This document shows, piece by piece, positions 1-64,000 of a stretch of 64,000 bases of DNA. The stretch is from the NCBI RefSeq assembly GCF_030542965.1, contig NZ_JAUAOA010000016.1:1-64000 (forward strand), written 5' to 3'. Source of the DNA: Azotosporobacter soli. GTDB lineage: Bacteria; Bacillota; Negativicutes; SG130. Under the pieces are notes generated by a model. That model saw nothing but the letters and a program-made list of their open reading frames with translations, was not told where the DNA came from and did no database searches. Position 1 is the stretch's first letter; each line of letters starts with the position of its first letter. The translations under genes and the position numbers were made by a program.

Positions 1-1364
1 TCATGCAGCGTCTGACGTTTGCCCATGCCAAAGATGTAATAGCTGGCAATGACGATCGCGCAGAACACTGCGCCGACGATCAGCGATACCTGCGTATCGG
101 AGTTGAACCACATGCCGACCAGTACGCAGCAGAGGAACACAATCGTGAAATAGTTGCTGATCGGATAGAACGGCGATTTGAAAGGATGATTCGGCATTTC
201 AGCCGCCCATTTCTTGCGGAAGCTCAGTTGCGCAATCGCCAAGACAAACCAGGGAATCATGCCAGGCAGGATGCTGGCGCTGTAGATATAGATGAACAGT
301 TTGGAATCCGGTGCGATAAAGTTGAAGAATACGCCAAGCAGCAGACAGCCGATTGTGGTCATGATGCTGTTCGACGGTACGCCGCTTTCGGATACTTTGC
401 CGAAGAATTTCGGCGCCTGGCCGTTTTGCGCCAGCGTGTAGAGCATGCGGCCCGCGCTGTAGATGCCGCTGTTACAGCCGGACATGGCCGCGGTTAAAAC
501 AACGAAGTTGATGATGCCGGCAGCGGCTACGATGCCGACTTTGGCAAAGGTCATAACGAACGGGCTGCCGATGGTGCCGATTTGATTCCAGGGATAGATG
601 GACAGGATAACGAAGATCGCGCCGATGTAGAAAATCAGGATACGCCAGATGATGTTTTTCGTTGCTTTGCGCAGCGTGTTTTTCGGATCTTCGGCTTCGC
701 CGGCCGTGATGCCGACGAGTTCAACGCCTTGGTACGCCGCGGTAACTAAACAGAGTGCGAAGAGGAAGCCTTCGAGACCGCCCGGGAAGAAACCGCCGTG
801 ATTAAAGAGGTTGCCGATGCCCATCGGCACGCCGCCGTTGCCGATACCGAAAGCGATGATGCCAACGCCGATGACCAGCATTGTGATGATGGCCGCTACT
901 TTAATGAGTGCAAACCAGAATTCGAATTCGCCGTAGTATTTAACTGCTGCCATGTTGGCCGCAGCGACGATCGCAACGCCTGCGAGTGCAGGAATCCACT
1001 GTGCGACGTCCGGAAACCAATAATTACAATAAATGCCGATTGCGGTGACCTCGGCCATGCCGACGGTGACCCAGAGGAACCAGTAACACCAGGCGGTCAG
1101 ATAACCGACCAACGGATGAATGTATTTATGCGCATAGGTGGCGAAGGAACCGGTGACCGGTTCGAGGAACAGCATTTCGCCCATGATCCGCATAACGAAG
1201 AACATAACCATGCCGGCTAACGCATAGGCGAGAAGAACCGACGGTCCTGCCCACTTGATGGTGCTTGCCGAACCCATGAATAGACCTACGCCGATTGTGC
1301 CGCCCAAAGCGATCAGTTCAATATGACGCGCTTTAAGACCCCTGGTAAGTTGTTTCTCTTCCAT
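1..1364 (-). CDS. APC-family amino-acid permease, 3' end outside the window
   Basis: I translated this by hand on the minus strand: 454 codons are open from the ATG at 1364 and no stop is reached at the left edge. The start is preceded by GAGAGGTAAG. The N-terminus carries the APC signature of amino-acid/proton symporters ([16 protein letters not shown], then [18 protein letters not shown]), followed by about twelve hydrophobic segments and a loop with the [14 protein letters not shown] motif. Family members of this kind (AapA, CycA, AnsP and similar) import amino acids at about 450-470 residues, so little is missing. The substrate cannot be read from the sequence. It lies 25 bases downstream of an Lrp-type regulator on the same strand, so the two are probably co-transcribed and the regulator may sense the imported amino acid (inference). 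Confidence 0.9.
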
Positions 1365-1389
1365 TTGTTCTTACCTCTCTTTTCTTGGT

Positions 1390-1854
1390 TTACTCTTCAA
1401 TTGGCAAGGAAAGCGTACGTTTATCGGTATTAATCACGATATTGGCTTCGATCCGGCTGACGCCTGGAATTACCATTAAAGAGTCGAGGATGAAGTCCTT
1501 GTAGCTTTGCATATCTTTAGTGGCGACTTTTAATAAATAATCGCGACTACCGGCAATGGTGTAGCATTCAAGAACTTGCGGAATGCTGTTGATTTGCTCA
1601 AGGAAAAAATCAACGACATCGCGTTTTAACGGCGACAGTACGACCATGATAAAGGCAATCATATCCAAACCGATTTTTTTTTCGTCAATGACAGTGGTAA
1701 ACTGCTTGATGACGCCTGTTTCTCTCAGGTTTTTTGTTCTGGCCAGGCAGGCGGATGTAGATAAACCGATCAATTTGGAAAGATCAAGATTCGAGATGGA
1801 TGAGTCTTTTTGTAAAGCGTTTAGAATCGCTCGATCGTACTGATCAAGTGACAT
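1390..1854 (-). CDS. Lrp/AsnC family transcriptional regulator
   Basis: A 154-residue protein with the standard Lrp layout: an N-terminal winged helix-turn-helix (about residues 5-60, starting SLDQYDRAILNALQKDSSIS) and a C-terminal RAM ligand-binding/oligomerisation domain (about 65-145, with the VPGV-like turn VIPGVSRIEANIV). AAGGAGG lies 5-11 bases upstream of the ATG. These proteins bind amino acids and control uptake or catabolism. The permease starts just downstream on the same strand and is the obvious target. A good promoter and a short inverted repeat lie upstream, compatible with autoregulation. The effector is not identifiable. Confidence 0.93.
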   Translation of the reverse strand: MSLDQYDRAILNALQKDSSISNLDLSKLIGLSTSACLARTKNLRETGVIKQFTTVIDEKKIGLDMIAFIMVVLSPLKRDVVDFFLEQINSIPQVLECYTIAGSRDYLLKVATKDMQSYKDFILDSLMVIPGVSRIEANIVINTDKRTLSLPIEE

Positions 1855-1906
1855 AACAACAAGCCTCCTTTACAAAGTTGCAAAAATAAAATTTTGCGTT
1901 TATGCA

Positions 1907-1936
1907 AATATACGATATTTAATTACGTTTTGTCAA
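1907..1936 (-). promoter_or_regulatory. Sigma-A-type promoter of the lrp-permease unit
   Basis: On the minus strand, TTGACA (1936-1931) and TATATT (1912-1907) are separated by 18 bases and lie about 50 bases upstream of the lrp start codon. Between the -10 box and the ribosome-binding site there is an inverted repeat GCAAAA-N6-TTTTGC (1880-1897), which could be an operator for autoregulation. The promoter match is strong; the operator is a guess. Confidence 0.7.
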
Positions 1937-2115
1937 TAATTTAAAGAATTTAAATAGAAAATAAGCTATGGGTAACGCATGTAGATAATGAAAAAGTAAT
2001 TAAAGAAATAAAATGTAATCTATAAAAATATAGAAAGGATAGAAGTGAATTGCCGCACTAGCTGGATAATGATAAGATAGGTGGTATGAAAATAAGGGAA
2101 GGCGGTACATGAAAT

Positions 2116-2415
2116 ATGGCATCAAGTGAAGAAATGAAATTCAACAAGTTTCTTGTGCTCGTAAAAGAACAAGCAGGGAAACAGGGAAAATGTTTTTTTC
2201 TCGACGACAGTGAAGGAAATGAAGCCGATTTGGGCGAACTGCTGGTGCAAAACCTAAGCGGTTGGCTGATTGACGAAGCAGATAAAGCGGAATTCGAGGC
2301 CAACTGGAAGACGGGCGACGATCCCGGAGAACGATTTGATGATCAATATATTTATGTTGTCTGGCAGCAGAACGCAAACGGAACGGTTACGGTTCAATTC
2401 TGCGAGTCGTTATAG
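2116..2415 (+). CDS. Hypothetical acidic protein, 99 aa
   Basis: Not recognised. A short soluble, acidic protein with no signal peptide or membrane segment, beginning MASSEEMKFNKFLVLVKEQAGKQ and ending in a beta-rich stretch (YIYVVWQQN then VTVQFCESL). A purine-rich GGAAGGCGG lies about 10 bases upstream of the ATG. It stands alone between the divergent lrp gene and the HutP homologue. Codon use resembles its neighbours, which favours a real gene, but no function can be assigned. Confidence 0.6.
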   Translation: MASSEEMKFNKFLVLVKEQAGKQGKCFFLDDSEGNEADLGELLVQNLSGWLIDEADKAEFEANWKTGDDPGERFDDQYIYVVWQQNANGTVTVQFCESL

Positions 2416-2492
2416 TGTTGTGAAGCGTTGGAATTGACGGAAAATTCGATGTGTGATAACATAATGGATGAGAGAATGAGGATTCGAGTCTG

Positions 2493-2948
2493 ATGAAACA
2501 GATGAATGAGCCATTGATGCGCTCCAGTATCCGCAGTGTGGGAACGGCTGCAATGCTTCTGGCGCTGACGCGGACGATCGCGGATGAAGAAGGCGTCAAG
2601 GCTATGTTAGCCGACATGGAATACCGCTATGTTGTGACCGAAGTGGGCGGCTCCGGCCAGGATGAATTTCAGGCCAAAAGCACGCGGGCAATTATCGGCG
2701 CAGCGCTGAATGGCGGGCTCGTCACCAAATCGCCGACGAATTATCATGCGCTCTTGCATGCGATTGAAGAAGCGAAGCGGGGCATGATGGTAAATATGGC
2801 GAGCAGTACGAGCGTAGCTGTAAAAATTGCTATCGTCAGGGATGCAAATTGGATTGCGGTGGCCTTATTTGGTGAATCGGCGATCCATCCCATGACAAAC
2901 CACGAGCGGGCTGGAATGGGAATCATGCATTTGGGAACCGATGCATAA
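2493..2948 (+). CDS. HutP-family RNA-binding antiterminator homologue
   Basis: A 151-residue protein resembling Bacillus HutP, the histidine- and Mg2+-activated protein that binds RNA and prevents termination in the histidine-utilisation operon. Visible family features are the NYHALLHAIEEA segment with His85 and His89, the WIAVALFG strand (about 120-127) and the C-terminal HERAGMGIMHLG segment with His137 and His146, matching the conserved histidines around the metal/ligand site. The N-terminus is slightly longer than in Bacillus. No hut genes lie near it in this window, so its RNA target is unknown. The upstream ribosome-binding site is weak. A terminator follows directly. Confidence 0.8.
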   Translation: MKQMNEPLMRSSIRSVGTAAMLLALTRTIADEEGVKAMLADMEYRYVVTEVGGSGQDEFQAKSTRAIIGAALNGGLVTKSPTNYHALLHAIEEAKRGMMVNMASSTSVAVKIAIVRDANWIAVALFGESAIHPMTNHERAGMGIMHLGTDA

Positions 2949-2970
2949 AAGAGAAAAATGGGTGTATGAG

Positions 2971-3006
2971 AGACAGATGGAAGAATATTTCCGTTTGTCT
3001 TTTTTG
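2971..3006 (+). terminator. Intrinsic terminator after the HutP homologue
   Basis: A 12-bp stem (AGACAGATGGAA with TTCCGTTTGTCT, two G-U pairs) with a short loop, followed by a run of T. It separates the HutP-like gene from the CoA-transferase. Confidence 0.8.
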
Positions 3007-3153
3007 TTTTCTCAGGGCGGAAAATGAACAGGAACGTTTCTTGTTTTGGCAGCGAACTGGTCAAGGCATAATGAGGGATTGAGGACGAGAGAGAGGCGTG
3101 CTTTCCCTGTTGCTGCAGTTGGCTTGAAGTCAAATAAAAAGGAGCGATTTACG

Positions 3154-4338
3154 ATGAATGCATTAAAGGGAATTCGTATTTTAGATTTGAGCAGGGTGTT
3201 AGCGGGGCCGTATTGCACGATGATGCTGGCTGATTTTGGCGCTGATGTGGTAAAAATAGAGCCGCCGAACGGCGGAGACGATTCGCGCAGCTTTGGGCCG
3301 TTTATCGGCAGAGAAAGTGCATATTTTATGAGTCTTAATCGCAATAAGAGATCGATCGTTCTTGACCTGAAGAAGGAAGAAGACAAGGGTGTTTTTAAAG
3401 AGCTGGTGAAAAATGCCGACGTCGTTGTTGAAAACTATCGGCCGGGTACAATGGAAAAATTCGGTCTTGGCTATGAAACATTGAAGGAAGTGAATCCGAA
3501 AATCATTTACGCTGCCTGTTCCGGTTTTGGCGATAGCGGTCCGTACCGGCAGAAACCTGCGTATGATATCATCGTTCAGGCGATGGGCGGTATCATGAGT
3601 ATAACCGGAGCTGAGGGCGGCGAAGCGACGCGCGTCGGTGCGTCGATTGGAGACTTGGCGGCAGGCATGTTTACCGCGTATGGCGTGATGCTGGCGCTTT
3701 TCCACCGCGAGAGGACACAAGAAGGACAAAAAGTGGATGTCGCAATGCTCGACTGTCAGGTTGCGATGCTGGAGAATGCCGTGGCGCGCTATGCGATATC
3801 CGGCAGCAGTCCGAAACCTCTCGGCAACCGTCATCCTTCCATAACACCCTTTGCAGCTTTCACGGCAGCCGACGGACAACTGATTGTCGGGGCAGGAAAT
3901 GAGCGTCTTTGGCGTAAACTCTGCCAAATTATCGGGCACGATGAATGGCTTGATGATCCGCGCTTCAGCGACAATGGGCAACGCACGGCAAACGCGGCGC
4001 AGCTGATGGCGCTGCTGAACGGAGTCTTTGTCAAAAAGACGGTAAAAGAGTGGTTATGCCTTCTGGAAGGGGCAGAACTGCCATGTGCGCCGATCAACGA
4101 TATCGAAAAGATGATGGCTGATCCGCAGATCAAAGCGCGTGAAATGATTGTGGAATTGGAGCATCCAAGCGCCGGAGTTGTGAAAATGCCGGGAATTCCG
4201 GTGAAATTGTCAAAAACGCCGGGGAAAATCGCAGCCGCTGCACCTCGTTTAGGCGAACACACTAAGGATATACTGGCGGAAGTTAAGGAGAAAGCGCAGG
4301 AAGAGGCAATGCTATGGCCGCAGGCGTCAGGGCACTAA
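3154..4338 (+). CDS. Family III CoA-transferase (CaiB/BaiF)
   Basis: A 394-residue member of the CaiB/BaiF family, which moves CoA between carboxylic acids. The start chosen is the ATG at 3154, preceded by AAAAAGGAG; the open frame extends upstream but without family similarity. Typical features are LSRVLAGPYCTMMLADFGADVVKIE at the N-terminus (residues about 10-34), NRNKRSI, the catalytic-aspartate region PAYDIIVQAMGG, and the C-terminal GEHTKDIL. The length is normal for the family. Substrates cannot be inferred: no dehydratase, racemase or acyl-CoA dehydrogenase is adjacent. It appears monocistronic, with a terminator on each side. Confidence 0.92.
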   Translation: MNALKGIRILDLSRVLAGPYCTMMLADFGADVVKIEPPNGGDDSRSFGPFIGRESAYFMSLNRNKRSIVLDLKKEEDKGVFKELVKNADVVVENYRPGTMEKFGLGYETLKEVNPKIIYAACSGFGDSGPYRQKPAYDIIVQAMGGIMSITGAEGGEATRVGASIGDLAAGMFTAYGVMLALFHRERTQEGQKVDVAMLDCQVAMLENAVARYAISGSSPKPLGNRHPSITPFAAFTAADGQLIVGAGNERLWRKLCQIIGHDEWLDDPRFSDNGQRTANAAQLMALLNGVFVKKTVKEWLCLLEGAELPCAPINDIEKMMADPQIKAREMIVELEHPSAGVVKMPGIPVKLSKTPGKIAAAAPRLGEHTKDILAEVKEKAQEEAMLWPQASGH

Positions 4339-4387
4339 AGAAAGCTGCCTGCTGATTATCGTGTGTTTTTATTAGTAGTGATTGTAA

Positions 4388-4438
4388 GCGCAAGCCGCAT
4401 CCTCTTCAGGAATGCAGCTTGCGCCATACTTTTCTTAT
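4388..4438 (+). terminator. Probable intrinsic terminator after the CoA-transferase
   Basis: A 13-bp inverted repeat (GCGCAAGCCGCAT with ATGCAGCTTGCGC, one mismatch) with an 11-base loop, followed by a T-rich stretch interrupted by a few other bases. Confidence 0.65.
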
Positions 4439-4526
4439 GCGTGCAAAATAATGCGGCAGAGAAAAAGGAAAGGAGTTTACTGAAGGCAAACAGAATATAG
4501 TAAAAACGTAATGAGCGGATGCGGCG

Positions 4527-6185
4527 ATGTTTCATTTGCCTGTGGCGCTGAAAAAAGGAAAGGGGGCAGCAGGAGTGAGACAGTCTGTGTTGCGTAAGAG
4601 TATAGTGCGTTTTGCTATGGCGGCTTTTCTTCTGTTTGCCAGTCCAGCGATTGCATTAGGGGCAATTCGCGTTTTGCCCGAGAATGGAGCCGATGCCGCG
4701 ATGCTTGCCGATGTGCAAAAAACGGCGCTTTTGTTCAACCAAGTGTTGCAGGAAGATATGAAACTGGAGCTTACGCGCGATGTTACTTTGATTGTTTGTC
4801 CCAGTCGTGAAAATTATGCCGCAGTTTTGCAGCGGGAATTCAAAATGAAACCGGATAAGGCGGCGCGTGAAGCTGCTTTGACCGGCGGCATGTCGAGCGA
4901 CCGCTTTCAAGTCGTAGCGCTGAATGGAGGTTCTACGATCATGCGTTCGGCGCAAGGGCGTGCATCTGATGCCGGACATGAACTGTTCCATCAGCTTCAG
5001 GCGCAGTTGGCGAATGGAAAAAATGGCAAAGCGATGAACTGGTTAAAAGAAGGAACGGCCGACTTAATCGGCGCACGTATTGCCGAGAGAAGCGGTTACC
5101 AGAGCATGGAGAAATGGAAATTGGACCGGATCAACACGTTACGCAATGCGCCAAACCATGCCGTAGCCGCAGAGCTGCTCCACTCGAATCTTGACAAATG
5201 GGCGACAATGATGGAACAAAAAAAATATCCTTATCAAATGTCGGATTTGATGGTCTTCTACTTGCTTAAACAACAGCCTGGTAATAAAGGGTATGAAGCG
5301 ATTGCCGAATATTTTCGTTTGGTAGGAACGTTGAGCGATGGGGATAAAGCGTTTGAACAGGCTTTTGACGTGTCAATAAACCAGTTTTTATCAGACTTTG
5401 AAGCTTGGTTCATAAATACCACGCATAATGAAGCGCAGGTGGAAGTCATTGTGCAGGCGGGCGTTTTGCCGGACGCGGCAGCTGATATCGAAAACGGCGC
5501 GTCCTTGAGCCGTCGGTTTTTCAAAGAGAAATGGGGGGCGGATTTGCGCTCGTCGCAGCGTATCGTGCTGACGCCCGACAAGAATGCTTACGCTGGTGCA
5601 TTGGCGAAGGAATTTGGGTTAAATCCGTTGGATGCCGGGCAAAAGGCGAAAAATAGTTTTTGGTCGTGGGCCGGCAGTACTACGGTATTGGATTTGGGCA
5701 CCCTTACTACGCGAAAGCAGCGCCTTTTTATTACAGCCCTTACGATGGTGCAGCGTTTTCAGGCACAGACTGCAGCACAGCAAACGCTGGCTAAGATGAA
5801 TTGGCTGAATGCGGGCAGTGCAGCGGGCGTTGCGGCGCAAATCGTCGAGACAAGCGGCGTTTCTAATCTCGAAAAAGATAAGGCGGCGTGTTTGAATGCT
5901 TTGCGCAAAGCCGAGGTTTTGCCGGAACTGAGAGAATTGCAAACGCCGCAAGCCTGGAGCGCTGCCGTTGGAAAATATGGTTCGTCGGTCGTTAATAATA
6001 TGGCAGAGCTGGCGGCCTTGCATCTAATGGAAAGTTACGGTGTTGAATCGATTTATACATGGCTTAAAGCCGTCAAGGACTTGGGGGATGCGGAAGCGGC
6101 CTTCACAAAGGTATATGGTATGACGTCCGCGCAATTTTCGGCGGCGTTTAATGGGATTCTCACGGCACAGCTGCAGAAAAAATAA
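4527..6185 (+). CDS. Exported gluzincin-like metallopeptidase with a degenerate second copy of its domain
   Basis: Up to 552 residues. A hydrophobic signal segment lies at about residues 27-45. The first half carries a zinc-peptidase motif HELFH (H151, E152, H155) and a downstream NWLKEGTADLIG with Glu175 as the likely third ligand, the arrangement of MA-clan gluzincins. The second half (about 320-545) repeats the same order of segments, but the HELFHQLQAQ stretch has become TMVQRFQAQ and NWLKEGTAD has become NWLNAGSAA, so the copy has lost all zinc ligands. The start is uncertain: ATG at 4527 has a poor ribosome site, and GTG at 4575 (536 aa, still with the signal peptide) follows a purine-rich AAAGGAAAGGGGG. 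Probably acts outside the cytoplasmic membrane; the substrate is unknown. Confidence 0.75.
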   Translation: MFHLPVALKKGKGAAGVRQSVLRKSIVRFAMAAFLLFASPAIALGAIRVLPENGADAAMLADVQKTALLFNQVLQEDMKLELTRDVTLIVCPSRENYAAVLQREFKMKPDKAAREAALTGGMSSDRFQVVALNGGSTIMRSAQGRASDAGHELFHQLQAQLANGKNGKAMNWLKEGTADLIGARIAERSGYQSMEKWKLDRINTLRNAPNHAVAAELLHSNLDKWATMMEQKKYPYQMSDLMVFYLLKQQPGNKGYEAIAEYFRLVGTLSDGDKAFEQAFDVSINQFLSDFEAWFINTTHNEAQVEVIVQAGVLPDAAADIENGASLSRRFFKEKWGADLRSSQRIVLTPDKNAYAGALAKEFGLNPLDAGQKAKNSFWSWAGSTTVLDLGTLTTRKQRLFITALTMVQRFQAQTAAQQTLAKMNWLNAGSAAGVAAQIVETSGVSNLEKDKAACLNALRKAEVLPELRELQTPQAWSAAVGKYGSSVVNNMAELAALHLMESYGVESIYTWLKAVKDLGDAEAAFTKVYGMTSAQFSAAFNGILTAQLQKK

Positions 6186-6206
6186 AATGCTAAAGCAAGG
6201 AGTGAA

Positions 6207-7022
6207 ATGAAAATGGCGGCAATGAATCGGCGTGAGTTTATAAAATGTTCGGCGATGGCATGTTTGTCGTGTAGTATGTTCCTGAAGGGTTTTTCTTGTG
6301 TTAGTGCAGCAGCGGCGCAAGAAAATTATTATCTTATGCACAAAAAAGATTTAGTAGGGGCGTTTCGCGGCGTCTTAGCCGGTGTGCGACAGATGTTGAA
6401 GCCGGAATTTGGTGAAGCGGAAACGGAAAAAATCATAATACAGGCGGAGACTTCTTTTATAAATTGGCTGCCGGGAATGCCGGAGGTCGGCGGAGCGAAA
6501 AACTGGGACGTCGAGTTTATTCCGGTAGCGGCCTGGTATGCGGCATTGTATCGGCCGCTTCGCGCGCGCGGTAAGACGGCGGAGTTTGTCGGCAAAATGA
6601 TCTATCAATTGAATGAATATACCTGGGCGTCAACGCCGAAGGATGAAGCGCGAGCCAGCGGGGAAGCTTTGTTTTCGACGCAGGAACAAGAAAATTTGCG
6701 CCAGTGGGCGTTATGGACGCAGGAACGCCAATATCCGCAAAATTGGGTGGCCAACTATCTTGAGGGCGACGGCAATACGTTTGATTACGGCATTGACTAT
6801 ACGGAATGCGGCGTGGTCAAATATTTGCAGGCACAGGGAACACCGGAATTGGCGCCTTATGTCTGCAGCAACGATTTTATTAAAAGCCGTGCGATCGGCA
6901 GCGGCCTTGTCCGTTCGAAGACGATTGCGCGAGGCGATGGAATTTGCAATTTCCGCTATAAGAAAGACCGTCCGGTCCTGCAGGACTGGGAATCAGAGCT
7001 GAAGTTGATGCAGAAACAATAG
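6207..7022 (+). CDS. Exported ATC-hydrolase-like protein
   Basis: A 271-residue protein with a Tat-like N-terminus (NRREFIKCSAMACLSCSMFLK) followed by AAAA, so it is probably exported. The mature part resembles the L-2-amino-thiazoline-4-carboxylate hydrolase family: the segments GDGNTFDYGIDYTECGVVKY, LAPYVCSNDF and RGDGICNFRYKK carry the conserved Cys and acidic residues of that family. The family is named for an enzyme opening a thiazoline ring to give S-carbamoyl-cysteine, but most members are of unknown function. AAGGAG precedes the ATG. It follows the duplicated peptidase by 21 bases, suggesting co-transcription with it and the next gene. The specific reaction is not established here. 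Confidence 0.65.
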   Translation: MKMAAMNRREFIKCSAMACLSCSMFLKGFSCVSAAAAQENYYLMHKKDLVGAFRGVLAGVRQMLKPEFGEAETEKIIIQAETSFINWLPGMPEVGGAKNWDVEFIPVAAWYAALYRPLRARGKTAEFVGKMIYQLNEYTWASTPKDEARASGEALFSTQEQENLRQWALWTQERQYPQNWVANYLEGDGNTFDYGIDYTECGVVKYLQAQGTPELAPYVCSNDFIKSRAIGSGLVRSKTIARGDGICNFRYKKDRPVLQDWESELKLMQKQ

Positions 7023-7027
7023 GGGGC

Positions 7028-7621
7028 ATGGAAAATATGGAAAGTGGCGATTATAAGAAGGCGAAGGTTCTCATCGTTGATGATTCGAGCTTTTCACGCG
7101 GTCTGATTCATAAAACACTGCACGAGTTGGGCATAGCCAATCCACAGATCGAGCAAGCAGGCAGCGGCGAAGAAGCAATTGACAAGATGAAGAAAACGAA
7201 GTTCGATCTGTTCGTTCTGGATATTGTGATGTCTGGTATCGATGGAGTTGCCGTATTGCGCGAGGTGAAAAACACACAGTCCGGTGCGAAAGTTATCATG
7301 TGCAGCGGCAGTAATGCCAATGAAGTGGTGGATGAGCTGATTGAATTGGGCATTGAAGCTTTTATCAGCAAACCATTTAAAGCGACAATTTTTAAAAATG
7401 CCTTCTATCGGGCCTTCGGTATTGCAAAGGAAGAAGAGATGCCCGATTATTGGCTGGCAAAATGCCATAAGTGCGATCAACAGATGATCGAAGTGAATGC
7501 TATTCATACGGTTGACTTTGTTTGTCCCAATAAGTGCATGAGAATCGGGCCGCTGCCTGCCGCATTGATTCAGCAAGCGGAGCTTGATGCTGACTATGAA
7601 AAGGCAAAGCAAAAAAAGTAA
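7028..7621 (+). CDS. CheY-like response regulator with a Cys-rich C-terminal extension
   Basis: A 197-residue protein. Residues about 12-130 form a receiver domain with the acidic pair D18/D19, phospho-acceptor D65 (LFVLDIVMSGIDG) and the conserved lysine K115 (FISKPF). It is followed not by a DNA-binding domain but by about 60 residues containing CHKC (C146, C149) and CPNKC (C166, C170), which looks like a small zinc ribbon or metal site. No sensor kinase is adjacent; the nearest is at 29.6 kb. It sits 5 bases after the ATC-hydrolase-like gene and is followed by a strong terminator. The output mechanism is unknown. Confidence 0.85.
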   Translation: MENMESGDYKKAKVLIVDDSSFSRGLIHKTLHELGIANPQIEQAGSGEEAIDKMKKTKFDLFVLDIVMSGIDGVAVLREVKNTQSGAKVIMCSGSNANEVVDELIELGIEAFISKPFKATIFKNAFYRAFGIAKEEEMPDYWLAKCHKCDQQMIEVNAIHTVDFVCPNKCMRIGPLPAALIQQAELDADYEKAKQKK

Positions 7622-7666
7622 AACAAATCCTGCGTGAACAGCTTGCTTGCGCAGGATTTGTTTTAT
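7621..7666 (+). terminator. Intrinsic terminator after the response regulator
   Basis: A perfect 14-bp stem (AAACAAATCCTGCG with CGCAGGATTTGTTT) with a 15-base loop, the 3' arm running into a T stretch. It overlaps the stop codon of the preceding gene. Confidence 0.9.
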
Positions 7667-7802
7667 CCAGGTAAAGTAAAGTACGAGTTTGAAAAGGATG
7701 TAAAATAGCTGCAAACTATACTTTTGGCTAGTGTATATTGTAAAAGAAAATGATATCCTGTAAATACGGACTGTATTAAAATGGAAAAAGGAGGGCGAGG
7801 AC

Positions 7803-8384
7803 GTGGGGTTTTGGTCAATGATAATTGCGTTTGCGCCGTGGGTTTCGTTTAAAATTCTCATTAGTTTACCCATTTTGCCGCCTATTGAAATGGTCAAGGT
7901 CGGAATTGTCGTGGCGGCCGCTATCTGTGCTTATCAGGCTTGGATTGGTCTGCACAGAGGAGCGCTGATGTGGGGCGGATTGTTGTTCTTTGGTTTTGCT
8001 TTGCTGACGGTGCCGATCATGAATAATATGTGGGTAGTAAAACACCTGGGAGTATTGTCGCATGGCACACTTGCGACCTTTACCTGGGGCTCGATTATCC
8101 TGAAAAATCCGTTCACACTTGAATATGCAAAAATGAGAGTGGCGCCGGAACAATGGACTGCGCCTGCCTTTATTCGGAAAAACAATATTCTGACTGGGGT
8201 ATGGGGCTGCGCTTTTTTGATTAGTTTTATCGATGCCGTCTTAAAATTGACATTTTTTCCGTCTGCCGGAGTGGTCTTTGAAGTGATCGACACTACGGCG
8301 TTGGTGGCTGCGGCTACTTTTACGGCGCGTTACACAAAAAAGGAAAATGCCGCGCCGCCTAAAAGCGAGGAGGAAATGGTATGA
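7803..8384 (+). CDS. Integral membrane protein, first of two tandem paralogues
   Basis: Not a family I recognise. 193 residues with about four to five hydrophobic segments. The start is a GTG preceded by AAAAAGGAGGG. The order of motifs is FWSMIIAFAPWVSFKIL, a tryptophan-rich loop, NNMWVVKHLG, then KNPFTLEYAKMRVAP and GVWGCAFLISFIDAVLK. The next gene has the same segments in the same order, so the pair arose by tandem duplication. The genes overlap by four bases (ATGA), indicating translational coupling and possibly a heteromeric complex. Confidence 0.8.
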   Translation: MGFWSMIIAFAPWVSFKILISLPILPPIEMVKVGIVVAAAICAYQAWIGLHRGALMWGGLLFFGFALLTVPIMNNMWVVKHLGVLSHGTLATFTWGSIILKNPFTLEYAKMRVAPEQWTAPAFIRKNNILTGVWGCAFLISFIDAVLKLTFFPSAGVVFEVIDTTALVAAATFTARYTKKENAAPPKSEEEMV

Positions 8385-8959
8385 GCTTTTGGTCAATGAT
8401 CCTGGCTTTTTCGCCTTGGGTCGCGTTCAAGCTGTTGCTGCAGTTGCCGGTGCAGAATGAGTTGCTGTTACTGAAGGGAGCTATTGTTGTAGCGGCGCTC
8501 ATTTGCGCCTATCGTGCAATTAAAGGGTTAGACAAAGGCATCATTGCCTGGGGCAGCGGCTTATTCTTTTTGCTTAGCCTGATCATGGTCGTGGGCTTAA
8601 CAAATATTTGGTATATGAAACATCTCGGCCTTTTTTCCAGCGGCACATTGGCAGCGTTAACTTGGGCGTCGATCGTACAGGGAAAGCCGTTTACGCTTGT
8701 CTATGCCAAACAGAAGGTGGCGATGCAGTATTGGGATTCGCCTGGCTTCATTCACAAAAACTATAAGATCAGCGGCGCTTGGGGCGTTAGTTTTAGCATT
8801 GGTCTAATCGATGCGTTTGTGCGTCAGTTGTATCCGGAAATGCCGGGGTATATGTCGGAGATTATCGATGACGGAGCAATGATTCTTGCGATTCTGTACA
8901 CAACACATTTATCAAAAGCGCCGAAAGAAATGATGAGAACCGACAGTGTAGATGCATGA
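8381..8959 (+). CDS. Integral membrane protein, second tandem paralogue
   Basis: 192 residues, clearly homologous to the preceding protein: SFWSMILAFSPWVAFKLL, NIWYMKHLGLFSSGTLAALTW, KPFTLVYAKQKVAMQYW and GAWGVSFSIGLIDAF align without large gaps. It starts inside the stop codon of its partner (ATGA) with GAGGAGG upstream. Function unknown. The conserved Trp, His and Lys residues in the loops are candidates for a functional site, but this is only pattern recognition. Downstream is an exported Ntn-hydrolase, perhaps in the same transcript. Confidence 0.8.
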   Translation: MSFWSMILAFSPWVAFKLLLQLPVQNELLLLKGAIVVAALICAYRAIKGLDKGIIAWGSGLFFLLSLIMVVGLTNIWYMKHLGLFSSGTLAALTWASIVQGKPFTLVYAKQKVAMQYWDSPGFIHKNYKISGAWGVSFSIGLIDAFVRQLYPEMPGYMSEIIDDGAMILAILYTTHLSKAPKEMMRTDSVDA

Positions 8960-8988
8960 CCGGTGAAACAAGAAACAGGAGGGAGAGA

Positions 8989-9864
8989 ATGCGAAAGATG
9001 AATGGAATATGGATGATCTGTTTGACGTTTATTATGCTGGCGGCGACCGTGCTTCCCGTTCAGGCTTGTACCTCATGGATGGCTTCCGGTGACAGCGTTG
9101 CAGGCGGCGGAACATTAGTGGTGAAAAATCGCGACTGGATGCCGGGCGATATTACGTCGCTGAAGCTGATGAAGAGCAATCGGGATCTTTCTTACTTTGT
9201 CCTGTTCGGCAATTTGGAAGGCAGTGCGAATCACGGCGGCATTAATGAAGCAGGGCTGGTATTGCTTGAATTGTCGACGCCGCCGAACACGCCGCGGGGA
9301 GAAGTGCCGCCGTTGGCCAAGAGCTTTGATGCCGACTGGATACTGGGACATTATCGCACGACGGATGAGGTGATACTGGCGTTGACAAAGAACGAGTGGC
9401 AAACACAGCCGGTCTTTTTAATCGTAGCCGATCAAAATAAGGTCGCCTATATTGAAGTAGGGACAAGCGGGCGCGTGGCTGTTAAAGAAATGGTGAATGG
9501 GGCGATGATTCACGCCAATGAATACCAGGAAGCATCGATGCAAGATTTGAATCCGAAACTGCAGCCGGGAGTAGACAATTCTTTGGCTCTTTATGAACGC
9601 AAACGTTTGCTAAAAGCAAGAGAACAAATCGAGTCAAAATCCATTTTCACTTTAGCGGATATGAAACGGTTTGCGCAAGATCCGGTTGTCTGGTATGAAC
9701 AAAGGGAAATGAGAACCTATGCGTCGTTCATTGTTCAGCATCGCAGTAACGGTCAAGAGCCGTTGATTTGGGTAAGACTGACCAATCCGAATGAAGGCGT
9801 TAAAGAAGCGCAGTTTACTCTGAGCGAAGCGATGTCCGGCAAGGCATTGGAACTGTTGCACTAA
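8989..9864 (+). CDS. Exported Ntn-hydrolase of the linear-amide C-N hydrolase type
   Basis: 291 residues from the ATG at 8989, chosen because AGGAGGGAG precedes it. A signal peptide (residues 1-26, ending PVQA) is followed directly by Cys27. In this superfamily (penicillin V acylase, choloylglycine hydrolase, acyl-CoA:6-APA acyltransferase) the nucleophile is an N-terminal Cys exposed by processing, so signal cleavage here would itself create the active site. The following GGGTLVVKNRDWMPGD segment with KNRDW is typical of the AAT/choloylglycine families. Later segments GGINEAGLVLLEL and MIHANEY also fit. The substrate (bile salt, penicillin, N-acyl-homoserine lactone or other amide) cannot be decided. 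Confidence 0.8.
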   Translation: MRKMNGIWMICLTFIMLAATVLPVQACTSWMASGDSVAGGGTLVVKNRDWMPGDITSLKLMKSNRDLSYFVLFGNLEGSANHGGINEAGLVLLELSTPPNTPRGEVPPLAKSFDADWILGHYRTTDEVILALTKNEWQTQPVFLIVADQNKVAYIEVGTSGRVAVKEMVNGAMIHANEYQEASMQDLNPKLQPGVDNSLALYERKRLLKAREQIESKSIFTLADMKRFAQDPVVWYEQREMRTYASFIVQHRSNGQEPLIWVRLTNPNEGVKEAQFTLSEAMSGKALELLH

Positions 9865-9885
9865 TTTAAGATGCAATGCAAAATG

Positions 9886-9928
9886 AAAAAATGGTTTTGT
9901 TGTCGAGCAACAGAACCATTTTTTATCG
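9886..9928 (+). terminator. Intrinsic terminator after the Ntn-hydrolase
   Basis: A 17-bp stem with one G-U pair (9886-9902 pairing with 9908-9924) and a 5-base loop; the A-rich 5' arm and T-rich 3' arm make it potentially active in both directions. Confidence 0.85.
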
Positions 9929-9981
9929 ACAGCAATAGAGACGTTACGGAAAAAGCTTGCTTGAGAAAAGGAGTCGTGAAA

Positions 9982-10740
9982 ATGAAAAAAATATTGTGGT
10001 TGGTAAGCTTAGTCTTACTATTTTCTTTTGGCGGATTGGCAAGTGCGAAAGAAATCGATACGGCGGCTATTTATCAAGGTTCGACGATAGAAGCGCTGCT
10101 GGCCGGGAATTATAGCGGCGTGGCCAGCGTAAAACAGATTAAGCAAAAAGGCGATACGGGGCTTGGAACATTCGCCGGTTTGGATGGCGAAATGATTATT
10201 TTGGACGGGCAAGTGTATAAGGCCGCTAAAAACGGTACGGTTACGCTTGAAGGCGATGCGGCGCAAAGCCCATTTTACGCGGTCACGCAGTTGCGGAAAA
10301 ATGGAAATGAGGTGAAACTGGCGGAGGCGACAGACTATGCTGCGTTAAAACTTCAGATCGACAACTTGCGCAGCCGCAGCGATTTGCCCTATGCGGTTGT
10401 TGTTAAGGGAACCTTTGCTGCGCTCACGGTGCGCAGCGTCGGGCCTTATGAGAAACCTTACCCGCTTTTGTCGAACGCCGTAAAGGAGCAAAGCGTATTT
10501 CAGTACAAAAATGTGCAGGGAACGCTGGTCGGATTCTGGCTGCCGTCTTATCTTGGCAATGCGAATGCCAGCGGCTATCATTTGCACTTTTTGTCGGATG
10601 ATAAGCAAAAAGGCGGTCATGTGCTGGAACTTCAGATGCGTGAGGGAAGGTTGCTCTTGGATGAAAAAAGCAAACTGGAAATAGAATTTGCTCCGTATCA
10701 GACCGTTCCGTTATTGCAAAAAGATTCATACAAGTCATAA
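9982..10740 (+). CDS. budA: Alpha-acetolactate decarboxylase with a signal peptide
   Basis: 252 residues from the ATG at 9982 (AAAAGGAG upstream). The enzyme converts 2-acetolactate to acetoin. Family features are GLGTFAGLDGEMIILDGQVY (about 60-79), VKGTF, EKPYPLL, VQGTLVGFWLPSYL and the zinc site GYHLHF (H200, H202) with GGHVLEL (H213). A clear N-terminal signal peptide ends in ASA at residue 22, so the protein is predicted to be exported. Secreted forms are known in Brevibacillus, but most bacterial versions are cytoplasmic. No acetolactate synthase is adjacent. The sulfatase gene follows 20 bases later. Confidence 0.88.
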   Translation: MKKILWLVSLVLLFSFGGLASAKEIDTAAIYQGSTIEALLAGNYSGVASVKQIKQKGDTGLGTFAGLDGEMIILDGQVYKAAKNGTVTLEGDAAQSPFYAVTQLRKNGNEVKLAEATDYAALKLQIDNLRSRSDLPYAVVVKGTFAALTVRSVGPYEKPYPLLSNAVKEQSVFQYKNVQGTLVGFWLPSYLGNANASGYHLHFLSDDKQKGGHVLELQMREGRLLLDEKSKLEIEFAPYQTVPLLQKDSYKS

Positions 10741-10760
10741 ACGGCATTGGAGGATAGCTT

Positions 10761-12278
10761 ATGAATAGTACGGAAGGAAAAAAACCAAACATCATTTTCG
10801 TTTTCATGGACAATTTAGGCTGGGGCGAACTGGGGTGTTACGGCGGCGGTGTGCTGCGCGGCGCGCCTACGCCGCGCATTGACGGCCTTGCCGCAGAGGG
10901 GTTGCGCCTCCTTAATTTCAATGTGGAAGCGCAATGCACGCCAAGCCGTTCGGCGGTATTGACCGGACGGCATCCAATTCGTTCCGGAACGCAGGTTGTG
11001 CAATTTATGGGCGGCGCCGATGGCCTGACGCGCTGGGAAGTGACGATTGCGCAGGCGCTTTCGGATGCAGGTTACAGGACTGGGATGTATGGCAAATGGC
11101 ATCTCGGCAGCGACGTGGAAAATCGCAGTCCGGTTGAATTTGGTTTTGATGAAGCGATTTGGAGTCCGCGTACAGCCGATGAAGTTCTCTGGACGATGCA
11201 GTCTTATTTTCCAAATGGAGAAGTGACGTCCGCTCCTTATACGGAAGAAAAGGTAAAACTTGAATATCAATCAATTTATGCGAAACAACGCGGCGGCGAA
11301 GCCGAAGCGATTGCTACGTATGATGCGGAGTTTCGTGCCGGCTTTGATCGAAAAATTACCGAGTGGGCGATTGATTTTATCAAGCGTGCCAAAGACGAGG
11401 AGAAGCCTTTTTATCTCTATTTACCATACACTCAGGTACATATCCCGACGATTCCCGACCCGGAATATGCCGGACGGACGAAACGCGGCGCTATGGCCGA
11501 CTTATTGGTGCAGATGGACGATTTTACCGGCCGGATTCTCGATACGCTCGATGAGTTGGGGCTGGAGGAAGACACGATTGTAGTATGGACGTCAGACAAC
11601 GGACCGGATACGACATATCGGATGCCAGCAATGGATCCTGATCCGCTCGGTAGCCAGTGGAACGGTTTTTCTGGTCCATGGCGCGGCGGATATCTGACTT
11701 CGCTTGAAGGTTCAAACCGAGCGCCCTGTCTTATTCGCTGGCCAAACAAAATTCCGGCCGGCAAAGTCAGTAATGAATTGGTGCATGCAGTCGATACCTT
11801 TACAACACTGCTTTGTGCGGCGGGCGCAAAAGTACCGGATGATCGGCAAATTGACGGGATGGATATGCGGCCTTTTCTGCTTGGCGAAGCAGAAGAGTCG
11901 GGACGCGATACGGTCTTATGCTTTCAAAATGAGCGTTTGCAGGCAATAAAGTGGCGGCAATGGAAAGCGCATTTTTTTAAGCAGGATGAATTTTTGTCAA
12001 CCTGGACGCCGTACAATGTGCCGAACCTGTATAACCTAGAATGGGATCCGCGCGAGGAACATACGGTGGATTTTCCGCATGGCTGGGTCTTGCACCCGAT
12101 GCTGGCGGCTTCGACGGCGTTTTTTAAGACGTTGGCATTGGAGCCGCCGATCAAGCCGGGCACGCCGGACCCCTATGTTCCGCCGCGTCCAAGTGAGATA
12201 AAGGTAAAAGAATACACCCAACTTGGCCTGGTTACCGAATGCGTCAGCATGATTTCGCGCTGCGCTGCGGCAAAATAA
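10761..12278 (+). CDS. Cysteine-type sulfatase (arylsulfatase family)
   Basis: 505 residues. The N-terminus (KPNIIFVFMDNLGWGELGCYGG) is the metal-binding start of type I sulfatases. The maturation motif CTPSRSAVLTGR lies at Cys59-Arg70, so Cys59 should be converted to formylglycine. Further metal and active-site segments are GMYGKWHLG, YLPYTQVHIPTIPDPE and VVWTSDNGPD. No signal peptide is visible, so it is predicted to be cytoplasmic, which is less common for sulfatases. GGAGGA precedes the ATG. The converging radical-SAM gene is its probable maturase. The sulfate-ester substrate is unknown. Confidence 0.93.
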   Translation: MNSTEGKKPNIIFVFMDNLGWGELGCYGGGVLRGAPTPRIDGLAAEGLRLLNFNVEAQCTPSRSAVLTGRHPIRSGTQVVQFMGGADGLTRWEVTIAQALSDAGYRTGMYGKWHLGSDVENRSPVEFGFDEAIWSPRTADEVLWTMQSYFPNGEVTSAPYTEEKVKLEYQSIYAKQRGGEAEAIATYDAEFRAGFDRKITEWAIDFIKRAKDEEKPFYLYLPYTQVHIPTIPDPEYAGRTKRGAMADLLVQMDDFTGRILDTLDELGLEEDTIVVWTSDNGPDTTYRMPAMDPDPLGSQWNGFSGPWRGGYLTSLEGSNRAPCLIRWPNKIPAGKVSNELVHAVDTFTTLLCAAGAKVPDDRQIDGMDMRPFLLGEAEESGRDTVLCFQNERLQAIKWRQWKAHFFKQDEFLSTWTPYNVPNLYNLEWDPREEHTVDFPHGWVLHPMLAASTAFFKTLALEPPIKPGTPDPYVPPRPSEIKVKEYTQLGLVTECVSMISRCAAAK

Positions 12279-12330
12279 AAAAAGACTGTCTCAAGCGGCT
12301 TTCGAAGGCCGGTGAGACAGTCTTTCTTTT
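12278..12330. terminator. Bidirectional terminator between sulfatase and maturase
   Basis: A 12-13 bp inverted repeat (AAAGACTGTCTCA with TGAGACAGTCTTT) with an A-rich left flank and T-rich right flank, placed between the stop codons of two convergent genes. Confidence 0.9.
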
Positions 12331-13585
12331 AAAGCGGATCGTTATGCTTTGTTTTTGGTGCAAGCAGCTGCATGATTTCATCGGCGTAACGATTTTGGCG
12401 CAAAAGTGCGGCCATGCAATCCATCGTCGGTCGGATGTGGCGGAAAAACGCCTGATAGCCTGCGCAAAGATAGTTAAGATTGGCTTCGCCAGTGGGTGTT
12501 GTGCGAAAGCGATTGCGGGGACACTCGCCATGGCAGGCAAACAGGACGTCGCATTGGCGGCAATAATTCGGCAGACCGTCTGATTTTTGCAAGCCGAAGC
12601 GGCGCTGTTTTTTTGAAGCGGCCAGTGTGCTGATTTCTGTCTCGCAAATGGAACCTAAACGATAGTCGGGTTCCACATAATGATCGCAGGAATAAAGATC
12701 GCCCTTTTTCTCTAAGACCACAGCGTTGCCGCAGGTTGGCGAAAAGATGCACAAATTGTGCTGACCAAGCCAGCTGCCAAGCGCCACGTCAAATGTTTGT
12801 ACGAAGACGGCGCCGACATCGTTACGTACCCACTCGTCATAAACGGCAATCAGAAAGCGGCCGTAGCGATCGGCGTCGACGGAGCGTTCGGTAACCTGGT
12901 CGCCGCTTTGCGTATAGAGTGGCCTGGGCTGGAGGGCGTCATTTTTCCAGCCGCGGTTGGCAAGATGCAATTGGTCGGCGTTGACCCGTTCCACAATAGG
13001 GATGAATTGAATGTATTGCGCTTGCAACTCGTCACGCAAAAAATGATAAACGGCGGCAGGATGATCGACATTGGCAGCGTGAACCGAGCAAAGCAGATTG
13101 AAATCGATTCGATGCTTGCGTAGCAATGATAAGGCATGCATTACCTGCTTAAAGGAACCAACGCCGTTTCTGTCTACCCGGTAGGCGTCATGCATGCTTT
13201 GCGGTCCGTCGATGCTGAGGCCGACCAGAAAGTGATGTTCCTTGAAAAAAGTGCACCAGGCATCGTCCAGCAATAGGCCGTTGGTTTGGAACGTGTGTTG
13301 GATCGTTTGACCGGGACGGCGGTATTTAGCCGCAAAGGAAACTGCGCGCCGGTAAAAATCGAGGCCCACCAATGTCGGTTCACCGCCTTGCCAGGAGAGC
13401 GTAACACTTTTTTGGTTGGAATTGCATAACTGACGGATGTATTCTTCTACTACCTTATCGCTCATCATGGCCGGAGCGCCAGGATAGAGTTGAGACTTTG
13501 AAAGAAAGAAACAATAGGCGCAGTCAAGGTTGCAGGCTGCACCCGATGGTTTTGCAAGAACGTGAATCGGCATTGAACTTTTCAT
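12329..13585 (-). CDS. Anaerobic sulfatase-maturating enzyme (radical SAM, SPASM)
   Basis: 418 residues. The N-terminal radical SAM motif CNLDCAYC (C18, C22, C25) binds the cluster that cleaves SAM; WQGGEPTL and LSIDGPQ are typical of anaerobic sulfatase-maturating enzymes. The C-terminal half contains the Cys-rich SPASM region (CIFSPTC, YSCDHYV, CRQCDVLFACHGECPRNRF) holding two auxiliary clusters. The enzyme oxidises the active-site Cys of sulfatases to formylglycine without oxygen. Its convergent neighbour is a Cys-type sulfatase, which makes the assignment convincing. The length is normal. Confidence 0.93.
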   Translation of the reverse strand: MKSSMPIHVLAKPSGAACNLDCAYCFFLSKSQLYPGAPAMMSDKVVEEYIRQLCNSNQKSVTLSWQGGEPTLVGLDFYRRAVSFAAKYRRPGQTIQHTFQTNGLLLDDAWCTFFKEHHFLVGLSIDGPQSMHDAYRVDRNGVGSFKQVMHALSLLRKHRIDFNLLCSVHAANVDHPAAVYHFLRDELQAQYIQFIPIVERVNADQLHLANRGWKNDALQPRPLYTQSGDQVTERSVDADRYGRFLIAVYDEWVRNDVGAVFVQTFDVALGSWLGQHNLCIFSPTCGNAVVLEKKGDLYSCDHYVEPDYRLGSICETEISTLAASKKQRRFGLQKSDGLPNYCRQCDVLFACHGECPRNRFRTTPTGEANLNYLCAGYQAFFRHIRPTMDCMAALLRQNRYADEIMQLLAPKTKHNDPL

Positions 13586-13700
13586 AAAGGATCTCCCTTC
13601 ATATCGCTATGAAATGTTTTCGCGTTAATGTCTTGCTTCTCCTGCAGCGTGGAAAAGCGTTCCTGCGATGGAGCGATAATAAGGAGTGAAGATTTAATTC

Positions 13701-13729
13701 TTGCATCGTATAGTTTTTTAGTGTAGAAT
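13701..13729 (+). promoter_or_regulatory. Promoter of the DUF1847 leader
   Basis: TTGCAT (13701-13706) and TAGAAT (13724-13729) with 17-base spacing. Transcription would start near 13736 and give a leader of about 125 bases before the DUF1847 start codon. Confidence 0.65.
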
Positions 13730-13779
13730 ATGCTCATTATCTAAAATGACATAGCATTCCAGCCGATCAGTAAACTGAA

Positions 13780-13828
13780 GGCTAAGGTTCAGCTCTCTGC
13801 ATGGAGAGACGTTCCTTAGCCTTTTTTG
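13780..13828 (+). terminator. Leader hairpin with T-run upstream of the DUF1847 gene
   Basis: Outer stem GGCTAAGG/CCTTAGCC, 5-base internal loops on each side, inner stem CTCTC/GAGAG and a hexaloop TGCATG, followed by six T. It lies between a good promoter and the start codon rather than after a gene, so it may act as an attenuator. No known riboswitch class was recognised in the 45 bases before it. Confidence 0.7.
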
Positions 13829-13861
13829 TTTATATTTTTTCTAAAGAAGGGATGAGTGAAA

Positions 13862-14533
13862 ATGAAAAAACAACAAGCAATAAAAAGCAAAAGTTGTACC
13901 GATTGCGGGGTGTATAATTGCCGGAATCTGGATGCGACATTTCCGGCGTTTTGCTTGACTACGCAAAGTCGAGGCGAACATGGGATGGATGAAATGATTA
14001 GCGGCGTCACCGATTATTTGCGCGGCGAGCATCAGGATGCGCTAGTGGCGCGTGTTTCCGCACAGATTGAAGGGCGTTTTTACGGTAAACTGACTAGAGT
14101 CGAAGAAATTGTTGAGTTCGCGAAAGGGATTGGTGCAAAAAAAATCGGCATTGCAACGTGCGCCGGGTTGATCCAGGAAGCTAAAATTTTTGCTGCGATC
14201 CTCAGTGCGAAAGGCTTGGAATCGTATAGCGCCATTTGTAAAGTCGGTGCGGTCGATAAAACCGAGATTGGCTTGGCTGAACAGGATAAACTGCGGCCAG
14301 GAAAGCATGAGGCGATGTGCAACCCGATTCTGCAGGCGCAATTGTTAAATCAGCAAGAAACCGATTTAAATGTTGTGATTGGATTGTGCGTTGGTCATGA
14401 TTCGCTGTTTCTCAAACATTCCGAGGCGCTGGTGACAACTCTGGTGGTTAAGGATCGCGTGATGGCGCATAATCCCGTAGGTGCATTGTATAATGCGCAA
14501 TCGTACTACAAACGTTTATTGCAAGAGTCATAA
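13862..14533 (+). CDS. DUF1847 putative metal-binding protein
   Basis: 223 residues from the ATG at 13862 (a GTG two codons earlier is possible). The N-terminal CTDCGVYNC is the metal-binding Cys motif of DUF1847 proteins, followed by a Rossmann-like region (KKIGIATCAGLIQEAKIFAAIL). A third Cys cluster (AMCNP, GLCVGHDS) follows. These proteins are common in anaerobes; their function is unknown. It is followed after 19 bases by a cystine-type ABC importer, so it may be part of that transcript. The structured leader in front suggests control at the RNA level. Confidence 0.85.
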   Translation: MKKQQAIKSKSCTDCGVYNCRNLDATFPAFCLTTQSRGEHGMDEMISGVTDYLRGEHQDALVARVSAQIEGRFYGKLTRVEEIVEFAKGIGAKKIGIATCAGLIQEAKIFAAILSAKGLESYSAICKVGAVDKTEIGLAEQDKLRPGKHEAMCNPILQAQLLNQQETDLNVVIGLCVGHDSLFLKHSEALVTTLVVKDRVMAHNPVGALYNAQSYYKRLLQES

Positions 14534-14552
14534 AATAAAAGGCGGGATAAAG

Positions 14553-15395
14553 ATGATGAGAAAAGAAAAATGGCTACATAAATTGGCTCTTGGGGCGCTG
14601 TTGACGACAATGCTGTTTGCTGCGGCGGGCTGCAGTTCATCAAATTCAGCGGATGCAGGCAGTGGGACGAAAAAGAAAATTATCATCGGCACCGGCAGTG
14701 AATATAAACCGTATTGCTATCTGGATGAAAAAAATAATTTAACCGGATTTGAAGTAGAAGTGTTAAAAAAAATCAATGAACGGTTGCCGCAATATGAATT
14801 TGAATTTAAAAATTTTGATTTTAATGCAATTTTAGTCAGCTTGGAAACCGGAAAAATTGATTTGGCCGCACATCAATTCGAAATCAATCCGGATCGCAAA
14901 AACAAGTTTTTATTTGGCGATGTTGGCATAACAACCTATGATTTGCAACTTGTCGTCAAAGAAGAACGGACGGATATTCAGTCGCTAAACGATTTGGCCA
15001 ATTTGAACGGTACGGTGGAAGTCGGCAAAGCGTCGGCCAATAAAACGGCAGTGACGGACAAATGGAATAAAGAAAACGGCAATCGGCTTAAACTGATTTT
15101 GGAAGCATCGGATCCGACGATTACGTTGCAAAATTTAGCGTCAGGCAAAACCGATGCGTTTGTAAATATTCAACGCAATGTGGATGCATATAAAACGACT
15201 TACGGAGCTAAAATCAAAGTGGTCGGTGAACCGATCAGCCGTTCGAGCGCGTATTATTTGTACCGTAAGAATGACGCGACAGGGACGCAGCTGAAGCAGG
15301 ATGTGGATCGTGCATTGCAGTCGCTGAAGGATGATGGTACATTACTGGAACTGTCAAAAAAATGGCTTGGCGGCGATTATGTTTCGAAAATTTAA
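14553..15395 (+). CDS. tcyJ: Substrate-binding lipoprotein of a sulfur amino-acid ABC transporter
   Basis: 280 residues from the ATG at 14553 (AAGGCGGG upstream). A lipoprotein signal peptide ends at AAAGC (Cys27), so it is anchored to the membrane by lipid. The mature part is a polar amino-acid-binding protein: GSEYKPYCYLDEKNNLTGFEVE and DFNAILVSLETGKIDLA are typical. With two different permeases and one ATPase behind it, the layout matches the Bacillus TcyJKLMN importer for cystine and related sulfur compounds, rather than the usual one-permease type. The PatB-like lyase downstream strengthens this. The exact ligand is inferred. Confidence 0.85.
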   Translation: MMRKEKWLHKLALGALLTTMLFAAAGCSSSNSADAGSGTKKKIIIGTGSEYKPYCYLDEKNNLTGFEVEVLKKINERLPQYEFEFKNFDFNAILVSLETGKIDLAAHQFEINPDRKNKFLFGDVGITTYDLQLVVKEERTDIQSLNDLANLNGTVEVGKASANKTAVTDKWNKENGNRLKLILEASDPTITLQNLASGKTDAFVNIQRNVDAYKTTYGAKIKVVGEPISRSSAYYLYRKNDATGTQLKQDVDRALQSLKDDGTLLELSKKWLGGDYVSKI

Positions 15396-15408
15396 AGCGA
15401 GGTAACGT

Positions 15409-16107
15409 ATGCTGGAAAATTTATTTAGCGTTGGCTTGTTTTTCACTAGTTTTCCAACGCTGCTTAGCCGCATTCATATTACGCTGGCGATTGTTGCGGT
15501 TGCGTTTATTGTTGGTCTGATCGGGGGCATCCTGCTGGCGGCGGCGCGCATCTATCGGTTGCCGTTTGCTGCGCCAGCTGCTGCAGCCTATGTATCTTTT
15601 ATTCGAGGGATTCCGCTGTTGGTGCTGCTTTATATCGTATATATCGGCTTGCCGCTGCTGGCCGAAGCAGGGGGCATTCATATCAATCGCCTGGACAGTC
15701 TTTGGTTTGTGATGATCGCCTATAGCATGAACAGCGCTGCCTTTTTATCGGAAATCATCCGTGCGGCAGTAAAAGGGATAGACGGTGGTCAGCTTGAAGC
15801 GGCTTATGCTGTAGGCATGACGCGCCGTCAGGCCTTTAGCCGGATTATTGTTCCGCAGGCGCTGCGGATTTCGTTGCCGTCATTAGGCAACAACATCATT
15901 TCGTTGTTGAAAGATACGTCACTTGCTTATACGCTGGGCGTAATCGATATCGTCGGGGTTATTAAGGCGATTAGCAGCAACACCTACCGTTCGCTGGAAG
16001 CTTATACGGCGGCAGCTGTCATTTTTTTCGCGTTAAGCTTTCTGCTGGAACGAATGTTTGCCAAATTGCAAATCACGTTAGGCATCGAGCAGATTAAACC
16101 GCAATGA
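15409..16107 (+). CDS. tcyL: ABC transporter permease, TcyL-like
   Basis: 232 residues with about five membrane segments and the HisMQ-type permease signature (ISFIRGIPLLVLLYI-like segment; EAAYAVGMTRRQAFSRIIVPQALRI, the cytoplasmic EAA loop that contacts the ATPase). It starts 13 bases after the binding-protein gene with GAGGTAA upstream. It pairs with the next, divergent permease to form a heteromeric channel. Regulation is probably shared with the whole 14.5-18.8 kb unit. Confidence 0.88.
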   Translation: MLENLFSVGLFFTSFPTLLSRIHITLAIVAVAFIVGLIGGILLAAARIYRLPFAAPAAAAYVSFIRGIPLLVLLYIVYIGLPLLAEAGGIHINRLDSLWFVMIAYSMNSAAFLSEIIRAAVKGIDGGQLEAAYAVGMTRRQAFSRIIVPQALRISLPSLGNNIISLLKDTSLAYTLGVIDIVGVIKAISSNTYRSLEAYTAAAVIFFALSFLLERMFAKLQITLGIEQIKPQ

Positions 16108-16134
16108 TAATACAAAGGAAGAGGAGGAGAAACA

Positions 16135-16845
16135 GTGGGATTTCAGTTTGATTCGGCATTTTTCGTTTATGAAATCGGTATTGGCATTCGGTTTATTCCG
16201 ATAGTATTGCTTTTGTCCGTCATACCATTGTTGTTGGGCTTAAGTGTAGGCGGCGTCATTGCTGTGATTCGTCTGCTGAAAGTGCCGCTGCTCCACTCAT
16301 TGGCTGCGCTTGCGGTTACCTTTTTACGCGGTGTTCCATTATTGCTGCAGCTTACGATTTTGTACTTGGCGGTGAACATTGGCGCAGAAAGTTTGAAAGA
16401 GTTTGGGCTTGGCGGTTTTTCTGCCAAGGATATTTCTTATACCTGGGTGGCAGTAGCTGGCTTGTCGATTCATGCCGCCGTCTACTTGTCGGAAGTGATT
16501 CGCTCGGCGTTGCTGGCGGTTCCGGCCGGTCAGTATGAAGCTGCAAGGGCTGTCGGCATGAACAATCGTCAACTGTTGCTGCGCATCATCGTGCCGCAGG
16601 CGATGCCGGTCGCATTGCCTTTGATCGGCAGCAATTTTATCGGTTTAATTAAAGGCTCGGCGGTGGCATCACTGATTTCCGTTGTTGAGCTATTAAATGG
16701 CACGCAGTTTGAAGCAAATGGAAACTATAAATTTTTAGAGGCATACCTAGCAGCGGCGCTATTGTACTGGTTATTATGCTTTTTGGTGGAGCAGGTAATT
16801 GCCTTTGGCGAAAATAAGCTGCGCGCATCTGGATGGAGTGGATAA
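16135..16845 (+). CDS. tcyM: ABC transporter permease, TcyM-like
   Basis: 236 residues, GTG start with GAGGAGGAG upstream. Same family as the preceding permease ([39 protein letters not shown] as the EAA loop), but clearly divergent from it, as in other two-permease cystine importers. About five membrane segments. It is followed by the ATPase gene after 2 bases. Confidence 0.88.
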
Positions 16846-16847
16846 AA

Positions 16848-17600
16848 ATGATCCAAATAACAGGAATAGAAAAAAAGTTTGCCGAACATAATGTGCTAAA
16901 AGGAATTGATTTATCCGTTTCAAAAGGTGAAGTGGTGGTGATCATCGGACCAAGCGGATCGGGGAAAACGACTTTTTTGCGCTGCATCAATTTTCTGGAA
17001 CAGGCGGATGCCGGGCGGATTGAAATAGGCGATTTGGCTGTGGATTGCGGCTTGGCGACGCGTCAAAATATGGTGGCGATGCGACGTAAAACAGGCATGG
17101 TTTTTCAATCATACAACTTGTTTCGCAATAAAACGGCGTTGGAGAATATTACCGAAGGCATGATCGTAGTGCAAAACGTGCCGAAAAAAACGGCGCAGGA
17201 GCGGGCGAGGCAATTGCTCGCCGACGTTGGGCTTAAAGGAAAAGAGGGGGCATATCCGCAGCAACTGTCCGGGGGACAGCAACAGCGCGTTGCGATTGCT
17301 CGTGCATTGGCGCTCGATCCGGAGGTGATTTTGTTTGACGAACCGACTTCAGCGCTGGATCCTGAATGGGTGGGCGAGGTACTGGGCGTGATGAAGCAAG
17401 TGGCCAAAGCGGGACAGACAATGATCGTGGTTACGCATGAGATTGCTTTTGCAAAAGAAATTGCCGATCGGGTCATTTTTATTGACGGCGGAGTGATCGT
17501 TGAGCAGGGGCCGCCGCAGGAAATTCTAAACCGTCCGCAACAAGAAAGGACGCAACAGTTTTTACGGCGATTGTTGCCGATGGAGGATTATGTTATCTGA
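16848..17600 (+). CDS. tcyN: ABC transporter ATP-binding protein, TcyN-like
   Basis: 250 residues from the ATG at 16848. Walker [11 protein letters not shown]-loop [11 protein letters not shown], signature [16 protein letters not shown], Walker [16 protein letters not shown] and the H-loop VVTHE are all intact, as in polar amino-acid importers. It energises the two-permease importer encoded just upstream. The next gene overlaps its stop region by one base. Confidence 0.9.
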
Positions 17601-17638
17601 TGCAGAAGCTAAAAGATAAATATATGGAGAAACAGGTG

Positions 17639-18826
17639 ATGAAAATGGCTTTTGACTTTGACAATGTAGTGGAGCGTAGGGGAACCGGCAGTCGCAAGTG
17701 GGATGGCGTTCAGGATGTGTTTGGCGAAGAGGTGCTGCCGCTGTGGATTGCCGATATGGATTTTTCTTCGCCGCCGGCAGTGGCCGAAGCCCTTCAAGAA
17801 CGAGCCGCACATCCGATTTATGCGTATAATACGCAGGAAGAGTCGTTATATGAGGCAATCATCGAGTGGAACCGACGGCGTCATGCTTGGCAGATTCAGC
17901 GCGAATGGCTGTTGCTGACGCCCGGTGTCGTTCCGGCATTGACGCTGGCAGTCTATTCGTTTAGCAAAGAAGGCGAAGGCGTAATCATTCAGCCGCCGGT
18001 CTATCCGCCGTTTTTTGAACTGGTGAAAGACAACGGCCGTGCGGTCGTGGAAAATCCGCTGCGATTGCAAAACGGTCGCTATGAAATTGATTTTGCCGAT
18101 CTGGAAGAAAAAATGGCCGATCCGAACAATACCTTGTTGCTGCTTTGCAGCCCGCATAACCCGACCGGACGCGTCTGGAGCCGCGAAGAATTGGCGACGC
18201 TTAAAGAGCTGGCCAGGCGTTATCAGGTAACGGTATTGGCTGACGAAATTCACAGCGATATCGTTTACCGGGGGCAACGCCATATTCCGCTGGCATCGAT
18301 TGAAGGCGGTGCATCAGACAACATTGTCACGTTCATGGCGGCAAGCAAGACGTTTAATGTGGCAGGACTGAATCTTTCGTATGTCGTCGTTCCCTGCCCG
18401 CAAAAGCGCAAGCAACTGGACAATTGGATCGGGCGTATTCATCTGCGGCGCAATAATTTGTTCAGCGTATTGGCTACCGAGGTCGCGTACCGGCAAGGCG
18501 GCGAGTGGCTCGATGCATTATTGCCCTATCTGGCTGCTAATGCCGAATATGCCGCACAGTTCTTACAAGACCGCTTGCCGGAAGTCACGATGGTGAAACC
18601 GGAAGGTACGTATCTGATCTGGCTTGATTTTAATAAGTACTTTTCCGACAGCCGTGAATTGGATCGTTTTATGGTGCAGGAGGCTAAAGTGGGTTTGAAT
18701 TCGGGCCGGAGTTTTGGGCGACAGGGAGAGGGGTTTGTCCGTCTTAATATTGCAACGTCCCGTCGTATTTTGCACGAAGCGCTGGAGCGAATCGAACAGG
18801 CTCTTAAAAAAAGGGGAAAAGAATAG
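17639..18826 (+). CDS. patB: PatB-like aminotransferase / cystathionine beta-lyase
   Basis: 395 residues from the ATG at 17639, chosen because GGAG lies 9 bases upstream and homologues begin about here; in-frame ATGs at 17600 and 17645 are alternatives. It is a fold-type I PLP enzyme of the MalY/PatB group: WIADMDFSSPPAV near the N-terminus, QPPVYPPFF, CSPHNPTGRVWSREEL, DEIHSDI and the PLP lysine in MAASKTFNVAGL. PatB-type enzymes cleave C-S bonds of cystathionine and related compounds. Its position after a TcyJLMN-like importer suggests it breaks down the imported sulfur amino acid. Confidence 0.87.
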   Translation: MKMAFDFDNVVERRGTGSRKWDGVQDVFGEEVLPLWIADMDFSSPPAVAEALQERAAHPIYAYNTQEESLYEAIIEWNRRRHAWQIQREWLLLTPGVVPALTLAVYSFSKEGEGVIIQPPVYPPFFELVKDNGRAVVENPLRLQNGRYEIDFADLEEKMADPNNTLLLLCSPHNPTGRVWSREELATLKELARRYQVTVLADEIHSDIVYRGQRHIPLASIEGGASDNIVTFMAASKTFNVAGLNLSYVVVPCPQKRKQLDNWIGRIHLRRNNLFSVLATEVAYRQGGEWLDALLPYLAANAEYAAQFLQDRLPEVTMVKPEGTYLIWLDFNKYFSDSRELDRFMVQEAKVGLNSGRSFGRQGEGFVRLNIATSRRILHEALERIEQALKKRGKE

Positions 18827-18942
18827 GCGGCTAGGATGGCGGGGGAGCCTCAGGTCAAGCAAAATGTAAAACGTAAAGGTAACAATATGATGGAGAATGG
18901 CTTGAATTTTATCTGATTTGTAATGCGTGATGGCGAAATGAG

Positions 18943-18972
18943 TTGACAAATCGATTTGTGAGATGGTAAGAT
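18943..18972 (+). promoter_or_regulatory. Promoter of the S-box leader
   Basis: TTGACA (18943-18948) and TAAGAT (18967-18972) with 18-base spacing, about 25 bases before the SAM-I aptamer. Confidence 0.75.
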
Positions 18973-18992
18973 AACGGACAAGTAAATATGGA

Positions 18993-19107
18993 TCTTCTCT
19001 TATCAAGAGTGGTCGAGGGACTGGCCCGATGACACCCGGCAACCGGCAGCAATGCAGTGGTGCTAATTCCAGCAGAGCAAAAACGCTCTGACAGATGAGA
19101 GAAAGGC
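18993..19107 (+). promoter_or_regulatory. SAM-I (S-box) riboswitch aptamer
   Basis: The sequence contains the hallmark S-box elements in order: CTCTTATCAAGAGTGG, the GGTCGAGGGACTGGCCCGAT region, GACACCCGGCAACC, then GTGGTGCTAATTCC, an AGAGC/GCTCT hairpin and the closing GACAGATGAGAG. In this family, SAM binding stabilises the aptamer and allows the downstream terminator to form, switching off methionine and cysteine genes. The target here is the MetI-like gene. Confidence 0.96.
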
Positions 19108-19121
19108 GTTTTCGCAATGCG

Positions 19122-19153
19122 GACTCCTTTCCTCGGAAAGGGGTCTTTTTTAT
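19122..19153 (+). terminator. Terminator of the S-box expression platform
   Basis: Stem GACTCCTTTC/GAAAGGGGTC with a 4-base loop followed by six T, placed 15 bases after the aptamer and before the start codon of the regulated gene. Confidence 0.92.
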
Positions 19154-19182
19154 ATCTGTTTAAGAAGAAAGGAATGATTGTT

Positions 19183-20352
19183 ATGTATTTTGATTCGAAA
19201 GCGGCGCAAGTCGGGACTTGTAGTGATGTAAGAACCGGGGCGGTAAGTACACCCATTTATCAGACTGCGACCTTTTGTCATCCTGCGTTAGGCCAGAGTA
19301 CAGGCTATGATTATACGCGCAGCCATAATCCGACGCGGCAAATTTTAGAAGAAGGCATAGCTGCGTTGGAAGAAGGATATGCAGGCTTTGCATTTTCTTC
19401 CGGCATGGCCGCGATTACGGCGGTAGTGATGCTGTATCGCGCAGGAGATCACTTGGTGGTCAGCGAAGACTGTTACGGCGGGACATACCGCGTGCTGGAA
19501 AAAGTGTTTGCCTCATTTGGCTTGCAAATCACTTTTGTCGACGGCAGTGATTTAGCCGCCGTCAAACAAGCGATTCGAGCGGAAACAAAGGCAATCTTTG
19601 TGGAAACGCCATCCAATCCGCTAATGAATATAGCCGATATTGAAAAACTGGCGGAATTGGCGAAAGAAAATGATAGTATGTTAATTATCGACAACACATT
19701 CTTGACGCCTTACTTTCAACGCCCGTTAACGCTAGGCGCGGATATTGTGATTCACAGCGCATCCAAGTATTTGGCCGGGCATAATGATTTAATCGCCGGG
19801 TTGGTGGTTGCACGTACGCCGGAGATTGCAGAAAGAGTTCGCTTTGTGCAAAATGCCGCCGGTGCGGTGCTTAGTCCGAATGACAGCTGGCTGCTGATTC
19901 GTAGTTTAAAAACGTTGGCGCTGCGCATGCGGCGGCACGAGGAAAATGCGAAATTATTGGCAGTCTGGCTCACACAGCAAACGTGGGTTGAACAGGTTTA
20001 TTATCCGGGGCTTGATAAGCATCCAGGCAAAGAAGTTCAGGATCGTCAGTCGAGCGGTTATGGCGGAATGATTTCCTTTCGCGTGACTTCGCCCGAATTG
20101 GCGGCGCATATCTTAAAAAAGGTTCGACTCTTGCGTTTTGCAGAGAGCCTTGGCGGCGTCGAAACGCTAATTACGCTGCCGGCGGTGCAGACACATGCCG
20201 ATGTTCCGCCAGAGGTCAGAGAGCGACTGGGGGTCACGCAAAACTTACTTCGTTTATCGGTCGGAATCGAAGATGCGCGCGATTTGATCGCCGATTTGGC
20301 GCAGGCTGCGATTGGAAATGCTGAGCAGGAAGCGGGGCGGGGAAAGATATGA
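19183..20352 (+). CDS. metI: Trans-sulfuration PLP enzyme, MetI-like cystathionine gamma-synthase
   Basis: 389 residues from the ATG at 19183, with AAAGGA 10 bases upstream; the frame extends into the riboswitch but that part is not coding. Cys/Met metabolism PLP family: YDYTRSHNPTRQ, GFAFSSGMAAI, FVETPSNPLM, IIDNTFLTPYFQRPL and the PLP lysine in VIHSASKYLAGHNDL. It resembles Bacillus MetI most closely, including SLGGVE near the C-terminus, and like metI is S-box controlled, so formation of cystathionine (or homocysteine) from an activated homoserine is likely. Cystathionine lyase activity cannot be excluded. The next gene overlaps its stop codon. Confidence 0.88.
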   Translation: MYFDSKAAQVGTCSDVRTGAVSTPIYQTATFCHPALGQSTGYDYTRSHNPTRQILEEGIAALEEGYAGFAFSSGMAAITAVVMLYRAGDHLVVSEDCYGGTYRVLEKVFASFGLQITFVDGSDLAAVKQAIRAETKAIFVETPSNPLMNIADIEKLAELAKENDSMLIIDNTFLTPYFQRPLTLGADIVIHSASKYLAGHNDLIAGLVVARTPEIAERVRFVQNAAGAVLSPNDSWLLIRSLKTLALRMRRHEENAKLLAVWLTQQTWVEQVYYPGLDKHPGKEVQDRQSSGYGGMISFRVTSPELAAHILKKVRLLRFAESLGGVETLITLPAVQTHADVPPEVRERLGVTQNLLRLSVGIEDARDLIADLAQAAIGNAEQEAGRGKI

Positions 20353-20687
20353 GTGCCGGAACTGCATTTGTCAACGCCATTGTCGAAGAATCGGTTCGTC
20401 AGATTCGCTTTGGGGTGCTGACCATCATTGTTCAAGACGGAAAAGTGGTTCAACTGGAACGTACGGAAAAATTTCAGGTGCAAGCCGTGCAAAATAAAAC
20501 CGTGCAAGCGGAAAAAATAAATGCGACAGTCTTGGAGCGGGTTCGTGAACACATTTGCCAGGAAATGACCGGCATGCGTTATGGGCAAATTCTTGTGAAA
20601 ATCGTCAACGGTCGCGTCAATCAGATCGAGAAAACGGAAAAACGACGCTGGGCAGGCGCGTGCGGCCTTGACGGCGAGGGAATCTGA
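20349..20687 (+). CDS. Protein with two tandem DUF2292 (YezD-like) domains
   Basis: 112 residues, start overlapping the MetI-like stop (ATGA). The small DUF2292 unit appears twice: residues about 9-42 (VRQIRFGVLTIIVQDGKVVQLERTEK) and about 57-98 (MTGMRYGQILVKIVNGRVNQIEKTEK). Single-domain YezD proteins of about 55 residues are widespread in Firmicutes and of unknown function. Translational coupling to an S-box-controlled enzyme places this one in sulfur amino-acid metabolism, under SAM control. Confidence 0.82.
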   Translation: MSAGTAFVNAIVEESVRQIRFGVLTIIVQDGKVVQLERTEKFQVQAVQNKTVQAEKINATVLERVREHICQEMTGMRYGQILVKIVNGRVNQIEKTEKRRWAGACGLDGEGI

Positions 20688-20721
20688 GTTTAAATAGTGA
20701 GGCGAGAAAAGGAGGAACGGT

Positions 20722-21753
20722 ATGCTGCGCTTACTTGAAAAAGCGGAACAGACGCATCAGCTAACGAAGGAAGAAATCGTCGAGCTGTTGTCGGAAGAAA
20801 ATTATGATGAAGCTCTATTTGCTTCAGCGGATCGGGTACGCCGGAGCTTCGTCGGCGACGGCGTTCATCTGCGCGGTTTGATTGAGTTTTCTAATATTTG
20901 CAAGCAGAATTGTCTGTACTGTGGTTTGCGGCGTGATAATAAAAAAATCCGCCGCTATCGTTTAACTTCGCAAGAGATCATCGATTTCGCGGCAAAGGCG
21001 GTGCAATACGGCTATAAGACTGTCGTACTGCAGTCAGGCGAAGACGACTCTTACGACGTGGATACCATGACGACAATTATCCGGCAGCTAAAAGAAATGG
21101 AACTGGCCGTGACGCTAAGTTTGGGCGAAAAGAGTCGAGCGGATTACGCCGCCTACAAAGCGGCTGGTGCAGATCGATATTTGCTGCGCATTGAGACATC
21201 AGACAGGGAACTGTATGAAAAACTTGATCCGGGACAAAGCTGGGATAATCGCTATCGTTGTCTGCTGGATTTAAAGGAGCTTGGTTTTGAACTTGGGACA
21301 GGTTGCCTGGTCGGGCTGCCCGGACAATCGCTGGAGTCCATTGCGGATGATATCTTATTGTTTGCGAAATTAGACGCCGATATGGTTGGCATCGGACCTT
21401 TTATCGCCAATCCGGACACGCCGCTGGCTCAGGCTGAAAACGGCGCTTTTGCACTCAGTCGCAAGGTGATGGCGTTGACTCGCTTGCTGTTGCCGGAGGC
21501 CAATATTCCGGCGACAACGGCCATGGAAGCGTTGCATCCGCAAGGTCGCATCCTTGCGCTGCAAAGCGGCGCCAATGTAGTGATGCCGAATGTGACTGAA
21601 GGGGAATATCGTAAAATGTACCTGCTTTATCCCGGGAAAATTTGTTTGAACGACACGCCTGCTCATTGCCGCGGCTGCATTACCGGAAAGATTAACGGCA
21701 TCGGCCGCCATGTCGCAACGGACTTTGGTTTTCGCAACAAAAAGAACAAATGA
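20722..21753 (+). CDS. hydE: [FeFe]-hydrogenase H-cluster maturase HydE
   Basis: 343 residues with AAAGGAGG upstream. The radical SAM motif CKQNCLYC (C60, C64, C67) follows GLIEFSNI, and the HydE-typical segments LQSGEDDSY, LSLGEK, YLLRIETSD, GTGCLVGLPGQ, GIGPFIANPDTPL and TTAMEALHPQGR are present. HydE supplies part of the diiron subcluster together with HydF and HydG. Neither those nor a hydrogenase lies in this window, so the gene is unlinked here. Related PylB/HydE-like enzymes exist, but the PFIANPDTPL and GLPGQ features favour HydE. Confidence 0.88.
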   Translation: MLRLLEKAEQTHQLTKEEIVELLSEENYDEALFASADRVRRSFVGDGVHLRGLIEFSNICKQNCLYCGLRRDNKKIRRYRLTSQEIIDFAAKAVQYGYKTVVLQSGEDDSYDVDTMTTIIRQLKEMELAVTLSLGEKSRADYAAYKAAGADRYLLRIETSDRELYEKLDPGQSWDNRYRCLLDLKELGFELGTGCLVGLPGQSLESIADDILLFAKLDADMVGIGPFIANPDTPLAQAENGAFALSRKVMALTRLLLPEANIPATTAMEALHPQGRILALQSGANVVMPNVTEGEYRKMYLLYPGKICLNDTPAHCRGCITGKINGIGRHVATDFGFRNKKNK

Positions 21754-21754
21754 C

Positions 21755-21783
21755 TTGCAGTAGTGGTCGATGTGTGTTAAAAT
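21755..21783 (+). promoter_or_regulatory. Promoter of the DUF2325 leader
   Basis: TTGCAG (21755-21760) and TAAAAT (21778-21783) with 17-base spacing, starting immediately after the hydE stop codon. Confidence 0.6.
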
Positions 21784-21854
21784 CAATAAAATAGAAACTT
21801 TGAAAAGTTTTAATTGCAATGGGGCAAAAGGGGAAACTTGCCGATTGGACATCC

Positions 21855-21903
21855 AAAGGCCGGGTTTCGGACAGTGCATGCTGTTCGACCCGGCCTTTGT
21901 TTA
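21855..21903 (+). terminator. Leader hairpin upstream of the DUF2325 gene
   Basis: Outer stem AAAGGCCGGGT/ACCCGGCCTTT, inner stem CGGACAG/CTGTTCG and hexaloop TGCATG, followed by GTTTA. It lies between a promoter and the DUF2325 start codon. It could be a terminator for read-through from hydE or an attenuator for the next gene. Confidence 0.75.
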
Positions 21904-21934
21904 TCGTAACAATGAAAAGAAAGGGGCGGGAACT

Positions 21935-22225
21935 ATGTCAGTGATGCTTGTTGGCGGCGATCGGTTGGAGAGTTTGGTAAAGTGTTTGGACAGTTTTGGC
22001 ATGCAGACGATAAATCATGTCAGCGGGCGGAAAAAAGCGGAAATGAGAAAACTGCATATTCCCGCAGCAACCTCTTTAGTGGTGGTGATTGTCGACTATA
22101 TCAATCATATGACGGCAAAACATATTAAAGATCAGGCGAAAGCCCAAGGGATTCCGGTTTTATTCACGCCCAATTCCTGCTGCAGCCTGGTGGCAAAATT
22201 AAACGCAACTAACTTTATGCAATGA
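21935..22225 (+). CDS. DUF2325 protein
   Basis: 96 residues, ATG with AAAGGGGCGGG upstream. The fold is the small DUF2325 domain: VMLVGGDRLESLVKCLDSFG at the N-terminus, HVSGRKKAEMR, VVVIVDYINHMTAKHIKDQAK and VLFTPNSCCSLVAKL with a Cys pair. Family members in Clostridia and Negativicutes are of unknown function and often carry these conserved Cys and His residues, which could bind metal. It follows a structured leader. Confidence 0.82.
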   Translation: MSVMLVGGDRLESLVKCLDSFGMQTINHVSGRKKAEMRKLHIPAATSLVVVIVDYINHMTAKHIKDQAKAQGIPVLFTPNSCCSLVAKLNATNFMQ

Positions 22226-22238
22226 GGAGGGATGCAAG

Positions 22239-22316
22239 ATGCGGGAAAACCAACTTTTGCCGTTGGCAATTTCAATGACCTGGCTGTTTAGCCTTGTTTT
22301 GCTGAATAACCGATGA
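22239..22316 (+). CDS. Possible 25-residue membrane peptide
   Basis: A tiny frame beginning MRENQLLPLAISMTWLFSLV and ending LLNNR, with a single hydrophobic helix. GAGGAGGG lies 4-10 bases upstream of the ATG at 22239 and it begins 13 bases after the DUF2325 stop. The ribosome site and membrane-helix composition support translation; there is no comparative evidence. A second short frame from the ATG at 22232 (19 residues) shares the same site and is less likely. Confidence 0.4.
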   Translation: MRENQLLPLAISMTWLFSLVLLNNR

Positions 22317-22390
22317 AGAAAGCAGACTTTGCTTTAGCAAAGAAAGCGATGGAGAGAAAAGCAATTTTAAAACAGCAGATAAAAACATAG

Positions 22391-22433
22391 AAAGCGAGTA
22401 GGCAAAATGATTCATAGCCTACTCGCTTTTTAT
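22391..22433 (+). terminator. Intrinsic terminator after the DUF2325 unit
   Basis: A perfect 13-bp stem (AAAGCGAGTAGGC with GCCTACTCGCTTT), 13-base loop and trailing T run. Confidence 0.92.
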
Positions 22434-22697
22434 GATGCTTTTAAATAATAAAACTTAATCGAAAAATAAGGCTGGTAATAAAAGGTAAAACGAGAGCGAT
22501 GTAGAACGGGATAGTGTAAAGCAGGTAATATTCTGAAAATCGGTGTTGAAAGTGGAAGGTTAGATGCTGATAGGACAGAGAAGGGGGGGGGATTGCAAGA
22601 CTAAATGACCGAATGTTTCGTCAAAAATGCGTGGTTCGTTATAATCACCCCAAATAGGCTCGGTTTGCTCGAATTAAAGTATGAAAGGGGTATTTCA
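22434..22697. other. Intergenic region with a poly-G tract
   Basis: About 260 bases without a convincing gene. The only notable element is a run of nine G at 22583-22591, about 107 bases before the start of the next gene. No clear promoter was recognised. Confidence 0.5.
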
Positions 22698-23918
22698 ATG
22701 AAAAGAACAACATGGCTGATGATGGTTTTAACCTTACTGTTGGTGATGCAGTATGGAGCAACGCAGGCGGTTGCTGCTTCCGGATCAGGATCGGTGTTGC
22801 TGGATCCCCGGGATGGGATGTATTTTACCAGAATCATCAATCTAACCGGTGAGCAACTTTCAATCGCTGTTGCGAATGACTCCACTTTTGCAAATAACAA
22901 ATATGCAAATCTATATTCCACTGGCTTTTCGACAAGCGGCAATGCATTGAATAATCAACAAAATGTCTTTGCAGCGACGCCAATCAAATTAGATACTCTT
23001 TTAACGCATAAGGCAAACAAGTCGTATGCGATAGCGAAAGGCAACGCGTATTGGGAAGGCATGATTAATCTTTGCCCATTAATACCTGCTTCAAACGAAA
23101 ACAATTCCTATTCTACTTATTCTGGGCATTTCAGCCAGGGGCAACGCTTGACCTTAAATACAGTAAACAATCCAAGCTCAATTTTAAATGGTGCGTACAT
23201 TCAACTAGGCTATGAGTATTCGTCAAAGAAAAACATTCTATGGGGTAAAGTTTTTGATTTTGCCTTCTCCAGCATCAAAGATGCGGCTGGGATCATTATT
23301 GCCTGTGAAGACGGAGATGTCGAGGAGATTATCTCTTCGGGCGTAGATCTGGTGAAATCGATTGCAGATGCCTCTAAAACAAATCCAGTGACGCCTTCCT
23401 TGAATTCTGCAACAAAACTTACCACCGCGCAAACGACAACGCAGACTTCTAAATTCACAAATCAAGTTACTAAAAATTACGCACAAGCAACAGCCTTCTT
23501 TGCGTCAGCCAACGCGGGCGTTTATCTTGGCGATTCGACGGTGAACAACCAGATCAATACGTTGGCATCGACGAAGCAGCTTGTGGTTACGCTTACGGCT
23601 GCGGATAACACGGTTCGCTATTTTACGGCGCCGGCATATAACATTTACATTAAAAATGTGCAGGCGGCTGGAGACAATGACATCAATGAATGCACGATCG
23701 CAGTGCTTGACGGATGGATTTACAATTTGGCGGCAGGAATGTCGCAATACAGCGGAACAGTGAATTTGCAAAACTTAAACCTGCTGCAACTGATGTATTA
23801 TGCGGGCAGCGCGACGCAGCCCGCCGCCTCGACGGCAACGACGCCGGCGGTGATTAAGAATGTCCCGGCAACTCCGGTCAAGATTATCGGCGTGAAGACA
23901 GCGTATATAGGAGGTTAG
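22698..23918 (+). CDS. Secreted protein of unknown function with an INLTGE motif
   Basis: 406 residues from the ATG at 22698 (GAAAGGGG upstream). A signal peptide of about 27 residues ends AVAA. The mature protein is rich in Ser, Thr and Asn, with no Cys cluster or known catalytic motif. Near its start it carries YFTRIINLTGEQLSIAV, and the next protein has HMNIVNLTGETLKITAA, so the two share a small domain. A Thr/Gln-rich linker lies in the middle (TKLTTAQTTTQTSK) and a Pro/Ala/Thr-rich stretch near the C-terminus. No recognised family. Only four bases separate it from the next gene. Confidence 0.75.
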   Translation: MKRTTWLMMVLTLLLVMQYGATQAVAASGSGSVLLDPRDGMYFTRIINLTGEQLSIAVANDSTFANNKYANLYSTGFSTSGNALNNQQNVFAATPIKLDTLLTHKANKSYAIAKGNAYWEGMINLCPLIPASNENNSYSTYSGHFSQGQRLTLNTVNNPSSILNGAYIQLGYEYSSKKNILWGKVFDFAFSSIKDAAGIIIACEDGDVEEIISSGVDLVKSIADASKTNPVTPSLNSATKLTTAQTTTQTSKFTNQVTKNYAQATAFFASANAGVYLGDSTVNNQINTLASTKQLVVTLTAADNTVRYFTAPAYNIYIKNVQAAGDNDINECTIAVLDGWIYNLAAGMSQYSGTVNLQNLNLLQLMYYAGSATQPAASTATTPAVIKNVPATPVKIIGVKTAYIGG

Positions 23919-23922
23919 AAAA

Positions 23923-24696
23923 ATGAAAAGAATCAATGCGATCGTACTCAGCTTGACGGTGGCGTTCGTATGCTTGATGCCAATTAATGCGCAAGCGCTG
24001 CTTTCGCTGGATGACAGTCTCTATAATCATTTGTATAATGGAGCGGCTTCCGACAATTATAATAAAGGTGCGGTCTTGATCTATCGCGGCTGGAATACAG
24101 GGCCGCTAGGATATAAGACGGAAATGATAAAGGCGATACCGCATATGAACATTGTAAATTTGACGGGAGAGACGCTAAAAATTACGGCGGCAACCGGTTG
24201 TTTCAAAGCTCCTAATCTCGTTAACAATGTGTCTCTGGTACGCTCGAATAATCAGAGTATGAGCTATGCATATGCCTTTGACTTGGTTGGAAGCACCAGT
24301 AAAAACCCCAGCGGCTATATCGGTTCCGACGATAATAATGACAATCCTGGGCCGGCAGGTACTGCTCAAGGTGATAATCAATGGTGGAAATCGCTGAGTG
24401 ATTCAGGCGCCGCCTGTGACTTGACAATGAGCGTGGGCAGCCATTCCTTTAATCTGCATGTGGATTGGGGCAACAATTATAATGCATTGGAGGTTGCGCA
24501 TGCGGATCTGGTGACGATGTCGCTGCGTGACGTCGGCACAAATCAGTATGCTTCCTATCTCGTGAATAACGGCGTGATCAATCGCGGGCTGGTATATTTG
24601 AACGGCTACACCGATTCCAGCGGCAAACCGTTTGAAGTATTTTTGGTGGCTGGCGATCGGACCAATATCACGTTTCTGGTCAAGTATGTAAATTAG
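23923..24696 (+). CDS. Secreted protein of unknown function, partner with the same motif
   Basis: 257 residues, signal peptide of about 25 residues ending NAQA. Mature part begins LLSLDDSLYNHLYNG and contains IVNLTGETLKI at about 85, the same motif as the preceding protein. Gly/Asn/Asp-rich in the middle (SDDNNDNPGPAG). Predicted beta-rich and extracellular or periplasmic. The start ATG has AGGAGG upstream. A terminator follows, so this and the preceding gene form one unit; the secretin-like genes begin 265 bases later. Not a family I can name. Confidence 0.75.
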   Translation: MKRINAIVLSLTVAFVCLMPINAQALLSLDDSLYNHLYNGAASDNYNKGAVLIYRGWNTGPLGYKTEMIKAIPHMNIVNLTGETLKITAATGCFKAPNLVNNVSLVRSNNQSMSYAYAFDLVGSTSKNPSGYIGSDDNNDNPGPAGTAQGDNQWWKSLSDSGAACDLTMSVGSHSFNLHVDWGNNYNALEVAHADLVTMSLRDVGTNQYASYLVNNGVINRGLVYLNGYTDSSGKPFEVFLVAGDRTNITFLVKYVN

Positions 24697-24711
24697 CAGG
24701 CTGATAAAGAT

Positions 24712-24761
24712 GAGGAGAATCGTGGCGAAACATTGGTTTTGCTGTGGTTCTCCTCGTTTTT
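24712..24761 (+). terminator. Intrinsic terminator after the two secreted-protein genes
   Basis: Stem GAGGAGAA/TTCTCCTC (24712-24719 with 24748-24755) with a 28-base loop, followed by G and five T. Confidence 0.75.
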
Positions 24762-24961
24762 ACTAATTTCTGTTGTAATGAACAAGACATAAGAGAAGAA
24801 AAGGCGACAAGGAAAAAGGGGTTTAAGAAAAAACGTGGAAATGTTGTAAATATAATACTGAAATTTCTGACAGTGTATTCGGTGAGTATGCTCAGGAATA
24901 TTGTTTTAGCACGATGCGAAGATCCGATGAAAGGCAATTTATTGGCAAAGCAGGAGGTTCT

Positions 24962-26113
24962 ATGAAGCTGGCGTTGCTGAAAAAAATGGGATTAGTTGTG
25001 AAGCGGAGCGTTTTTTTGAGCCTGATATTGTACTGGAGTTATGGTGCTGTACCGTGCCTGGCGGAAGGCGAGGCGGATATTGTGAATGCTCCGGTAACGC
25101 CGTCAGAATCGCTTGCCGCTGAAGTCGCTGAATATCGCATTGTTAATGGTGTGGCTATTTATCCGATTATGCCTGGCAATGACGCGATGGTGCAGGCGCT
25201 TTTGGCCTCGCTTGCTCAAGACCCCAACTTTCAGGGAATTAAAATGACGTTGTATTCGCCGGTTGGAGCAAAGCCTAAAATCTTACTAAGCGGACAAGAT
25301 GATGAAAGTTTGCGCTACGCAGTACAAAAATTAAAAACAATTATGAGCAAAACCGGAAAGCCGCATCGCTTAGTCGTAGCGGCTTATTTGCGCGAAATAT
25401 CAATCAGCAATGATGATGAAGTTGGAATGTCGTGGTTTTCCAATGGAATTCAAGTCGGCCTTACCTCGCCGAATGCGACGACAATAACAAAAGTAGGCCA
25501 CAATCCCAGTACGCGGACGGATACCGGATATACGGTGGCGATGCCGAGCGGCTCAACGGCAAATGTGGTAGGAAATCTGACGAAAACTTTTTCCAAGGGT
25601 AAGGTAGTGGTTGGCAGTGAGGTCACCGTTGTGAACGGAGCGACGGTGCAGATAAAAAATGATGATTCAATGCCGGTTCCTTTGACAGGGAGTAACAAGC
25701 AGGTCACCTTTAATACGCAAACGATCAGCAGCGATCTGACGATAACGCCGACAATTGTGCAATTCAATGCGGAAAAGCCGGAAGAGAGCATTGTGCGGAT
25801 CGATTTTGTGATACAACTTAGCATACCGACCGATACGGTCATATTTAGCGGCGGGTCATCGGCTTCGGAGTATACGACGCAAACCCTGACTGCGACGCAC
25901 TATATCAAAGCGAATAATGAAAAGGTGATTGGCGGCCTGTTTGCAAGCGATACTTGGACGAAAACAAACAGCGGCATTCCGATATTGATGAACATTCCGT
26001 TGTTAAAAAACATTTTTGCCACGGAAAGCCGTAGTTTGCAGCATATGGCTTCCATACTGACGCTTGCCGTACGGATTTTACCGCTCGATAAGGAGGCAGG
26101 CTATGATTATTAG
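24962..26113 (+). CDS. Small secretin-like protein, first of a tandem pair
   Basis: 383 residues from the ATG at 24962 (GGAGG upstream). A signal peptide ends CLA near residue 36. Then comes a short alpha/beta domain resembling the N1 domain of secretins (LLSGQDDESLRYAVQKLKTIM, then RLVVAAYLREISISNDDEVGMSW), followed by a beta-rich domain ending GIPILMNIPLLKNIFATES, which matches the secretin C-terminal IPxLxDIPxLGxLF signature. Secretins form outer-membrane gates in type II and III secretion and type IV pili. This one is roughly half the usual length, has no N0 domain, and no secretion ATPase or inner-membrane platform is encoded nearby. The family is assigned by motif only. Confidence 0.65.
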   Translation: MKLALLKKMGLVVKRSVFLSLILYWSYGAVPCLAEGEADIVNAPVTPSESLAAEVAEYRIVNGVAIYPIMPGNDAMVQALLASLAQDPNFQGIKMTLYSPVGAKPKILLSGQDDESLRYAVQKLKTIMSKTGKPHRLVVAAYLREISISNDDEVGMSWFSNGIQVGLTSPNATTITKVGHNPSTRTDTGYTVAMPSGSTANVVGNLTKTFSKGKVVVGSEVTVVNGATVQIKNDDSMPVPLTGSNKQVTFNTQTISSDLTITPTIVQFNAEKPEESIVRIDFVIQLSIPTDTVIFSGGSSASEYTTQTLTATHYIKANNEKVIGGLFASDTWTKTNSGIPILMNIPLLKNIFATESRSLQHMASILTLAVRILPLDKEAGYDY

Positions 26114-27167
26114 AGGGTATAAAAGCCTGTTGCTTGCGCTACTGATGTTTCTTTTGCTTTTCAATCTGTCTACTGCAAGGGCTGAGGGACAAGAGATATC
26201 GCCGGACGAAATTGTGGTTGAAAACGGAACGGTCATGCTGCCTGTCGTTCACGGCAATGAGCAGGCGGTTGGCGGTTTGCTGCCGTACTTGCAGCAAATG
26301 CCGGAGTTTTCCAATATGACGATGACGCTCCTCCAACCGGTCGGAGCGCCGTCAATGGTATTGCTTTCCGGTTCGGATGAAGGAAGCTTGCGGGTGGCGG
26401 CAGCCAAACTGCAAGGCGTGCTGGCGGAAGGCGGTAAACCATACCGCCTAATAATTTCAGCTTACCTGAGAGAATTGGATATGGCTGACAACCATACGAC
26501 AGGACTGGACTGGTCTGCTCTGACCAGTAACATCACATATGGCGTAAGCGCGCTAAATCGGGTAGTGACTTTCAATCCTACGGTGAGAACGGATTCAGTC
26601 ACATATGGACTGGCGCAGGCTTCTGGCGGCTACTACGGTGTGAATGCGCAACTGACGCGATCGTTGTCCAAAAGCCGCGTAATCATGGGCAGTAACCTCT
26701 ATACGCCGAACGGCGTGCAGGGCGAACTCTTAAGTCAAACGATCGTACCGCTGCAAACAACAGATAGTAATGGCAATTCAACGTTGACGTCTCAAACGAT
26801 CAGCAGCGATGTAAAAATCAAGCCGACGATTGTTAAATACGATCCCAACAATCCGGCGCAAAGCGTGATTAGGTTGGATATTTATATGCAAATGGCGTTA
26901 GTAACAGGAACGGTTCAGGTTGGATCTTCATCAGCGAAGGAATTTTCCACGAAGACGCTGACTTCGATGGGCTATGTCAAAGCCGACTCCAATGTCTATG
27001 TAGTGGGTGTGTTTGCCGGCGATACGGAAACGAAATCGGTCAATGGCATTCCGATTCTGATGAACATACCATTGTTAAAGCAATTGTTCAGTCAACAAAC
27101 AACCCAATTAACGCATAAAGTCGGCGTGCTGACCGTTTCGCTGCGTATCTTGCCGGAAGGCTTTTGA
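26103..27167 (+). CDS. Small secretin-like protein, second of a tandem pair
   Basis: 354 residues, starting inside the preceding gene (11-base overlap, TAAGGAGG upstream), so the two are translationally coupled. Signal peptide about 26 residues ending ARA. It is a diverged duplicate: VVENGTVMLPVVHGNEQ, LLSGSDEGSLRVAAAKLQ, RLIISAYLRELDMADN, QTISSDVKIKPTIVKY and GIPILMNIPLLKQLF align with the first copy. The secretin-like C-terminal motif is retained. The two may assemble into a mixed ring (inference). Followed after 30 bases by an exported Ig-like protein. Confidence 0.65.
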   Translation: MIIRGYKSLLLALLMFLLLFNLSTARAEGQEISPDEIVVENGTVMLPVVHGNEQAVGGLLPYLQQMPEFSNMTMTLLQPVGAPSMVLLSGSDEGSLRVAAAKLQGVLAEGGKPYRLIISAYLRELDMADNHTTGLDWSALTSNITYGVSALNRVVTFNPTVRTDSVTYGLAQASGGYYGVNAQLTRSLSKSRVIMGSNLYTPNGVQGELLSQTIVPLQTTDSNGNSTLTSQTISSDVKIKPTIVKYDPNNPAQSVIRLDIYMQMALVTGTVQVGSSSAKEFSTKTLTSMGYVKADSNVYVVGVFAGDTETKSVNGIPILMNIPLLKQLFSQQTTQLTHKVGVLTVSLRILPEGF

Positions 27168-27197
27168 CGGATACAAAGCGTAAAGTGGAGGGGGGAT

Positions 27198-27893
27198 ATG
27201 ATGGCAATTAAAAAAAGAAACAAATGGGTTATTTGCTTGTTCTGCATATTTGCTTTCGCGTTATTTGGCGTCGGCTTGTTAACGCAGCGCGCCTTTGCGG
27301 CTGAAATTCCTCAAGCGCCCGCTGTTGCGCAGGAAGTGGTGTTGCCGACATTAACTGTAACGTTGCAGGACGAGGATGGAGAACCAATCAGTGACGTCAG
27401 CCTTGCAGCGATAGTAAGTGATGGTACCGGCAGGGAAAAAGAGCGTGTGACAACCGATCTAAATGGAAAAGCGGTATTCAAACGCTTGAAGAGCGGGTCT
27501 TATTATTTTTTTGCGAACATCAATAAGCTTCGTCAGCACGCCGGTTATGGAATGCCGGCAATGGTCAAAGAATTTAAAACATCGCGTTCTTATTATTTGT
27601 CCGAAAGCAGACAATTTGATCTGCAGGAGAATACGGAAAGCACATATACGATCAAACGAAATGAATTTATTTGGTTTGAAACCTATTTGCAAGTTGTGCG
27701 AACTGGAAAAATTATCGTGATGAATAAAAAAATGGGCATGCAACAAATTATTCCGGTGGCATCCATGGATTATTTGCAGATTTACTTACCGATGCGCAGT
27801 CTGTATTATATCGTAACAATAAAAGACGATGATTTTGATTCATGGGTCATGGAGTTTTACGCGCATGAAAATTTGCGTATTGAGTTATTGTAA
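27198..27893 (+). CDS. Exported protein with a prealbumin/SpaA-like Ig domain
   Basis: 231 residues, GTGGAGGGGGG upstream of the ATG. A signal peptide of about 34 residues ends AFA. Residues about 48-105 (LTVTLQDEDGEPISDVSLAA, TTDLNGKAVFKRLKSGSYYF) have the pattern of carboxypeptidase-regulatory or SpaA-type beta-sandwich domains. The C-terminal half (YLQVVRTGKIIVMNKKMGMQ and later) has no recognised homology. It is co-transcribed with the two mini-secretins, so it may be a periplasmic or surface accessory of that assembly. This is context only. Confidence 0.7.
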   Translation: MMAIKKRNKWVICLFCIFAFALFGVGLLTQRAFAAEIPQAPAVAQEVVLPTLTVTLQDEDGEPISDVSLAAIVSDGTGREKERVTTDLNGKAVFKRLKSGSYYFFANINKLRQHAGYGMPAMVKEFKTSRSYYLSESRQFDLQENTESTYTIKRNEFIWFETYLQVVRTGKIIVMNKKMGMQQIIPVASMDYLQIYLPMRSLYYIVTIKDDDFDSWVMEFYAHENLRIELL

Positions 27894-27950
27894 TGTTTGA
27901 AAGTAATACCTTGCAGTAAAAAGAACAATTTCATGAAGGAAAGTCGTCGG

Positions 27951-27998
27951 AAAAGCTGTTTCAACCAGATTGATTTCATCTGGCTGAAGCAGTTTTTG
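27951..27998 (+). terminator. Intrinsic terminator after the secretin-like operon
   Basis: Stem CTGTTTCAACCAGAT/ATCTGGCTGAAGCAG with one mismatch and a wobble pair, 7-base loop, followed by five T. Confidence 0.75.
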
Positions 27999-28329
27999 TC
28001 ATTATAAAGCGGCGCAATAAAATGGATTTTCGGTAAAAGAATATGGAAAAGGAAGGGAGGGCTATCTAATAAATAATGGAATAGAAAAGAAGATTTGGAG
28101 CTGTGGATATTTTGCTCGCTGGCTAATGTTGTTATAGGTAATGCGTGCAGGACTTGCTGCTGAGAAAAATGATTCACCTTCTTCATTCAGCATCGAAGGG
28201 AAAATATTGTGCAAGCGATGTTGTAAAGGTAGGATTAAATTAGAAAAAAAATTGGAATAAAATGGAGGTGAAATTTGAGAAGGGAAAGAAGTGTTACTAA
28301 AGGAGAAAAGCCCAAGGGAGGTTGGTGGC
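27999..28329. other. Intergenic leader of the response-regulator gene
   Basis: About 330 bases with no convincing gene, promoter or known RNA motif. AT-rich. Confidence 0.4.
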
Positions 28330-29514
28330 ATGACAAAGGGCAGTCTTTTATTCGTTGATGATGAACAGGCAATTTTACGGGCGTTGCTTCGCATTTTTCG
28401 CGATAGTGAATATCAAATTCACTTGGCGAGCAGCGGACAGGAAGGGCTTGAAATACTGGAGCGGAATCCTGTGGACTTGGTTATCAGCGACATGCGTATG
28501 CCAGTAATGAATGGCCAACAATTTTTAAGCGAAGTAAAAGAACGGTATCCAAACGTTACGCGGCTTATTTTAAGCGGCTATTCCGATGAGAAGGAAACAT
28601 TTCAAGCTGTCTTGGCTGGAACGGCAAAACTGTATATGCTAAAACCGTGGGATAATGATAAGTTACGTGCAACGCTGGAACAAATTTTTCATTTTAAAAA
28701 AACATTGGAAAACCGAAATCTCTTAGAGCGGATTGAAAAAATGGAAAAACTGCCGACTTTACCGACGCTATACCATGAATTATGCAGTTTAATGGACAAA
28801 GAGGCCGATATTAAAGAGATTGCGGCAAAGATTGAACAGGATCAAGTGATTGCATTGCGAATGCTGCGGATGGCAAATTCCGCTTTATATGGAATACAGA
28901 CAAATTCAGTACAACAGGCGATATCTTTCCTCGGCCTGACGGTAACGAAAAATGTCGTTTTAAGTTGCTCTGTTTTTAACGACATGAAAAGTGATAAAAA
29001 ATTGGCTGGCTTTGTACAATCCCTTTGGGACCATGCGGTGCTATCAAATCGTATCATGCTTGAATTATCAAAAACTTTGCTGAGAAAGAAGTTGAAGGAT
29101 GATTATAGCAGCGTGGGAATCGTACATGATATTGGGAAAATCGCCTTGCTCAATCAATTTGGCGCATCGTATATTGAAATGATTGAAGAGGCCGAAAAAA
29201 ACGCAAAGACATTGATGGAGCTGGAAAAAGATCGGTATGGATTTTCGCACCAGGAGATGGGCGGCTATCTTTTGAACTGGTGGAATTTACCGTATTCATT
29301 TGTCGAAGCGGCCTTGTTTTACCATGAACCAATGCAAGAATCAATTATAAATCGAGAAGGATTATGCCTGCTCCACATTGCCGATCATTATTCCTGGCAA
29401 TCGCTTCGGCATGGTTGCGTTGCATCCTTGGAAGAGAATGTCTTTGCGAAGCTGCAAATCGAAGAAAAAGATTGCGAACAGGTTGTCGAAAAAATTCTTG
29501 CTGAGAAAAAATAG
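28330..29514 (+). CDS. Response regulator with HDOD output domain
   Basis: 394 residues from the ATG at 28330 (AGGGAGG upstream). Receiver domain at about 1-120 with acidic pair D10/D11 and phospho-acceptor D54 (LVISDMRMPVMNG). An HDOD domain at about 135-330 begins LPTLPTLYHELCSLM and contains IAAKIEQDQVIALRMLRMANSALYG and HDIGKIAL. HDOD proteins are HD-related signalling modules without the full HD metal site; some Firmicute and proteobacterial members act in motility, biofilm or two-component control. It is followed by a PAS histidine kinase that is probably its partner. Confidence 0.9.
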   Translation: MTKGSLLFVDDEQAILRALLRIFRDSEYQIHLASSGQEGLEILERNPVDLVISDMRMPVMNGQQFLSEVKERYPNVTRLILSGYSDEKETFQAVLAGTAKLYMLKPWDNDKLRATLEQIFHFKKTLENRNLLERIEKMEKLPTLPTLYHELCSLMDKEADIKEIAAKIEQDQVIALRMLRMANSALYGIQTNSVQQAISFLGLTVTKNVVLSCSVFNDMKSDKKLAGFVQSLWDHAVLSNRIMLELSKTLLRKKLKDDYSSVGIVHDIGKIALLNQFGASYIEMIEEAEKNAKTLMELEKDRYGFSHQEMGGYLLNWWNLPYSFVEAALFYHEPMQESIINREGLCLLHIADHYSWQSLRHGCVASLEENVFAKLQIEEKDCEQVVEKILAEKK

Positions 29515-29572
29515 TAGACCAGAGCAGTGAGAAAAGGTATGGCTAAATAAAAAAAGAAAAGGAGGGGAGGGC

Positions 29573-31375
29573 ATGAAATCAGCCAAAATACTGGAGGAGC
29601 AATTGCGTTTTTGGCAAACGTTGATTGACTCGATTCCAAGTCCAATTTTTTACAAAGATCGCGATTTTCGCTATCGTGGTTGCAACCGAGCTTTTGAAAT
29701 ATATACAGGACGAAAACGTGATGAATTGATTGGCAAAACGGTGGCAGAGTTGTTTGATATTACTCAGGCGCAGATTTATCATGCGAAGGATTTGGATTTG
29801 TTTACCGACGGAGGAGAGCAACGCTATGAAGCTGCGTTGCGTTATGCAGACGGTTCGTTGCATGAAGTGGCGTTCTATAAATCGCTCTATTACAATGAAA
29901 ATAAAGAATTAGAAGGACTGGTCGGTATTATCTTGGATATTACCGAACGAAAACAGGCCGAGAACCGGTTGCGCGACATAAATGAGAAGTTGGAAAAAAT
30001 CGTCGAGGAGCGAACGCAGCATATTCAGAGCATAAATTTGCAGTTGCAGCATGAAGTAGATGTTGCAAAAAAAATGGCGAATGATCTTGCTAAGTCAGAG
30101 GAAAAGTTTCATAAGGCTTTTGATTATTGCGCTGATGCGATCGGGATTGTTCGGCGCGTTGACCGCCGATACCTAGAGGTGAATGAGACTTTTTTGAGAA
30201 TCTTTGGCTATGAAAAAAAAGATGTCATCGGACATTCTTCCAGCGAGTTTAATCTGTGGATGGATAATGAAGACAGAGAGATATCGTATAAAAAGCTGAC
30301 TAGAGACGGGCGTGTTCATGATCAGGAAGCGGTGTGGGTGACCATAAGCGGTGAAAGACGAGTGGGCTTGCATTCCAGTGAAGTCATTGAAATGGATGGA
30401 GAAGAATGTGTGCTGTTTGTCTGGCATGATATCAGTGAACGAAAGAAGGTCGAAGAGGAATTACAGCAAACCAAACAGGAACTGGAACGCAAGGTGGTCG
30501 AACGGACCTGGGAACTGTCGGAAAATATTAAACGATTGACGCAAGCGCAGGAACAAATCGTGTTAAGCGAGAAAATGGCAGGCATCGGGCAACTGGCAGC
30601 TGGCGTAGCGCATGAATTGAATAATCCGATGGGTTTCGTTAAGAGTAATTTTCAAACGATGGATGAATATGTCGGCGTGCTGTCGCAGGCATTTGAAAAA
30701 TACAAAAGGCTACGGATGCTAAGCGAGCAGTCCGGAGTAGAAGAATTGCAAAAAATGAGTTGCGAAGTAGCTGCATTTGAGCAGGAAAAAAGTGTGGGAT
30801 TTATCTTGACGGACTTTGAGGAAATTTGCCGTGACGCAAAGGAAGGGATTGCCAGGGCTAGTGAAATTATTACGGCGCTACGAGCTTTTTCGCGCGTGGA
30901 CAGTGATGGTAAGGTGGACGAATACGATTTGAACGAAGGTGTGCGAACCACATTGATGATTGCCCGCAATGAAACGAAATATGTTGCAACAGTAGAACTG
31001 AAGTTAATGGAAGTTCCCGCAGTGCTTGCTTTGGGCGGGCAGATTAATCAAGTGATACTCAACATAGTGGTCAATGCGGCGCAGGCAATCAAGAGTGCTG
31101 AAATAAAGGACGGGAAAATTTGCGTGACTAGCGAATATGATGAAAAATATGTACGTTGCAGCATTAGCAATAATGGACCGGCAATTCCAGAAAAAATAAG
31201 GGCGCGTATTTTTGAGCCGTTCTTTACAACGAAACCAGTGGGTCAGGGGACTGGAATTGGCTTGAGTCTCTCTTATGACATCATTGTTAATCGTCATAAG
31301 GGAAACCTTTATTTTAACAGTACCGAGCAGAACGGAACGACGTTTGTAATTGAACTTCCTATAACAAGTAACTGA
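29573..31375 (+). CDS. Soluble PAS-PAS sensor histidine kinase
   Basis: 600 residues, no membrane segment. PAS 1 about 10-125 and PAS 2 about 177-290, each followed by a coiled coil (KLEKIVEERTQHIQSINLQ; KQELERKVVERTWELSENIK). The phospho-acceptor histidine is H347 in AAGVAHELNNPMGFV, the type seen with HisKA-like kinases bearing long inserts. The ATPase domain has N-box NIVVNAAQAIK, and G-boxes IFEPFFTTKP and GTGIGLSLSYDII. It presumably senses a cytoplasmic signal through PAS and phosphorylates the HDOD regulator encoded 58 bases upstream (AAGGAGGGGAGG before the ATG). Confidence 0.92.
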   Translation: MKSAKILEEQLRFWQTLIDSIPSPIFYKDRDFRYRGCNRAFEIYTGRKRDELIGKTVAELFDITQAQIYHAKDLDLFTDGGEQRYEAALRYADGSLHEVAFYKSLYYNENKELEGLVGIILDITERKQAENRLRDINEKLEKIVEERTQHIQSINLQLQHEVDVAKKMANDLAKSEEKFHKAFDYCADAIGIVRRVDRRYLEVNETFLRIFGYEKKDVIGHSSSEFNLWMDNEDREISYKKLTRDGRVHDQEAVWVTISGERRVGLHSSEVIEMDGEECVLFVWHDISERKKVEEELQQTKQELERKVVERTWELSENIKRLTQAQEQIVLSEKMAGIGQLAAGVAHELNNPMGFVKSNFQTMDEYVGVLSQAFEKYKRLRMLSEQSGVEELQKMSCEVAAFEQEKSVGFILTDFEEICRDAKEGIARASEIITALRAFSRVDSDGKVDEYDLNEGVRTTLMIARNETKYVATVELKLMEVPAVLALGGQINQVILNIVVNAAQAIKSAEIKDGKICVTSEYDEKYVRCSISNNGPAIPEKIRARIFEPFFTTKPVGQGTGIGLSLSYDIIVNRHKGNLYFNSTEQNGTTFVIELPITSN

Positions 31376-31449
31376 AGTGAAGAAGAGGTTTTTTTCTTGT
31401 TTTGTGGAATTCTACAGTATAGGAATGATTTAAGAATAAGTGAAATGAG

Positions 31450-31923
31450 GTGTCCGTTCTGTTTCGATATTTGCGCTTTCGTTTGGAGTTTTTCATCAAG
31501 ATACTGTCTTTTACAACACTGTTTTTAGCGGTGATGCAGTTGCTTACGTATAAGTGGCCGCTGATCGTATTTTACCTGGCTGGTTTTGTCGGCTACCGCT
31601 GGCTGCTGCAGACGATCAATCCGCAAATGAACTGGCAGAGCCTCTTCAAACAAGTAAAGACGCCTGATTTTTTAGCGAATCCGCCCAAAGAAGAATTGAG
31701 CGAGCTGGAAGCGGCGCAATTGACGAAGTGGCAATGGCAGCTAGCCTTTCTCTTCGGCGTCATCCTCGGTGCGCCGGCGTTGCTTGGCGTATGGTATTTA
31801 GCGTTGGCGGGCTTCGCTGTCGGTTTCTTCTCCTTGTTTTTACTGCTAAGGCTGTATCTGCATTTTTCGGAGAAACAGGCGCGAAAAATAGTTGCTTACT
31901 ATGAGAAACAAAAACAAAAATAA
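31450..31923 (+). CDS. Hypothetical membrane protein, 157 aa
   Basis: Not recognised. GTG start with a weak ribosome site. Two hydrophobic segments near the N-terminus (LSFTTLFLAVMQLL, PLIVFYLAGFVGYRWLL), a soluble middle (about 55-95, rich in Glu and Gln), and two more segments (FLFGVILGAPALLGVWYLAL and following), ending in a Lys/Gln-rich tail. It is followed by a strong terminator, so it may belong to the preceding signalling unit or stand alone. Confidence 0.65.
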   Translation: MSVLFRYLRFRLEFFIKILSFTTLFLAVMQLLTYKWPLIVFYLAGFVGYRWLLQTINPQMNWQSLFKQVKTPDFLANPPKEELSELEAAQLTKWQWQLAFLFGVILGAPALLGVWYLALAGFAVGFFSLFLLLRLYLHFSEKQARKIVAYYEKQKQK

Positions 31924-31940
31924 ACAATTGCTTCATTTAG

Positions 31941-31977
31941 AAAAGGGTCAATGGATTTTATCCGTTGATCCTTTTTG
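31941..31977 (+). terminator. Intrinsic terminator before the exopolysaccharide locus
   Basis: Stem AAAAGGGTCAATGGAT/ATCCGTTGATCCTTTT with G-U pairs, 3-4 base loop and a trailing T run. Confidence 0.88.
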
Positions 31978-32320
31978 TGTGCAGAAAAAGTTCAAAATTA
32001 CGATGGAACAGCTTCGAAAATGCGGCGAGAATACAAAAAAGAAGAATGCCCATAAACGAAAAAAGATGAAGTGAAAAAGAGAAAAAGCAAAGAAAATAAA
32101 ATAAATGAATGGAGCTATGAGAGGAAGATATCGTGTTTTGTGAAGGACTAATAGCTTGATTTTTCGACGTGCCGAATGACATTTATGTAGGGCGATACGT
32201 TTGTGAGGTAATGGCTATATTGACATTTAAAGTGTCAGGAAAGGCGAGTTTTCAAGTAGTTTGCGTCATAAACATGACTGGAAAAAATAAGGAAGTCTTA
32301 AGAAAATATGGGTACTTATT
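31978..32320. other. Upstream region of the exopolysaccharide operon
   Basis: About 340 bases without a credible gene. The one structured element is an imperfect palindrome TGACA-N7-TGTCA at 32221-32237, about 90 bases before the -10 box of the operon promoter, which could be a regulator site. Confidence 0.4.
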
Positions 32321-32324
32321 CTGC

Positions 32325-32330
32325 TATACT
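32325..32330 (+). promoter_or_regulatory. Extended -10 promoter of the exopolysaccharide operon
   Basis: TGC-TATACT forms an extended -10 element (TATACT at 32325-32330). No good -35 box at the standard distance is seen, so an activator may be needed. Transcription would begin near 32337 and run through a 170-base leader. Confidence 0.55.
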
Positions 32331-32360
32331 TAGTAACTAACAGGGCGGAAAAAAGGACAG

Positions 32361-32405
32361 ATGAATATGGATGCAATGAATATTAGTTTTTATTTGGACG
32401 CTTGA
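32361..32405 (+). CDS. Possible 14-residue leader peptide
   Basis: A mini-ORF with the sequence MNMDAMNISFYLDA, preceded by AAAAAGGAC. It lies between the promoter and the leader terminator of the exopolysaccharide operon, the position of an attenuation peptide. It has no run of a single amino acid, so ordinary amino-acid attenuation is not obvious. Confidence 0.35.
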   Translation: MNMDAMNISFYLDA

Positions 32406-32415
32406 ACTAATAGGA

Positions 32416-32428
32416 GCAAGTAGCGTAA
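32416..32428 (+). promoter_or_regulatory. ops-like element in the exopolysaccharide leader
   Basis: The stretch AGCAAGTAGCGTA shares the seven-base core GTAGCGT with the ops pause element (GGCGGTAGCGTG) that recruits RfaH-type NusG paralogues in polysaccharide operons of Proteobacteria. It is placed just before a terminator, as expected for a processive antitermination site. The match is short and no NusG paralogue lies in the window. Confidence 0.35.
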
Positions 32429-32431
32429 CCG

Positions 32432-32463
32432 GCCATCTAAATTTATTTTAGATGGCTTTTTTA
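32432..32463 (+). terminator. Leader terminator of the exopolysaccharide operon
   Basis: Stem GCCATCTAAA/TTTAGATGGC with a 6-base loop followed by a run of T. It lies 43 bases before the first gene of the operon and after its promoter, so it must be overcome for expression. Confidence 0.85.
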
Positions 32464-32505
32464 TTGCTTTTAGAAAACAAGATATGTATAGGCAGGAGGA
32501 TATTC

Positions 32506-33195
32506 GTGAAAAGTCTGATGATAGTTATGGTTATCGCAGTAGTCTTAGTAATTTTACCAGCAAAAGTATCAGCGGAAAATTATGTTTTACGGCCAGGTGA
32601 TGTTATTAGTGTCGATATCGTGAGTTCGGCCGATATTAGCGGAGTTTTTGGGACGCCAAGTCGCAGTAGTACGTCCAGTGGCTTGGGGTTCGGTGGGTTG
32701 ACGTTGCAGGAGGTTACGGTTCGTCCGGATGGAATGGTTTCGATTCCATTGGTTGGCGAAGTAAATGTGGATGGAATGTCTCCGAGTGAGGTTTCAGCGT
32801 TTATTGTTGAACGGTTGAATCGGTATCTTGTAGAGCCGCCAAATGTAAGTGTGAATTTAGTGAAAGTCCATATGACTAGAATCTACGTGTTGGGGCAGGT
32901 AAACCATCCGGGAGCATTTGAACTAGGGAAAAATATCAGTTTAGTAGATGCGATAGCCATGGCAGGTGGTTGGACGGATGGCGCGGCCAAGAAAAAGATA
33001 TCTATTATTCGTAAGAACATGCAGGTTGAACCGACGAAGGTAAACTTACTGGATGTGCTTGAAAAGGGCGATACCAGCAAAAATTTGGTGTTGAACGAGG
33101 GCGATATTGTGTATTTGAGCAGCAATGGAAAAATTGATTTTATTAGAGATATTGTACCGTTTATCAATACCTCATATGAAATCAGGCATTATTAG
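32506..33195 (+). CDS. Wza-type polysaccharide export protein
   Basis: 229 residues from the GTG at 32506 (CAGGAGGA upstream). Signal peptide of about 24 residues ending VSA, without a lipobox Cys. Polysaccharide export domain about 28-120 (NYVLRPGDVISVDIV; VTVRPDGMVSIPLVGEVNVDGMSPSEVSAFI) and an SLBB domain about 125-175 (RIYVLGQVNHPGAFEL). Wza-family proteins build the periplasmic/outer-membrane channel for capsule or exopolysaccharide. Its presence supports an outer membrane in this organism. It is short, lacking the C-terminal amphipathic helix of E. coli Wza. Confidence 0.88.
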   Translation: MKSLMIVMVIAVVLVILPAKVSAENYVLRPGDVISVDIVSSADISGVFGTPSRSSTSSGLGFGGLTLQEVTVRPDGMVSIPLVGEVNVDGMSPSEVSAFIVERLNRYLVEPPNVSVNLVKVHMTRIYVLGQVNHPGAFELGKNISLVDAIAMAGGWTDGAAKKKISIIRKNMQVEPTKVNLLDVLEKGDTSKNLVLNEGDIVYLSSNGKIDFIRDIVPFINTSYEIRHY

Positions 33196-33215
33196 AGAGG
33201 TCGGAGGTTGAGTTC

Positions 33216-34661
33216 GTGGATAGTGAACAATTTGAATTGAAAGATATGCTGGCGATATTGAAACGACGACGCAGGGTGATTTATTACTCGATACTGTTGA
33301 CAGTTTCAATTGCAATATTGATTAATATGTTTTCTGCTACGTTATATGAATCTACAGTAAGTTTGCGTGTGAAATATTATCGCGGTCCTAATGAAAATGT
33401 GATTACAATGGCGCCGGATGATTTGTTGCGGCAGCAAATTTTCACTTATGTTGAAATTATCAAGAGCCGGACAGTGGTGGAGGCGGTGATTGAACGTTAT
33501 TATCGCGATCGTGATGTAAAACCATCATATGAAGAGGTGGTCAGGACAATCAATACACGATTGGTCAATGGTACGCAGATTTTGCAGCTAAGCGTATTGG
33601 CCGAGTCGCCGGAAATGGCACAGAACATGACCAATATATTACTAGAAGAATTTATCATGCGTTTGACGGAAATTGTCCGCTCTGAAGGCAAGGATGCTAG
33701 GACTTTTATTGGAGAGCGGATGGAAGAAAGTAAGCGAAACTTGGAAAAAATAGAAAAAACAATGATCAAGTATAAAAAAGAACATGATGTGGTTGCCGTC
33801 AGTGATCAAACAAAAAGTTTGATCGATATGCAGGCAGATTTGAAGAAATTGGCATTGGAGAATTCGCTTAATCTAGAGCAAGCCCAAGCGAAGTTGGTTA
33901 GCACGAAAAAACAGATGGCTGGTCCACAGGCCGAATTTATGGCAGATAGCCAACAAATACAGCTTTACCGAACTCGCTTAGCGGAGCAGGAAGTTGAATT
34001 GGTTAGTTTGTTAAAGGTGTTCAGAGAGGAACATCCTAAGGTAACGGCGACAAAAGCGATTATTACGGAGACACGGCAAAAGTTAAATGAAGAAATCGCA
34101 CATGTGGCAAAGGCGGAAATTCCGTCCAGCAATCCGGTGTTTCAAAATCTCTTGCAGACAAAGCTGCAGGCGGAAGCGGATATTGCAGTTGCCAATGCTA
34201 AGCGAAACGCGCTGGAGCAGACGAATTCAGAGCAGGATAAGGAATTGAAAGCGTTGCCGGATAAGGAACAGGAAATGGCAAGACTGATGCGCGACTATAA
34301 GGTGGCGGAAGACGCGTACAATGCGCTGGCCAAGAGATATGAAGATGCTCGCATTGATGAGTTGACGCAACCTACGAATGTGCAGGTAGTTGACCGCGCT
34401 GGCATGCCGACCAGACCAGCGCGCCCGAGAGTCATTTTGAATCTGGTGGTTGCTATGGTGATGGGATTGTGCGGCGGCGTGATCTGGGCATTCATGTTGG
34501 ATTATTGTTGCAAAACAATTGATAATCCCGAAGATGTGCAAAGACATTTGGGGCTGCGTGTTATTGGAAGTATTCCAAGTCAAGAAAACAAGAAAGAATC
34601 TTTATGGCGCAGACTTTTGAAGAAGCTTACGACGAAAAAGACGAGGAGGCGGCAAATGTGA
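33216..34661 (+). CDS. Wzz/GNVR chain-length determinant protein
   Basis: 481 residues, GTG start with GGAGG 8 bases upstream. Layout of polysaccharide co-polymerases: cytoplasmic N-terminus, membrane helix at about 22-42 (VIYYSILLTVSIAILINMF), long periplasmic coiled-coil region with the GNVR domain, and a second helix near 405-425 (VILNLVVAMVMGLCGGVIWAFML). The Pro-rich segment before it (GMPTRPARPRV) is typical. It controls chain length and export together with a BY-kinase, here encoded immediately downstream with overlapping stop and start codons. Confidence 0.9.
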   Translation: MDSEQFELKDMLAILKRRRRVIYYSILLTVSIAILINMFSATLYESTVSLRVKYYRGPNENVITMAPDDLLRQQIFTYVEIIKSRTVVEAVIERYYRDRDVKPSYEEVVRTINTRLVNGTQILQLSVLAESPEMAQNMTNILLEEFIMRLTEIVRSEGKDARTFIGERMEESKRNLEKIEKTMIKYKKEHDVVAVSDQTKSLIDMQADLKKLALENSLNLEQAQAKLVSTKKQMAGPQAEFMADSQQIQLYRTRLAEQEVELVSLLKVFREEHPKVTATKAIITETRQKLNEEIAHVAKAEIPSSNPVFQNLLQTKLQAEADIAVANAKRNALEQTNSEQDKELKALPDKEQEMARLMRDYKVAEDAYNALAKRYEDARIDELTQPTNVQVVDRAGMPTRPARPRVILNLVVAMVMGLCGGVIWAFMLDYCCKTIDNPEDVQRHLGLRVIGSIPSQENKKESLWRRLLKKLTTKKTRRRQM

Positions 34662-35368
34662 CTGTAGCAAAAAGATATATGGTTAATGATCGTGAACAGT
34701 CACCGTTGGGGGAGGCGTTTTGGGCGCTTAAGAATTGCATTTTAGAGGTGCAAGAAGACGGGGCGTGTAAAACGATTTTAGTAACAGGGATTGGTGATGG
34801 CGAAGGAGCTGCCATTGTTGCTGCAAACATGGCTGCGTTTTTGGCCCGAAGCGGCAGGAGTGTCGTACTCGTTGATGCGGATTTACGCCAACCGGTTATA
34901 CATAAGATTTTTGGTTTTGGTCTGCAAGCCGGTGAACTTGTTGCAGCCATACATGGCGAAAAAGAATTGACAGCTGTTTTGCGCCCGTCGGGAATTTACA
35001 ATCTGAAATTGTTGACTAACGGGGAAAAGTATCAAGGTAATCCAGTAAGCCTATTGTCAGATGAAATGACAAAGAAAATAATCAGGCAATTGAGAGAAAC
35101 GGCCGATTTTGTAGTGATAAACAGTTCGCCGCTGACATTTTCAGCGCATAAAGTAATCTCGGATGCTTGCATACTAGCTTCGAAAGTAGATGGAGTAGTG
35201 ATGGTGTTAGATGCGCATGGCATACGGACAACGGTAGCCCAAAAAGCGGTAGAGTTACTGAAAGGCGCACGGGCAAACATTATTGGTGCGGTGTTGAACG
35301 ATGTGAAAAATGAACAGGATTTTATTTATCATGTTGAGGAACTAAAGCAGGAAAATTGTGGACAATAG
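34658..35368 (+). CDS. BY-kinase-like (CpsD/Wzc cytoplasmic) protein with degenerate ATP site
   Basis: 236 residues from the GTG at 34658, chosen because GAGGAGG lies 8 bases upstream and GTGA overlaps the Wzz stop; an ATG at 34604 is an alternative. The fold is that of bacterial tyrosine kinases, with Walker A' VVLVDADLRQP (about 69-79) intact. But Walker A reads GIGDGEGAAIVAANMA where PGEGKST/TxxxNLA is expected, so both the Lys and the Ser/Thr are lost. Walker B FVVINSSPL (151-159) has Asn in place of the Asp. The C-terminus has no tyrosine cluster. It is probably a non-catalytic regulator of chain length. Confidence 0.85.
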   Translation: MTVAKRYMVNDREQSPLGEAFWALKNCILEVQEDGACKTILVTGIGDGEGAAIVAANMAAFLARSGRSVVLVDADLRQPVIHKIFGFGLQAGELVAAIHGEKELTAVLRPSGIYNLKLLTNGEKYQGNPVSLLSDEMTKKIIRQLRETADFVVINSSPLTFSAHKVISDACILASKVDGVVMVLDAHGIRTTVAQKAVELLKGARANIIGAVLNDVKNEQDFIYHVEELKQENCGQ

Positions 35369-35406
35369 TGAGATAACAGAGGGTGTGCGAAAAGGAGAGG
35401 GTAACT

Positions 35407-37317
35407 ATGCGACGCAAGATCTTGGCTTTTTTTCTAATGCTGAATGATGCAGCAAGTGTTGTAATAGCTTCGTTTTTTGCATTGCTTTGCAGGCTGGATG
35501 GGGTAATGGACAGTCCGTTTTATATGAATTTATTCAATGCTGAACCGACTATAATTGTGGTCAGTTTATTGACATTCCATTTATTTGGTTTGTATAACCG
35601 CTTATGGCGCTATGCTGGAGTCAGTGAATTGATGAGGATCGTTGTTTCAGTAACAACAAGTTCGCTAATGCTCGGGCTGGGTATGATCGCGGGTAGTGTA
35701 GTTTTGCCGCGCAGCCTGCCAATCATAAGTTGGCTGTTCACATTGGGATTTATCTGTGCCAACCGTCTGGCTATCCGCATGGTATATCGCTTTGTTCTGC
35801 ACAAGGATAGTAAGATTGGCTTGCCGACCAGAGTGCTGATTATTGGAGCAGGCGATACGGGAGTTATGATTGCCAAGGAAATCCAACTGAGACAATATGA
35901 GGAGAAAAAAGTGATCGGCTTTGTGGATGATTCCACATATAAATTGAATCAGGTGTTGGCTGGCGTAAAGGTGTTGGGGAATCGATTTGCTTTGACGGAA
36001 ATTATTAAACAACATAATGTGGAAGAGGTCATTATTGCAATGCCATCAGCCCCGAGCGACGTGATTCGTGACATCATTCTGGCGTGTAAGAGTAAGCTGT
36101 GTTTGGTCAAAACCATCCCGGGAATTTATGAACTCATTGAAGGGGCAGAGAGTGCACAGCAATTGCGTGAAGTTGATCTGGAAGATTTACTGCGGCGTGA
36201 TCCGGTGAAATTAGATTTACTGCAAATTTCCCAGGTGCTAAAAGGAAAACGGGTATTGGTTACGGGTGCTGGCGGTTCAATCGGATCGGAGCTTTGTCGG
36301 CAAATTGCCAAGATGGCTCCAGCTAGTTTGATGCTGCTTGGAAAAGGGGAAAACAGTATTTATGAAATTCACACGGAGTTGTGTGAAAAAAAACCGGAAC
36401 TTCTGCTCAAAACAGTTATTGCGGATGTTCGGGATGCAGCAAGGCTCAATGAGGTGTTTGATGAATATAAGCCGCAAGTTATCTTTCATGCAGCGGCCCA
36501 TAAACATGTGCCGCTCATGGAAGCGCAGCCGGTAGAGGCGGTTCGCAATAATATCTTTGGCACGAAAACGGTAGCGGAGGCGGCAGATAAATTTGGTGCA
36601 GAAATTTTCGTTATGATTTCGACGGATAAAGCTATCAATCCTACCAGTGTGATGGGGGCGACGAAACGAATTGCGGAATTAATTATTCAAGATATGAATC
36701 AGATGAGTGCGACTAAATTCGTGGCAGTACGTTTTGGCAATGTACTGGGCAGTCGCGGTAGCGTCGTGCCGCTATTCAAAAGACAGATTGCCAAAGGGGG
36801 GCCGGTTACAATTACGCATCCGGATGTTTGTAGGTATTTTATGACGATTCCGGAGGCAAGTCAGTTGGTTCTACAGGCTGGTGCGATGGCAAACGGTGGA
36901 GAAGTGTTTGTGCTCGATATGGGTGAGCCGATCAAAATTGTTGATATGGCCTGTGATTTAATCAAACTGTCTGGGCTTACTCCGTATGCCGATATTGAGA
37001 TCAAGTTTACCGGATTGCGGCCAGGCGAAAAAATGTTTGAAGAGTTGCTTACTGAGGATGAGGGAACGAAGGCTAGTAAACATAAAAAAATATTTGTCGC
37101 AAACTTAAAAGAGATTGAAGCGAAGAAATTGATGGGCGTATTGGCGGAATTGAAAAATAGCATGGATAAACAGACGATCATTGATGCGGTAACAAAATTA
37201 GTGCCCTCATATCGCTGGACTGCCAATGAAGAATCGGGTAAAAATTCGCTCAAGACAGTAGAGGAGAAGCAACGTGAATCAAATGGAAAATATCGTGAAA
37301 TCAAAGGCGTATCTTAA
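35407..37317 (+). CDS. Membrane UDP-GlcNAc 4,6-dehydratase (PglF/WbpM/CapD type)
   Basis: 636 residues from the ATG at 35407 (AAAGGAGAGGG upstream). N-terminal region about 1-115 with four membrane helices, then a first Rossmann fold (TRVLIIGAGDTGVMIAKE, about 140) and a second SDR domain (KRVLVTGAGGSIGSELCRQI, about 283). Catalytic region VMISTDKAINPTSVMGATKR. These enzymes make 4-keto-6-deoxy UDP-sugars, the first step to QuiNAc, bacillosamine or related residues. The C-terminal tail overlaps the next gene by 44 bases. Confidence 0.92.
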   Translation: MRRKILAFFLMLNDAASVVIASFFALLCRLDGVMDSPFYMNLFNAEPTIIVVSLLTFHLFGLYNRLWRYAGVSELMRIVVSVTTSSLMLGLGMIAGSVVLPRSLPIISWLFTLGFICANRLAIRMVYRFVLHKDSKIGLPTRVLIIGAGDTGVMIAKEIQLRQYEEKKVIGFVDDSTYKLNQVLAGVKVLGNRFALTEIIKQHNVEEVIIAMPSAPSDVIRDIILACKSKLCLVKTIPGIYELIEGAESAQQLREVDLEDLLRRDPVKLDLLQISQVLKGKRVLVTGAGGSIGSELCRQIAKMAPASLMLLGKGENSIYEIHTELCEKKPELLLKTVIADVRDAARLNEVFDEYKPQVIFHAAAHKHVPLMEAQPVEAVRNNIFGTKTVAEAADKFGAEIFVMISTDKAINPTSVMGATKRIAELIIQDMNQMSATKFVAVRFGNVLGSRGSVVPLFKRQIAKGGPVTITHPDVCRYFMTIPEASQLVLQAGAMANGGEVFVLDMGEPIKIVDMACDLIKLSGLTPYADIEIKFTGLRPGEKMFEELLTEDEGTKASKHKKIFVANLKEIEAKKLMGVLAELKNSMDKQTIIDAVTKLVPSYRWTANEESGKNSLKTVEEKQRESNGKYREIKGVS

Positions 37318-38629
37318 GACTTTACAAAAAAAAATAGTGAATAAAGAGGCAATCGTAGGTGTTGTAGGTTTGGGCTACGTCGGTTTGCCGTTAGCCGTTG
37401 AAAAAGCAAAAGTAGGCTTTACGGTCATCGGCTTTGATCGAAATGAAAAACGCGTCGCACAAGTAAACAATGGAAACAACTACATTAAAGACGTTAAGGA
37501 TGAGGATCTGAAAAGAATAATCGATGAAAAAAAAATGACGGCGACAACCGATTTTGCTCAGTTGGCTAGCGTAGATGTGGTAGTAATCTGTGTTCCGACG
37601 CCGCTTACGATTACGCGTGACCCTGATGTTTCCTACATTATCAATGTTACAAATGAGATAGCGAAATATTGGAAGCAAGGACAGCTGGTCACTTTGGAGA
37701 GTACGACATATCCAGGTACTACTGAAGAAATTATTTTGCCGCGATTGGCGGCGAGCGGTTGGGAAGTCGGCATGGATTTTTTCCTTGCCTTTTCGCCAGA
37801 ACGAGTTGATCCGGGGAATTTGCGCTTTACTACGCAGAATACTTCAAAAGTGGTGGGCGGCATAACGACTAACTGCTTGCATGTTGCTACTTCTTTTTAT
37901 GAACAGACAATCAGCAATGTGGTTCCGGTCGCATCAACGGCAATTGCAGAGATGACAAAAGTCTTTGAGAATACCTACCGAGCGGTAAATATTGCATTAG
38001 TGAATGAAATGATGTTGTTGTGCGACAGAATGGGTATTGATGTATGGGATGTAGTCGATGCTGCAGCGACCAAGCCATTCGGTATTCAAACTTTTTATCC
38101 AGGGCCGGGTGTGGGCGGGCATTGTATTCCGATTGATCCGTTTTATCTGACATGGAAAGCACGAGAATATGATTTTCACACGCGATTCATCGAACTGGCC
38201 GGTGAAATAAATATACAGGCGTCATACCACGTGGTCAGTAAAGTGAGCCAAGTCCTCAGTAAAGAAAAAAAGGCGTTAAATGGAGCGAAAGTTTTATTGA
38301 TAGGTGTAGCTTATAAGAAGGATATTGATGATTATCGCGAGTCGCCTGCTATCAAGGTTATGGATCTGCTGCTGAAGGAAAAGGTGGATGTGACATACTA
38401 CGATCCTTTTATACCTAAGTTGTTGGTGCATGCTCCATATACCTGGGAGATGGATAGTGTTTCGCTGGACAAAGCAGTGTTAACGCAAGCTGATTGCGTC
38501 TTAATAACGACAGAGCATAGCGGTATTGATTACAATTTCATAGCAATGCATGCCCGACTGATTGTTGATGCCCGTAACGCATGTAAGTCAGTGGATGCGG
38601 CCTATAAAGAAAAAATTTCAAAAATATAG
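37274..38629 (+). CDS. wbpA: UDP-N-acetylglucosamine 6-dehydrogenase (WbpA-like)
   Basis: 451 residues, GTG start with GAGGAG upstream, overlapping the dehydratase gene. NAD-binding GVVGLGYVGLPLAVE near residue 30, the UDP-sugar dehydrogenase motifs LESTTYPGTTEE and FSPERVDPGN, the central EMTKVFENTYRAVNIALVNE and the catalytic cysteine in GPGVGGHCIPIDPFY. It oxidises C6 of a UDP-HexNAc to the uronic acid. With the following oxidoreductase, acetyltransferase and aminotransferase it completes a WbpA-B-E-D set for UDP-2,3-diacetamido-2,3-dideoxy-glucuronic acid. Confidence 0.9.
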   Translation: MNQMENIVKSKAYLKTLQKKIVNKEAIVGVVGLGYVGLPLAVEKAKVGFTVIGFDRNEKRVAQVNNGNNYIKDVKDEDLKRIIDEKKMTATTDFAQLASVDVVVICVPTPLTITRDPDVSYIINVTNEIAKYWKQGQLVTLESTTYPGTTEEIILPRLAASGWEVGMDFFLAFSPERVDPGNLRFTTQNTSKVVGGITTNCLHVATSFYEQTISNVVPVASTAIAEMTKVFENTYRAVNIALVNEMMLLCDRMGIDVWDVVDAAATKPFGIQTFYPGPGVGGHCIPIDPFYLTWKAREYDFHTRFIELAGEINIQASYHVVSKVSQVLSKEKKALNGAKVLLIGVAYKKDIDDYRESPAIKVMDLLLKEKVDVTYYDPFIPKLLVHAPYTWEMDSVSLDKAVLTQADCVLITTEHSGIDYNFIAMHARLIVDARNACKSVDAAYKEKISKI

Positions 38630-38638
38630 GAGGACGGT

Positions 38639-39691
38639 ATGGGGGAAATAGGATTTGGACTGATTGGCTGCGGCCGTATTTCAAAGAATCATTTTGAATC
38701 AATCAAAGCTTTGCCGGGTGCGGATTTAATTGCAGCGGCTGATATTGATAAGCGAGCTCTTCAAGCTGCCGTGGGGAAATATCAGTGTCAGGGGTATCTG
38801 GATTACAAAGAGATGTTGAAAGAACCGAAAATTCAGGTTGTTAATGTTTGCACACCAAGCGGACTGCATGCGCAAATCGCCTTGGATGCGATACGATCTG
38901 GCAAGCATGTCATCATTGAAAAGCCAATGGCCATGTCGTTGGTTGAGGCTGACAGTGTGATCAAGGCTGCCAAACGAGCTGGAGTCAAGGTGGGCGTTGC
39001 GCATCAAAATCGCTTCAATAAAACGATTACACGACTCCGCCAAGTTTACGAGCAAGGAAAATTCGGAAAGTTGACGCATGGTTCAGCAGTTGTACGTTGG
39101 AACAGGAATGACCAGTATTATTCACAGGCGCCTTGGCGCGGAACGTGGGCAAACGACGGCGGTTGCCTTATGAACCAATCCATTCATAATATTGACTTAT
39201 TGCAATGGATGATGGGTGAGGTGGAATCCGTATTTGCTTATGCGGCCACCAATCTCAGAAAAATAGAGGGGGAAGATGTTGCAACGGCTGTTTTAAAGTT
39301 TAAGAGCGGTGCGTTAGGACTCATCGAAGCAACCACGACTGTTTTTCCGACCAATTTAGAAGAGACGCTCAACATATTCGGTTCTGACGGCACGGTGGTC
39401 TTAGGAGGCATTGCCGTCAATAAAGTCGAAGCCTGGCGCTTTGCCGATGAAGATGAGGCTGCAGTGCTAGCAAATCAAGGAGCGGAGCCGCCCAATGTGT
39501 ACGGTTTTGGGCATGCGGATTTGATTGCCGATTTTATGGATGCAGTCATTTCTGATCGGGAGCCAGCTATAAATGGTGAGGAAGGGCGTAAAGCGTTGGA
39601 GATCATATTGGCGATTTATCATTCAGTAAAGTATAAAAAAGAAATAAAAATCCCGTTGCAGGAAGAATTTACAATTGGAATCTCTCGATAA
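38639..39691 (+). CDS. wbpB: Gfo/Idh/MocA oxidoreductase (WbpB/WlbA-like)
   Basis: 350 residues, AGGAGG upstream. NAD-binding GFGLIGCGRISKNHFESI at the N-terminus, the GKHVIIEKPMAMS motif with the conserved EKP lysine, and HQNRFNKTI, typical of WlbA-type sugar 3-dehydrogenases. It would oxidise C3 of UDP-GlcNAcA to the 3-keto sugar for transamination. The gene order (dehydrogenase, oxidoreductase, acetyltransferase, aminotransferase) is the standard cluster for a 2,3-diamino uronic acid. Confidence 0.9.
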   Translation: MGEIGFGLIGCGRISKNHFESIKALPGADLIAAADIDKRALQAAVGKYQCQGYLDYKEMLKEPKIQVVNVCTPSGLHAQIALDAIRSGKHVIIEKPMAMSLVEADSVIKAAKRAGVKVGVAHQNRFNKTITRLRQVYEQGKFGKLTHGSAVVRWNRNDQYYSQAPWRGTWANDGGCLMNQSIHNIDLLQWMMGEVESVFAYAATNLRKIEGEDVATAVLKFKSGALGLIEATTTVFPTNLEETLNIFGSDGTVVLGGIAVNKVEAWRFADEDEAAVLANQGAEPPNVYGFGHADLIADFMDAVISDREPAINGEEGRKALEIILAIYHSVKYKKEIKIPLQEEFTIGISR

Positions 39692-39707
39692 GAAAGGCGG
39701 CATAAGC

Positions 39708-40280
39708 ATGACTCGGGATAAAAATTGGTTTGCGCATGAATCGTCCTATATTGATGAACCGACGGAAATTGGTGAAGGAACACAAATTTGGCATTTTTGT
39801 CATATTTCTAGCGATGTGAAAATAGGCAAAAAATGCCGAATTGGACAAAATGTATTCATTGCCGGCAATGTAACGGTCGGCAATAACGTGAAGATACAAA
39901 ACAATGTCAGCGTGTATGAAGGTGTAATCTTAGAAGATGATGTTTTTTGCGGTCCAAGCATGGTGTTTACCAATGTTAAAACGCCGCGCTGCGCCTATCC
40001 ACGAAACACTTCAGACGATTATTTAGAAACACGCATACGGCAAGGGGCCAGTATTGGGGCTAATGCAACGATAATCTGTGGGACAACGGTCGGCAGAAAT
40101 GCATTTGTCGGTGCTGGTGCGGTGGTGACGAAAGATGTGCCGGACTATGCCGTTGTATATGGGAATCCGGCAGAAGTACATGGATGGGCCTGTGCCTGTG
40201 GAGATGTCATTGTCGGTAAAGAGACAGCGGCACCTTGTCTAAAATGCGAACGGTGCAAAACATATATAGGCAACAAATAA
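39708..40280 (+). CDS. wbpD: UDP-sugar N-acetyltransferase (WbpD/WlbB-like)
   Basis: 190 residues from the ATG at 39708 (GAAAGGCGG upstream). A left-handed beta-helix of hexapeptide repeats runs from about residue 15 to 150 (EIGEGTQIWHFCHISSDVKI; IQNNVSVYEGVILEDDVFCG; FVGAGAVVTKDVPDYAVVYG), the WlbB signature being IWHFCHI and NNVSVYEGV. A C-terminal zinc-ribbon-like tail (CACG, then CLKCERC) is present, as in other WbpD homologues. It would acetylate the 3-amino group made by the next enzyme. Confidence 0.92.
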   Translation: MTRDKNWFAHESSYIDEPTEIGEGTQIWHFCHISSDVKIGKKCRIGQNVFIAGNVTVGNNVKIQNNVSVYEGVILEDDVFCGPSMVFTNVKTPRCAYPRNTSDDYLETRIRQGASIGANATIICGTTVGRNAFVGAGAVVTKDVPDYAVVYGNPAEVHGWACACGDVIVGKETAAPCLKCERCKTYIGNK

Positions 40281-40301
40281 AGGTAAGAGAAGGTGGCTGT
40301 G

Positions 40302-41411
40302 ATGATTCCTTTTATTGACTTGCAAGCACAGCAAGAGCGAATACGAGAAGACATTTATGAGCGAATTCAGAAGGTTTTGACGCATGGCCAATATATAATG
40401 GGGCCGGAAGTAAGAGAGTTGGAAGAAAAACTGGCCAATTATGTAGGCGTAAAACATGCTGTAACTGTAGCGAATGGAACAGATGCGCTGTTAATTGCGA
40501 TGATGGCGTTGGGAATTGGTATGGGTGATGAAGTGATTACAACGCCGTTTACCTTTATTGCTACAGCGGAAATGATTGCTCTACTGGGCGCAAAACCGGT
40601 GTTTGTTGACATTGATCCAAAGACATACAATATGAATCCAGCGTTGCTTGAAGAGGCAATCACTCCACTGACGAAAGCGATTATGCCCGTTAGCCTGTAT
40701 GGACAGTGCGCGGATCTGGCGGCGATTAATCAGATTGCTGCAGGGTACTCTCTCCCTGTCATCGAAGATGGCGCGCAAAGCTTTGGTGCAATATATCGGG
40801 GGCAGAAGTCTTGTGGTATTTCAACAATCGGCTGTACCAGCTTTTTTCCGTCTAAGCCGTTAGGGTGTTATGGAGATGGCGGTGCCTGTTTTACAAATGA
40901 TGATGCGATTGCTCAGAGGATGAAGCAAATTCGTCTGCATGGGCAGGAACGCCGCTATCACCATTCCCTTATAGGCGTAAATGGTCGAATGGATACGCTG
41001 CAAGCGGCCATACTGCTTGCCAAATTGGAAGTGTTTGAAGATGAGATTGAGAGAAGAGCTAAAATTGCTCAAAATTATACTGAGCTGTTGCATGATCTTG
41101 TTGTGACGCCTCATATTGAAGCGGATTGCAGCAGCGTATATGCGCAGTATACGGTGCTTGTTGATAACCGAGAGGAATTGCAAGAACGGTTGCAGACCGC
41201 AGGAATTCCTACTGCTGTGCATTATCCGATTCCACTTCACTTGCAACCGGTATTTGCCTATTTGAATCAGGGGGAGGGGGCATATCCAATTGCGGAGACT
41301 ATCGCAAAGAAGGTAATGAGTTTGCCGATGAGCCCATACCTTACGGAACGAGATCAGTTGACTACAGTGAAAAAAATTAGAGAATTGGTTTCGCTGGAGG
41401 ACATTGAGTGA
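40302..41411 (+). CDS. wbpE: DegT/DnrJ/EryC1 aminotransferase (WbpE/WlbC-like)
   Basis: 369 residues from the ATG at 40302; GTG codons just upstream are possible. Sugar aminotransferase features: GVKHAVTVANGTDALLIAM, EVITTPFTFIATAE, DIDPKTYNM, VIEDGAQSFGA and the PLP lysine in SFFPSKPLGCYGDGG, then GRMDTLQAAIL. It would put an amino group on C3 of the keto-uronic acid. The stop codon overlaps the next gene (GTGA). Confidence 0.92.
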   Translation: MIPFIDLQAQQERIREDIYERIQKVLTHGQYIMGPEVRELEEKLANYVGVKHAVTVANGTDALLIAMMALGIGMGDEVITTPFTFIATAEMIALLGAKPVFVDIDPKTYNMNPALLEEAITPLTKAIMPVSLYGQCADLAAINQIAAGYSLPVIEDGAQSFGAIYRGQKSCGISTIGCTSFFPSKPLGCYGDGGACFTNDDAIAQRMKQIRLHGQERRYHHSLIGVNGRMDTLQAAILLAKLEVFEDEIERRAKIAQNYTELLHDLVVTPHIEADCSSVYAQYTVLVDNREELQERLQTAGIPTAVHYPIPLHLQPVFAYLNQGEGAYPIAETIAKKVMSLPMSPYLTERDQLTTVKKIRELVSLEDIE

Positions 41412-42952
41412 ACAGTCCGGTCAAGCGCCAGGGGAAATTCAGCTTGAACTTGATTTCAAGCATTGCATATTTTGCACTGACAATTTGCATAGGAATTTGG
41501 TTTGCGCCATATTTAATCAGCCGGTTGGGGATTTCCGGCTATGGCATGATTTCGCTGATTACGACGGTAACCGGATATATGAGCGTAGCGACGTTGACGG
41601 TAAATGCGGCAGTTGGCCGGTATTTGACGATTGCTCTTGAACAAGGCGATCAACAAAAAGCTAATATAATATTCAATACTTCGCTTTACGGTAGTCTGGG
41701 GTTGGTCGTTGTGCTGATATTCCCCGGATTGTTTGTAGTGATGCAGCCGCAAACACTCATCAGTGTTCCAGCTGGATTGGAAATACAGGCACGTTGGATT
41801 TTCACGTTTGCGATAGCTGCATTTCTGTTAAATACGATTAAGACGCCGTTCGAGGTGGCGACTTATTGTCGGAATCGGTTTGAGTTAAGAAACCTGTTGT
41901 CAGCGGCAGAAATTCTCATTCGCATTGGATTAGTCGTTATTCTCTTTAATCTTCTGCAACCGGCTATTTGGCAAGTAGGCGCCGGAATTGCGGCTGCAGC
42001 CTGCGTTTCCTTTGGCGGAGCGATACAGTTGTGGCGGAAATTGGTCCCGGATTTGCAAATTTCTTTTTCATGGTTTCGGATTAGCCAACTACGAGAACTT
42101 TTCTCCATGGGAAGTTGGGTGGCAATTAGCATGCTGGGTTCGATATTGTTCCTGGGCATTGATTTGCTGGTAATCAACAAAATGTTTGATTCAGAATCTG
42201 TCGGCCGGTATGCTGCGGTGATGCAGTGGTCGACGCTTTTACGAGGTCTTGCTACAACGGTTGCTGGAGTGTTCGGGCCGACGATTTTATATTGCTATGT
42301 AGCCGATGATATTTCGGGTCTAATTGCATATACCAGGAGGGCCGTCAAATTTCTCGGCTTGTTGATGGCATTGCCGGTTGGCATGGTTTGCGGCTTGTCT
42401 TCATCAATTCTAACTTTGTGGCTTGGTACAGAATACACTGATCTGGCAAGCTTGATGTCGCTCATGACGTTTCATTTGGCTTTGAACCTTGCGTATCTGC
42501 CGCTACATAACATTTCAACTGCAACTAAAAATGTCCGTGTGCCGGGTTGCGTTCAAATCATGGCTGGCGCGATTAACCTTTGTTTGGCGATATTTTTAGC
42601 TGGGGTGGCCGGCTGGGGGATCTATGGTGTTGCCGCAGCCGGAGCGATCGTTCTTACGTTGAAGAATTTACTGTTTACGCCGTTATATGCTGCACATATT
42701 CTAAATCAAAAGCGCGGTGTTTTTTTGAGGGAAGTTGCGCCGATCTTGTTAGCTGCTGCTTTAGTAGGCGGCGGATGTTGGTATGTAGCCAGTATCGTGG
42801 AAATTGCATCTTGGTATCGCTTGATCGGAATAGGCATGTTGGTATCGGCTGCTTATTTGGTGGCTGCTTACTATTTTTTACTGAGCAAAGAGGAACAGAT
42901 AGAAATCACTGAGAGAGTATTAAGAATAAAGTGTGGTGCTGGCCGTGTTTAA
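41408..42952 (+). CDS. wzx: Polysaccharide flippase (Wzx-like), first of two
   Basis: 514 residues, GTG start overlapping the aminotransferase stop, with GGAGG upstream. About 12-14 hydrophobic segments, MOP/PST superfamily: LISRLGISGYGMISLITTVTGYMS near the N-terminus is typical of O-antigen flippases. It moves lipid-linked repeat units across the inner membrane. A second, different flippase gene lies at 45.6 kb. Confidence 0.85.
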   Translation: MNSPVKRQGKFSLNLISSIAYFALTICIGIWFAPYLISRLGISGYGMISLITTVTGYMSVATLTVNAAVGRYLTIALEQGDQQKANIIFNTSLYGSLGLVVVLIFPGLFVVMQPQTLISVPAGLEIQARWIFTFAIAAFLLNTIKTPFEVATYCRNRFELRNLLSAAEILIRIGLVVILFNLLQPAIWQVGAGIAAAACVSFGGAIQLWRKLVPDLQISFSWFRISQLRELFSMGSWVAISMLGSILFLGIDLLVINKMFDSESVGRYAAVMQWSTLLRGLATTVAGVFGPTILYCYVADDISGLIAYTRRAVKFLGLLMALPVGMVCGLSSSILTLWLGTEYTDLASLMSLMTFHLALNLAYLPLHNISTATKNVRVPGCVQIMAGAINLCLAIFLAGVAGWGIYGVAAAGAIVLTLKNLLFTPLYAAHILNQKRGVFLREVAPILLAAALVGGGCWYVASIVEIASWYRLIGIGMLVSAAYLVAAYYFLLSKEEQIEITERVLRIKCGAGRV

Positions 42953-43511
42953 AATGTACATGCGCAGATATCGGCAACGCAAGCTTTTCAAACGACTTCA
43001 AGCATTAGGGGCATTGGTAGAATGCGATATGACAGTGAAAATCGATTATCCGGAAAGAGTAAGAATTGGAGAATCGGTTTATATTGGACCGGATGTTTAT
43101 TTGAGCGGCCGTGGAGGCTTGAACATCGAGGCTCATTCTATTGTTGCGCCGGAAGTTCTAATTCTTACGTCGCTACATAATTACAAGAGCGCTCGTATGA
43201 TTCCGTATGATGAGGTAGAGCTATTGCGTCCGGTGACGATCGAACGATGCGTATGGATTGGTATGCGGGCAATCATTATGCCGGGAGTGACAATTGGTGA
43301 GGGAAGCATTGTTGCAACGGGTGCGGTTGTTACTAAGTCTTGTCCGCCAGGTAGTATAGTAGGCGGAAATCCGGCGAAGGTCGTTGGGGTAAGAGATATG
43401 GAGCGCTATCAGGAGTGTGCGAATAGAGGGGATTTTTACTTGAAGTGCAAGCGGGAACAGGGGTTGGTAAAATGCGAAGAATTGGATGCTGATTCGAAAA
43501 CTAAAGGATAG
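42933..43511 (+). CDS. Hexapeptide-repeat acyltransferase
   Basis: Up to 192 residues; it overlaps the flippase gene and has no clear ribosome site (GTG at 42933 or 42945, or ATG at 42954). A left-handed beta-helix from about 50 to 150 (VRIGESVYIGPDVYLSGRGG; RCVWIGMRAIIMPGVTIGEG; SIVATGAVVTKSCPPGSIVG) with GNPAKVVGVR, as in O-acetyltransferases of the maltose/galactoside family (WbbJ-like). It probably O-acetylates a sugar of the repeat unit. Confidence 0.8.
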   Translation: MVLAVFKMYMRRYRQRKLFKRLQALGALVECDMTVKIDYPERVRIGESVYIGPDVYLSGRGGLNIEAHSIVAPEVLILTSLHNYKSARMIPYDEVELLRPVTIERCVWIGMRAIIMPGVTIGEGSIVATGAVVTKSCPPGSIVGGNPAKVVGVRDMERYQECANRGDFYLKCKREQGLVKCEELDADSKTKG

Positions 43512-43525
43512 ATGGAGCGATAGGG

Positions 43526-44635
43526 ATGGATAGGAAGAAAAAACGAGTACGGATTTTTGCGTATACCAAGGTCAACTTAGGCGATGATTTGTTTATTAAA
43601 ATTTTGTGCGAACGATATCCGGATATAACCTTTTATTTGTTTGCCGACAAAGATACGAAAGCTGTCTTTAAAGGTTGTAGAAATCTACGCTGCTATGATT
43701 ATCTATGGCCCAGACGCATGTTGCGCGTGCTAAGAATGTTAGGGATTAACAACGTTAATGATGATCAGTTGCTGGGAAAATTATTCAAACTGGATGCCTA
43801 TGTATATATTGGCGGATCGATATTTATACAAGGCAATTTCTGGCGCAATGCACTACAGAATAGATATGCGCAATTAATTGAAGGAAAACCGAATTTTGTC
43901 ATGGGCTGCAATTTTGGTCCGTTTGAAAGCAAAGAATATTTGTCCAGCTATCGGAGGTTATTTCAAAACTACACTGATGTTTGTTTTAGAGATGAGTATT
44001 CCTATCAGTTGTTTAAGGAAATGAAAAATACCAGGCACGGCAGCGACATCGTATTTGGCATTGCCGGACTACCGCAGCCTGAAGTTATAAAAGCTGTCGG
44101 GATTTCAGTTATTAATCTGGAGTTGCCGGCACGCAAAGAGATTGTGCAATATGCGAAGCAATATGATGCTAAGATGGCTGAAATTGCGGAAGTGTTTATC
44201 AGGAAGGGATATGATATTTATTTTTATTCATTTTGCAAGGCAGAAGGCGATGAAGAAGCAATCGAGAGGATTGTGGAGTTGATTTCTCCGACGTTGCGCA
44301 AGCAGAGTTTTAGTCATTATTATCGCGGCGATTTAGATGCGGTCTTACAGAGTTTGGCAAGCATGGAATATATCATTGCGACACGATTCCATGCAATGAT
44401 TTTGGGGATGGTACTGAAAAAACCGACTTACCCGATCATTTATGATGAAAAGATGAAACATGTTCTTGAGGATATGAAGTTTGCCGGCAACTATTCATTG
44501 CTCAGTGAAGTGGGAGACATTATACCGCAAGAAATGATTGTCGATTTTACTGAAAATGCGCAGGATGTCACCCGGCAAGTAGCTGATTCGCACAAGCATT
44601 TTACTGCATTTGAAAAGTACATAAACGAAAATTGA
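43526..44635 (+). CDS. Polysaccharide pyruvyl transferase family protein
   Basis: 369 residues with GGAG upstream. Family features are the N-terminal TKVNLGDDLFIKILCERYP, the FVMGCNFGPF segment, DVCFRDEYSY and the C-terminal YIIATRFHAMILGMVLKKP, where the Arg-Phe-His pattern is typical of CsaB/WcaK-type enzymes. They attach pyruvate ketals to sugars, adding negative charge. The acceptor is unknown. Tightly packed within the exopolysaccharide operon. Confidence 0.82.
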   Translation: MDRKKKRVRIFAYTKVNLGDDLFIKILCERYPDITFYLFADKDTKAVFKGCRNLRCYDYLWPRRMLRVLRMLGINNVNDDQLLGKLFKLDAYVYIGGSIFIQGNFWRNALQNRYAQLIEGKPNFVMGCNFGPFESKEYLSSYRRLFQNYTDVCFRDEYSYQLFKEMKNTRHGSDIVFGIAGLPQPEVIKAVGISVINLELPARKEIVQYAKQYDAKMAEIAEVFIRKGYDIYFYSFCKAEGDEEAIERIVELISPTLRKQSFSHYYRGDLDAVLQSLASMEYIIATRFHAMILGMVLKKPTYPIIYDEKMKHVLEDMKFAGNYSLLSEVGDIIPQEMIVDFTENAQDVTRQVADSHKHFTAFEKYINEN

Positions 44636-44651
44636 GGTGAGCTTGATTCAA

Positions 44652-45611
44652 ATGAAAGATAAATACAGGATGCTTTGCGAAAAAAATCCAAGCATACCGA
44701 TTTTTTCACAGAGCTGGTGGTTGGATGCGGTCTGTGGCATGGAGGGCTGGGAGGTTTTGTTAGTTGAGAAAGGCGGCGAAGTGGTTGCTAGCTGGCCGTA
44801 TAACGTACGGAAAAAGTACGGCATGCAGTGGGTGTATATGCCGACGTTAACGCAAACGCTGGGAATTTGGCTAAAATATCCGGACGGACAAAAATATGCG
44901 AAGCGGTTGCCCTATGAAAAAGAGCTTATAGATGAATTAATTAACCGATTTCCTTCCGTCGATTTTTTTTGGCAACAGTTTCACTATTCTATTACCAACT
45001 GGTTGCCGTTTTACTGGCGTGGCTATAAGCAGACCACAAAATATACATATGTAATTGATGACTTATCAGATTTAGAAGCCGTTTTTGCCAACTTTGAGCA
45101 TGCGAAACGTAAGAATATCAAACGGGCGGAAAGCCTGGTCAGCGTAAAGTTTGACTTGGGTGCCGATGCATTTTATGAAAATCATAAGATGACCTTAGCG
45201 AAGCAAGGTGAGACAATCAGCTACTCGCGCGAAGTGTTCGAAAGGATGTATCAAGCCTGCTACCAAAACAATGCCGGAAAGACGATTTATGCGGTGGATG
45301 CGGACAATCATTTGCATGCAGCGCTGTTCATAATATGGGACTCAAATAGTGCCTACAATTTAATTAGTACAATTGATTCCGAGTATCGAAATAGTGGTGC
45401 TGCCAGTTTATTGGTTCGCGAGGCAATCCGGTTTGTCAGCGATAAAACCGCAAAATTTGATTTTGAAGGCAGCATGATTGAAGGGGTTGAAAACTCGTTT
45501 CGGCAATTCGGCGCGGTGCAAAGACCATACTTTGCCATCAGCAAGAACAGTCGTAGATTCAGAGTATGTCAATCGTTGCGCGAGCTGGCCATATCAATGC
45601 TGAAAGGGTGA
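44652..45611 (+). CDS. FemAB-like/GNAT acyltransferase
   Basis: 319 residues from the ATG at 44652 (GAGGTGAG 9 bases upstream); a GTG at 44637 is possible. The N-terminal SIPIFSQSWWLDAV and the C-terminal GNAT half (KRKNIKRAESL, YAVDADNHLHAALFIIWDSN, YRNSGAASLLVREAIRF, FDFEGSMIEGVENSFRQFG) match the FemAB-related acetyltransferase domain found in polysaccharide and peptidoglycan loci. It may add an acyl or aminoacyl group to a sugar amine. Substrate unknown. Confidence 0.78.
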   Translation: MKDKYRMLCEKNPSIPIFSQSWWLDAVCGMEGWEVLLVEKGGEVVASWPYNVRKKYGMQWVYMPTLTQTLGIWLKYPDGQKYAKRLPYEKELIDELINRFPSVDFFWQQFHYSITNWLPFYWRGYKQTTKYTYVIDDLSDLEAVFANFEHAKRKNIKRAESLVSVKFDLGADAFYENHKMTLAKQGETISYSREVFERMYQACYQNNAGKTIYAVDADNHLHAALFIIWDSNSAYNLISTIDSEYRNSGAASLLVREAIRFVSDKTAKFDFEGSMIEGVENSFRQFGAVQRPYFAISKNSRRFRVCQSLRELAISMLKG

Positions 45612-45648
45612 AGTACAGACGGGTAAAGGGGACTGTGATTGGCTGGCT

Positions 45649-47199
45649 ATGAAAGATACGCGAACCGGAAATTCTATGCGCAACATGGCCTATGGCTTCG
45701 GCGCTCAAGCGCTGAACATGGCGATCGGGTTCGCTGGACGAACCGTATTTATCCATCAATTGGGCGTGATTTATTTAGGAGTAAACGGTTTGTTCGCAAA
45801 TATCCTTTCGCTATTGGCGTTGGCTGAGATGGGGGTCGGCAATGCGATTCTGTACAACCTATATAAGCCGGTGGCAGAAAACGACAAGGCAAAGATTTCT
45901 GCGCTGATTGCACTACTCGCTACAATTTATCGCCGGGTCGGTATAACCGTCGCGGTGGTGGGGCTTGGCATACTGCCGCTGCTGGAGAGCTTGATAAAAG
46001 ATCAAGCGAACATCGTCAATTTGCAGTTGGTTTATCTGCTGTTCTTGGTGAATTCAGTAATAACTTACTTTTTTGCGCATAACAGCATACTGTTAATTGC
46101 TGAGCAAAAGCGATATGTCATAACCAAGTATGCAATCTGCTTTAATCTGCTTCAAAACAGTTTGCAAATACTGATCTTGTATATGACGCATGATTTTATT
46201 TTATATTTATGCGTACAAATTAGCTGTACTTTTTTCAATAGTTATCTGGTGACTAAATATGTTGAGCGGGTTTATCCGTTTATTGGTAAAGCTAGCGGCG
46301 TCTTAGATAAGGCGGTTATATACAAAAATATCCGCGCTATGTCGATGCATAAGGTTGCCACCACGGTTCTCTATTATACGGATAATATTTTAATTACGAT
46401 GTTTTCCGGAATTTATTGGGTCGGAATCTATGCGAATTATACAATGATTTTGGGAATCGTCACGCAGTTTGCTGGCGTGCTGAATTCTTCGCTAAGCGCC
46501 AGCATTGGACATTTGAATGCGATGGAAAGTCAGGGGAAATCGCATCAGGTATTTGAAGCCAGTTTTCTGGTGAATTTTTGGGTTAACGGCGTTTGCTTGA
46601 TCGCACTTTGTTTGCTGCTCAGTCCATTCATTACGCTGTGGCTGGGCAAAGAATACGTGTTAGACGGAAGTATTCTAGGAATGATTTTGCTTAATTATTA
46701 TCTGCTGAGCATGCGAGCTGTGGTAATTATGTTCAAGGATTCTCTGGGGCTGTTTTGGAATGATCGGTATAAAGGTCTGGTGGAGTCATTAATCAATGTA
46801 ACAGCATCCATTATATTAGGAAAAATGTTTGGGATTATTGGCGTCTTAGTGGGAACATTCACAGGAATGATGCTGAGCTGTTTTTGGATTGAACCATATG
46901 TATTATTCAAATATGGCTTTAAAAAATCGGTATGGCATCACTATATTCAATATGGCATCTATACAATAGCGTTGACTGGCGCATTGTTTATAACAGAGAA
47001 GGCTTGTGCATATTTTCCTGACGATACCGTGGCTGGTTTTTTCGGAAAGTTTTTTTGCTGCATGCTAATTCCTAATCTCCTGTTCAGCATCTGTTTTTTT
47101 AAAACGGATGCATTCAAGTATGTGTACGGTAAAGTTAAAGCACTTTCAAAACAGACAAAAGATGCAGAAAGGAGTGGTGAACGTGAATCCGGATATTAG
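45649..47199 (+). CDS. Second polysaccharide flippase (MOP superfamily)
   Basis: 516 residues, about 12-14 membrane segments. N-terminus GRTVFIHQLGVIYLGVNGLFANILS is typical of Wzx-like transporters in Gram-positive capsule loci. The ribosome site is weak (AAAGGGG is too far upstream). It is clearly distinct from the flippase at 41.4 kb. The next gene overlaps its 3' end by 17 bases. Confidence 0.85.
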   Translation: MKDTRTGNSMRNMAYGFGAQALNMAIGFAGRTVFIHQLGVIYLGVNGLFANILSLLALAEMGVGNAILYNLYKPVAENDKAKISALIALLATIYRRVGITVAVVGLGILPLLESLIKDQANIVNLQLVYLLFLVNSVITYFFAHNSILLIAEQKRYVITKYAICFNLLQNSLQILILYMTHDFILYLCVQISCTFFNSYLVTKYVERVYPFIGKASGVLDKAVIYKNIRAMSMHKVATTVLYYTDNILITMFSGIYWVGIYANYTMILGIVTQFAGVLNSSLSASIGHLNAMESQGKSHQVFEASFLVNFWVNGVCLIALCLLLSPFITLWLGKEYVLDGSILGMILLNYYLLSMRAVVIMFKDSLGLFWNDRYKGLVESLINVTASIILGKMFGIIGVLVGTFTGMMLSCFWIEPYVLFKYGFKKSVWHHYIQYGIYTIALTGALFITEKACAYFPDDTVAGFFGKFFCCMLIPNLLFSICFFKTDAFKYVYGKVKALSKQTKDAERSGERESGY

Positions 47200-48196
47200 T
47201 GTTATCGTTCCCATATATAAAGTAGAAGCGCATGTGCGAAAGTGCATTGAATCAATATTGGCGCAAAGCTTTACTAATATTGAAATCATTCTGGTTGACG
47301 ACGGATCACCGGATAATAGTGGAGATATTTGTGATGAATATGCAAGAAAAGATCCTAGAGTCAGAGTAATACACAAGGAAAATCGGGGCGTGAGTTCGGC
47401 AAGAAATGTCGGTGTTGATATGGCATGCGGACGCTATATTGGTTTTGTCGATGGTGATGACTGGGTCGAGCCGGACATGTATTTGACGTTGCATGAAGCA
47501 ATGCGCGAATATGATGCAGATATTGCCCATTGCACCCATCGCAATGTCAAGTTAACTGATTCAATACAATGTGCGGAGCCGGAGAACAGCAATTGTGACG
47601 GTGGAATACAGGTATACAGCCGTGAGGAAGCGCTACTGGAACTGCTGAACAATATAAAGATCACCAATTTATCAGGAGACAAACTGTACAAGGCAGAACT
47701 GTTTGACGGCATTATATATCCAGAAGGGCAGACTTACGAAGATTGGTATACGGTGCCTAAATTATTAGCGTGTGCAAAACGCATCGTAAAAGTCAGAAAA
47801 ATACAATATTATTATCTGCGACATTTGAACGGCATTACGGGAACGTTAAATATCAGTAAGCGATATGACTTCTTTTGTGCGGTAAGGGAGCGGGCGCGTT
47901 TTATTAAAGTGAATTATCCGCAGTTAGCAGCTCCGTATGCAGCCGACTTTATCAAGATTAGCCTGATGCTATGCTATGACTTGAAAAAAGCGGATTCCAT
48001 CAACAGCAACGTCTGCGTTAAGGAAATACAGGACTGCTTACGCGAGTATCTGCCAGCGGGGCTGTTGAACAAAGAACTGCCGTTGCACTGCAAGGGGTAT
48101 CTGATTTTATTGGGTTTGAATATGAACCTATATGCAGCCTGCAAAACGGTTATCCAAAAAATACGTGGTGGATCGACAAATGTCATTAGCGTCTGA
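47183..48196 (+). CDS. Family 2 glycosyltransferase
   Basis: 337 residues from the GTG at 47183 (AAAGGAG 8 bases upstream). GT-A fold: SVIVPIYKVEAHVRKCIESI, VDDGSPDNSGDICDEY, NRGVSSARNVGVD and the metal-binding DXD region FVDGDDWVEPDMY. It transfers one sugar from a nucleotide sugar onto the growing lipid-linked repeat unit at the inner membrane. Donor and acceptor cannot be read. Confidence 0.9.
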   Translation: MNPDISVIVPIYKVEAHVRKCIESILAQSFTNIEIILVDDGSPDNSGDICDEYARKDPRVRVIHKENRGVSSARNVGVDMACGRYIGFVDGDDWVEPDMYLTLHEAMREYDADIAHCTHRNVKLTDSIQCAEPENSNCDGGIQVYSREEALLELLNNIKITNLSGDKLYKAELFDGIIYPEGQTYEDWYTVPKLLACAKRIVKVRKIQYYYLRHLNGITGTLNISKRYDFFCAVRERARFIKVNYPQLAAPYAADFIKISLMLCYDLKKADSINSNVCVKEIQDCLREYLPAGLLNKELPLHCKGYLILLGLNMNLYAACKTVIQKIRGGSTNVISV

Positions 48197-48234
48197 TCGT
48201 ACGAGAAAAAGTGAAATGCCGAGGTGGGAAAGCC

Positions 48235-49641
48235 ATGTTGATCATCCGTTGTGACGCTTCTTATCCCGAAGAACGGGCTTACATATATGATGTCATATTT
48301 CGAGAGTTTTGGGGAATCTCTTATCGAGTCGCTATTGAAGACAGAACGGACATTGTTATTGCATGCTCACAGGATGCGGAGAAGGAAATACGTTTAGCGG
48401 ATGTTTTTTTTCAGACACCTGCGACGCAGTGGATGACGGATTTATCGTTGCCCATGCAACCTTTAGAGCAATGGGAAATTATGCAGCCAGAAATAGCGGA
48501 GTTGGTAGTGGATGATACGTTGCCAGTCATTTTCGGATACCGATTGCGGCACGATGGCTATGTAATGGAGTCGAAAGAGAAAATTCAACTTGGTATTGAT
48601 GTTTTCGGCGCAGCATTTTTAATGCTGACTCGTTATGAAGAAGTGGTCAGGCAAGACTATGATGAACACCACCGATTTGCGGCAAAATCGTCATTGGCTT
48701 TTCAGGAAGGTTTTTTGGCGAGGCCGATCATTAATGAATATTTGGAAATTCTGTGGTGGTGTATAAAAAAAATATGGCCGACTTTGCAGCGGAAGAACCG
48801 GCGGTTCAAAATGGTTGCGACGCATGATGTTGATTTTCCATTTTCTTATGCGTTCCGAACTTTGGCGCAGACAGGACGCAGCATAGTGGCTGATGTCTTG
48901 AAACGCCAAGATCCGGGAATGGCTATAAGGCGTTTAGCTCGTACGTACCAAGTGAGAAAAGGGAATTATCTGGCTGATGAAAATTACACATTTGATACGA
49001 TTATGGACATTAGTGAAGCGAATGAGATAAAAAGTTGTTTTTATTTCATGACAAGTCATTCTCATGCCAGTTATGATACGTTTTATCCTCTGAACCATCC
49101 GTTGATGCAAGCCTTGATGAAACGGATTAGCGAGAGGGGACATGAAATCGGTCTTCATCCGAGCTATGAATCGTTTCAAGATGGCACGCAGATCAAAAAA
49201 GAGTGTGCGTATTTGAAACAAGCTTGTGCGGGAGTCGGCATAGAACTGGGAAGGATCGGCGGACGGCAGCATTATTTACGATGGTCGCCGGATACCTGGC
49301 AGCATTATGAGGATGCTGGACTGGCATATGATACTTCAGTATCCTACGCTGACCATATTGGTTTTCGTTGCGGCATCTGTTTTGAATATCCGGTATTCAA
49401 TCTAAAAAAACGCAGGATGCTCGCTCTTCGTGAGCGGCCTCTGTTGGTCATGGAATGCAGCGCGCTGGACAAACAATACATGGGGCTGTCTTGTGCACAG
49501 GCAAAGTATGAAATGAGCAAACTGAAAGAAACGGTCAGGAAATATAATGGGGACTTCGTTTTATTATGGCACAATGACCGGCTGTCAATAAAGACGCAGC
49601 TTGCAGTATATAAAAGTTTGTTTGACAATGAGGTGCTTTAA
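48235..49641 (+). CDS. Polysaccharide-deacetylase-like protein (DUF7033 type)
   Basis: 468 residues from the ATG at 48235 (GAGGTGGGA upstream). The first 180 residues match the N-terminal extension seen in proteins of this type from polysaccharide loci. The rest has a CE4-like NodB fold: ATHDVDFPFSY as the metal-binding Asp motif, SCFYFMTSHSHASYDTFYPL, ISERGHEIGLHPSYESF as the His-rich motif, and LLWHNDR near the C-terminus. No signal peptide, so it probably acts on cytoplasmic or lipid-linked precursors. De-N-acetylation of a repeat-unit sugar is likely but unproven. Confidence 0.75.
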   Translation: MLIIRCDASYPEERAYIYDVIFREFWGISYRVAIEDRTDIVIACSQDAEKEIRLADVFFQTPATQWMTDLSLPMQPLEQWEIMQPEIAELVVDDTLPVIFGYRLRHDGYVMESKEKIQLGIDVFGAAFLMLTRYEEVVRQDYDEHHRFAAKSSLAFQEGFLARPIINEYLEILWWCIKKIWPTLQRKNRRFKMVATHDVDFPFSYAFRTLAQTGRSIVADVLKRQDPGMAIRRLARTYQVRKGNYLADENYTFDTIMDISEANEIKSCFYFMTSHSHASYDTFYPLNHPLMQALMKRISERGHEIGLHPSYESFQDGTQIKKECAYLKQACAGVGIELGRIGGRQHYLRWSPDTWQHYEDAGLAYDTSVSYADHIGFRCGICFEYPVFNLKKRRMLALRERPLLVMECSALDKQYMGLSCAQAKYEMSKLKETVRKYNGDFVLLWHNDRLSIKTQLAVYKSLFDNEVL

Positions 49642-50903
49642 TGGAAGGTGCAAATCTATCGCTTCAAGAACGGGTGATGTTGTTTTTCGCTATGTATATT
49701 TTCGGATTAAGTCCGGCGCTACATATTCTAGGTAAAGTGGGGGTTATGCCGTCGATTCCTCAAAGTCTGTTCTGCATCATTCCCATTGTAATCATATGTA
49801 TTAAGGCCCATGGTATGTTCATCCGATCAGAAGTGCCGTTTTTACTGTTGTATGGATATATATTTTTTTATTCCATGCTTGGATATTCTGAATTGGAATT
49901 GAGCGTAAATACATTTTCGGCTATACGGTACACTTTTTTTGGATCAGTGTATCCGTTCATACTGTTTTTGTTTTTTCGACAACCTCAATTATGGCAAATC
50001 ATCTGTGCCAACAAAAAAAATATTGCAAGGTTATGGGCTTTTCTCACTGTTCTCTATGTCGCGTTGTCGATATACGGAATGTCATTGGTCGGCGAAAGCG
50101 GAGGGGTTTTGTCGCTTTCATTACGGCATTTGGTCAAGTTTTTACGTGACAGCGGCGAAGCCGAGTTTGACGTTGGTTATCAGGCAATCGGTGACAGTTA
50201 CGTTTGCTTAACATTGTTGTTGTTGTGCTTATATCGCTCTTTGCTTGTACGCGTGATGATTTTCGGTGTGGCGGTATATATTTTATATATCGTAGGATCT
50301 AGGGCCAGCTTATTGTTTTTTGTTGCAGCAATAATGCTAGTGAAAATTGCTCGGATGAAATTTAGCAAAAATGAAATTATTATGGCTACCATACTGATGA
50401 CGATGGTCTGCGGAATTTTTTCAGCTAATCTTATTGCTAAAACGGATGTCTTGGATCTGGAGGCAAATCCGATGGTTAAGCTAATGGTGGGCGTGGTTAT
50501 TGAGCCTGAAAAAGATGAGTCTTATGTAGCGAGGCAATCATTAGCGAAAAGAAATACAGATGCTTTGATCCGATCTGATTTCTTGGGGGCTTATCGATTT
50601 GAGATAAAGGAAGGCCGGGCTGGAAATTATACGCATTCTGTTATCTCGATTTTAGAAGAGTATGGTGCAATTGGATTTGCCGCCTTATTAATTGCGTATG
50701 CGGCGGGATTGTTGCAGGCTATACGTCAGGCGCGGAGCAATGAGGTGTTGGCAAAGTATGCGTTGTATATGATGGTTTTTTGGGGCATGAATATGTTTCT
50801 CGCACGGGCCTATGACAACATCATCTATTGGTTTGCAATAGTGATGGGCATTGTATCCGCAGCAGGAATAATTAGAAGCGAGACAGGGGAGCAAGAGTTA
50901 TGA
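49641..50903 (+). CDS. wzy: O-antigen/exopolysaccharide polymerase (Wzy-like)
   Basis: 420 residues, starting in the stop codon of the preceding gene (TAATG). About ten hydrophobic segments with one long periplasmic loop (about 290-330, QSLAKRNTDALIRSDFLGAY) as in Wzy and O-antigen ligase-like proteins. It would polymerise repeat units in the periplasm. It is the only polymerase-like gene in the operon. Wzy sequences are poorly conserved, so the call rests on topology and context. Confidence 0.75.
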   Translation: MEGANLSLQERVMLFFAMYIFGLSPALHILGKVGVMPSIPQSLFCIIPIVIICIKAHGMFIRSEVPFLLLYGYIFFYSMLGYSELELSVNTFSAIRYTFFGSVYPFILFLFFRQPQLWQIICANKKNIARLWAFLTVLYVALSIYGMSLVGESGGVLSLSLRHLVKFLRDSGEAEFDVGYQAIGDSYVCLTLLLLCLYRSLLVRVMIFGVAVYILYIVGSRASLLFFVAAIMLVKIARMKFSKNEIIMATILMTMVCGIFSANLIAKTDVLDLEANPMVKLMVGVVIEPEKDESYVARQSLAKRNTDALIRSDFLGAYRFEIKEGRAGNYTHSVISILEEYGAIGFAALLIAYAAGLLQAIRQARSNEVLAKYALYMMVFWGMNMFLARAYDNIIYWFAIVMGIVSAAGIIRSETGEQEL

Positions 50904-52186
50904 AAAATGTACTAATAATTAGCTATCACTTTCCGCCGATCAACAATATTGCTGCAAGGCGCTACGGTTATATGGTAAATCATTTTGAGAAAAATGGTTG
51001 GACGCCTTGGGTTATCACGACTAACAGTGAAGGTTCGCTGCCGCAAGAAATACCGGAAGAGCGGGTTATACGCCTAGGTCATCACTTTCAAATAAATGAA
51101 AAGATTGATCACAGTAAAATTTCAAAAGCGGCGAATGGAATTAAAGGTTGGCCTCGTTTGGCGCATGCCGTACTGAGAAAATTGAATTTTCGCTTAAAGG
51201 CGATCGACAGATATTTGTTCACCTGGTATAAAGATGTATGGAAGAGGCGTCACGAGATAAAACAGATGCTGCCAAAGATAGATTTGATAGTAGCCACATT
51301 TGATCCGGCGACAGCGCTGTGGTTGGGTCGAAACTTCGCCAACTTCTATAATGTTCCATGGATTGCGGATTACCGAGATTTAGCGGCGCTGCATCCTGTG
51401 GCGCGAAGCCGGTTTGCACAATTTATCGATGTACGGATTGAGAGGAAGTTGTTGGCGACGGCGAGTCGCTTGACAACGGTTAGTGAGTCTTTGGCAGGTC
51501 TGTTAAGTTCCGTGCACGGCAAGCGGTGCGACGTGATATACAATGGCTGGGATCATGGCGAATGGCCGCAGGATTGTAAAGAATACCTTCCGATACGAGA
51601 AATTCCGCAGATGCCATATCTTTATTATGCCGGTCGTTTTTATGAACATCAGATTGATAGCGTAAAATTGTTGATGATGGTTTTAAAGGAAGTCGGGAAT
51701 ATTGCATTGGTCATTCGGTCGCTTGGGCCGAGCAATATAGAAATTGAGATTAACGAATTTGGGAAAAAAATACACGTTGATCATCGGGTCGTAATGCTTT
51801 CCTCATGTGATTATCAGACAGTGTACCACGAAGCTCAGCATGCGATGGCAAATGTAATCTTTGAAGATTTGTGTATGGATGATCCGTGGTCAAAAGGGAC
51901 GCTAACTGGAAAGTTATTTACTTTACTGCCATTGCGTCCGCCTCTCATTTGCATTGCACGCGCTGACTCGGAAATGGGAAGGATTTTAGATATTACCCAA
52001 AAGGGCAAGCTGCTATATTCAGTGCCTGAAATGATTCAATATATCGAATCGATTGCAAAGCTAACGGCGCCGGAATCTATCTCGAATGCGGTAAATCAGT
52101 TTTCACGAGAAGTTCAGGCGGAAAAAATGGTGAAAATGTTTAACGAAGTTACTGAAGATAAAGCGCAATGCGAGCAGTTTGCCTGA
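50900..52186 (+). CDS. GT4-like glycosyltransferase
   Basis: 428 residues, overlapping wzy by four bases (ATGA). GT-B fold: NVLIISYHFPPINNIAARRYGYM at the N-terminus, VPWIADYRDLAALHPVARS, RLTTVSESLAGLL and YNGWDHGEW. The C-terminal nucleotide-sugar motif is less typical (MANVIFEDLCMDDPWSKGTL) but the fold is clear. It adds one sugar to the repeat unit. Confidence 0.83.
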   Translation: MKNVLIISYHFPPINNIAARRYGYMVNHFEKNGWTPWVITTNSEGSLPQEIPEERVIRLGHHFQINEKIDHSKISKAANGIKGWPRLAHAVLRKLNFRLKAIDRYLFTWYKDVWKRRHEIKQMLPKIDLIVATFDPATALWLGRNFANFYNVPWIADYRDLAALHPVARSRFAQFIDVRIERKLLATASRLTTVSESLAGLLSSVHGKRCDVIYNGWDHGEWPQDCKEYLPIREIPQMPYLYYAGRFYEHQIDSVKLLMMVLKEVGNIALVIRSLGPSNIEIEINEFGKKIHVDHRVVMLSSCDYQTVYHEAQHAMANVIFEDLCMDDPWSKGTLTGKLFTLLPLRPPLICIARADSEMGRILDITQKGKLLYSVPEMIQYIESIAKLTAPESISNAVNQFSREVQAEKMVKMFNEVTEDKAQCEQFA

Positions 52187-52210
52187 TGATGGGAAGGCGG
52201 AGGCGTGAAT

Positions 52211-53008
52211 ATGAAGATTGAGGTATTGGTTGCAACGATGCATCAAAAAAATTTGGCGTTGGCAAAGAAAATGAATATTAAAACAGATGCGATCATCATC
52301 AACCAGTGCGATGGACATTCTTATCAGGAAGAGCGATACAAGGATACCTGCATTAAGATGTATTCATTTGCTGAGCGGGGTGTAGGGAAAAGTAGAAATA
52401 ATGCGTTGATGAGATCGACGGCGGATATCTGTGTAATGGCAGATGATGATGTGGTGTATCTTGATGATTATGAAGAAATCGTCCGCGCTGCCTTTCAGCG
52501 AAACCCAAAGGCGGATATGATCATGTTTAATGTGCCAAGTGCTAACAAGGAGCGTGATAATATAAAAATCAAAAAAAATTGTCGAGTAAGATTTTATAAT
52601 TGTCTAAAATACGGCACGTTTAACATTGCGTTCAGACGAGAAGCGGTCTTAAAAGCTAATGTTTATTTTTCACTTTTGTTTGGCGGGGGGGCTGCTTATG
52701 GCGCCGGAGAGGACAGTCTGTTCATTGCGGAGTGCTTGGATAGGGGGCTTGTTATTTATACAGACACAAGCAAAATTGCGGACGTTTACCACGATACGTC
52801 AACTTGGTTCAAAGGATTTAATGAAAAATACTTTTTTGATAAAGGCGCATTTTTTGCGGCATTATCTCCTGGACTAGCAAGGCTGTTGATTTTGCAATTT
52901 GCCGTTAGAAGACACGACTTATATAAAATGTCGATCTCGTTTACAAATGCGTGCAAGGCAATGACGAGAGGAATGCGACAGTTTAGTCAGGCTAAAAATG
53001 TGAAGTGA
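52211..53008 (+). CDS. Family 2-like glycosyltransferase
   Basis: 265 residues from the ATG at 52211 (GCGGAGG 7 bases upstream; GTG at 52205 possible). The GT-A features are RGVGKSRNNALMRSTADICV and the acidic motif ADDDVVYLDDYEEIVRA, then GGGAAYGAGEDSLFIAECL near the active site. It lacks the classical N-terminal VVDDGS segment and is a shorter, divergent member. Confidence 0.78.
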   Translation: MKIEVLVATMHQKNLALAKKMNIKTDAIIINQCDGHSYQEERYKDTCIKMYSFAERGVGKSRNNALMRSTADICVMADDDVVYLDDYEEIVRAAFQRNPKADMIMFNVPSANKERDNIKIKKNCRVRFYNCLKYGTFNIAFRREAVLKANVYFSLLFGGGAAYGAGEDSLFIAECLDRGLVIYTDTSKIADVYHDTSTWFKGFNEKYFFDKGAFFAALSPGLARLLILQFAVRRHDLYKMSISFTNACKAMTRGMRQFSQAKNVK

Positions 53009-53020
53009 GGAGGGATTGAA

Positions 53021-53803
53021 ATGAATAGCAACGCGAATTTTCAATCCGATTTAGTTTCCATCATTACGCCAGCATATAATGCGGAAAAATTTATAACGGA
53101 AACCATCAAATCGGTGTTGGACCAGACTTATCAAAAGTGGGAAATGTTGATAGTCGATGATTGCTCTACAGATGCCACGATTGACATCGTTAAGAAAATA
53201 TGTGTGTGTGACAAACGCGTTATATTGATTGAATCAGAGAAAAACGGCGGACCTGCAGCTGCAAGAAATATCGGTCTTAAATATGCCAAAGGCCAGTATA
53301 TTTCATTTCTTGATAGTGATGACACCATTTTGCCGGAAAAATTGGACAGGCAGATAAAATTTATGCGAAGCCAACTTGCTGCCATTTCGTTCTCGTCATA
53401 TCGGGTAATGTCAGAAACGGGAGAAAAGTTAGGTGATCTAATTGAAGCGGTCGAAGAGGTTACCTATGAAGATGAAATGCATCAGACGCTAATTGGCGGC
53501 GGAACGGTTATGATTGATCGCCGTCTCACCGGAGATTTTGAATTTAAGTCGGCCAGAAATGAAGATTATCTGTTGTGGTTGCGATTGTTGAAATGCGGTC
53601 ATCGTGCCTATGGGCTGCCAGAAGATTTAGCACGATACCGAAAGCTGAAAGGATCACGTTCAAGCAATAAGCTAACATCGGCAATGGGTGTCTGGAAAAT
53701 ACACCGCCAGCATGAAGAATTGAATTTTTTTGAAGCGGCCATTTGTTTTTGTAGTTATGCGATAACATCGCTGCTGCGAAATTACCGGGTACGGCCTAGA
53801 TAA
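53021..53803 (+). CDS. Family 2 glycosyltransferase
   Basis: 260 residues, GAGGAGGG upstream. SIITPAYNAEKFITETIKSV, IVDDCSTDATIDIVKK, NGGPAAARNIGL and FLDSDDTILPEKL are the usual GT2 motifs. It is typical of enzymes in Gram-positive capsule loci. Substrates unknown. Confidence 0.9.
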   Translation: MNSNANFQSDLVSIITPAYNAEKFITETIKSVLDQTYQKWEMLIVDDCSTDATIDIVKKICVCDKRVILIESEKNGGPAAARNIGLKYAKGQYISFLDSDDTILPEKLDRQIKFMRSQLAAISFSSYRVMSETGEKLGDLIEAVEEVTYEDEMHQTLIGGGTVMIDRRLTGDFEFKSARNEDYLLWLRLLKCGHRAYGLPEDLARYRKLKGSRSSNKLTSAMGVWKIHRQHEELNFFEAAICFCSYAITSLLRNYRVRPR

Positions 53804-53817
53804 AGGAGGCAGTTTAT

Positions 53818-54438
53818 ATGAAGGCTAAACGAATATTTGACTTGTTATTGGCTTGCGGTGCCTTAGTTATACTGGCTCCATTGCTTACAATTACGGCACT
53901 GGTCATAAAATTTGATTCAAGTGGACCGGTTATTTTTGCGCAACGGCGCGTCGGTTGTAAGGGTAAATTATTTTGCATGTACAAATTTCGTACTATGCGG
54001 GTTGGAACTCCGGAAGTAGCTACAGATCAGTTGGCGGATGCGCAGCGGCATATTACCAGAAGCGGCGCATTTCTGCGGAAATACAGCATCGATGAATTGC
54101 CGCAATTGCTCAATATTATCAAGGGCGATATGAGTCTTGTCGGACCACGCCCGGCATTGCCCAGTCAGAAAGAATTGGTTTGCCAACGTAGTGAAAGAGG
54201 AGTAGATGTGCTGCGTCCCGGCTTGACAGGATGGGCACAGGTAAATGGAAGAGATGAAATACTACTGGCGGAAAAAGTCAAACTGGACAACGAATACAAG
54301 GTGCGTCAGTCGTTTAGTTTCGATCTGTACATCATATGGCTGACTGTATATTCTGTGGTTCATGGTACTGGCGTCAAGAAAATGAAAACGGCTGGGAAAG
54401 TCAAGGGAATGGATGTCAGCACAAAAGGAGGGGGATAA
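53818..54438 (+). CDS. Initiating phosphoglycosyl transferase (monotopic, PglC/WcaJ C-terminal type)
   Basis: 206 residues with AAAGGAGG upstream. One N-terminal membrane helix (IFDLLLACGALVILAPLL), then the polyprenol-phosphate sugar-1-phosphate transferase signature: YKFRTM, DELPQLLNIIKGDMSLVGPRPAL, LRPGLTGWAQVNGRDE. It starts each repeat unit by moving a sugar phosphate from UDP-sugar to undecaprenyl phosphate. Lying late in the operon, it is the only initiator seen. Its likely donor is the 4-keto-derived or diacetamido sugar made in the operon (inference). Confidence 0.92.
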   Translation: MKAKRIFDLLLACGALVILAPLLTITALVIKFDSSGPVIFAQRRVGCKGKLFCMYKFRTMRVGTPEVATDQLADAQRHITRSGAFLRKYSIDELPQLLNIIKGDMSLVGPRPALPSQKELVCQRSERGVDVLRPGLTGWAQVNGRDEILLAEKVKLDNEYKVRQSFSFDLYIIWLTVYSVVHGTGVKKMKTAGKVKGMDVSTKGGG

Positions 54439-54440
54439 AA

Positions 54441-55040
54441 ATGATAATGACGAAACAAGATTATTTACTTTATTTAACGGCAGATCGAATTGCTTTGGGA
54501 GAGACGCGCATAAGTCCTAGATGGTTTGGTGATGAAATTTGGAAATTTCAGAGACTCTTGCGGAAGGCTGAATACCTGAAAAATTGCAAGAGCGGATTGT
54601 TTTGGCAATTATACTATCAATATGTTCAATTCAAACGTCATTATCTGGGGATTTTTTTAGGTCTGAGTATTCCTTTGAATGTATTTGGACCGGGGCTGTC
54701 AATTGTTCATTATGGCACGGTTATTGTGAATAGTGGGGCGGTTGTTGGCGCTAACTGTCGTATTCATGGCTGTGTTAATATCGGCAGCCAAGCAGGGAAT
54801 GTTACACAGGCTCCAGTGATCGGCGACAACGTCTACATTGGACCGGGGGCAAAGCTGTTTGGTACGATCAAAATTGCCGACGGCATTGCAATCGGAGCAA
54901 ATGCCGTCGTCAATAAGTCTTTTTTTGAGCGGAATATAACGATTGCCGGAATGCCGGCACGAAAAATATCTGAAAGAGGCGCAGGAGAATATGTAATTGA
55001 TGCACTTGCTGCAGCGAAGCTACAGGTTGCAAGCGCATGA
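54441..55040 (+). CDS. Serine-acetyltransferase-like hexapeptide protein
   Basis: 199 residues from the ATG at 54441 (AAAAGGAGGGGG upstream). Left-handed beta-helix in the C-terminal half: GPGLSIVHYGTVIVNSGAVV, ANCRIHGCVNIGSQ, VIGDNVYIGPGAKLFGTIKI and IAIGANAVVNKSF, with the GLSIVHYGT region typical of CysE-related enzymes. In polysaccharide loci such proteins usually O-acetylate sugars rather than serine. It overlaps the next gene by four bases. Confidence 0.82.
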   Translation: MIMTKQDYLLYLTADRIALGETRISPRWFGDEIWKFQRLLRKAEYLKNCKSGLFWQLYYQYVQFKRHYLGIFLGLSIPLNVFGPGLSIVHYGTVIVNSGAVVGANCRIHGCVNIGSQAGNVTQAPVIGDNVYIGPGAKLFGTIKIADGIAIGANAVVNKSFFERNITIAGMPARKISERGAGEYVIDALAAAKLQVASA

Positions 55041-56188
55041 GATATGGGAAAATAGTATTGTTACTAATTTTGCTTGTAAGTTTTTGCGGTTGCAACTTTA
55101 ATTTAATAGCATTAAAAACAGGGGATTCTCAGCCAATGTTGCATAACAATGCTAAAGAAAATGTACATAAGACGATGATAGAGATGGAGAGCTTTGGCGC
55201 AAAGGGGGATGGGACAACTGATGATACGGTGGCATTTCAAACAGCTGTGAACTCGTTAGCCAGCGATAAATGGTTACATATACCGGCTGGAACCTATATG
55301 GTGGATGAAATCATGTTGCGTGCTGGTGCTGAGCTAGTCGGAGATGATGGAGCTGTCATAAAAAGCAGGACAGTCGGCAAAGAAATTTTCCATATAGCTG
55401 TGGATAATGTAACATTGCGCAACCTGATCATTGACGGAGATATGAAACGAAAAAATGCAATAAAAATGCTGGAGGCCAATGGAATTACAATTGAAAACTG
55501 TGAGATTAGAAATACGTATGGAGACAGTGTAGAATCCGGTTCTTGGGCGATCCTAATAAAAGGCGGTAGCAACATTGCAATCCAGGACTGTTATTTTCAT
55601 GATATCAGCGGTCCCGAAAATGGCGTTCAGGGCGACAGTGTCGGGGCCAATCGAGCAGTTTGGAGTTGGAATGTGGCATCGATGACAATTATGAATTGTA
55701 GATTTGAGGAAATACGCGGATTTGAGGATGGAGACTGTATACAGATAACGGGAGAAAATGGTTGGCATTCGGATGTGAAGATACAAGACTGCAATTTTAA
55801 CGGGTTTTATAAAAGGGCTATCAAAGTGCAGACATCTGGCGTAAAGATTATTCACAATATGATGACTGCTCATCCGGAAGCCGATCAAAAACGCAATTTT
55901 CAGGCGGCTATATCGATTTTTGCTGGCGATAATTTGGTTGATAATAATGTGATTGTGTTGCATAATTCCCGACTGGGTGTGGATTTGAACGGCCGAAACT
56001 GTAAAGTCGTCAATAACATGATTAGCGTGGATGAAGCGGGGAACAATAAAAGAACAGCGGGTATATATGTTTCAGCAGCGGCCAGTAACAGCACTGTTGA
56101 AAACAATACGATTTGCAATATTGCCGATGCAATTGAAATTAACAAGACAAGCATTGGCGTTGTGGAAAGAAAAAATATTCGGCAGTGA
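55037..56188 (+). CDS. Right-handed beta-helix lipoprotein (pectate-lyase-3-like)
   Basis: 383 residues. A lipoprotein signal peptide ends SFCGC (Cys19). FGAKGDGTTDDTVAFQTAVN is the start of pectate-lyase-3-type beta-helix domains; the following 300 residues show repeated NI/VT-D/N-C turns (VTLRNLIIDGD, ITIENCEIRN, IAIQDCYFHD, MTIMNCRFEE, VKIQDCNFNG). It may be a lyase or a polysaccharide-binding factor that trims the product during export. Catalytic residues cannot be named. It starts in the stop of the previous gene (ATGA) and is the last exopolysaccharide gene. Confidence 0.82.
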   Translation: MRYGKIVLLLILLVSFCGCNFNLIALKTGDSQPMLHNNAKENVHKTMIEMESFGAKGDGTTDDTVAFQTAVNSLASDKWLHIPAGTYMVDEIMLRAGAELVGDDGAVIKSRTVGKEIFHIAVDNVTLRNLIIDGDMKRKNAIKMLEANGITIENCEIRNTYGDSVESGSWAILIKGGSNIAIQDCYFHDISGPENGVQGDSVGANRAVWSWNVASMTIMNCRFEEIRGFEDGDCIQITGENGWHSDVKIQDCNFNGFYKRAIKVQTSGVKIIHNMMTAHPEADQKRNFQAAISIFAGDNLVDNNVIVLHNSRLGVDLNGRNCKVVNNMISVDEAGNNKRTAGIYVSAAASNSTVENNTICNIADAIEINKTSIGVVERKNIRQ

Positions 56189-56212
56189 GTAGTTCAATAA
56201 AGGAAGGTATGT

Positions 56213-57364
56213 ATGGCGCGTGCGAGGCTGAAAACAAAAAAGCTTTTAACACCAGAATTAGAGCTGGCTCTCATCTGTTCAGGGCCGGAGGTAAGTGCGG
56301 ATGCTAAAGGGAGATTGGCGGGGATTGCAAATGGAAAAATCGATTGGACGCTGTTTCTTAAGCTAGTAATGCGGCATCAGTTATTTCCGATGATTTATTG
56401 GAGATACAAAGAACGTTATCTGCCGGTGTTCCCCGTATCTGTTGTGGCGGAGTTGCAGAAGGCCGATCGAATGAACAAGATTAGAACGATGCAAATGACA
56501 ATGGAAATGACGGAGTTGGTTAGAGGTTTGGCCGAGAGAGGCATCAGTGCAATTGTCGTCAAAGGAATACCACTGGCCCAGATGCTGTATCAGAATATAA
56601 CGCATCGCACATCAAATGACATTGACATATTAGTTAGGCAAGACGAACTGGAAGCGGCAAAACAAGTGTTGGAGGAGAGGGGGTATGAGGCGGAAAAAGA
56701 GCAGTATTGCTTGATTCATGACGCTTTGCCAGAATGGATCGAACAGACACAGAGCGTCGCATGTTTTGATGCACGGCGCAAAATCATGGTTGATCTTACC
56801 ATTTGCTTGGGATCCCATGGAGCTGTTATACCCTGGGAAGAAATTGAAGGTTGCATCGAAGAAATCATATTTGCGGGTCAGATGATCCGAGTGGTGAAAA
56901 AAGAGGTCTTGTTTTTACATTTGATTCTTCATGGTGCAGGGCATGCATGGTTTCGCTTAAAATGGCTCTTGGACATCGCCTATATACTGGAGAAAGGCGA
57001 AATTTCTTGGCGGGAGTTGTACCGATTAAGCGATAAAATCGGTGTTAGTCATATTGTGAATCAATCTTTACTCTTGGTACACGAGATTTGTGGTATCACT
57101 CTTCCAGAGAAAATTGAGCGGAAAGCCAGCAATAGTAAGGTTGCTTATAAATTAGCGCAACAGGCTATGGAGCTTATGAAAATCAGCGATTTTAATCCGG
57201 TTAAATTAGGTCCTATGCCGCCGAGTAAAACATATTTTTTATATAAAAAATATCGATTTTGCATGTTGCATAGCTGGAAACAAAGAATCCAATATGGTTA
57301 TTATGAAGTTGTGAATCTAATCATGGGTATTGGCCGAGAATTGAGCATTAAGATTAGCGGATAA
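56213..57364 (+). CDS. Nucleotidyltransferase-family protein of the lasso-peptide cluster
   Basis: 383 residues, AAGGAAGG upstream. It belongs to the large nucleotidyltransferase-fold family often found in RiPP clusters: VVKGIPLAQMLYQNITHRTSNDIDILV contains the DID motif that binds metal, followed by ERGYEAEKEQY, KIMVDLTICLGSHG and HGAGHAWFRLKWLLDIAY. In paeninodin-type lasso clusters such a protein sits beside the kinase; in pseudomycoidin it adds hexoses to the phosphorylated C-terminal Ser. Here it is the first gene of the lasso cluster and begins 24 bases after the last exopolysaccharide gene. Confidence 0.82.
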   Translation: MARARLKTKKLLTPELELALICSGPEVSADAKGRLAGIANGKIDWTLFLKLVMRHQLFPMIYWRYKERYLPVFPVSVVAELQKADRMNKIRTMQMTMEMTELVRGLAERGISAIVVKGIPLAQMLYQNITHRTSNDIDILVRQDELEAAKQVLEERGYEAEKEQYCLIHDALPEWIEQTQSVACFDARRKIMVDLTICLGSHGAVIPWEEIEGCIEEIIFAGQMIRVVKKEVLFLHLILHGAGHAWFRLKWLLDIAYILEKGEISWRELYRLSDKIGVSHIVNQSLLLVHEICGITLPEKIERKASNSKVAYKLAQQAMELMKISDFNPVKLGPMPPSKTYFLYKKYRFCMLHSWKQRIQYGYYEVVNLIMGIGRELSIKISG

Positions 57365-57438
57365 GTTTCGGCAGCATTGTATAAATGTGATGAAAAATGC
57401 AGATGAAGTTCGGCAATAGCAAGAAAGGAAGAACAACT

Positions 57439-58389
57439 ATGAAGGATTATGCTAACGAGACGGGACGTAAAACATATCGTTACACCGTATACGGAATCAG
57501 TATTGAATCAGAATTGATGCTGCCTGAATTGAACATGACGGATAACAGCGTTACAGACGTAAAAATCGAAATCGGAAATGTAACGGATAAACTTGCGGTT
57601 GAAATACCGGACACAGGCAGTTATTGCTATTCGCAATCGGGAGAATTCATATATTGCGTAGAAGGGATCGGTGCATATCTGGTTTCGGGGGGCAGTCGAA
57701 TTACAGTGCAACCTTATCGGCAGGCGGATGGGAATATGGTAAAGCTGTTTTTGCTAGGAACAATAATGGGAGTGCTGCTTATGCAGCGCGGATTGGCAGT
57801 GCTTCATGGGAGTTCGGTGCTAATCAATGGGCAAGGTGTTCTGTTTACGGGATTATCGGGTGCGGGAAAATCGACGATGGCTGCGGCCTTGCACCGACGT
57901 GGCTATTGTCTGATGGCTGATGACGTATCACCTCTACAGAGGGACGAACAAGGTCAGTTTTGGATTCAGCCTGGTTATCCGCAACAAAAATTATGGCAGG
58001 AAAGTGCGGAACTTGTCGGCATCAATACAGAAAATCTAGAAGTTGTTTCCGATGTATGGAAAAAATTTGCGTTGCCGCTCAAGGAAGGATTTCATGCGAC
58101 TGCCGTCCCGTTGGCGGCTGTATATGAAATCGTTGCCCGTCAAGGCGGCGATATTGAAATTAGGCCGCTAAGAGGCGCAGCTAAAATGAGTATGATTATG
58201 GAAAACACATATCGCTGCGAACTGATGGATTGTTTAGGGCTGCGTATACAACATTTTGAGCAATGCGGTGCGATTGCTCGGCAATTGCCAGTGTTTCAAC
58301 TGTCGCGCCCGGAGAAGGTGGATAGCTTACAGAAACAAGTGGAAGCTGTTGTGAGCCATTTGACTCAGCTTGACGCAAAACAGGCGTGA
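57439..58389 (+). CDS. HPr-kinase-like lasso peptide kinase
   Basis: 316 residues from the ATG at 57439 (AAGAAAGGA upstream). The C-terminal half resembles HPr kinase: LHGSSVLINGQGVLFTGLSG leads into the P-loop GLSGAGKSTMAAAL (about 152-165), followed by LMADDVSPLQ, the acidic metal site, and PGYPQQKLW. The N-terminal 120 residues are the variable domain of this group. Related kinases in Firmicute lasso clusters (PaeK, ThcoK) phosphorylate the C-terminal Ser of the precursor. Both precursors encoded downstream end in Ser. Confidence 0.87.
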   Translation: MKDYANETGRKTYRYTVYGISIESELMLPELNMTDNSVTDVKIEIGNVTDKLAVEIPDTGSYCYSQSGEFIYCVEGIGAYLVSGGSRITVQPYRQADGNMVKLFLLGTIMGVLLMQRGLAVLHGSSVLINGQGVLFTGLSGAGKSTMAAALHRRGYCLMADDVSPLQRDEQGQFWIQPGYPQQKLWQESAELVGINTENLEVVSDVWKKFALPLKEGFHATAVPLAAVYEIVARQGGDIEIRPLRGAAKMSMIMENTYRCELMDCLGLRIQHFEQCGAIARQLPVFQLSRPEKVDSLQKQVEAVVSHLTQLDAKQA

Positions 58390-58428
58390 GCAAAATAAGC
58401 ACATTATATATATAAACGGAGGCGACAA

Positions 58429-58719
58429 ATGAAATCGACGAATAGTATTGAAATGGATACGATTGTAGTGCAGATAGAGGGGTTGGTGGCAGCCGATATG
58501 GATGGAGAAAAGGTCATGTTGAATATTACAACAGGAAAATACTTTGGTTTGGATCAAGTTGGTAGCCGAATTTGGGAATTGATTGAAACGCCCTGCGCCG
58601 TGTATGAAATTATTCAAAGTTTACGATTGGATTACGAGGTGCATGAGGAAACATGTCAAAAGGATGTACTGACTTTTCTAGGCCTCCTTCAGATACGTGG
58701 ACTTATTACCATTGTTTAA
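58429..58719 (+). CDS. PqqD-like RiPP recognition protein (lasso B1)
   Basis: 96 residues, ACGGAGG upstream. PqqD/RRE fold: VMLNITTGKYFGLDQVGSRIWELIETP with the usual YFxLDxxGxxIW core, then a helical C-terminus. In split lasso systems this B1 protein binds the leader peptide and delivers it to the B2 protease. The next gene overlaps its 3' end by 23 bases, a typical B1-B2 arrangement. Confidence 0.9.
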   Translation: MKSTNSIEMDTIVVQIEGLVAADMDGEKVMLNITTGKYFGLDQVGSRIWELIETPCAVYEIIQSLRLDYEVHEETCQKDVLTFLGLLQIRGLITIV

Positions 58720-59158
58720 ACGATTGCGGCAATTTAATGGTTTGGCTTGGTGCGAGCAGAGTTTAATCATCCGAATTGTGATTCTCACGGCAGCGGCCCG
58801 CACAGCCATATTGTTGCTGCCGTTTTGCAAATTGTCGTTACTGCTAGGGAAGGAAAAGTCTGAATCGCCTGCCATGGCGACACAGCAGGAATACACGGCA
58901 GCCTGGCAGGTTGGTAGTATGATTGAACGCGTGAGCCGCTATACGCCGTGGCAAAGCAAGTGTCTTGTTCAGGCCTTGGTGGGGAAGTTGTTATTGCAGC
59001 GGCTGGGGATTGACGCAACGCTGTATATGGGGGTAGCGAAAGATGCGGATAATAAAATGATTGCGCATGCTTGGCTACGGTGTGGTGAAATGATCGTCAC
59101 CGGGAGTGCTGGGCGGGAACAGTTCACGGTGGTTGGTTGCTTCGCAAGCAGGAAATAA
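58697..59158 (+). CDS. Lasso peptide leader protease (B2, transglutaminase-like)
   Basis: 153 residues, GTG start within the B1 gene. The C-terminal Cys-protease domain contains the catalytic Cys in SKCLVQALVGKLLLQRLGI (about Cys87), the GIDATLYMGVAKD strand, and the catalytic His in MIAHAWLRCGEMIVTG (about His121). It cuts the leader and, with the cyclase, gives the lasso fold. The N-terminal part (LAWCEQSLIIRIVILTAAAR) is the usual helical segment of this family. Confidence 0.9.
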   Translation: MDLLPLFKRLRQFNGLAWCEQSLIIRIVILTAAARTAILLLPFCKLSLLLGKEKSESPAMATQQEYTAAWQVGSMIERVSRYTPWQSKCLVQALVGKLLLQRLGIDATLYMGVAKDADNKMIAHAWLRCGEMIVTGSAGREQFTVVGCFASRK

Positions 59159-59192
59159 AAAAGGCTACCGGCCATGAAAGGAGGTGATAACA

Positions 59193-59330
59193 ATGAATAA
59201 TGAAAAGACAGTTTGGACAGTGCCTCAGGTAACCGAGCTTTCGGTCGCAATGACCGAGTCGCAAAAGACTGGCGATCATTCGGATATGTGGACGGCCAGC
59301 CTAAATTTGTGCGGCGCGATACATTCTTAA
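59193..59330 (+). CDS. Lasso peptide precursor A1
   Basis: 45 residues, too short for most gene callers, with a near-ideal ribosome site AAAGGAGGTGA. The leader (22 residues, ending VTELSVAMTE) has the WTVPQV motif in the place of the YxxPxL motif bound by B1. Thr at -2 (MTE, then Ser) is the hallmark of the lasso cleavage site. The predicted core is 23 residues: SQKTGDHSDMWTASLNLCG then AIHS. Asp9 is at a normal ring position, giving a nine-residue ring between Ser1 and Asp9. The core contains one Cys (Cys18) and ends in Ser23. Ser as first residue is less common than Gly. Confidence 0.87.
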   Translation: MNNEKTVWTVPQVTELSVAMTESQKTGDHSDMWTASLNLCGAIHS

Positions 59331-59382
59331 GTTGTCGATGTCATTAGAGTAAATAGAAAAATAGTAAAGGAGGAAGATCAAA

Positions 59383-59535
59383 ATGGAAAAAGCAATTTGG
59401 ACGAGCCCGCAAGTTATGGAACTCGATATCAAAATGACGGAAGCTTATTATAACAAGAAGGGCGGAGGCAGCGACATGTATACCGGCGAGACGGGTATCA
59501 ATGGTCAATTAATACCTTGCCCGGCCTGTAGTTAA
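59383..59535 (+). CDS. Lasso-type peptide precursor A2, unusual core
   Basis: 50 residues, AAAGGAGGAAG upstream. The leader has the same pattern as A1 (WTSPQV, then ELDIKMTE), so it should be handled by the same B1 and B2. If cut after TE the core is 30 residues starting AYYNKKGGGSDMYT; the first acidic residues are Asp11 and Glu16, outside the 7-9 window for lasso rings. Aligning by the shared SDM(W/Y)T motif puts this Asp two residues later than in A1. If cleavage were two residues later (after TEAY), Asp would be at position 9. The core ends CPACS, a CxxC followed by a terminal Ser. Confidence 0.85.
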   Translation: MEKAIWTSPQVMELDIKMTEAYYNKKGGGSDMYTGETGINGQLIPCPACS

Positions 59536-59549
59536 TAAGGTAGCCGTAT

Positions 59550-59638
59550 AAAACTGCCTGGGCTTGCTTCGGCCTAAGGTTGCCGGTCGTTAAAATGACA
59601 GAACCGGCGCCTTGGCGGGCAGGCTAGGCAGGTTTTTA
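59550..59638 (+). terminator. Large structured hairpin between precursor A2 and the cyclase gene
   Basis: A long imperfect stem-loop: outer arms AAAACTGCCT and AGGCAGGTTTTT, middle arms GCCTAAGG/CCTTGGC, inner arms GCCGGT/ACCGGC. It ends in five T. As in other RiPP operons it may stop part of the transcripts so that the precursor is made in excess over the cyclase and exporter. Confidence 0.6.
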
Positions 59639-59696
59639 TTGCAAGGAGATAAGCCTTGCATCTATGGAGTATTGTGAAGACTGGCGGTATGCGGTT

Positions 59697-61655
59697 ATGA
59701 GTGCAATTTACGGTATCTTCCATTATGACGGATGCCCGGTGGAGGCGAACGTCGGAGCGGCGATGCAGGAAAAAATGGCGGTTTTCCCTGCGGATGCATG
59801 TAAAACATTCTTGGATAAAGATGTTTTTTTAGGCTGCCGGGCGCAGTTTATTACGCCTGAATCGTTATGCGAAGTGCTGCCTTATCAGGACCTGCCAAAC
59901 CGGATGACTATTACGGCTGATGCCATCATCGACAACCGGATGTCTTTGTTAGCGGCGATGGGAATTGCGGCGGATCAGGGGGCTAGAATTCCCGATAGCC
60001 TATTGATTCTGAAAGCGTATCAAAAATGGGGTCGAGAATGTCCCAAATATTTGATCGGTGATTTTGCTTTTGTCATTTGGGATGAAAGACAGCGGTGTAT
60101 GTTTTGTGCCGTCGATCACGCCGGAACCAGGACGTTATATTATTACCGGGCAGCTGGTGTATTTGCTTTCTCCACACTTCTTAAGCCGTTATTCTCCCAT
60201 CCGGCGATTCCGGCTCGACACGACGACATGTGGATTGGCGATTTTTTGGCGATTCCATCGGTTATGCATCAACTGGATGCAGAGTTGACGCTGTACCAGG
60301 ATGTTTATCTCCTGCCAGCGGGCCATAGCTTGAGTGTGGGTGGGGACGGTTCTGTTATTAAAGAGGTATATTGGCAGGTACAGGAGCAGCCGGAATTGGT
60401 GCTTAAATCTGATGCTGAATATGAAGAAGCTTTGCGCGATGTACTGTCAGAAGCGGTGCGTTGCCGAATGCGAAGCATCCTGCCGGTGGGGGTAATGTTG
60501 AGCGGCGGATTGGATTCGCCAGCGGTCGCGGCACTGGCGGCCAAGGAACTAAAAGGGCAACGGTTGGCGGCTTTCAGCATGACGCCCATGATTGGCTATC
60601 GTGACTGGCTCCCGATCGATGGAAGCGCGATTGCTGATGAGACGCCATTTGTAGAAGCGGTGAGCCAATACATCGGCAATATTGACGTAACTTATTGCCG
60701 GGCCTCGGGCCTCCATCCGATGAGTGATACCGAGCGTCTGACTAGGATTTTGGAGCAGCCATATAAGATATTTGAAAATTTATTTTGGATTGATAATATC
60801 ATTGCTGAAGCTAAACAAAAAGGGGTCGGTGTCTTGTTGCACGGTAGCGTCGGTAACATGACGATTTCTTGGGGCGAAAAGCAAAGCTATCTGGTATCTC
60901 TACTGCAGTATAGGCGATGGCGCCGTTTGCTGCGAGAAAGTTGGGTGACTTCAAGGCGATACCGGGAACCGAATAAAATGTTATACGCGTTACTCGGCGG
61001 CCTGCTGCCGGTCGGCTGCCAAAAAATACTCTCGCTGTTGCAGAGCGGAAATCATGATGCATGGGTATCGGAACTACCGCCGATTAATCCTGCATTTGCA
61101 GAGAAAATGGGCAGCCGGGAACGATTTAATCGGTTTGGCTACGATTTGTCCGGCGTCAGTCGAAAAACTTCCTTTGAGTGCCGTCAGGATCAGATGCAAC
61201 CCAGTTTTTTTGCGCATGTCAGCACACTTAGTACTAAATTGCTATTGTCATACGGCATGGTGATGCGTGATCCGACGCTAGACAGACGGGTTATTGAGTT
61301 TTGTCTGCGACTGCCGGAAGATCAGTATGTGAGGAATGGACGAGAGCGGTTTTTGATTCGAAGGGCGATGAAAGGTTTGCTGCCGGACAAGGTGCGTTTG
61401 AACGAACGCGTCCGGGGAAATCAGACTGCCGATATTGCGCAGCGATTGCAGCCGGTTTGGCCAGAATTGACAACGGAAATCAGTCTGATCGGTCGACGTC
61501 CGGCTGAAAAAAAATATCTGGACATTTGCAAAATAAAACGACAATTGGAAAAACATCCGGTAATCAATGATGATGAAAGTGAAAACTCGGGCGTGCGAAT
61601 GTTGATACGCAGCTTGATTTTTAGTCGCTTTTTGCAAAGTGAGGGGAAAATATGA
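59697..61655 (+). CDS. Lasso cyclase (asparagine-synthetase-like, C protein)
   Basis: 652 residues from the ATG at 59697, chosen because lasso cyclases begin MSAIxGIFHxD; an ATG at 59664 has AAGGAG but too far away. Position 2 is Ser instead of the glutaminase Cys of AsnB, as usual in lasso cyclases. The synthetase half begins GVMLSGGLDSPAVAALAAK (PPi motif SGGLDS). It adenylates the ring Asp and forms the isopeptide bond with the core N-terminus. It ends in a four-base overlap with the exporter gene. Confidence 0.92.
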   Translation: MSAIYGIFHYDGCPVEANVGAAMQEKMAVFPADACKTFLDKDVFLGCRAQFITPESLCEVLPYQDLPNRMTITADAIIDNRMSLLAAMGIAADQGARIPDSLLILKAYQKWGRECPKYLIGDFAFVIWDERQRCMFCAVDHAGTRTLYYYRAAGVFAFSTLLKPLFSHPAIPARHDDMWIGDFLAIPSVMHQLDAELTLYQDVYLLPAGHSLSVGGDGSVIKEVYWQVQEQPELVLKSDAEYEEALRDVLSEAVRCRMRSILPVGVMLSGGLDSPAVAALAAKELKGQRLAAFSMTPMIGYRDWLPIDGSAIADETPFVEAVSQYIGNIDVTYCRASGLHPMSDTERLTRILEQPYKIFENLFWIDNIIAEAKQKGVGVLLHGSVGNMTISWGEKQSYLVSLLQYRRWRRLLRESWVTSRRYREPNKMLYALLGGLLPVGCQKILSLLQSGNHDAWVSELPPINPAFAEKMGSRERFNRFGYDLSGVSRKTSFECRQDQMQPSFFAHVSTLSTKLLLSYGMVMRDPTLDRRVIEFCLRLPEDQYVRNGRERFLIRRAMKGLLPDKVRLNERVRGNQTADIAQRLQPVWPELTTEISLIGRRPAEKKYLDICKIKRQLEKHPVINDDESENSGVRMLIRSLIFSRFLQSEGKI

Positions 61656-63451
61656 ATCTGATTGTCGACTATATCTGCGAGTTGTATCGGTTTTCCCGCG
61701 GGAAATTTTTAGCTGCGTTGAGTCTCATGATTTTATTGGGGCTATTGGAGGGGGTCGGCGTCGTGCTGATTATTCCGTTGTTGGGAGTCGCCGGAATTAT
61801 TCCAGGTCTTGGTGGGCAAGTCGGATTAATGGGGGATTTGAATCGATTTTGCCTTCAACTGGGCATTGGCATAAGCTTGCCGTTGATTCTTGTGGTATAT
61901 TTATTGCTCAATCTGAGTCAAAGCCTACTGCAACGCTGGCAGACGCTGTTGAATGTCGACATCCAACAATCGTTTTGCCAATTTTTGGCGGTTCGTTTGT
62001 TTCGGGCGATTGCGTATGCAAAATGGCAGCTTCTAATGACCAAGGCAAAATCAGAACTGATGCATATTATTTTCAGTGAATTGATGCAAATCGGCACTGC
62101 GGCGTTAAGCATGCTGGGATTGATTGCGTTAGTTATGGTAACGGCGGTTCAGATCATTCTGGCTCTTTGGATTGCGCCGTTGCTTACGGTTGCGGTATTG
62201 GTTGCCGCCGCTTTCCTGTTTTGGGGCATGCGGCCGTTCCTAGGAGAGTCTCGCAAACGCGGCCACGTAATCATGGAAGGAAATCGTGAACTGTTCAACG
62301 ATCTGACCGAACACTTGAACGGGATAAAGGAAATTAAAAGTTACAGCATTGAAGCGGCACAAGTGGATAACTTTTCCAGGCTGTATGGGATATTGAAGGG
62401 AAATGTGATACGGTTTCAGCGGTTGCAGACTAGGACGGATATGCTGTATAAGATGGGTGCAACGGTATTCATTTCGTTGTTCTTATATATAGCTATTGAC
62501 GTCTTTAAGCTACGCCCGGAAGAATTCGTTTTGATTACGGTGATTTCCTCCCGACTTTGGCCCAGATTTTCGTCGATGCAAACGAGTCTGCAAAATATTA
62601 ACATGCTGCTGCCGTCGTTCAAGTCGGTAAGGGAGCTAGAGCAGCAGTGCTTGGTAAATAGCGAAAATTTGCCGAATGGAGTCGACGTAAAGCGCTTGAA
62701 ATTACAGCGCGGCATTGAACTGCGTGATGTTTCATTTGCTTATGCCGGAAAAGTGAATCGCCCAGCCGTAACGGGAATTTGTGCGATGCTGCCATCTGGA
62801 ACGACGACGGCTTTGGTGGGTGTGTCTGGTGCTGGAAAGAGCACTTTGGTCGACTTGCTAATCGGGTTATTGATACCGAAGCATGGCGTGGTATTGATTG
62901 ATGGCAAGCCGTTGCAAGAAAACTTGAGAGCATGGCGAAACTCTATTGGTTACGTATCCCAGGATCCATTTTTAATCAATGCCAGCATCAGGGAAAATTT
63001 GAAATGGGCTTCTCCGGCAGCATCAGATGGCGAGGTGTGGGAAGCGTTAAGACTGGCTGCCGCCGACGGATTTGTAAGTGCGTTGCCGGAGGGATTGTCC
63101 ACGGTTGTGGGGGATAGAGGCGTTAGGTTATCAGGTGGTGAACGTCAACGAATTGTTCTGGCCAGAGCGCTACTCCGAAAACCGGCTATTCTCATTTTGG
63201 ACGAGGCGACCAGTGCATTGGATTCGGAAAATGAAAAAAGGATACAGCAGGCTATCGAGGGGCTGCAGGGGAAAATGACGATTGTCGTGATTGCGCATCG
63301 CATATCGACGATTCGAAATGCCGATCAAATCTTTGTTGTTGAACAGGGCAGGATCGTTGAACAAGGAAATTATCAGTCGCTAACGAAAGACGGTTCCAGT
63401 CGGTTCTATAGTTTGGCCAGCCTGTATAACGCCAGCAGTGATGTCGGTTAA
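61652..63451 (+). CDS. Lasso peptide ABC exporter (D protein)
   Basis: 599 residues, ATGA overlap with the cyclase. N-terminal transmembrane domain of about six helices (1-310) and a C-terminal ATPase: Walker A GVSGAGKST, Q-loop YVSQDPFLINASIRENL, signature LSGGERQRIVLARALL, Walker B ILILDEATSALD, H-loop IAHRI. Half-transporter of the MsbA/McjD type, working as a homodimer. It exports the mature peptide and gives self-immunity. Confidence 0.92.
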   Translation: MNLIVDYICELYRFSRGKFLAALSLMILLGLLEGVGVVLIIPLLGVAGIIPGLGGQVGLMGDLNRFCLQLGIGISLPLILVVYLLLNLSQSLLQRWQTLLNVDIQQSFCQFLAVRLFRAIAYAKWQLLMTKAKSELMHIIFSELMQIGTAALSMLGLIALVMVTAVQIILALWIAPLLTVAVLVAAAFLFWGMRPFLGESRKRGHVIMEGNRELFNDLTEHLNGIKEIKSYSIEAAQVDNFSRLYGILKGNVIRFQRLQTRTDMLYKMGATVFISLFLYIAIDVFKLRPEEFVLITVISSRLWPRFSSMQTSLQNINMLLPSFKSVRELEQQCLVNSENLPNGVDVKRLKLQRGIELRDVSFAYAGKVNRPAVTGICAMLPSGTTTALVGVSGAGKSTLVDLLIGLLIPKHGVVLIDGKPLQENLRAWRNSIGYVSQDPFLINASIRENLKWASPAASDGEVWEALRLAAADGFVSALPEGLSTVVGDRGVRLSGGERQRIVLARALLRKPAILILDEATSALDSENEKRIQQAIEGLQGKMTIVVIAHRISTIRNADQIFVVEQGRIVEQGNYQSLTKDGSSRFYSLASLYNASSDVG

Positions 63452-63475
63452 ATGGAAAATCGGAAGGAGAAAGGA

Positions 63476-64000
63476 ATGAAAAAATCGGCTGTTGCATTGT
63501 TGTCTGTTTTATTGTTAACTCTGTATAGTACGCCGACTTCTCAAGCAGCTACGATTAATTATTATTATTCGGAGCATTGTGAAAACTGTAAGGCCTTCGC
63601 TCCCTATTGGGAAAAATTTGTTGCAGAAAAGAGCGGAGAACATCAGTTTGAGAAAAAACAGACCGATGCTTCGGTTGAAAATAAGAATGAACTGCTGAAT
63701 CGTAATATGCAATATCGAGGCATTGCGCATACTGAAATTCCCGCTATTTTAGTAACCGACAATCAGGCGGGCGAAGACGTGTTGCTGATCGGTCTGGAGG
63801 AAATCAATCTGCTGCCGGAAATACTCGGTGAAAATGGGCGACTGATTCCTGGAATGGAGTCTCGAGAGCTGACGTCAGCCATTATTACCCGCAGCGGCAA
63901 AATGCCGACTTCGCTCTTTTATCCGTTTACCCTAGCCGCATTGGCTGATGCCAGTAATCCATGCGCATTGTTTGTGTTCATTGTTGCTACCAGCTATGCT
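63476..64000 (+). CDS. Thioredoxin-like/CcdA-like membrane protein, 3' end outside the window
   Basis: 175 codons are visible from the ATG at 63476 (GGAAGGAGAAAGG upstream). A signal peptide (about 1-24) is followed by a thioredoxin-like domain with INYYYSEHCENCKAF, a CENC redox motif (about Cys36 and Cys39), and FEKKQTDASVENKNELLNRN. After about residue 150 a membrane part begins: FYPFTLAALADASNPCALFV, resembling the NPC motif of CcdA/DsbD membrane domains. It may move reducing power to extracytoplasmic thiols. It is 24 bases after the lasso exporter, so co-transcribed. Confidence 0.8.
   Translation, partial: MKKSAVALLSVLLLTLYSTPTSQAATINYYYSEHCENCKAFAPYWEKFVAEKSGEHQFEKKQTDASVENKNELLNRNMQYRGIAHTEIPAILVTDNQAGEDVLLIGLEEINLLPEILGENGRLIPGMESRELTSAIITRSGKMPTSLFYPFTLAALADASNPCALFVFIVATSYA

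Follow-up and report, generated by a model that had tools for sequence, protein, structure and literature searches.

The second precursor gene (A2) of a lasso peptide cluster in Azotosporobacter soli carries its first acidic core residue at position 11. This displacement is genuine, is repeated in relatives and has no explanation under the standard rule, which places the ring acid at core position 7-9 (PMC10368454). It is seen in members of two bacterial classes, and comparison of related precursors argues strongly that Asp11 is homologous to the canonical Asp9. A2 is lasso-precursor-like by its leader, its machinery and its tail, and the best explanation of its sequence is that it is a functional precursor, the second substrate of a lasso pathway of the paeninodin type. 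We infer the chemistry by which its ring would be closed from the comparisons described below.

A2 lies within the analyzed window, a 64 000-nucleotide stretch of A. soli DNA, in a complete paeninodin-type lasso set with the gene order NTP_transf_5, HprK-like kinase, B1, B2, A1, A2, C, ABC exporter and thioredoxin-CcdA-like fusion, all on the plus strand. The NTP_transf_5 protein (56213..57364; PF14907, 180 bits, over the cut-off) and the HprK-like kinase (57397..58389; PF07475, 39.8 against a cut-off of 33.3 bits) are followed by B1, a PqqD-type RiPP recognition element (58429..58719; NF033536, 101.3 bits against a cut-off of 80; PF05402), and B2, a transglutaminase-like leader peptidase (58697..59158; NF033537, 104.2 against 33 bits; PF13471). 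The kinase has the Walker A motif GLSGAGKST and is predicted to phosphorylate the C-terminal Ser of the precursor, the terminal Ser being the phosphorylation site in paeninodin (PMC9266682). The first precursor, A1 (59193..59330), comprises 45 residues with the core SQKTGDHSDMWTASLNLCGAIHS, which contains Asp9 and ends in AIHS. C (59664..61655) is an asparagine-synthetase-like macrolactam cyclase with an SGGLDS motif and an Asn_synthase domain, for which the best family is NF033535 (398 bits against a cut-off of 525). It is the only lasso cyclase gene found in the genome, and A1 and A2 therefore share one cyclase. The ABC exporter, D, follows at 61652..63451. Between A2 and C lies a strong hairpin with a T-run (59554..59632; plus strand; -50.8 kcal/mol for 119 nt, z -4.09), with a terminator-like site at 59611-59628; the hairpin is probably an attenuator that would keep the precursors more strongly expressed than the cyclase. 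The cluster is flanked by three genes for right-handed beta-helix proteins (55037-56188 in the window; 67890-69005 and 69031-70203 in the same contig), and another is encoded near the G091 cluster (L084 14552-15685).

The A2 gene (59383..59535, plus strand) is an intact open reading frame with an ATG start and a Shine-Dalgarno-like GGAGG 9 nt upstream (59369..59373). Its 50-residue product consists of a leader (residues 1-20, MEKAIWTSPQVMELDIKMTE) and a predicted core (residues 21-50, AYYNKKGGGSDMYTGETGINGQLIPCPACS), the latter spanning 30 residues (59443..59532) if cleavage occurs after T19-E20, in the W(-15)/T(-2) register demonstrated for PbaA/PbaB1 (PMC13381572). The leader contains a WxxP motif (WTSP), and W6 and T19 are 13 residues apart as in A1, so that the Thr register is the same and both precursors have Trp at -15 and Thr at -2. 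A2 is 49% identical to A1 (E 2e-5), and the two have SDM(W/Y)T in common, as the preliminary description had pointed out: SDMYT in A2 is the counterpart of SDMWT in A1, where Asp is residue 9. Counted from T(-2), the only acids of the A2 core are Asp11 (59473..59475) and Glu16, which bears out the earlier statement that Asp11 is the first acid after a TE cut and leaves core positions 7-9 without Asp or Glu. Glu16 was considered as the ring acceptor and rejected, as it is not conserved and lies far from the ring module. The tail contains no bulky aromatic residue beyond Tyr13 and ends in CPACS (59518..59532), a Cys pair with a terminal Ser that is a predicted phosphorylation site; a C-terminal Ser is present in all 21 of the related precursors described next. 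Against the NCBIfam PadeA model NF033524, a paeninodin precursor model, A2 scores 13.8 bits (cut-off 27) and A1 gives no match.

Relatives were collected through searches for lasso B2 and cyclase proteins in 380 genomes of the window's class, 113 of the class of Desulforamulus aquiferis and 43 of a third class, as well as in an even sample of the phylum (398 genomes). These yielded 21 precursors adjoining cyclases close to that of the window (hereafter kin) and 18 others; cyclase scans of genome contigs, viral and plasmid sequences gave few or no additional kin. Core positions 7-9 lack an acid in eight of the 21 kin precursors versus one of the 18 outside the group (Fisher p 0.02, relatedness ignored). 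The displaced Asp of these eight is at position 10 (G297, G299 and Desulforamulus, which form one clade of three clusters), 11 (A2, G794 and G837), 12 (G799) or 20. The last case, G795_A2 (L089 13882-14022), has no acids other than those at core positions 5 and 20 and lies directly before an intact cyclase gene at 14248. Asp9 is found in A1, G091_A1, G855, G795_A1, three precursors of G842, two of G840 and G315; one G840 core has both Asp9 and Asp10, and G091_A2 and the second Desulforamulus precursor combine an acid at 7-8 with Asp12. The Desulforamulus draft contains frameshifts in several cluster genes, and an apparent one-base error had to be bridged to read the start of its precursor. All displaced precursors directly precede the cyclase gene, and for six of the eight no other precursor is present there. 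Mapped onto the cyclase tree, the label 'Asp at position 10 or beyond' requires about six changes, at least four of them forced by well-supported branches; the displaced state has hence arisen or been lost several times. A strict tie between the displaced Asp and a C-terminal Cys pair was considered and rejected, given that G837 and G799 are displaced without the pair and that Cys tails accompany Asp9 in G855, G795_A1 and G842.

Two further precursors were also encountered. A paeninodin-like precursor from Bacilli (L106 of G1260, 3535-3666, minus strand) reads LGTEPNGNIDD, with no Lys and its first eligible acid at position 10, and is by its sequence a candidate for a natural 10-residue ring outside the kin group. 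A WxxP precursor of G842 (L075 4004-4168) has a core, NYQAHGLNGPHLPNLPHGSNGPQGPHTLQVIS, without any acidic residue and adjoins B1, kinase and exporter genes.

Alignment of the precursors separates a fixed part from a variable one. In the leader, W and T are 13 residues apart in 21/21 kin and in 24 of the 25 aligned precursors, among them all displaced members, and T(-2) never varies within this alignment. When the first set was aligned on Asp, Lys was found at Asp-6 in 14/15 precursors, and it occupies this position in all seven displaced members aligned (p 1e-5; matched in at most 1 of 100 000 trials in which the residues before Asp were shuffled). Each of the 21 kin has Lys before Asp, never Arg, at a spacing of 6 (18/21) or 7 (3/21), and the distance from T to Asp ranges from 9 to 20. 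Gly at Asp-4 and an aromatic-Thr pair after Asp are common. The ring module can therefore be written as K-x-(G)-x-x-x-D with fixed internal spacing, and variation is confined to the stretch between T-E and Lys. In A2, Lys5 (59455..59457), the homologue of the invariant Lys, is six residues before Asp11, and the two extra residues, Ala-Tyr, fall between the cut motif and the module. Because both the W-T and the Lys-Asp spacings are fixed, Asp11 is best read as the homologue of A1 Asp9 displaced by a two-residue insertion. The sister-species orthologues G840 and G842 differ by a single AGG (Arg) codon inserted between Thr and the ring module, and have Lys and the last Asp in common. A charged residue 1 is found in 7/21 kin versus 0/18 of the other precursors, and in displaced members the stretch between Lys and Asp tends to be rich in Gly and Ser (GGGS, SGSG, GGSG, GGGG, SGSGS). 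As the Lys-Asp distance is the fixed element, Lys5 becomes a third candidate ring partner. The preliminary description had missed this partner, together with the fixed Lys-Asp distance and the recurrence across two classes, though it had rightly posed the dilemma between an 11-residue ring and a shifted cut.

In the route proposed here, the HprK-like kinase would phosphorylate the C-terminal Ser of A2, B1 would hold its WxxP leader, B2 would cut after T-E as in A1, and C would activate Asp11 rather than Glu16 and then join it to an amine. We consider it reasonably probable that A2 is cut after T-E and closed on Asp11. That Ala1 supplies this amine through its N-terminus, for a ring of 11 residues and 34 atoms, is put forward tentatively; in that case the same single cyclase would form a 9-residue ring from A1 and an 11-residue ring from A2. 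Closure of Asp11 on Ala1 and closure on the epsilon-amine of Lys5 remain about equal. The complete cluster, an intact A2 gene with its own ribosome site, the invariant T(-2) at its fixed distance from Trp, the occurrence of Asp at 10, 11 or 12 in relatives, the repeated appearance of a displaced Asp on the cyclase tree and the AGG insertion seen between G840 and G842 all speak for the Ala1-Asp11 ring, as do the Gly/Ser-rich Lys-Asp stretch, which a wider ring might need, and the Bacilli precursor LGTEPNGNID, which lacks Lys and has Asp10. Lasso machinery is also known to tolerate some variation: that of fusilassin accepts engineered rings of 7-10 residues, and one caulosegnin cyclase natively yields rings of 8 and 9 (PMC13352647). 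Against this, a one-residue change in ring size usually lowers yield according to the literature, and a 34-atom ring would exceed any natural lasso ring found described; a literature search for natural lasso rings of more than nine residues (including 10 and 11) found none, with most subscription papers outside its scope. The constancy of the Lys-Asp distance, the confinement of insertions to the N-terminal side of Lys and the charged residue 1 are left unexplained by N-terminal closure, which also fails for G795_A2, where the acids are only at 5 and 20. Since the tail is poor in bulky residues, a wide A2 ring would need the Cys pair or the phospho-Ser as a stopper.

Closure on the conserved Lys would account for all these unexplained points, including G795_A2, though we regard it as somewhat doubtful. 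B2 would again cut after T-E, and C would link the epsilon-amine of Lys (Lys5 in A2) to Asp11. The residues N-terminal of Lys would then, on the same doubtful footing, be excluded from the ring and form a free tail, possibly of variable length. A Lys-Asp bridge contains 26 ring atoms at a spacing of 6 and 29 at a spacing of 7, equal to rings closed from the N-terminus onto Glu8 and Glu9, and the 26-atom size is that of the Gly1-Glu8 ring of microcin J25. Such a ring agrees with the invariance of Lys 6 or 7 residues before Asp across a T-to-Asp distance of 9 to 20, and would leave residue 1 unconstrained and free to be charged. In G795_A2 the sole Lys, at position 14, lies six residues before Asp20, a coincidence with a chance of about 0.04, and Lys-free relatives retain Asp at 8-9, save for a single case at 10. 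The three cores of G840, which were read once the Lys idea had been noted, also fit, but are orthologues of cores already seen, and the hypothesis itself took shape with the data in view. The chemistry described for lasso cyclases uses the N-terminal alpha-amine, and a literature search, with most subscription papers outside its scope, found no precedent for closure on Lys. The sister group without Lys, whose cyclases are about 50% identical, appears canonical. Paenibacillus-like cores (e.g. AGKGYRQID) likewise carry Lys at Asp-6, where a close homologue has Thr, so that Lys at this position is not essential in such cores. In G840, the insertion is accompanied by a neighbouring Pro-to-Asp change that creates an acid at position 9, and Lys could be kept for target binding instead.

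A cut two residues later (TEAY|Y), the other arm of the dilemma, would give a normal 9-residue Tyr1-Asp9 ring and is unlikely. The core Y-N-K-K-G-G-G-S-D does align residue for residue with the 9-residue cores FNKVGFDPD and LNKSGYSTD, and all three Asp10 cores would begin with Gln if cut in this way. However, the invariant Thr, held at a distance of 13 from Trp in 21/21 kin, would be moved to -3, -4, -5 or further, and the residues newly at -2 (A, M, K, H, E, G) have nothing in common. Position -2 is Thr in 94% of cases across lasso clusters, and in microcin J25 this Thr is modelled in the pocket of the RRE and protease (PMC11420955). A shifted cut would also require cleavage after Pro in G794 (TEMP|S) and 11 residues further downstream in G795_A2. 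The shift to TEAY is therefore possible, as had been suggested, but disfavoured.

It is rather improbable that A2 is cut and phosphorylated but left uncyclized, to be exported as a linear phosphopeptide beside the A1 lasso. Linear polyphosphorylated peptides are a described relative of this family (PMC13381572), and clusters with B1, B2, kinase, exporter and WxxP leaders but no cyclase are found in G296 (L094) and G298 (L093), genomes in which searches returned no lasso cyclase and only asparagine-synthase matches of about 195 bits. The products of these two clusters are apparently linear and made with a lasso-type protease. Every displaced precursor nonetheless directly precedes a cyclase gene, in most cases alone, and no member with a related cyclase has lost the Lys-Asp module. 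The broader suggestion of a different class of product likewise found little support: A2 has a WxxP leader rather than the YxxP of linear polyphosphorylated peptides, the cyclase gene directly follows, and no SipW-like signal peptidase was found among the cluster genes examined. Assignment to linear polyphosphorylated peptides or another RiPP class was rejected on the leader and the adjacent C. A pseudogene, decoy or chance open reading frame is highly improbable: the sub-threshold NCBIfam score of A2 would suit it, but the frame is intact, with a good ribosome site, conserved leader, ring module and C-terminal Cys-Ser motif, the two-precursor order recurs in G091, and the comparison of related precursors proposed earlier as a check shows the feature recurring, so that this option, too, is weakened by relatives that lack neither gene nor feature. 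The remaining probability falls to something outside these readings.

The tail of A2 may have a redox partner. The thioredoxin-CcdA-like fusion at the end of the cluster (63452..64000, plus strand; running to 64582 in the contig, L034) has homologues in G091 (68% identity), G297 (44%) and G299 (43%), and such a gene lies beside 4/4 Negativicutes clusters with Cys-pair tails and 0/7 without (1 in 330 by counting, relatedness ignored). We know of no role for this gene beside Cys-pair lasso clusters. In such diderm bacteria, its product could hold the Cys tails in the reduced state or rearrange their disulfides outside the cytoplasm, and a disulfide loop or the phospho-Ser could act as the ring stopper of A2.

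Among known systems, A2 is most readily compared with paeninodin (PadeA of Paenibacillus dendritiformis) and other kinase-tailored lassos of Bacillota, with which it has in common the split B1/B2, C, HprK-like kinase, NTP_transf_5 protein, WxxP leader, T(-2) and C-terminal Ser. It differs from them in having Asp at 11 rather than 7-9, a terminal Ser preceded by a Cys pair, an invariant Lys six residues before Asp and a thioredoxin-CcdA gene alongside. Pseudomycoidin (Psm) of Bacillus pseudomycoides is similar in that a kinase and a nucleotidyltransferase-like enzyme act on the C-terminal Ser, the nucleotidyltransferase homologue being required for the hexose on phospho-Ser (PMC9266682), whereas A2 is set apart by its Cys tail and by the position of its ring acid. 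Fusilassin/fuscanodin variants and caulosegnins offer examples of one cyclase forming rings of different size (7-10 by engineering, 8 and 9 in nature; PMC13352647), but none at 11 residues and none natural above 9. Linear polyphosphorylated peptides resemble the A2 system in their RRE, HprK-like kinase, NTP transferase and exporter, but have a YxxP leader and a SipW-like peptidase and lack a cyclase (PMC13381572), where A2 has WxxP, B2 and C. Finally, other lasso peptides also have Cys in the tail, class IV being defined by a disulfide there, and the sviceucin cluster includes a thioredoxin-fold gene (PMC9266682); in A2 the Cys pair is instead at the extreme C-terminus beside a predicted phospho-Ser, with CPAC making a disulfide possible.

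Genome mining for lasso peptides presupposes an acid at 7-9 relative to T(-2), and neither A1 nor A2 is annotated by the family model NF033524. The standard definition of a lasso peptide asks for such an acid and for an N-terminal macrolactam ring through which the tail is threaded. As A2 departs from the 7-9 rule when tested, it should not be classified as a typical lasso peptide. The window provides an internal control, with one cyclase and one protease facing two substrates that differ in register. Should Lys closure, on balance a doubtful proposition, hold in this clade, its products would be two-tailed lassos with a ring of normal size (26 or 29 atoms) and a free N-terminal tail. If Asp11 is used, either the natural limit on ring size or the identity of the ring amine would have to be rewritten, and a cyclase making such rings would be in hand for peptide design.
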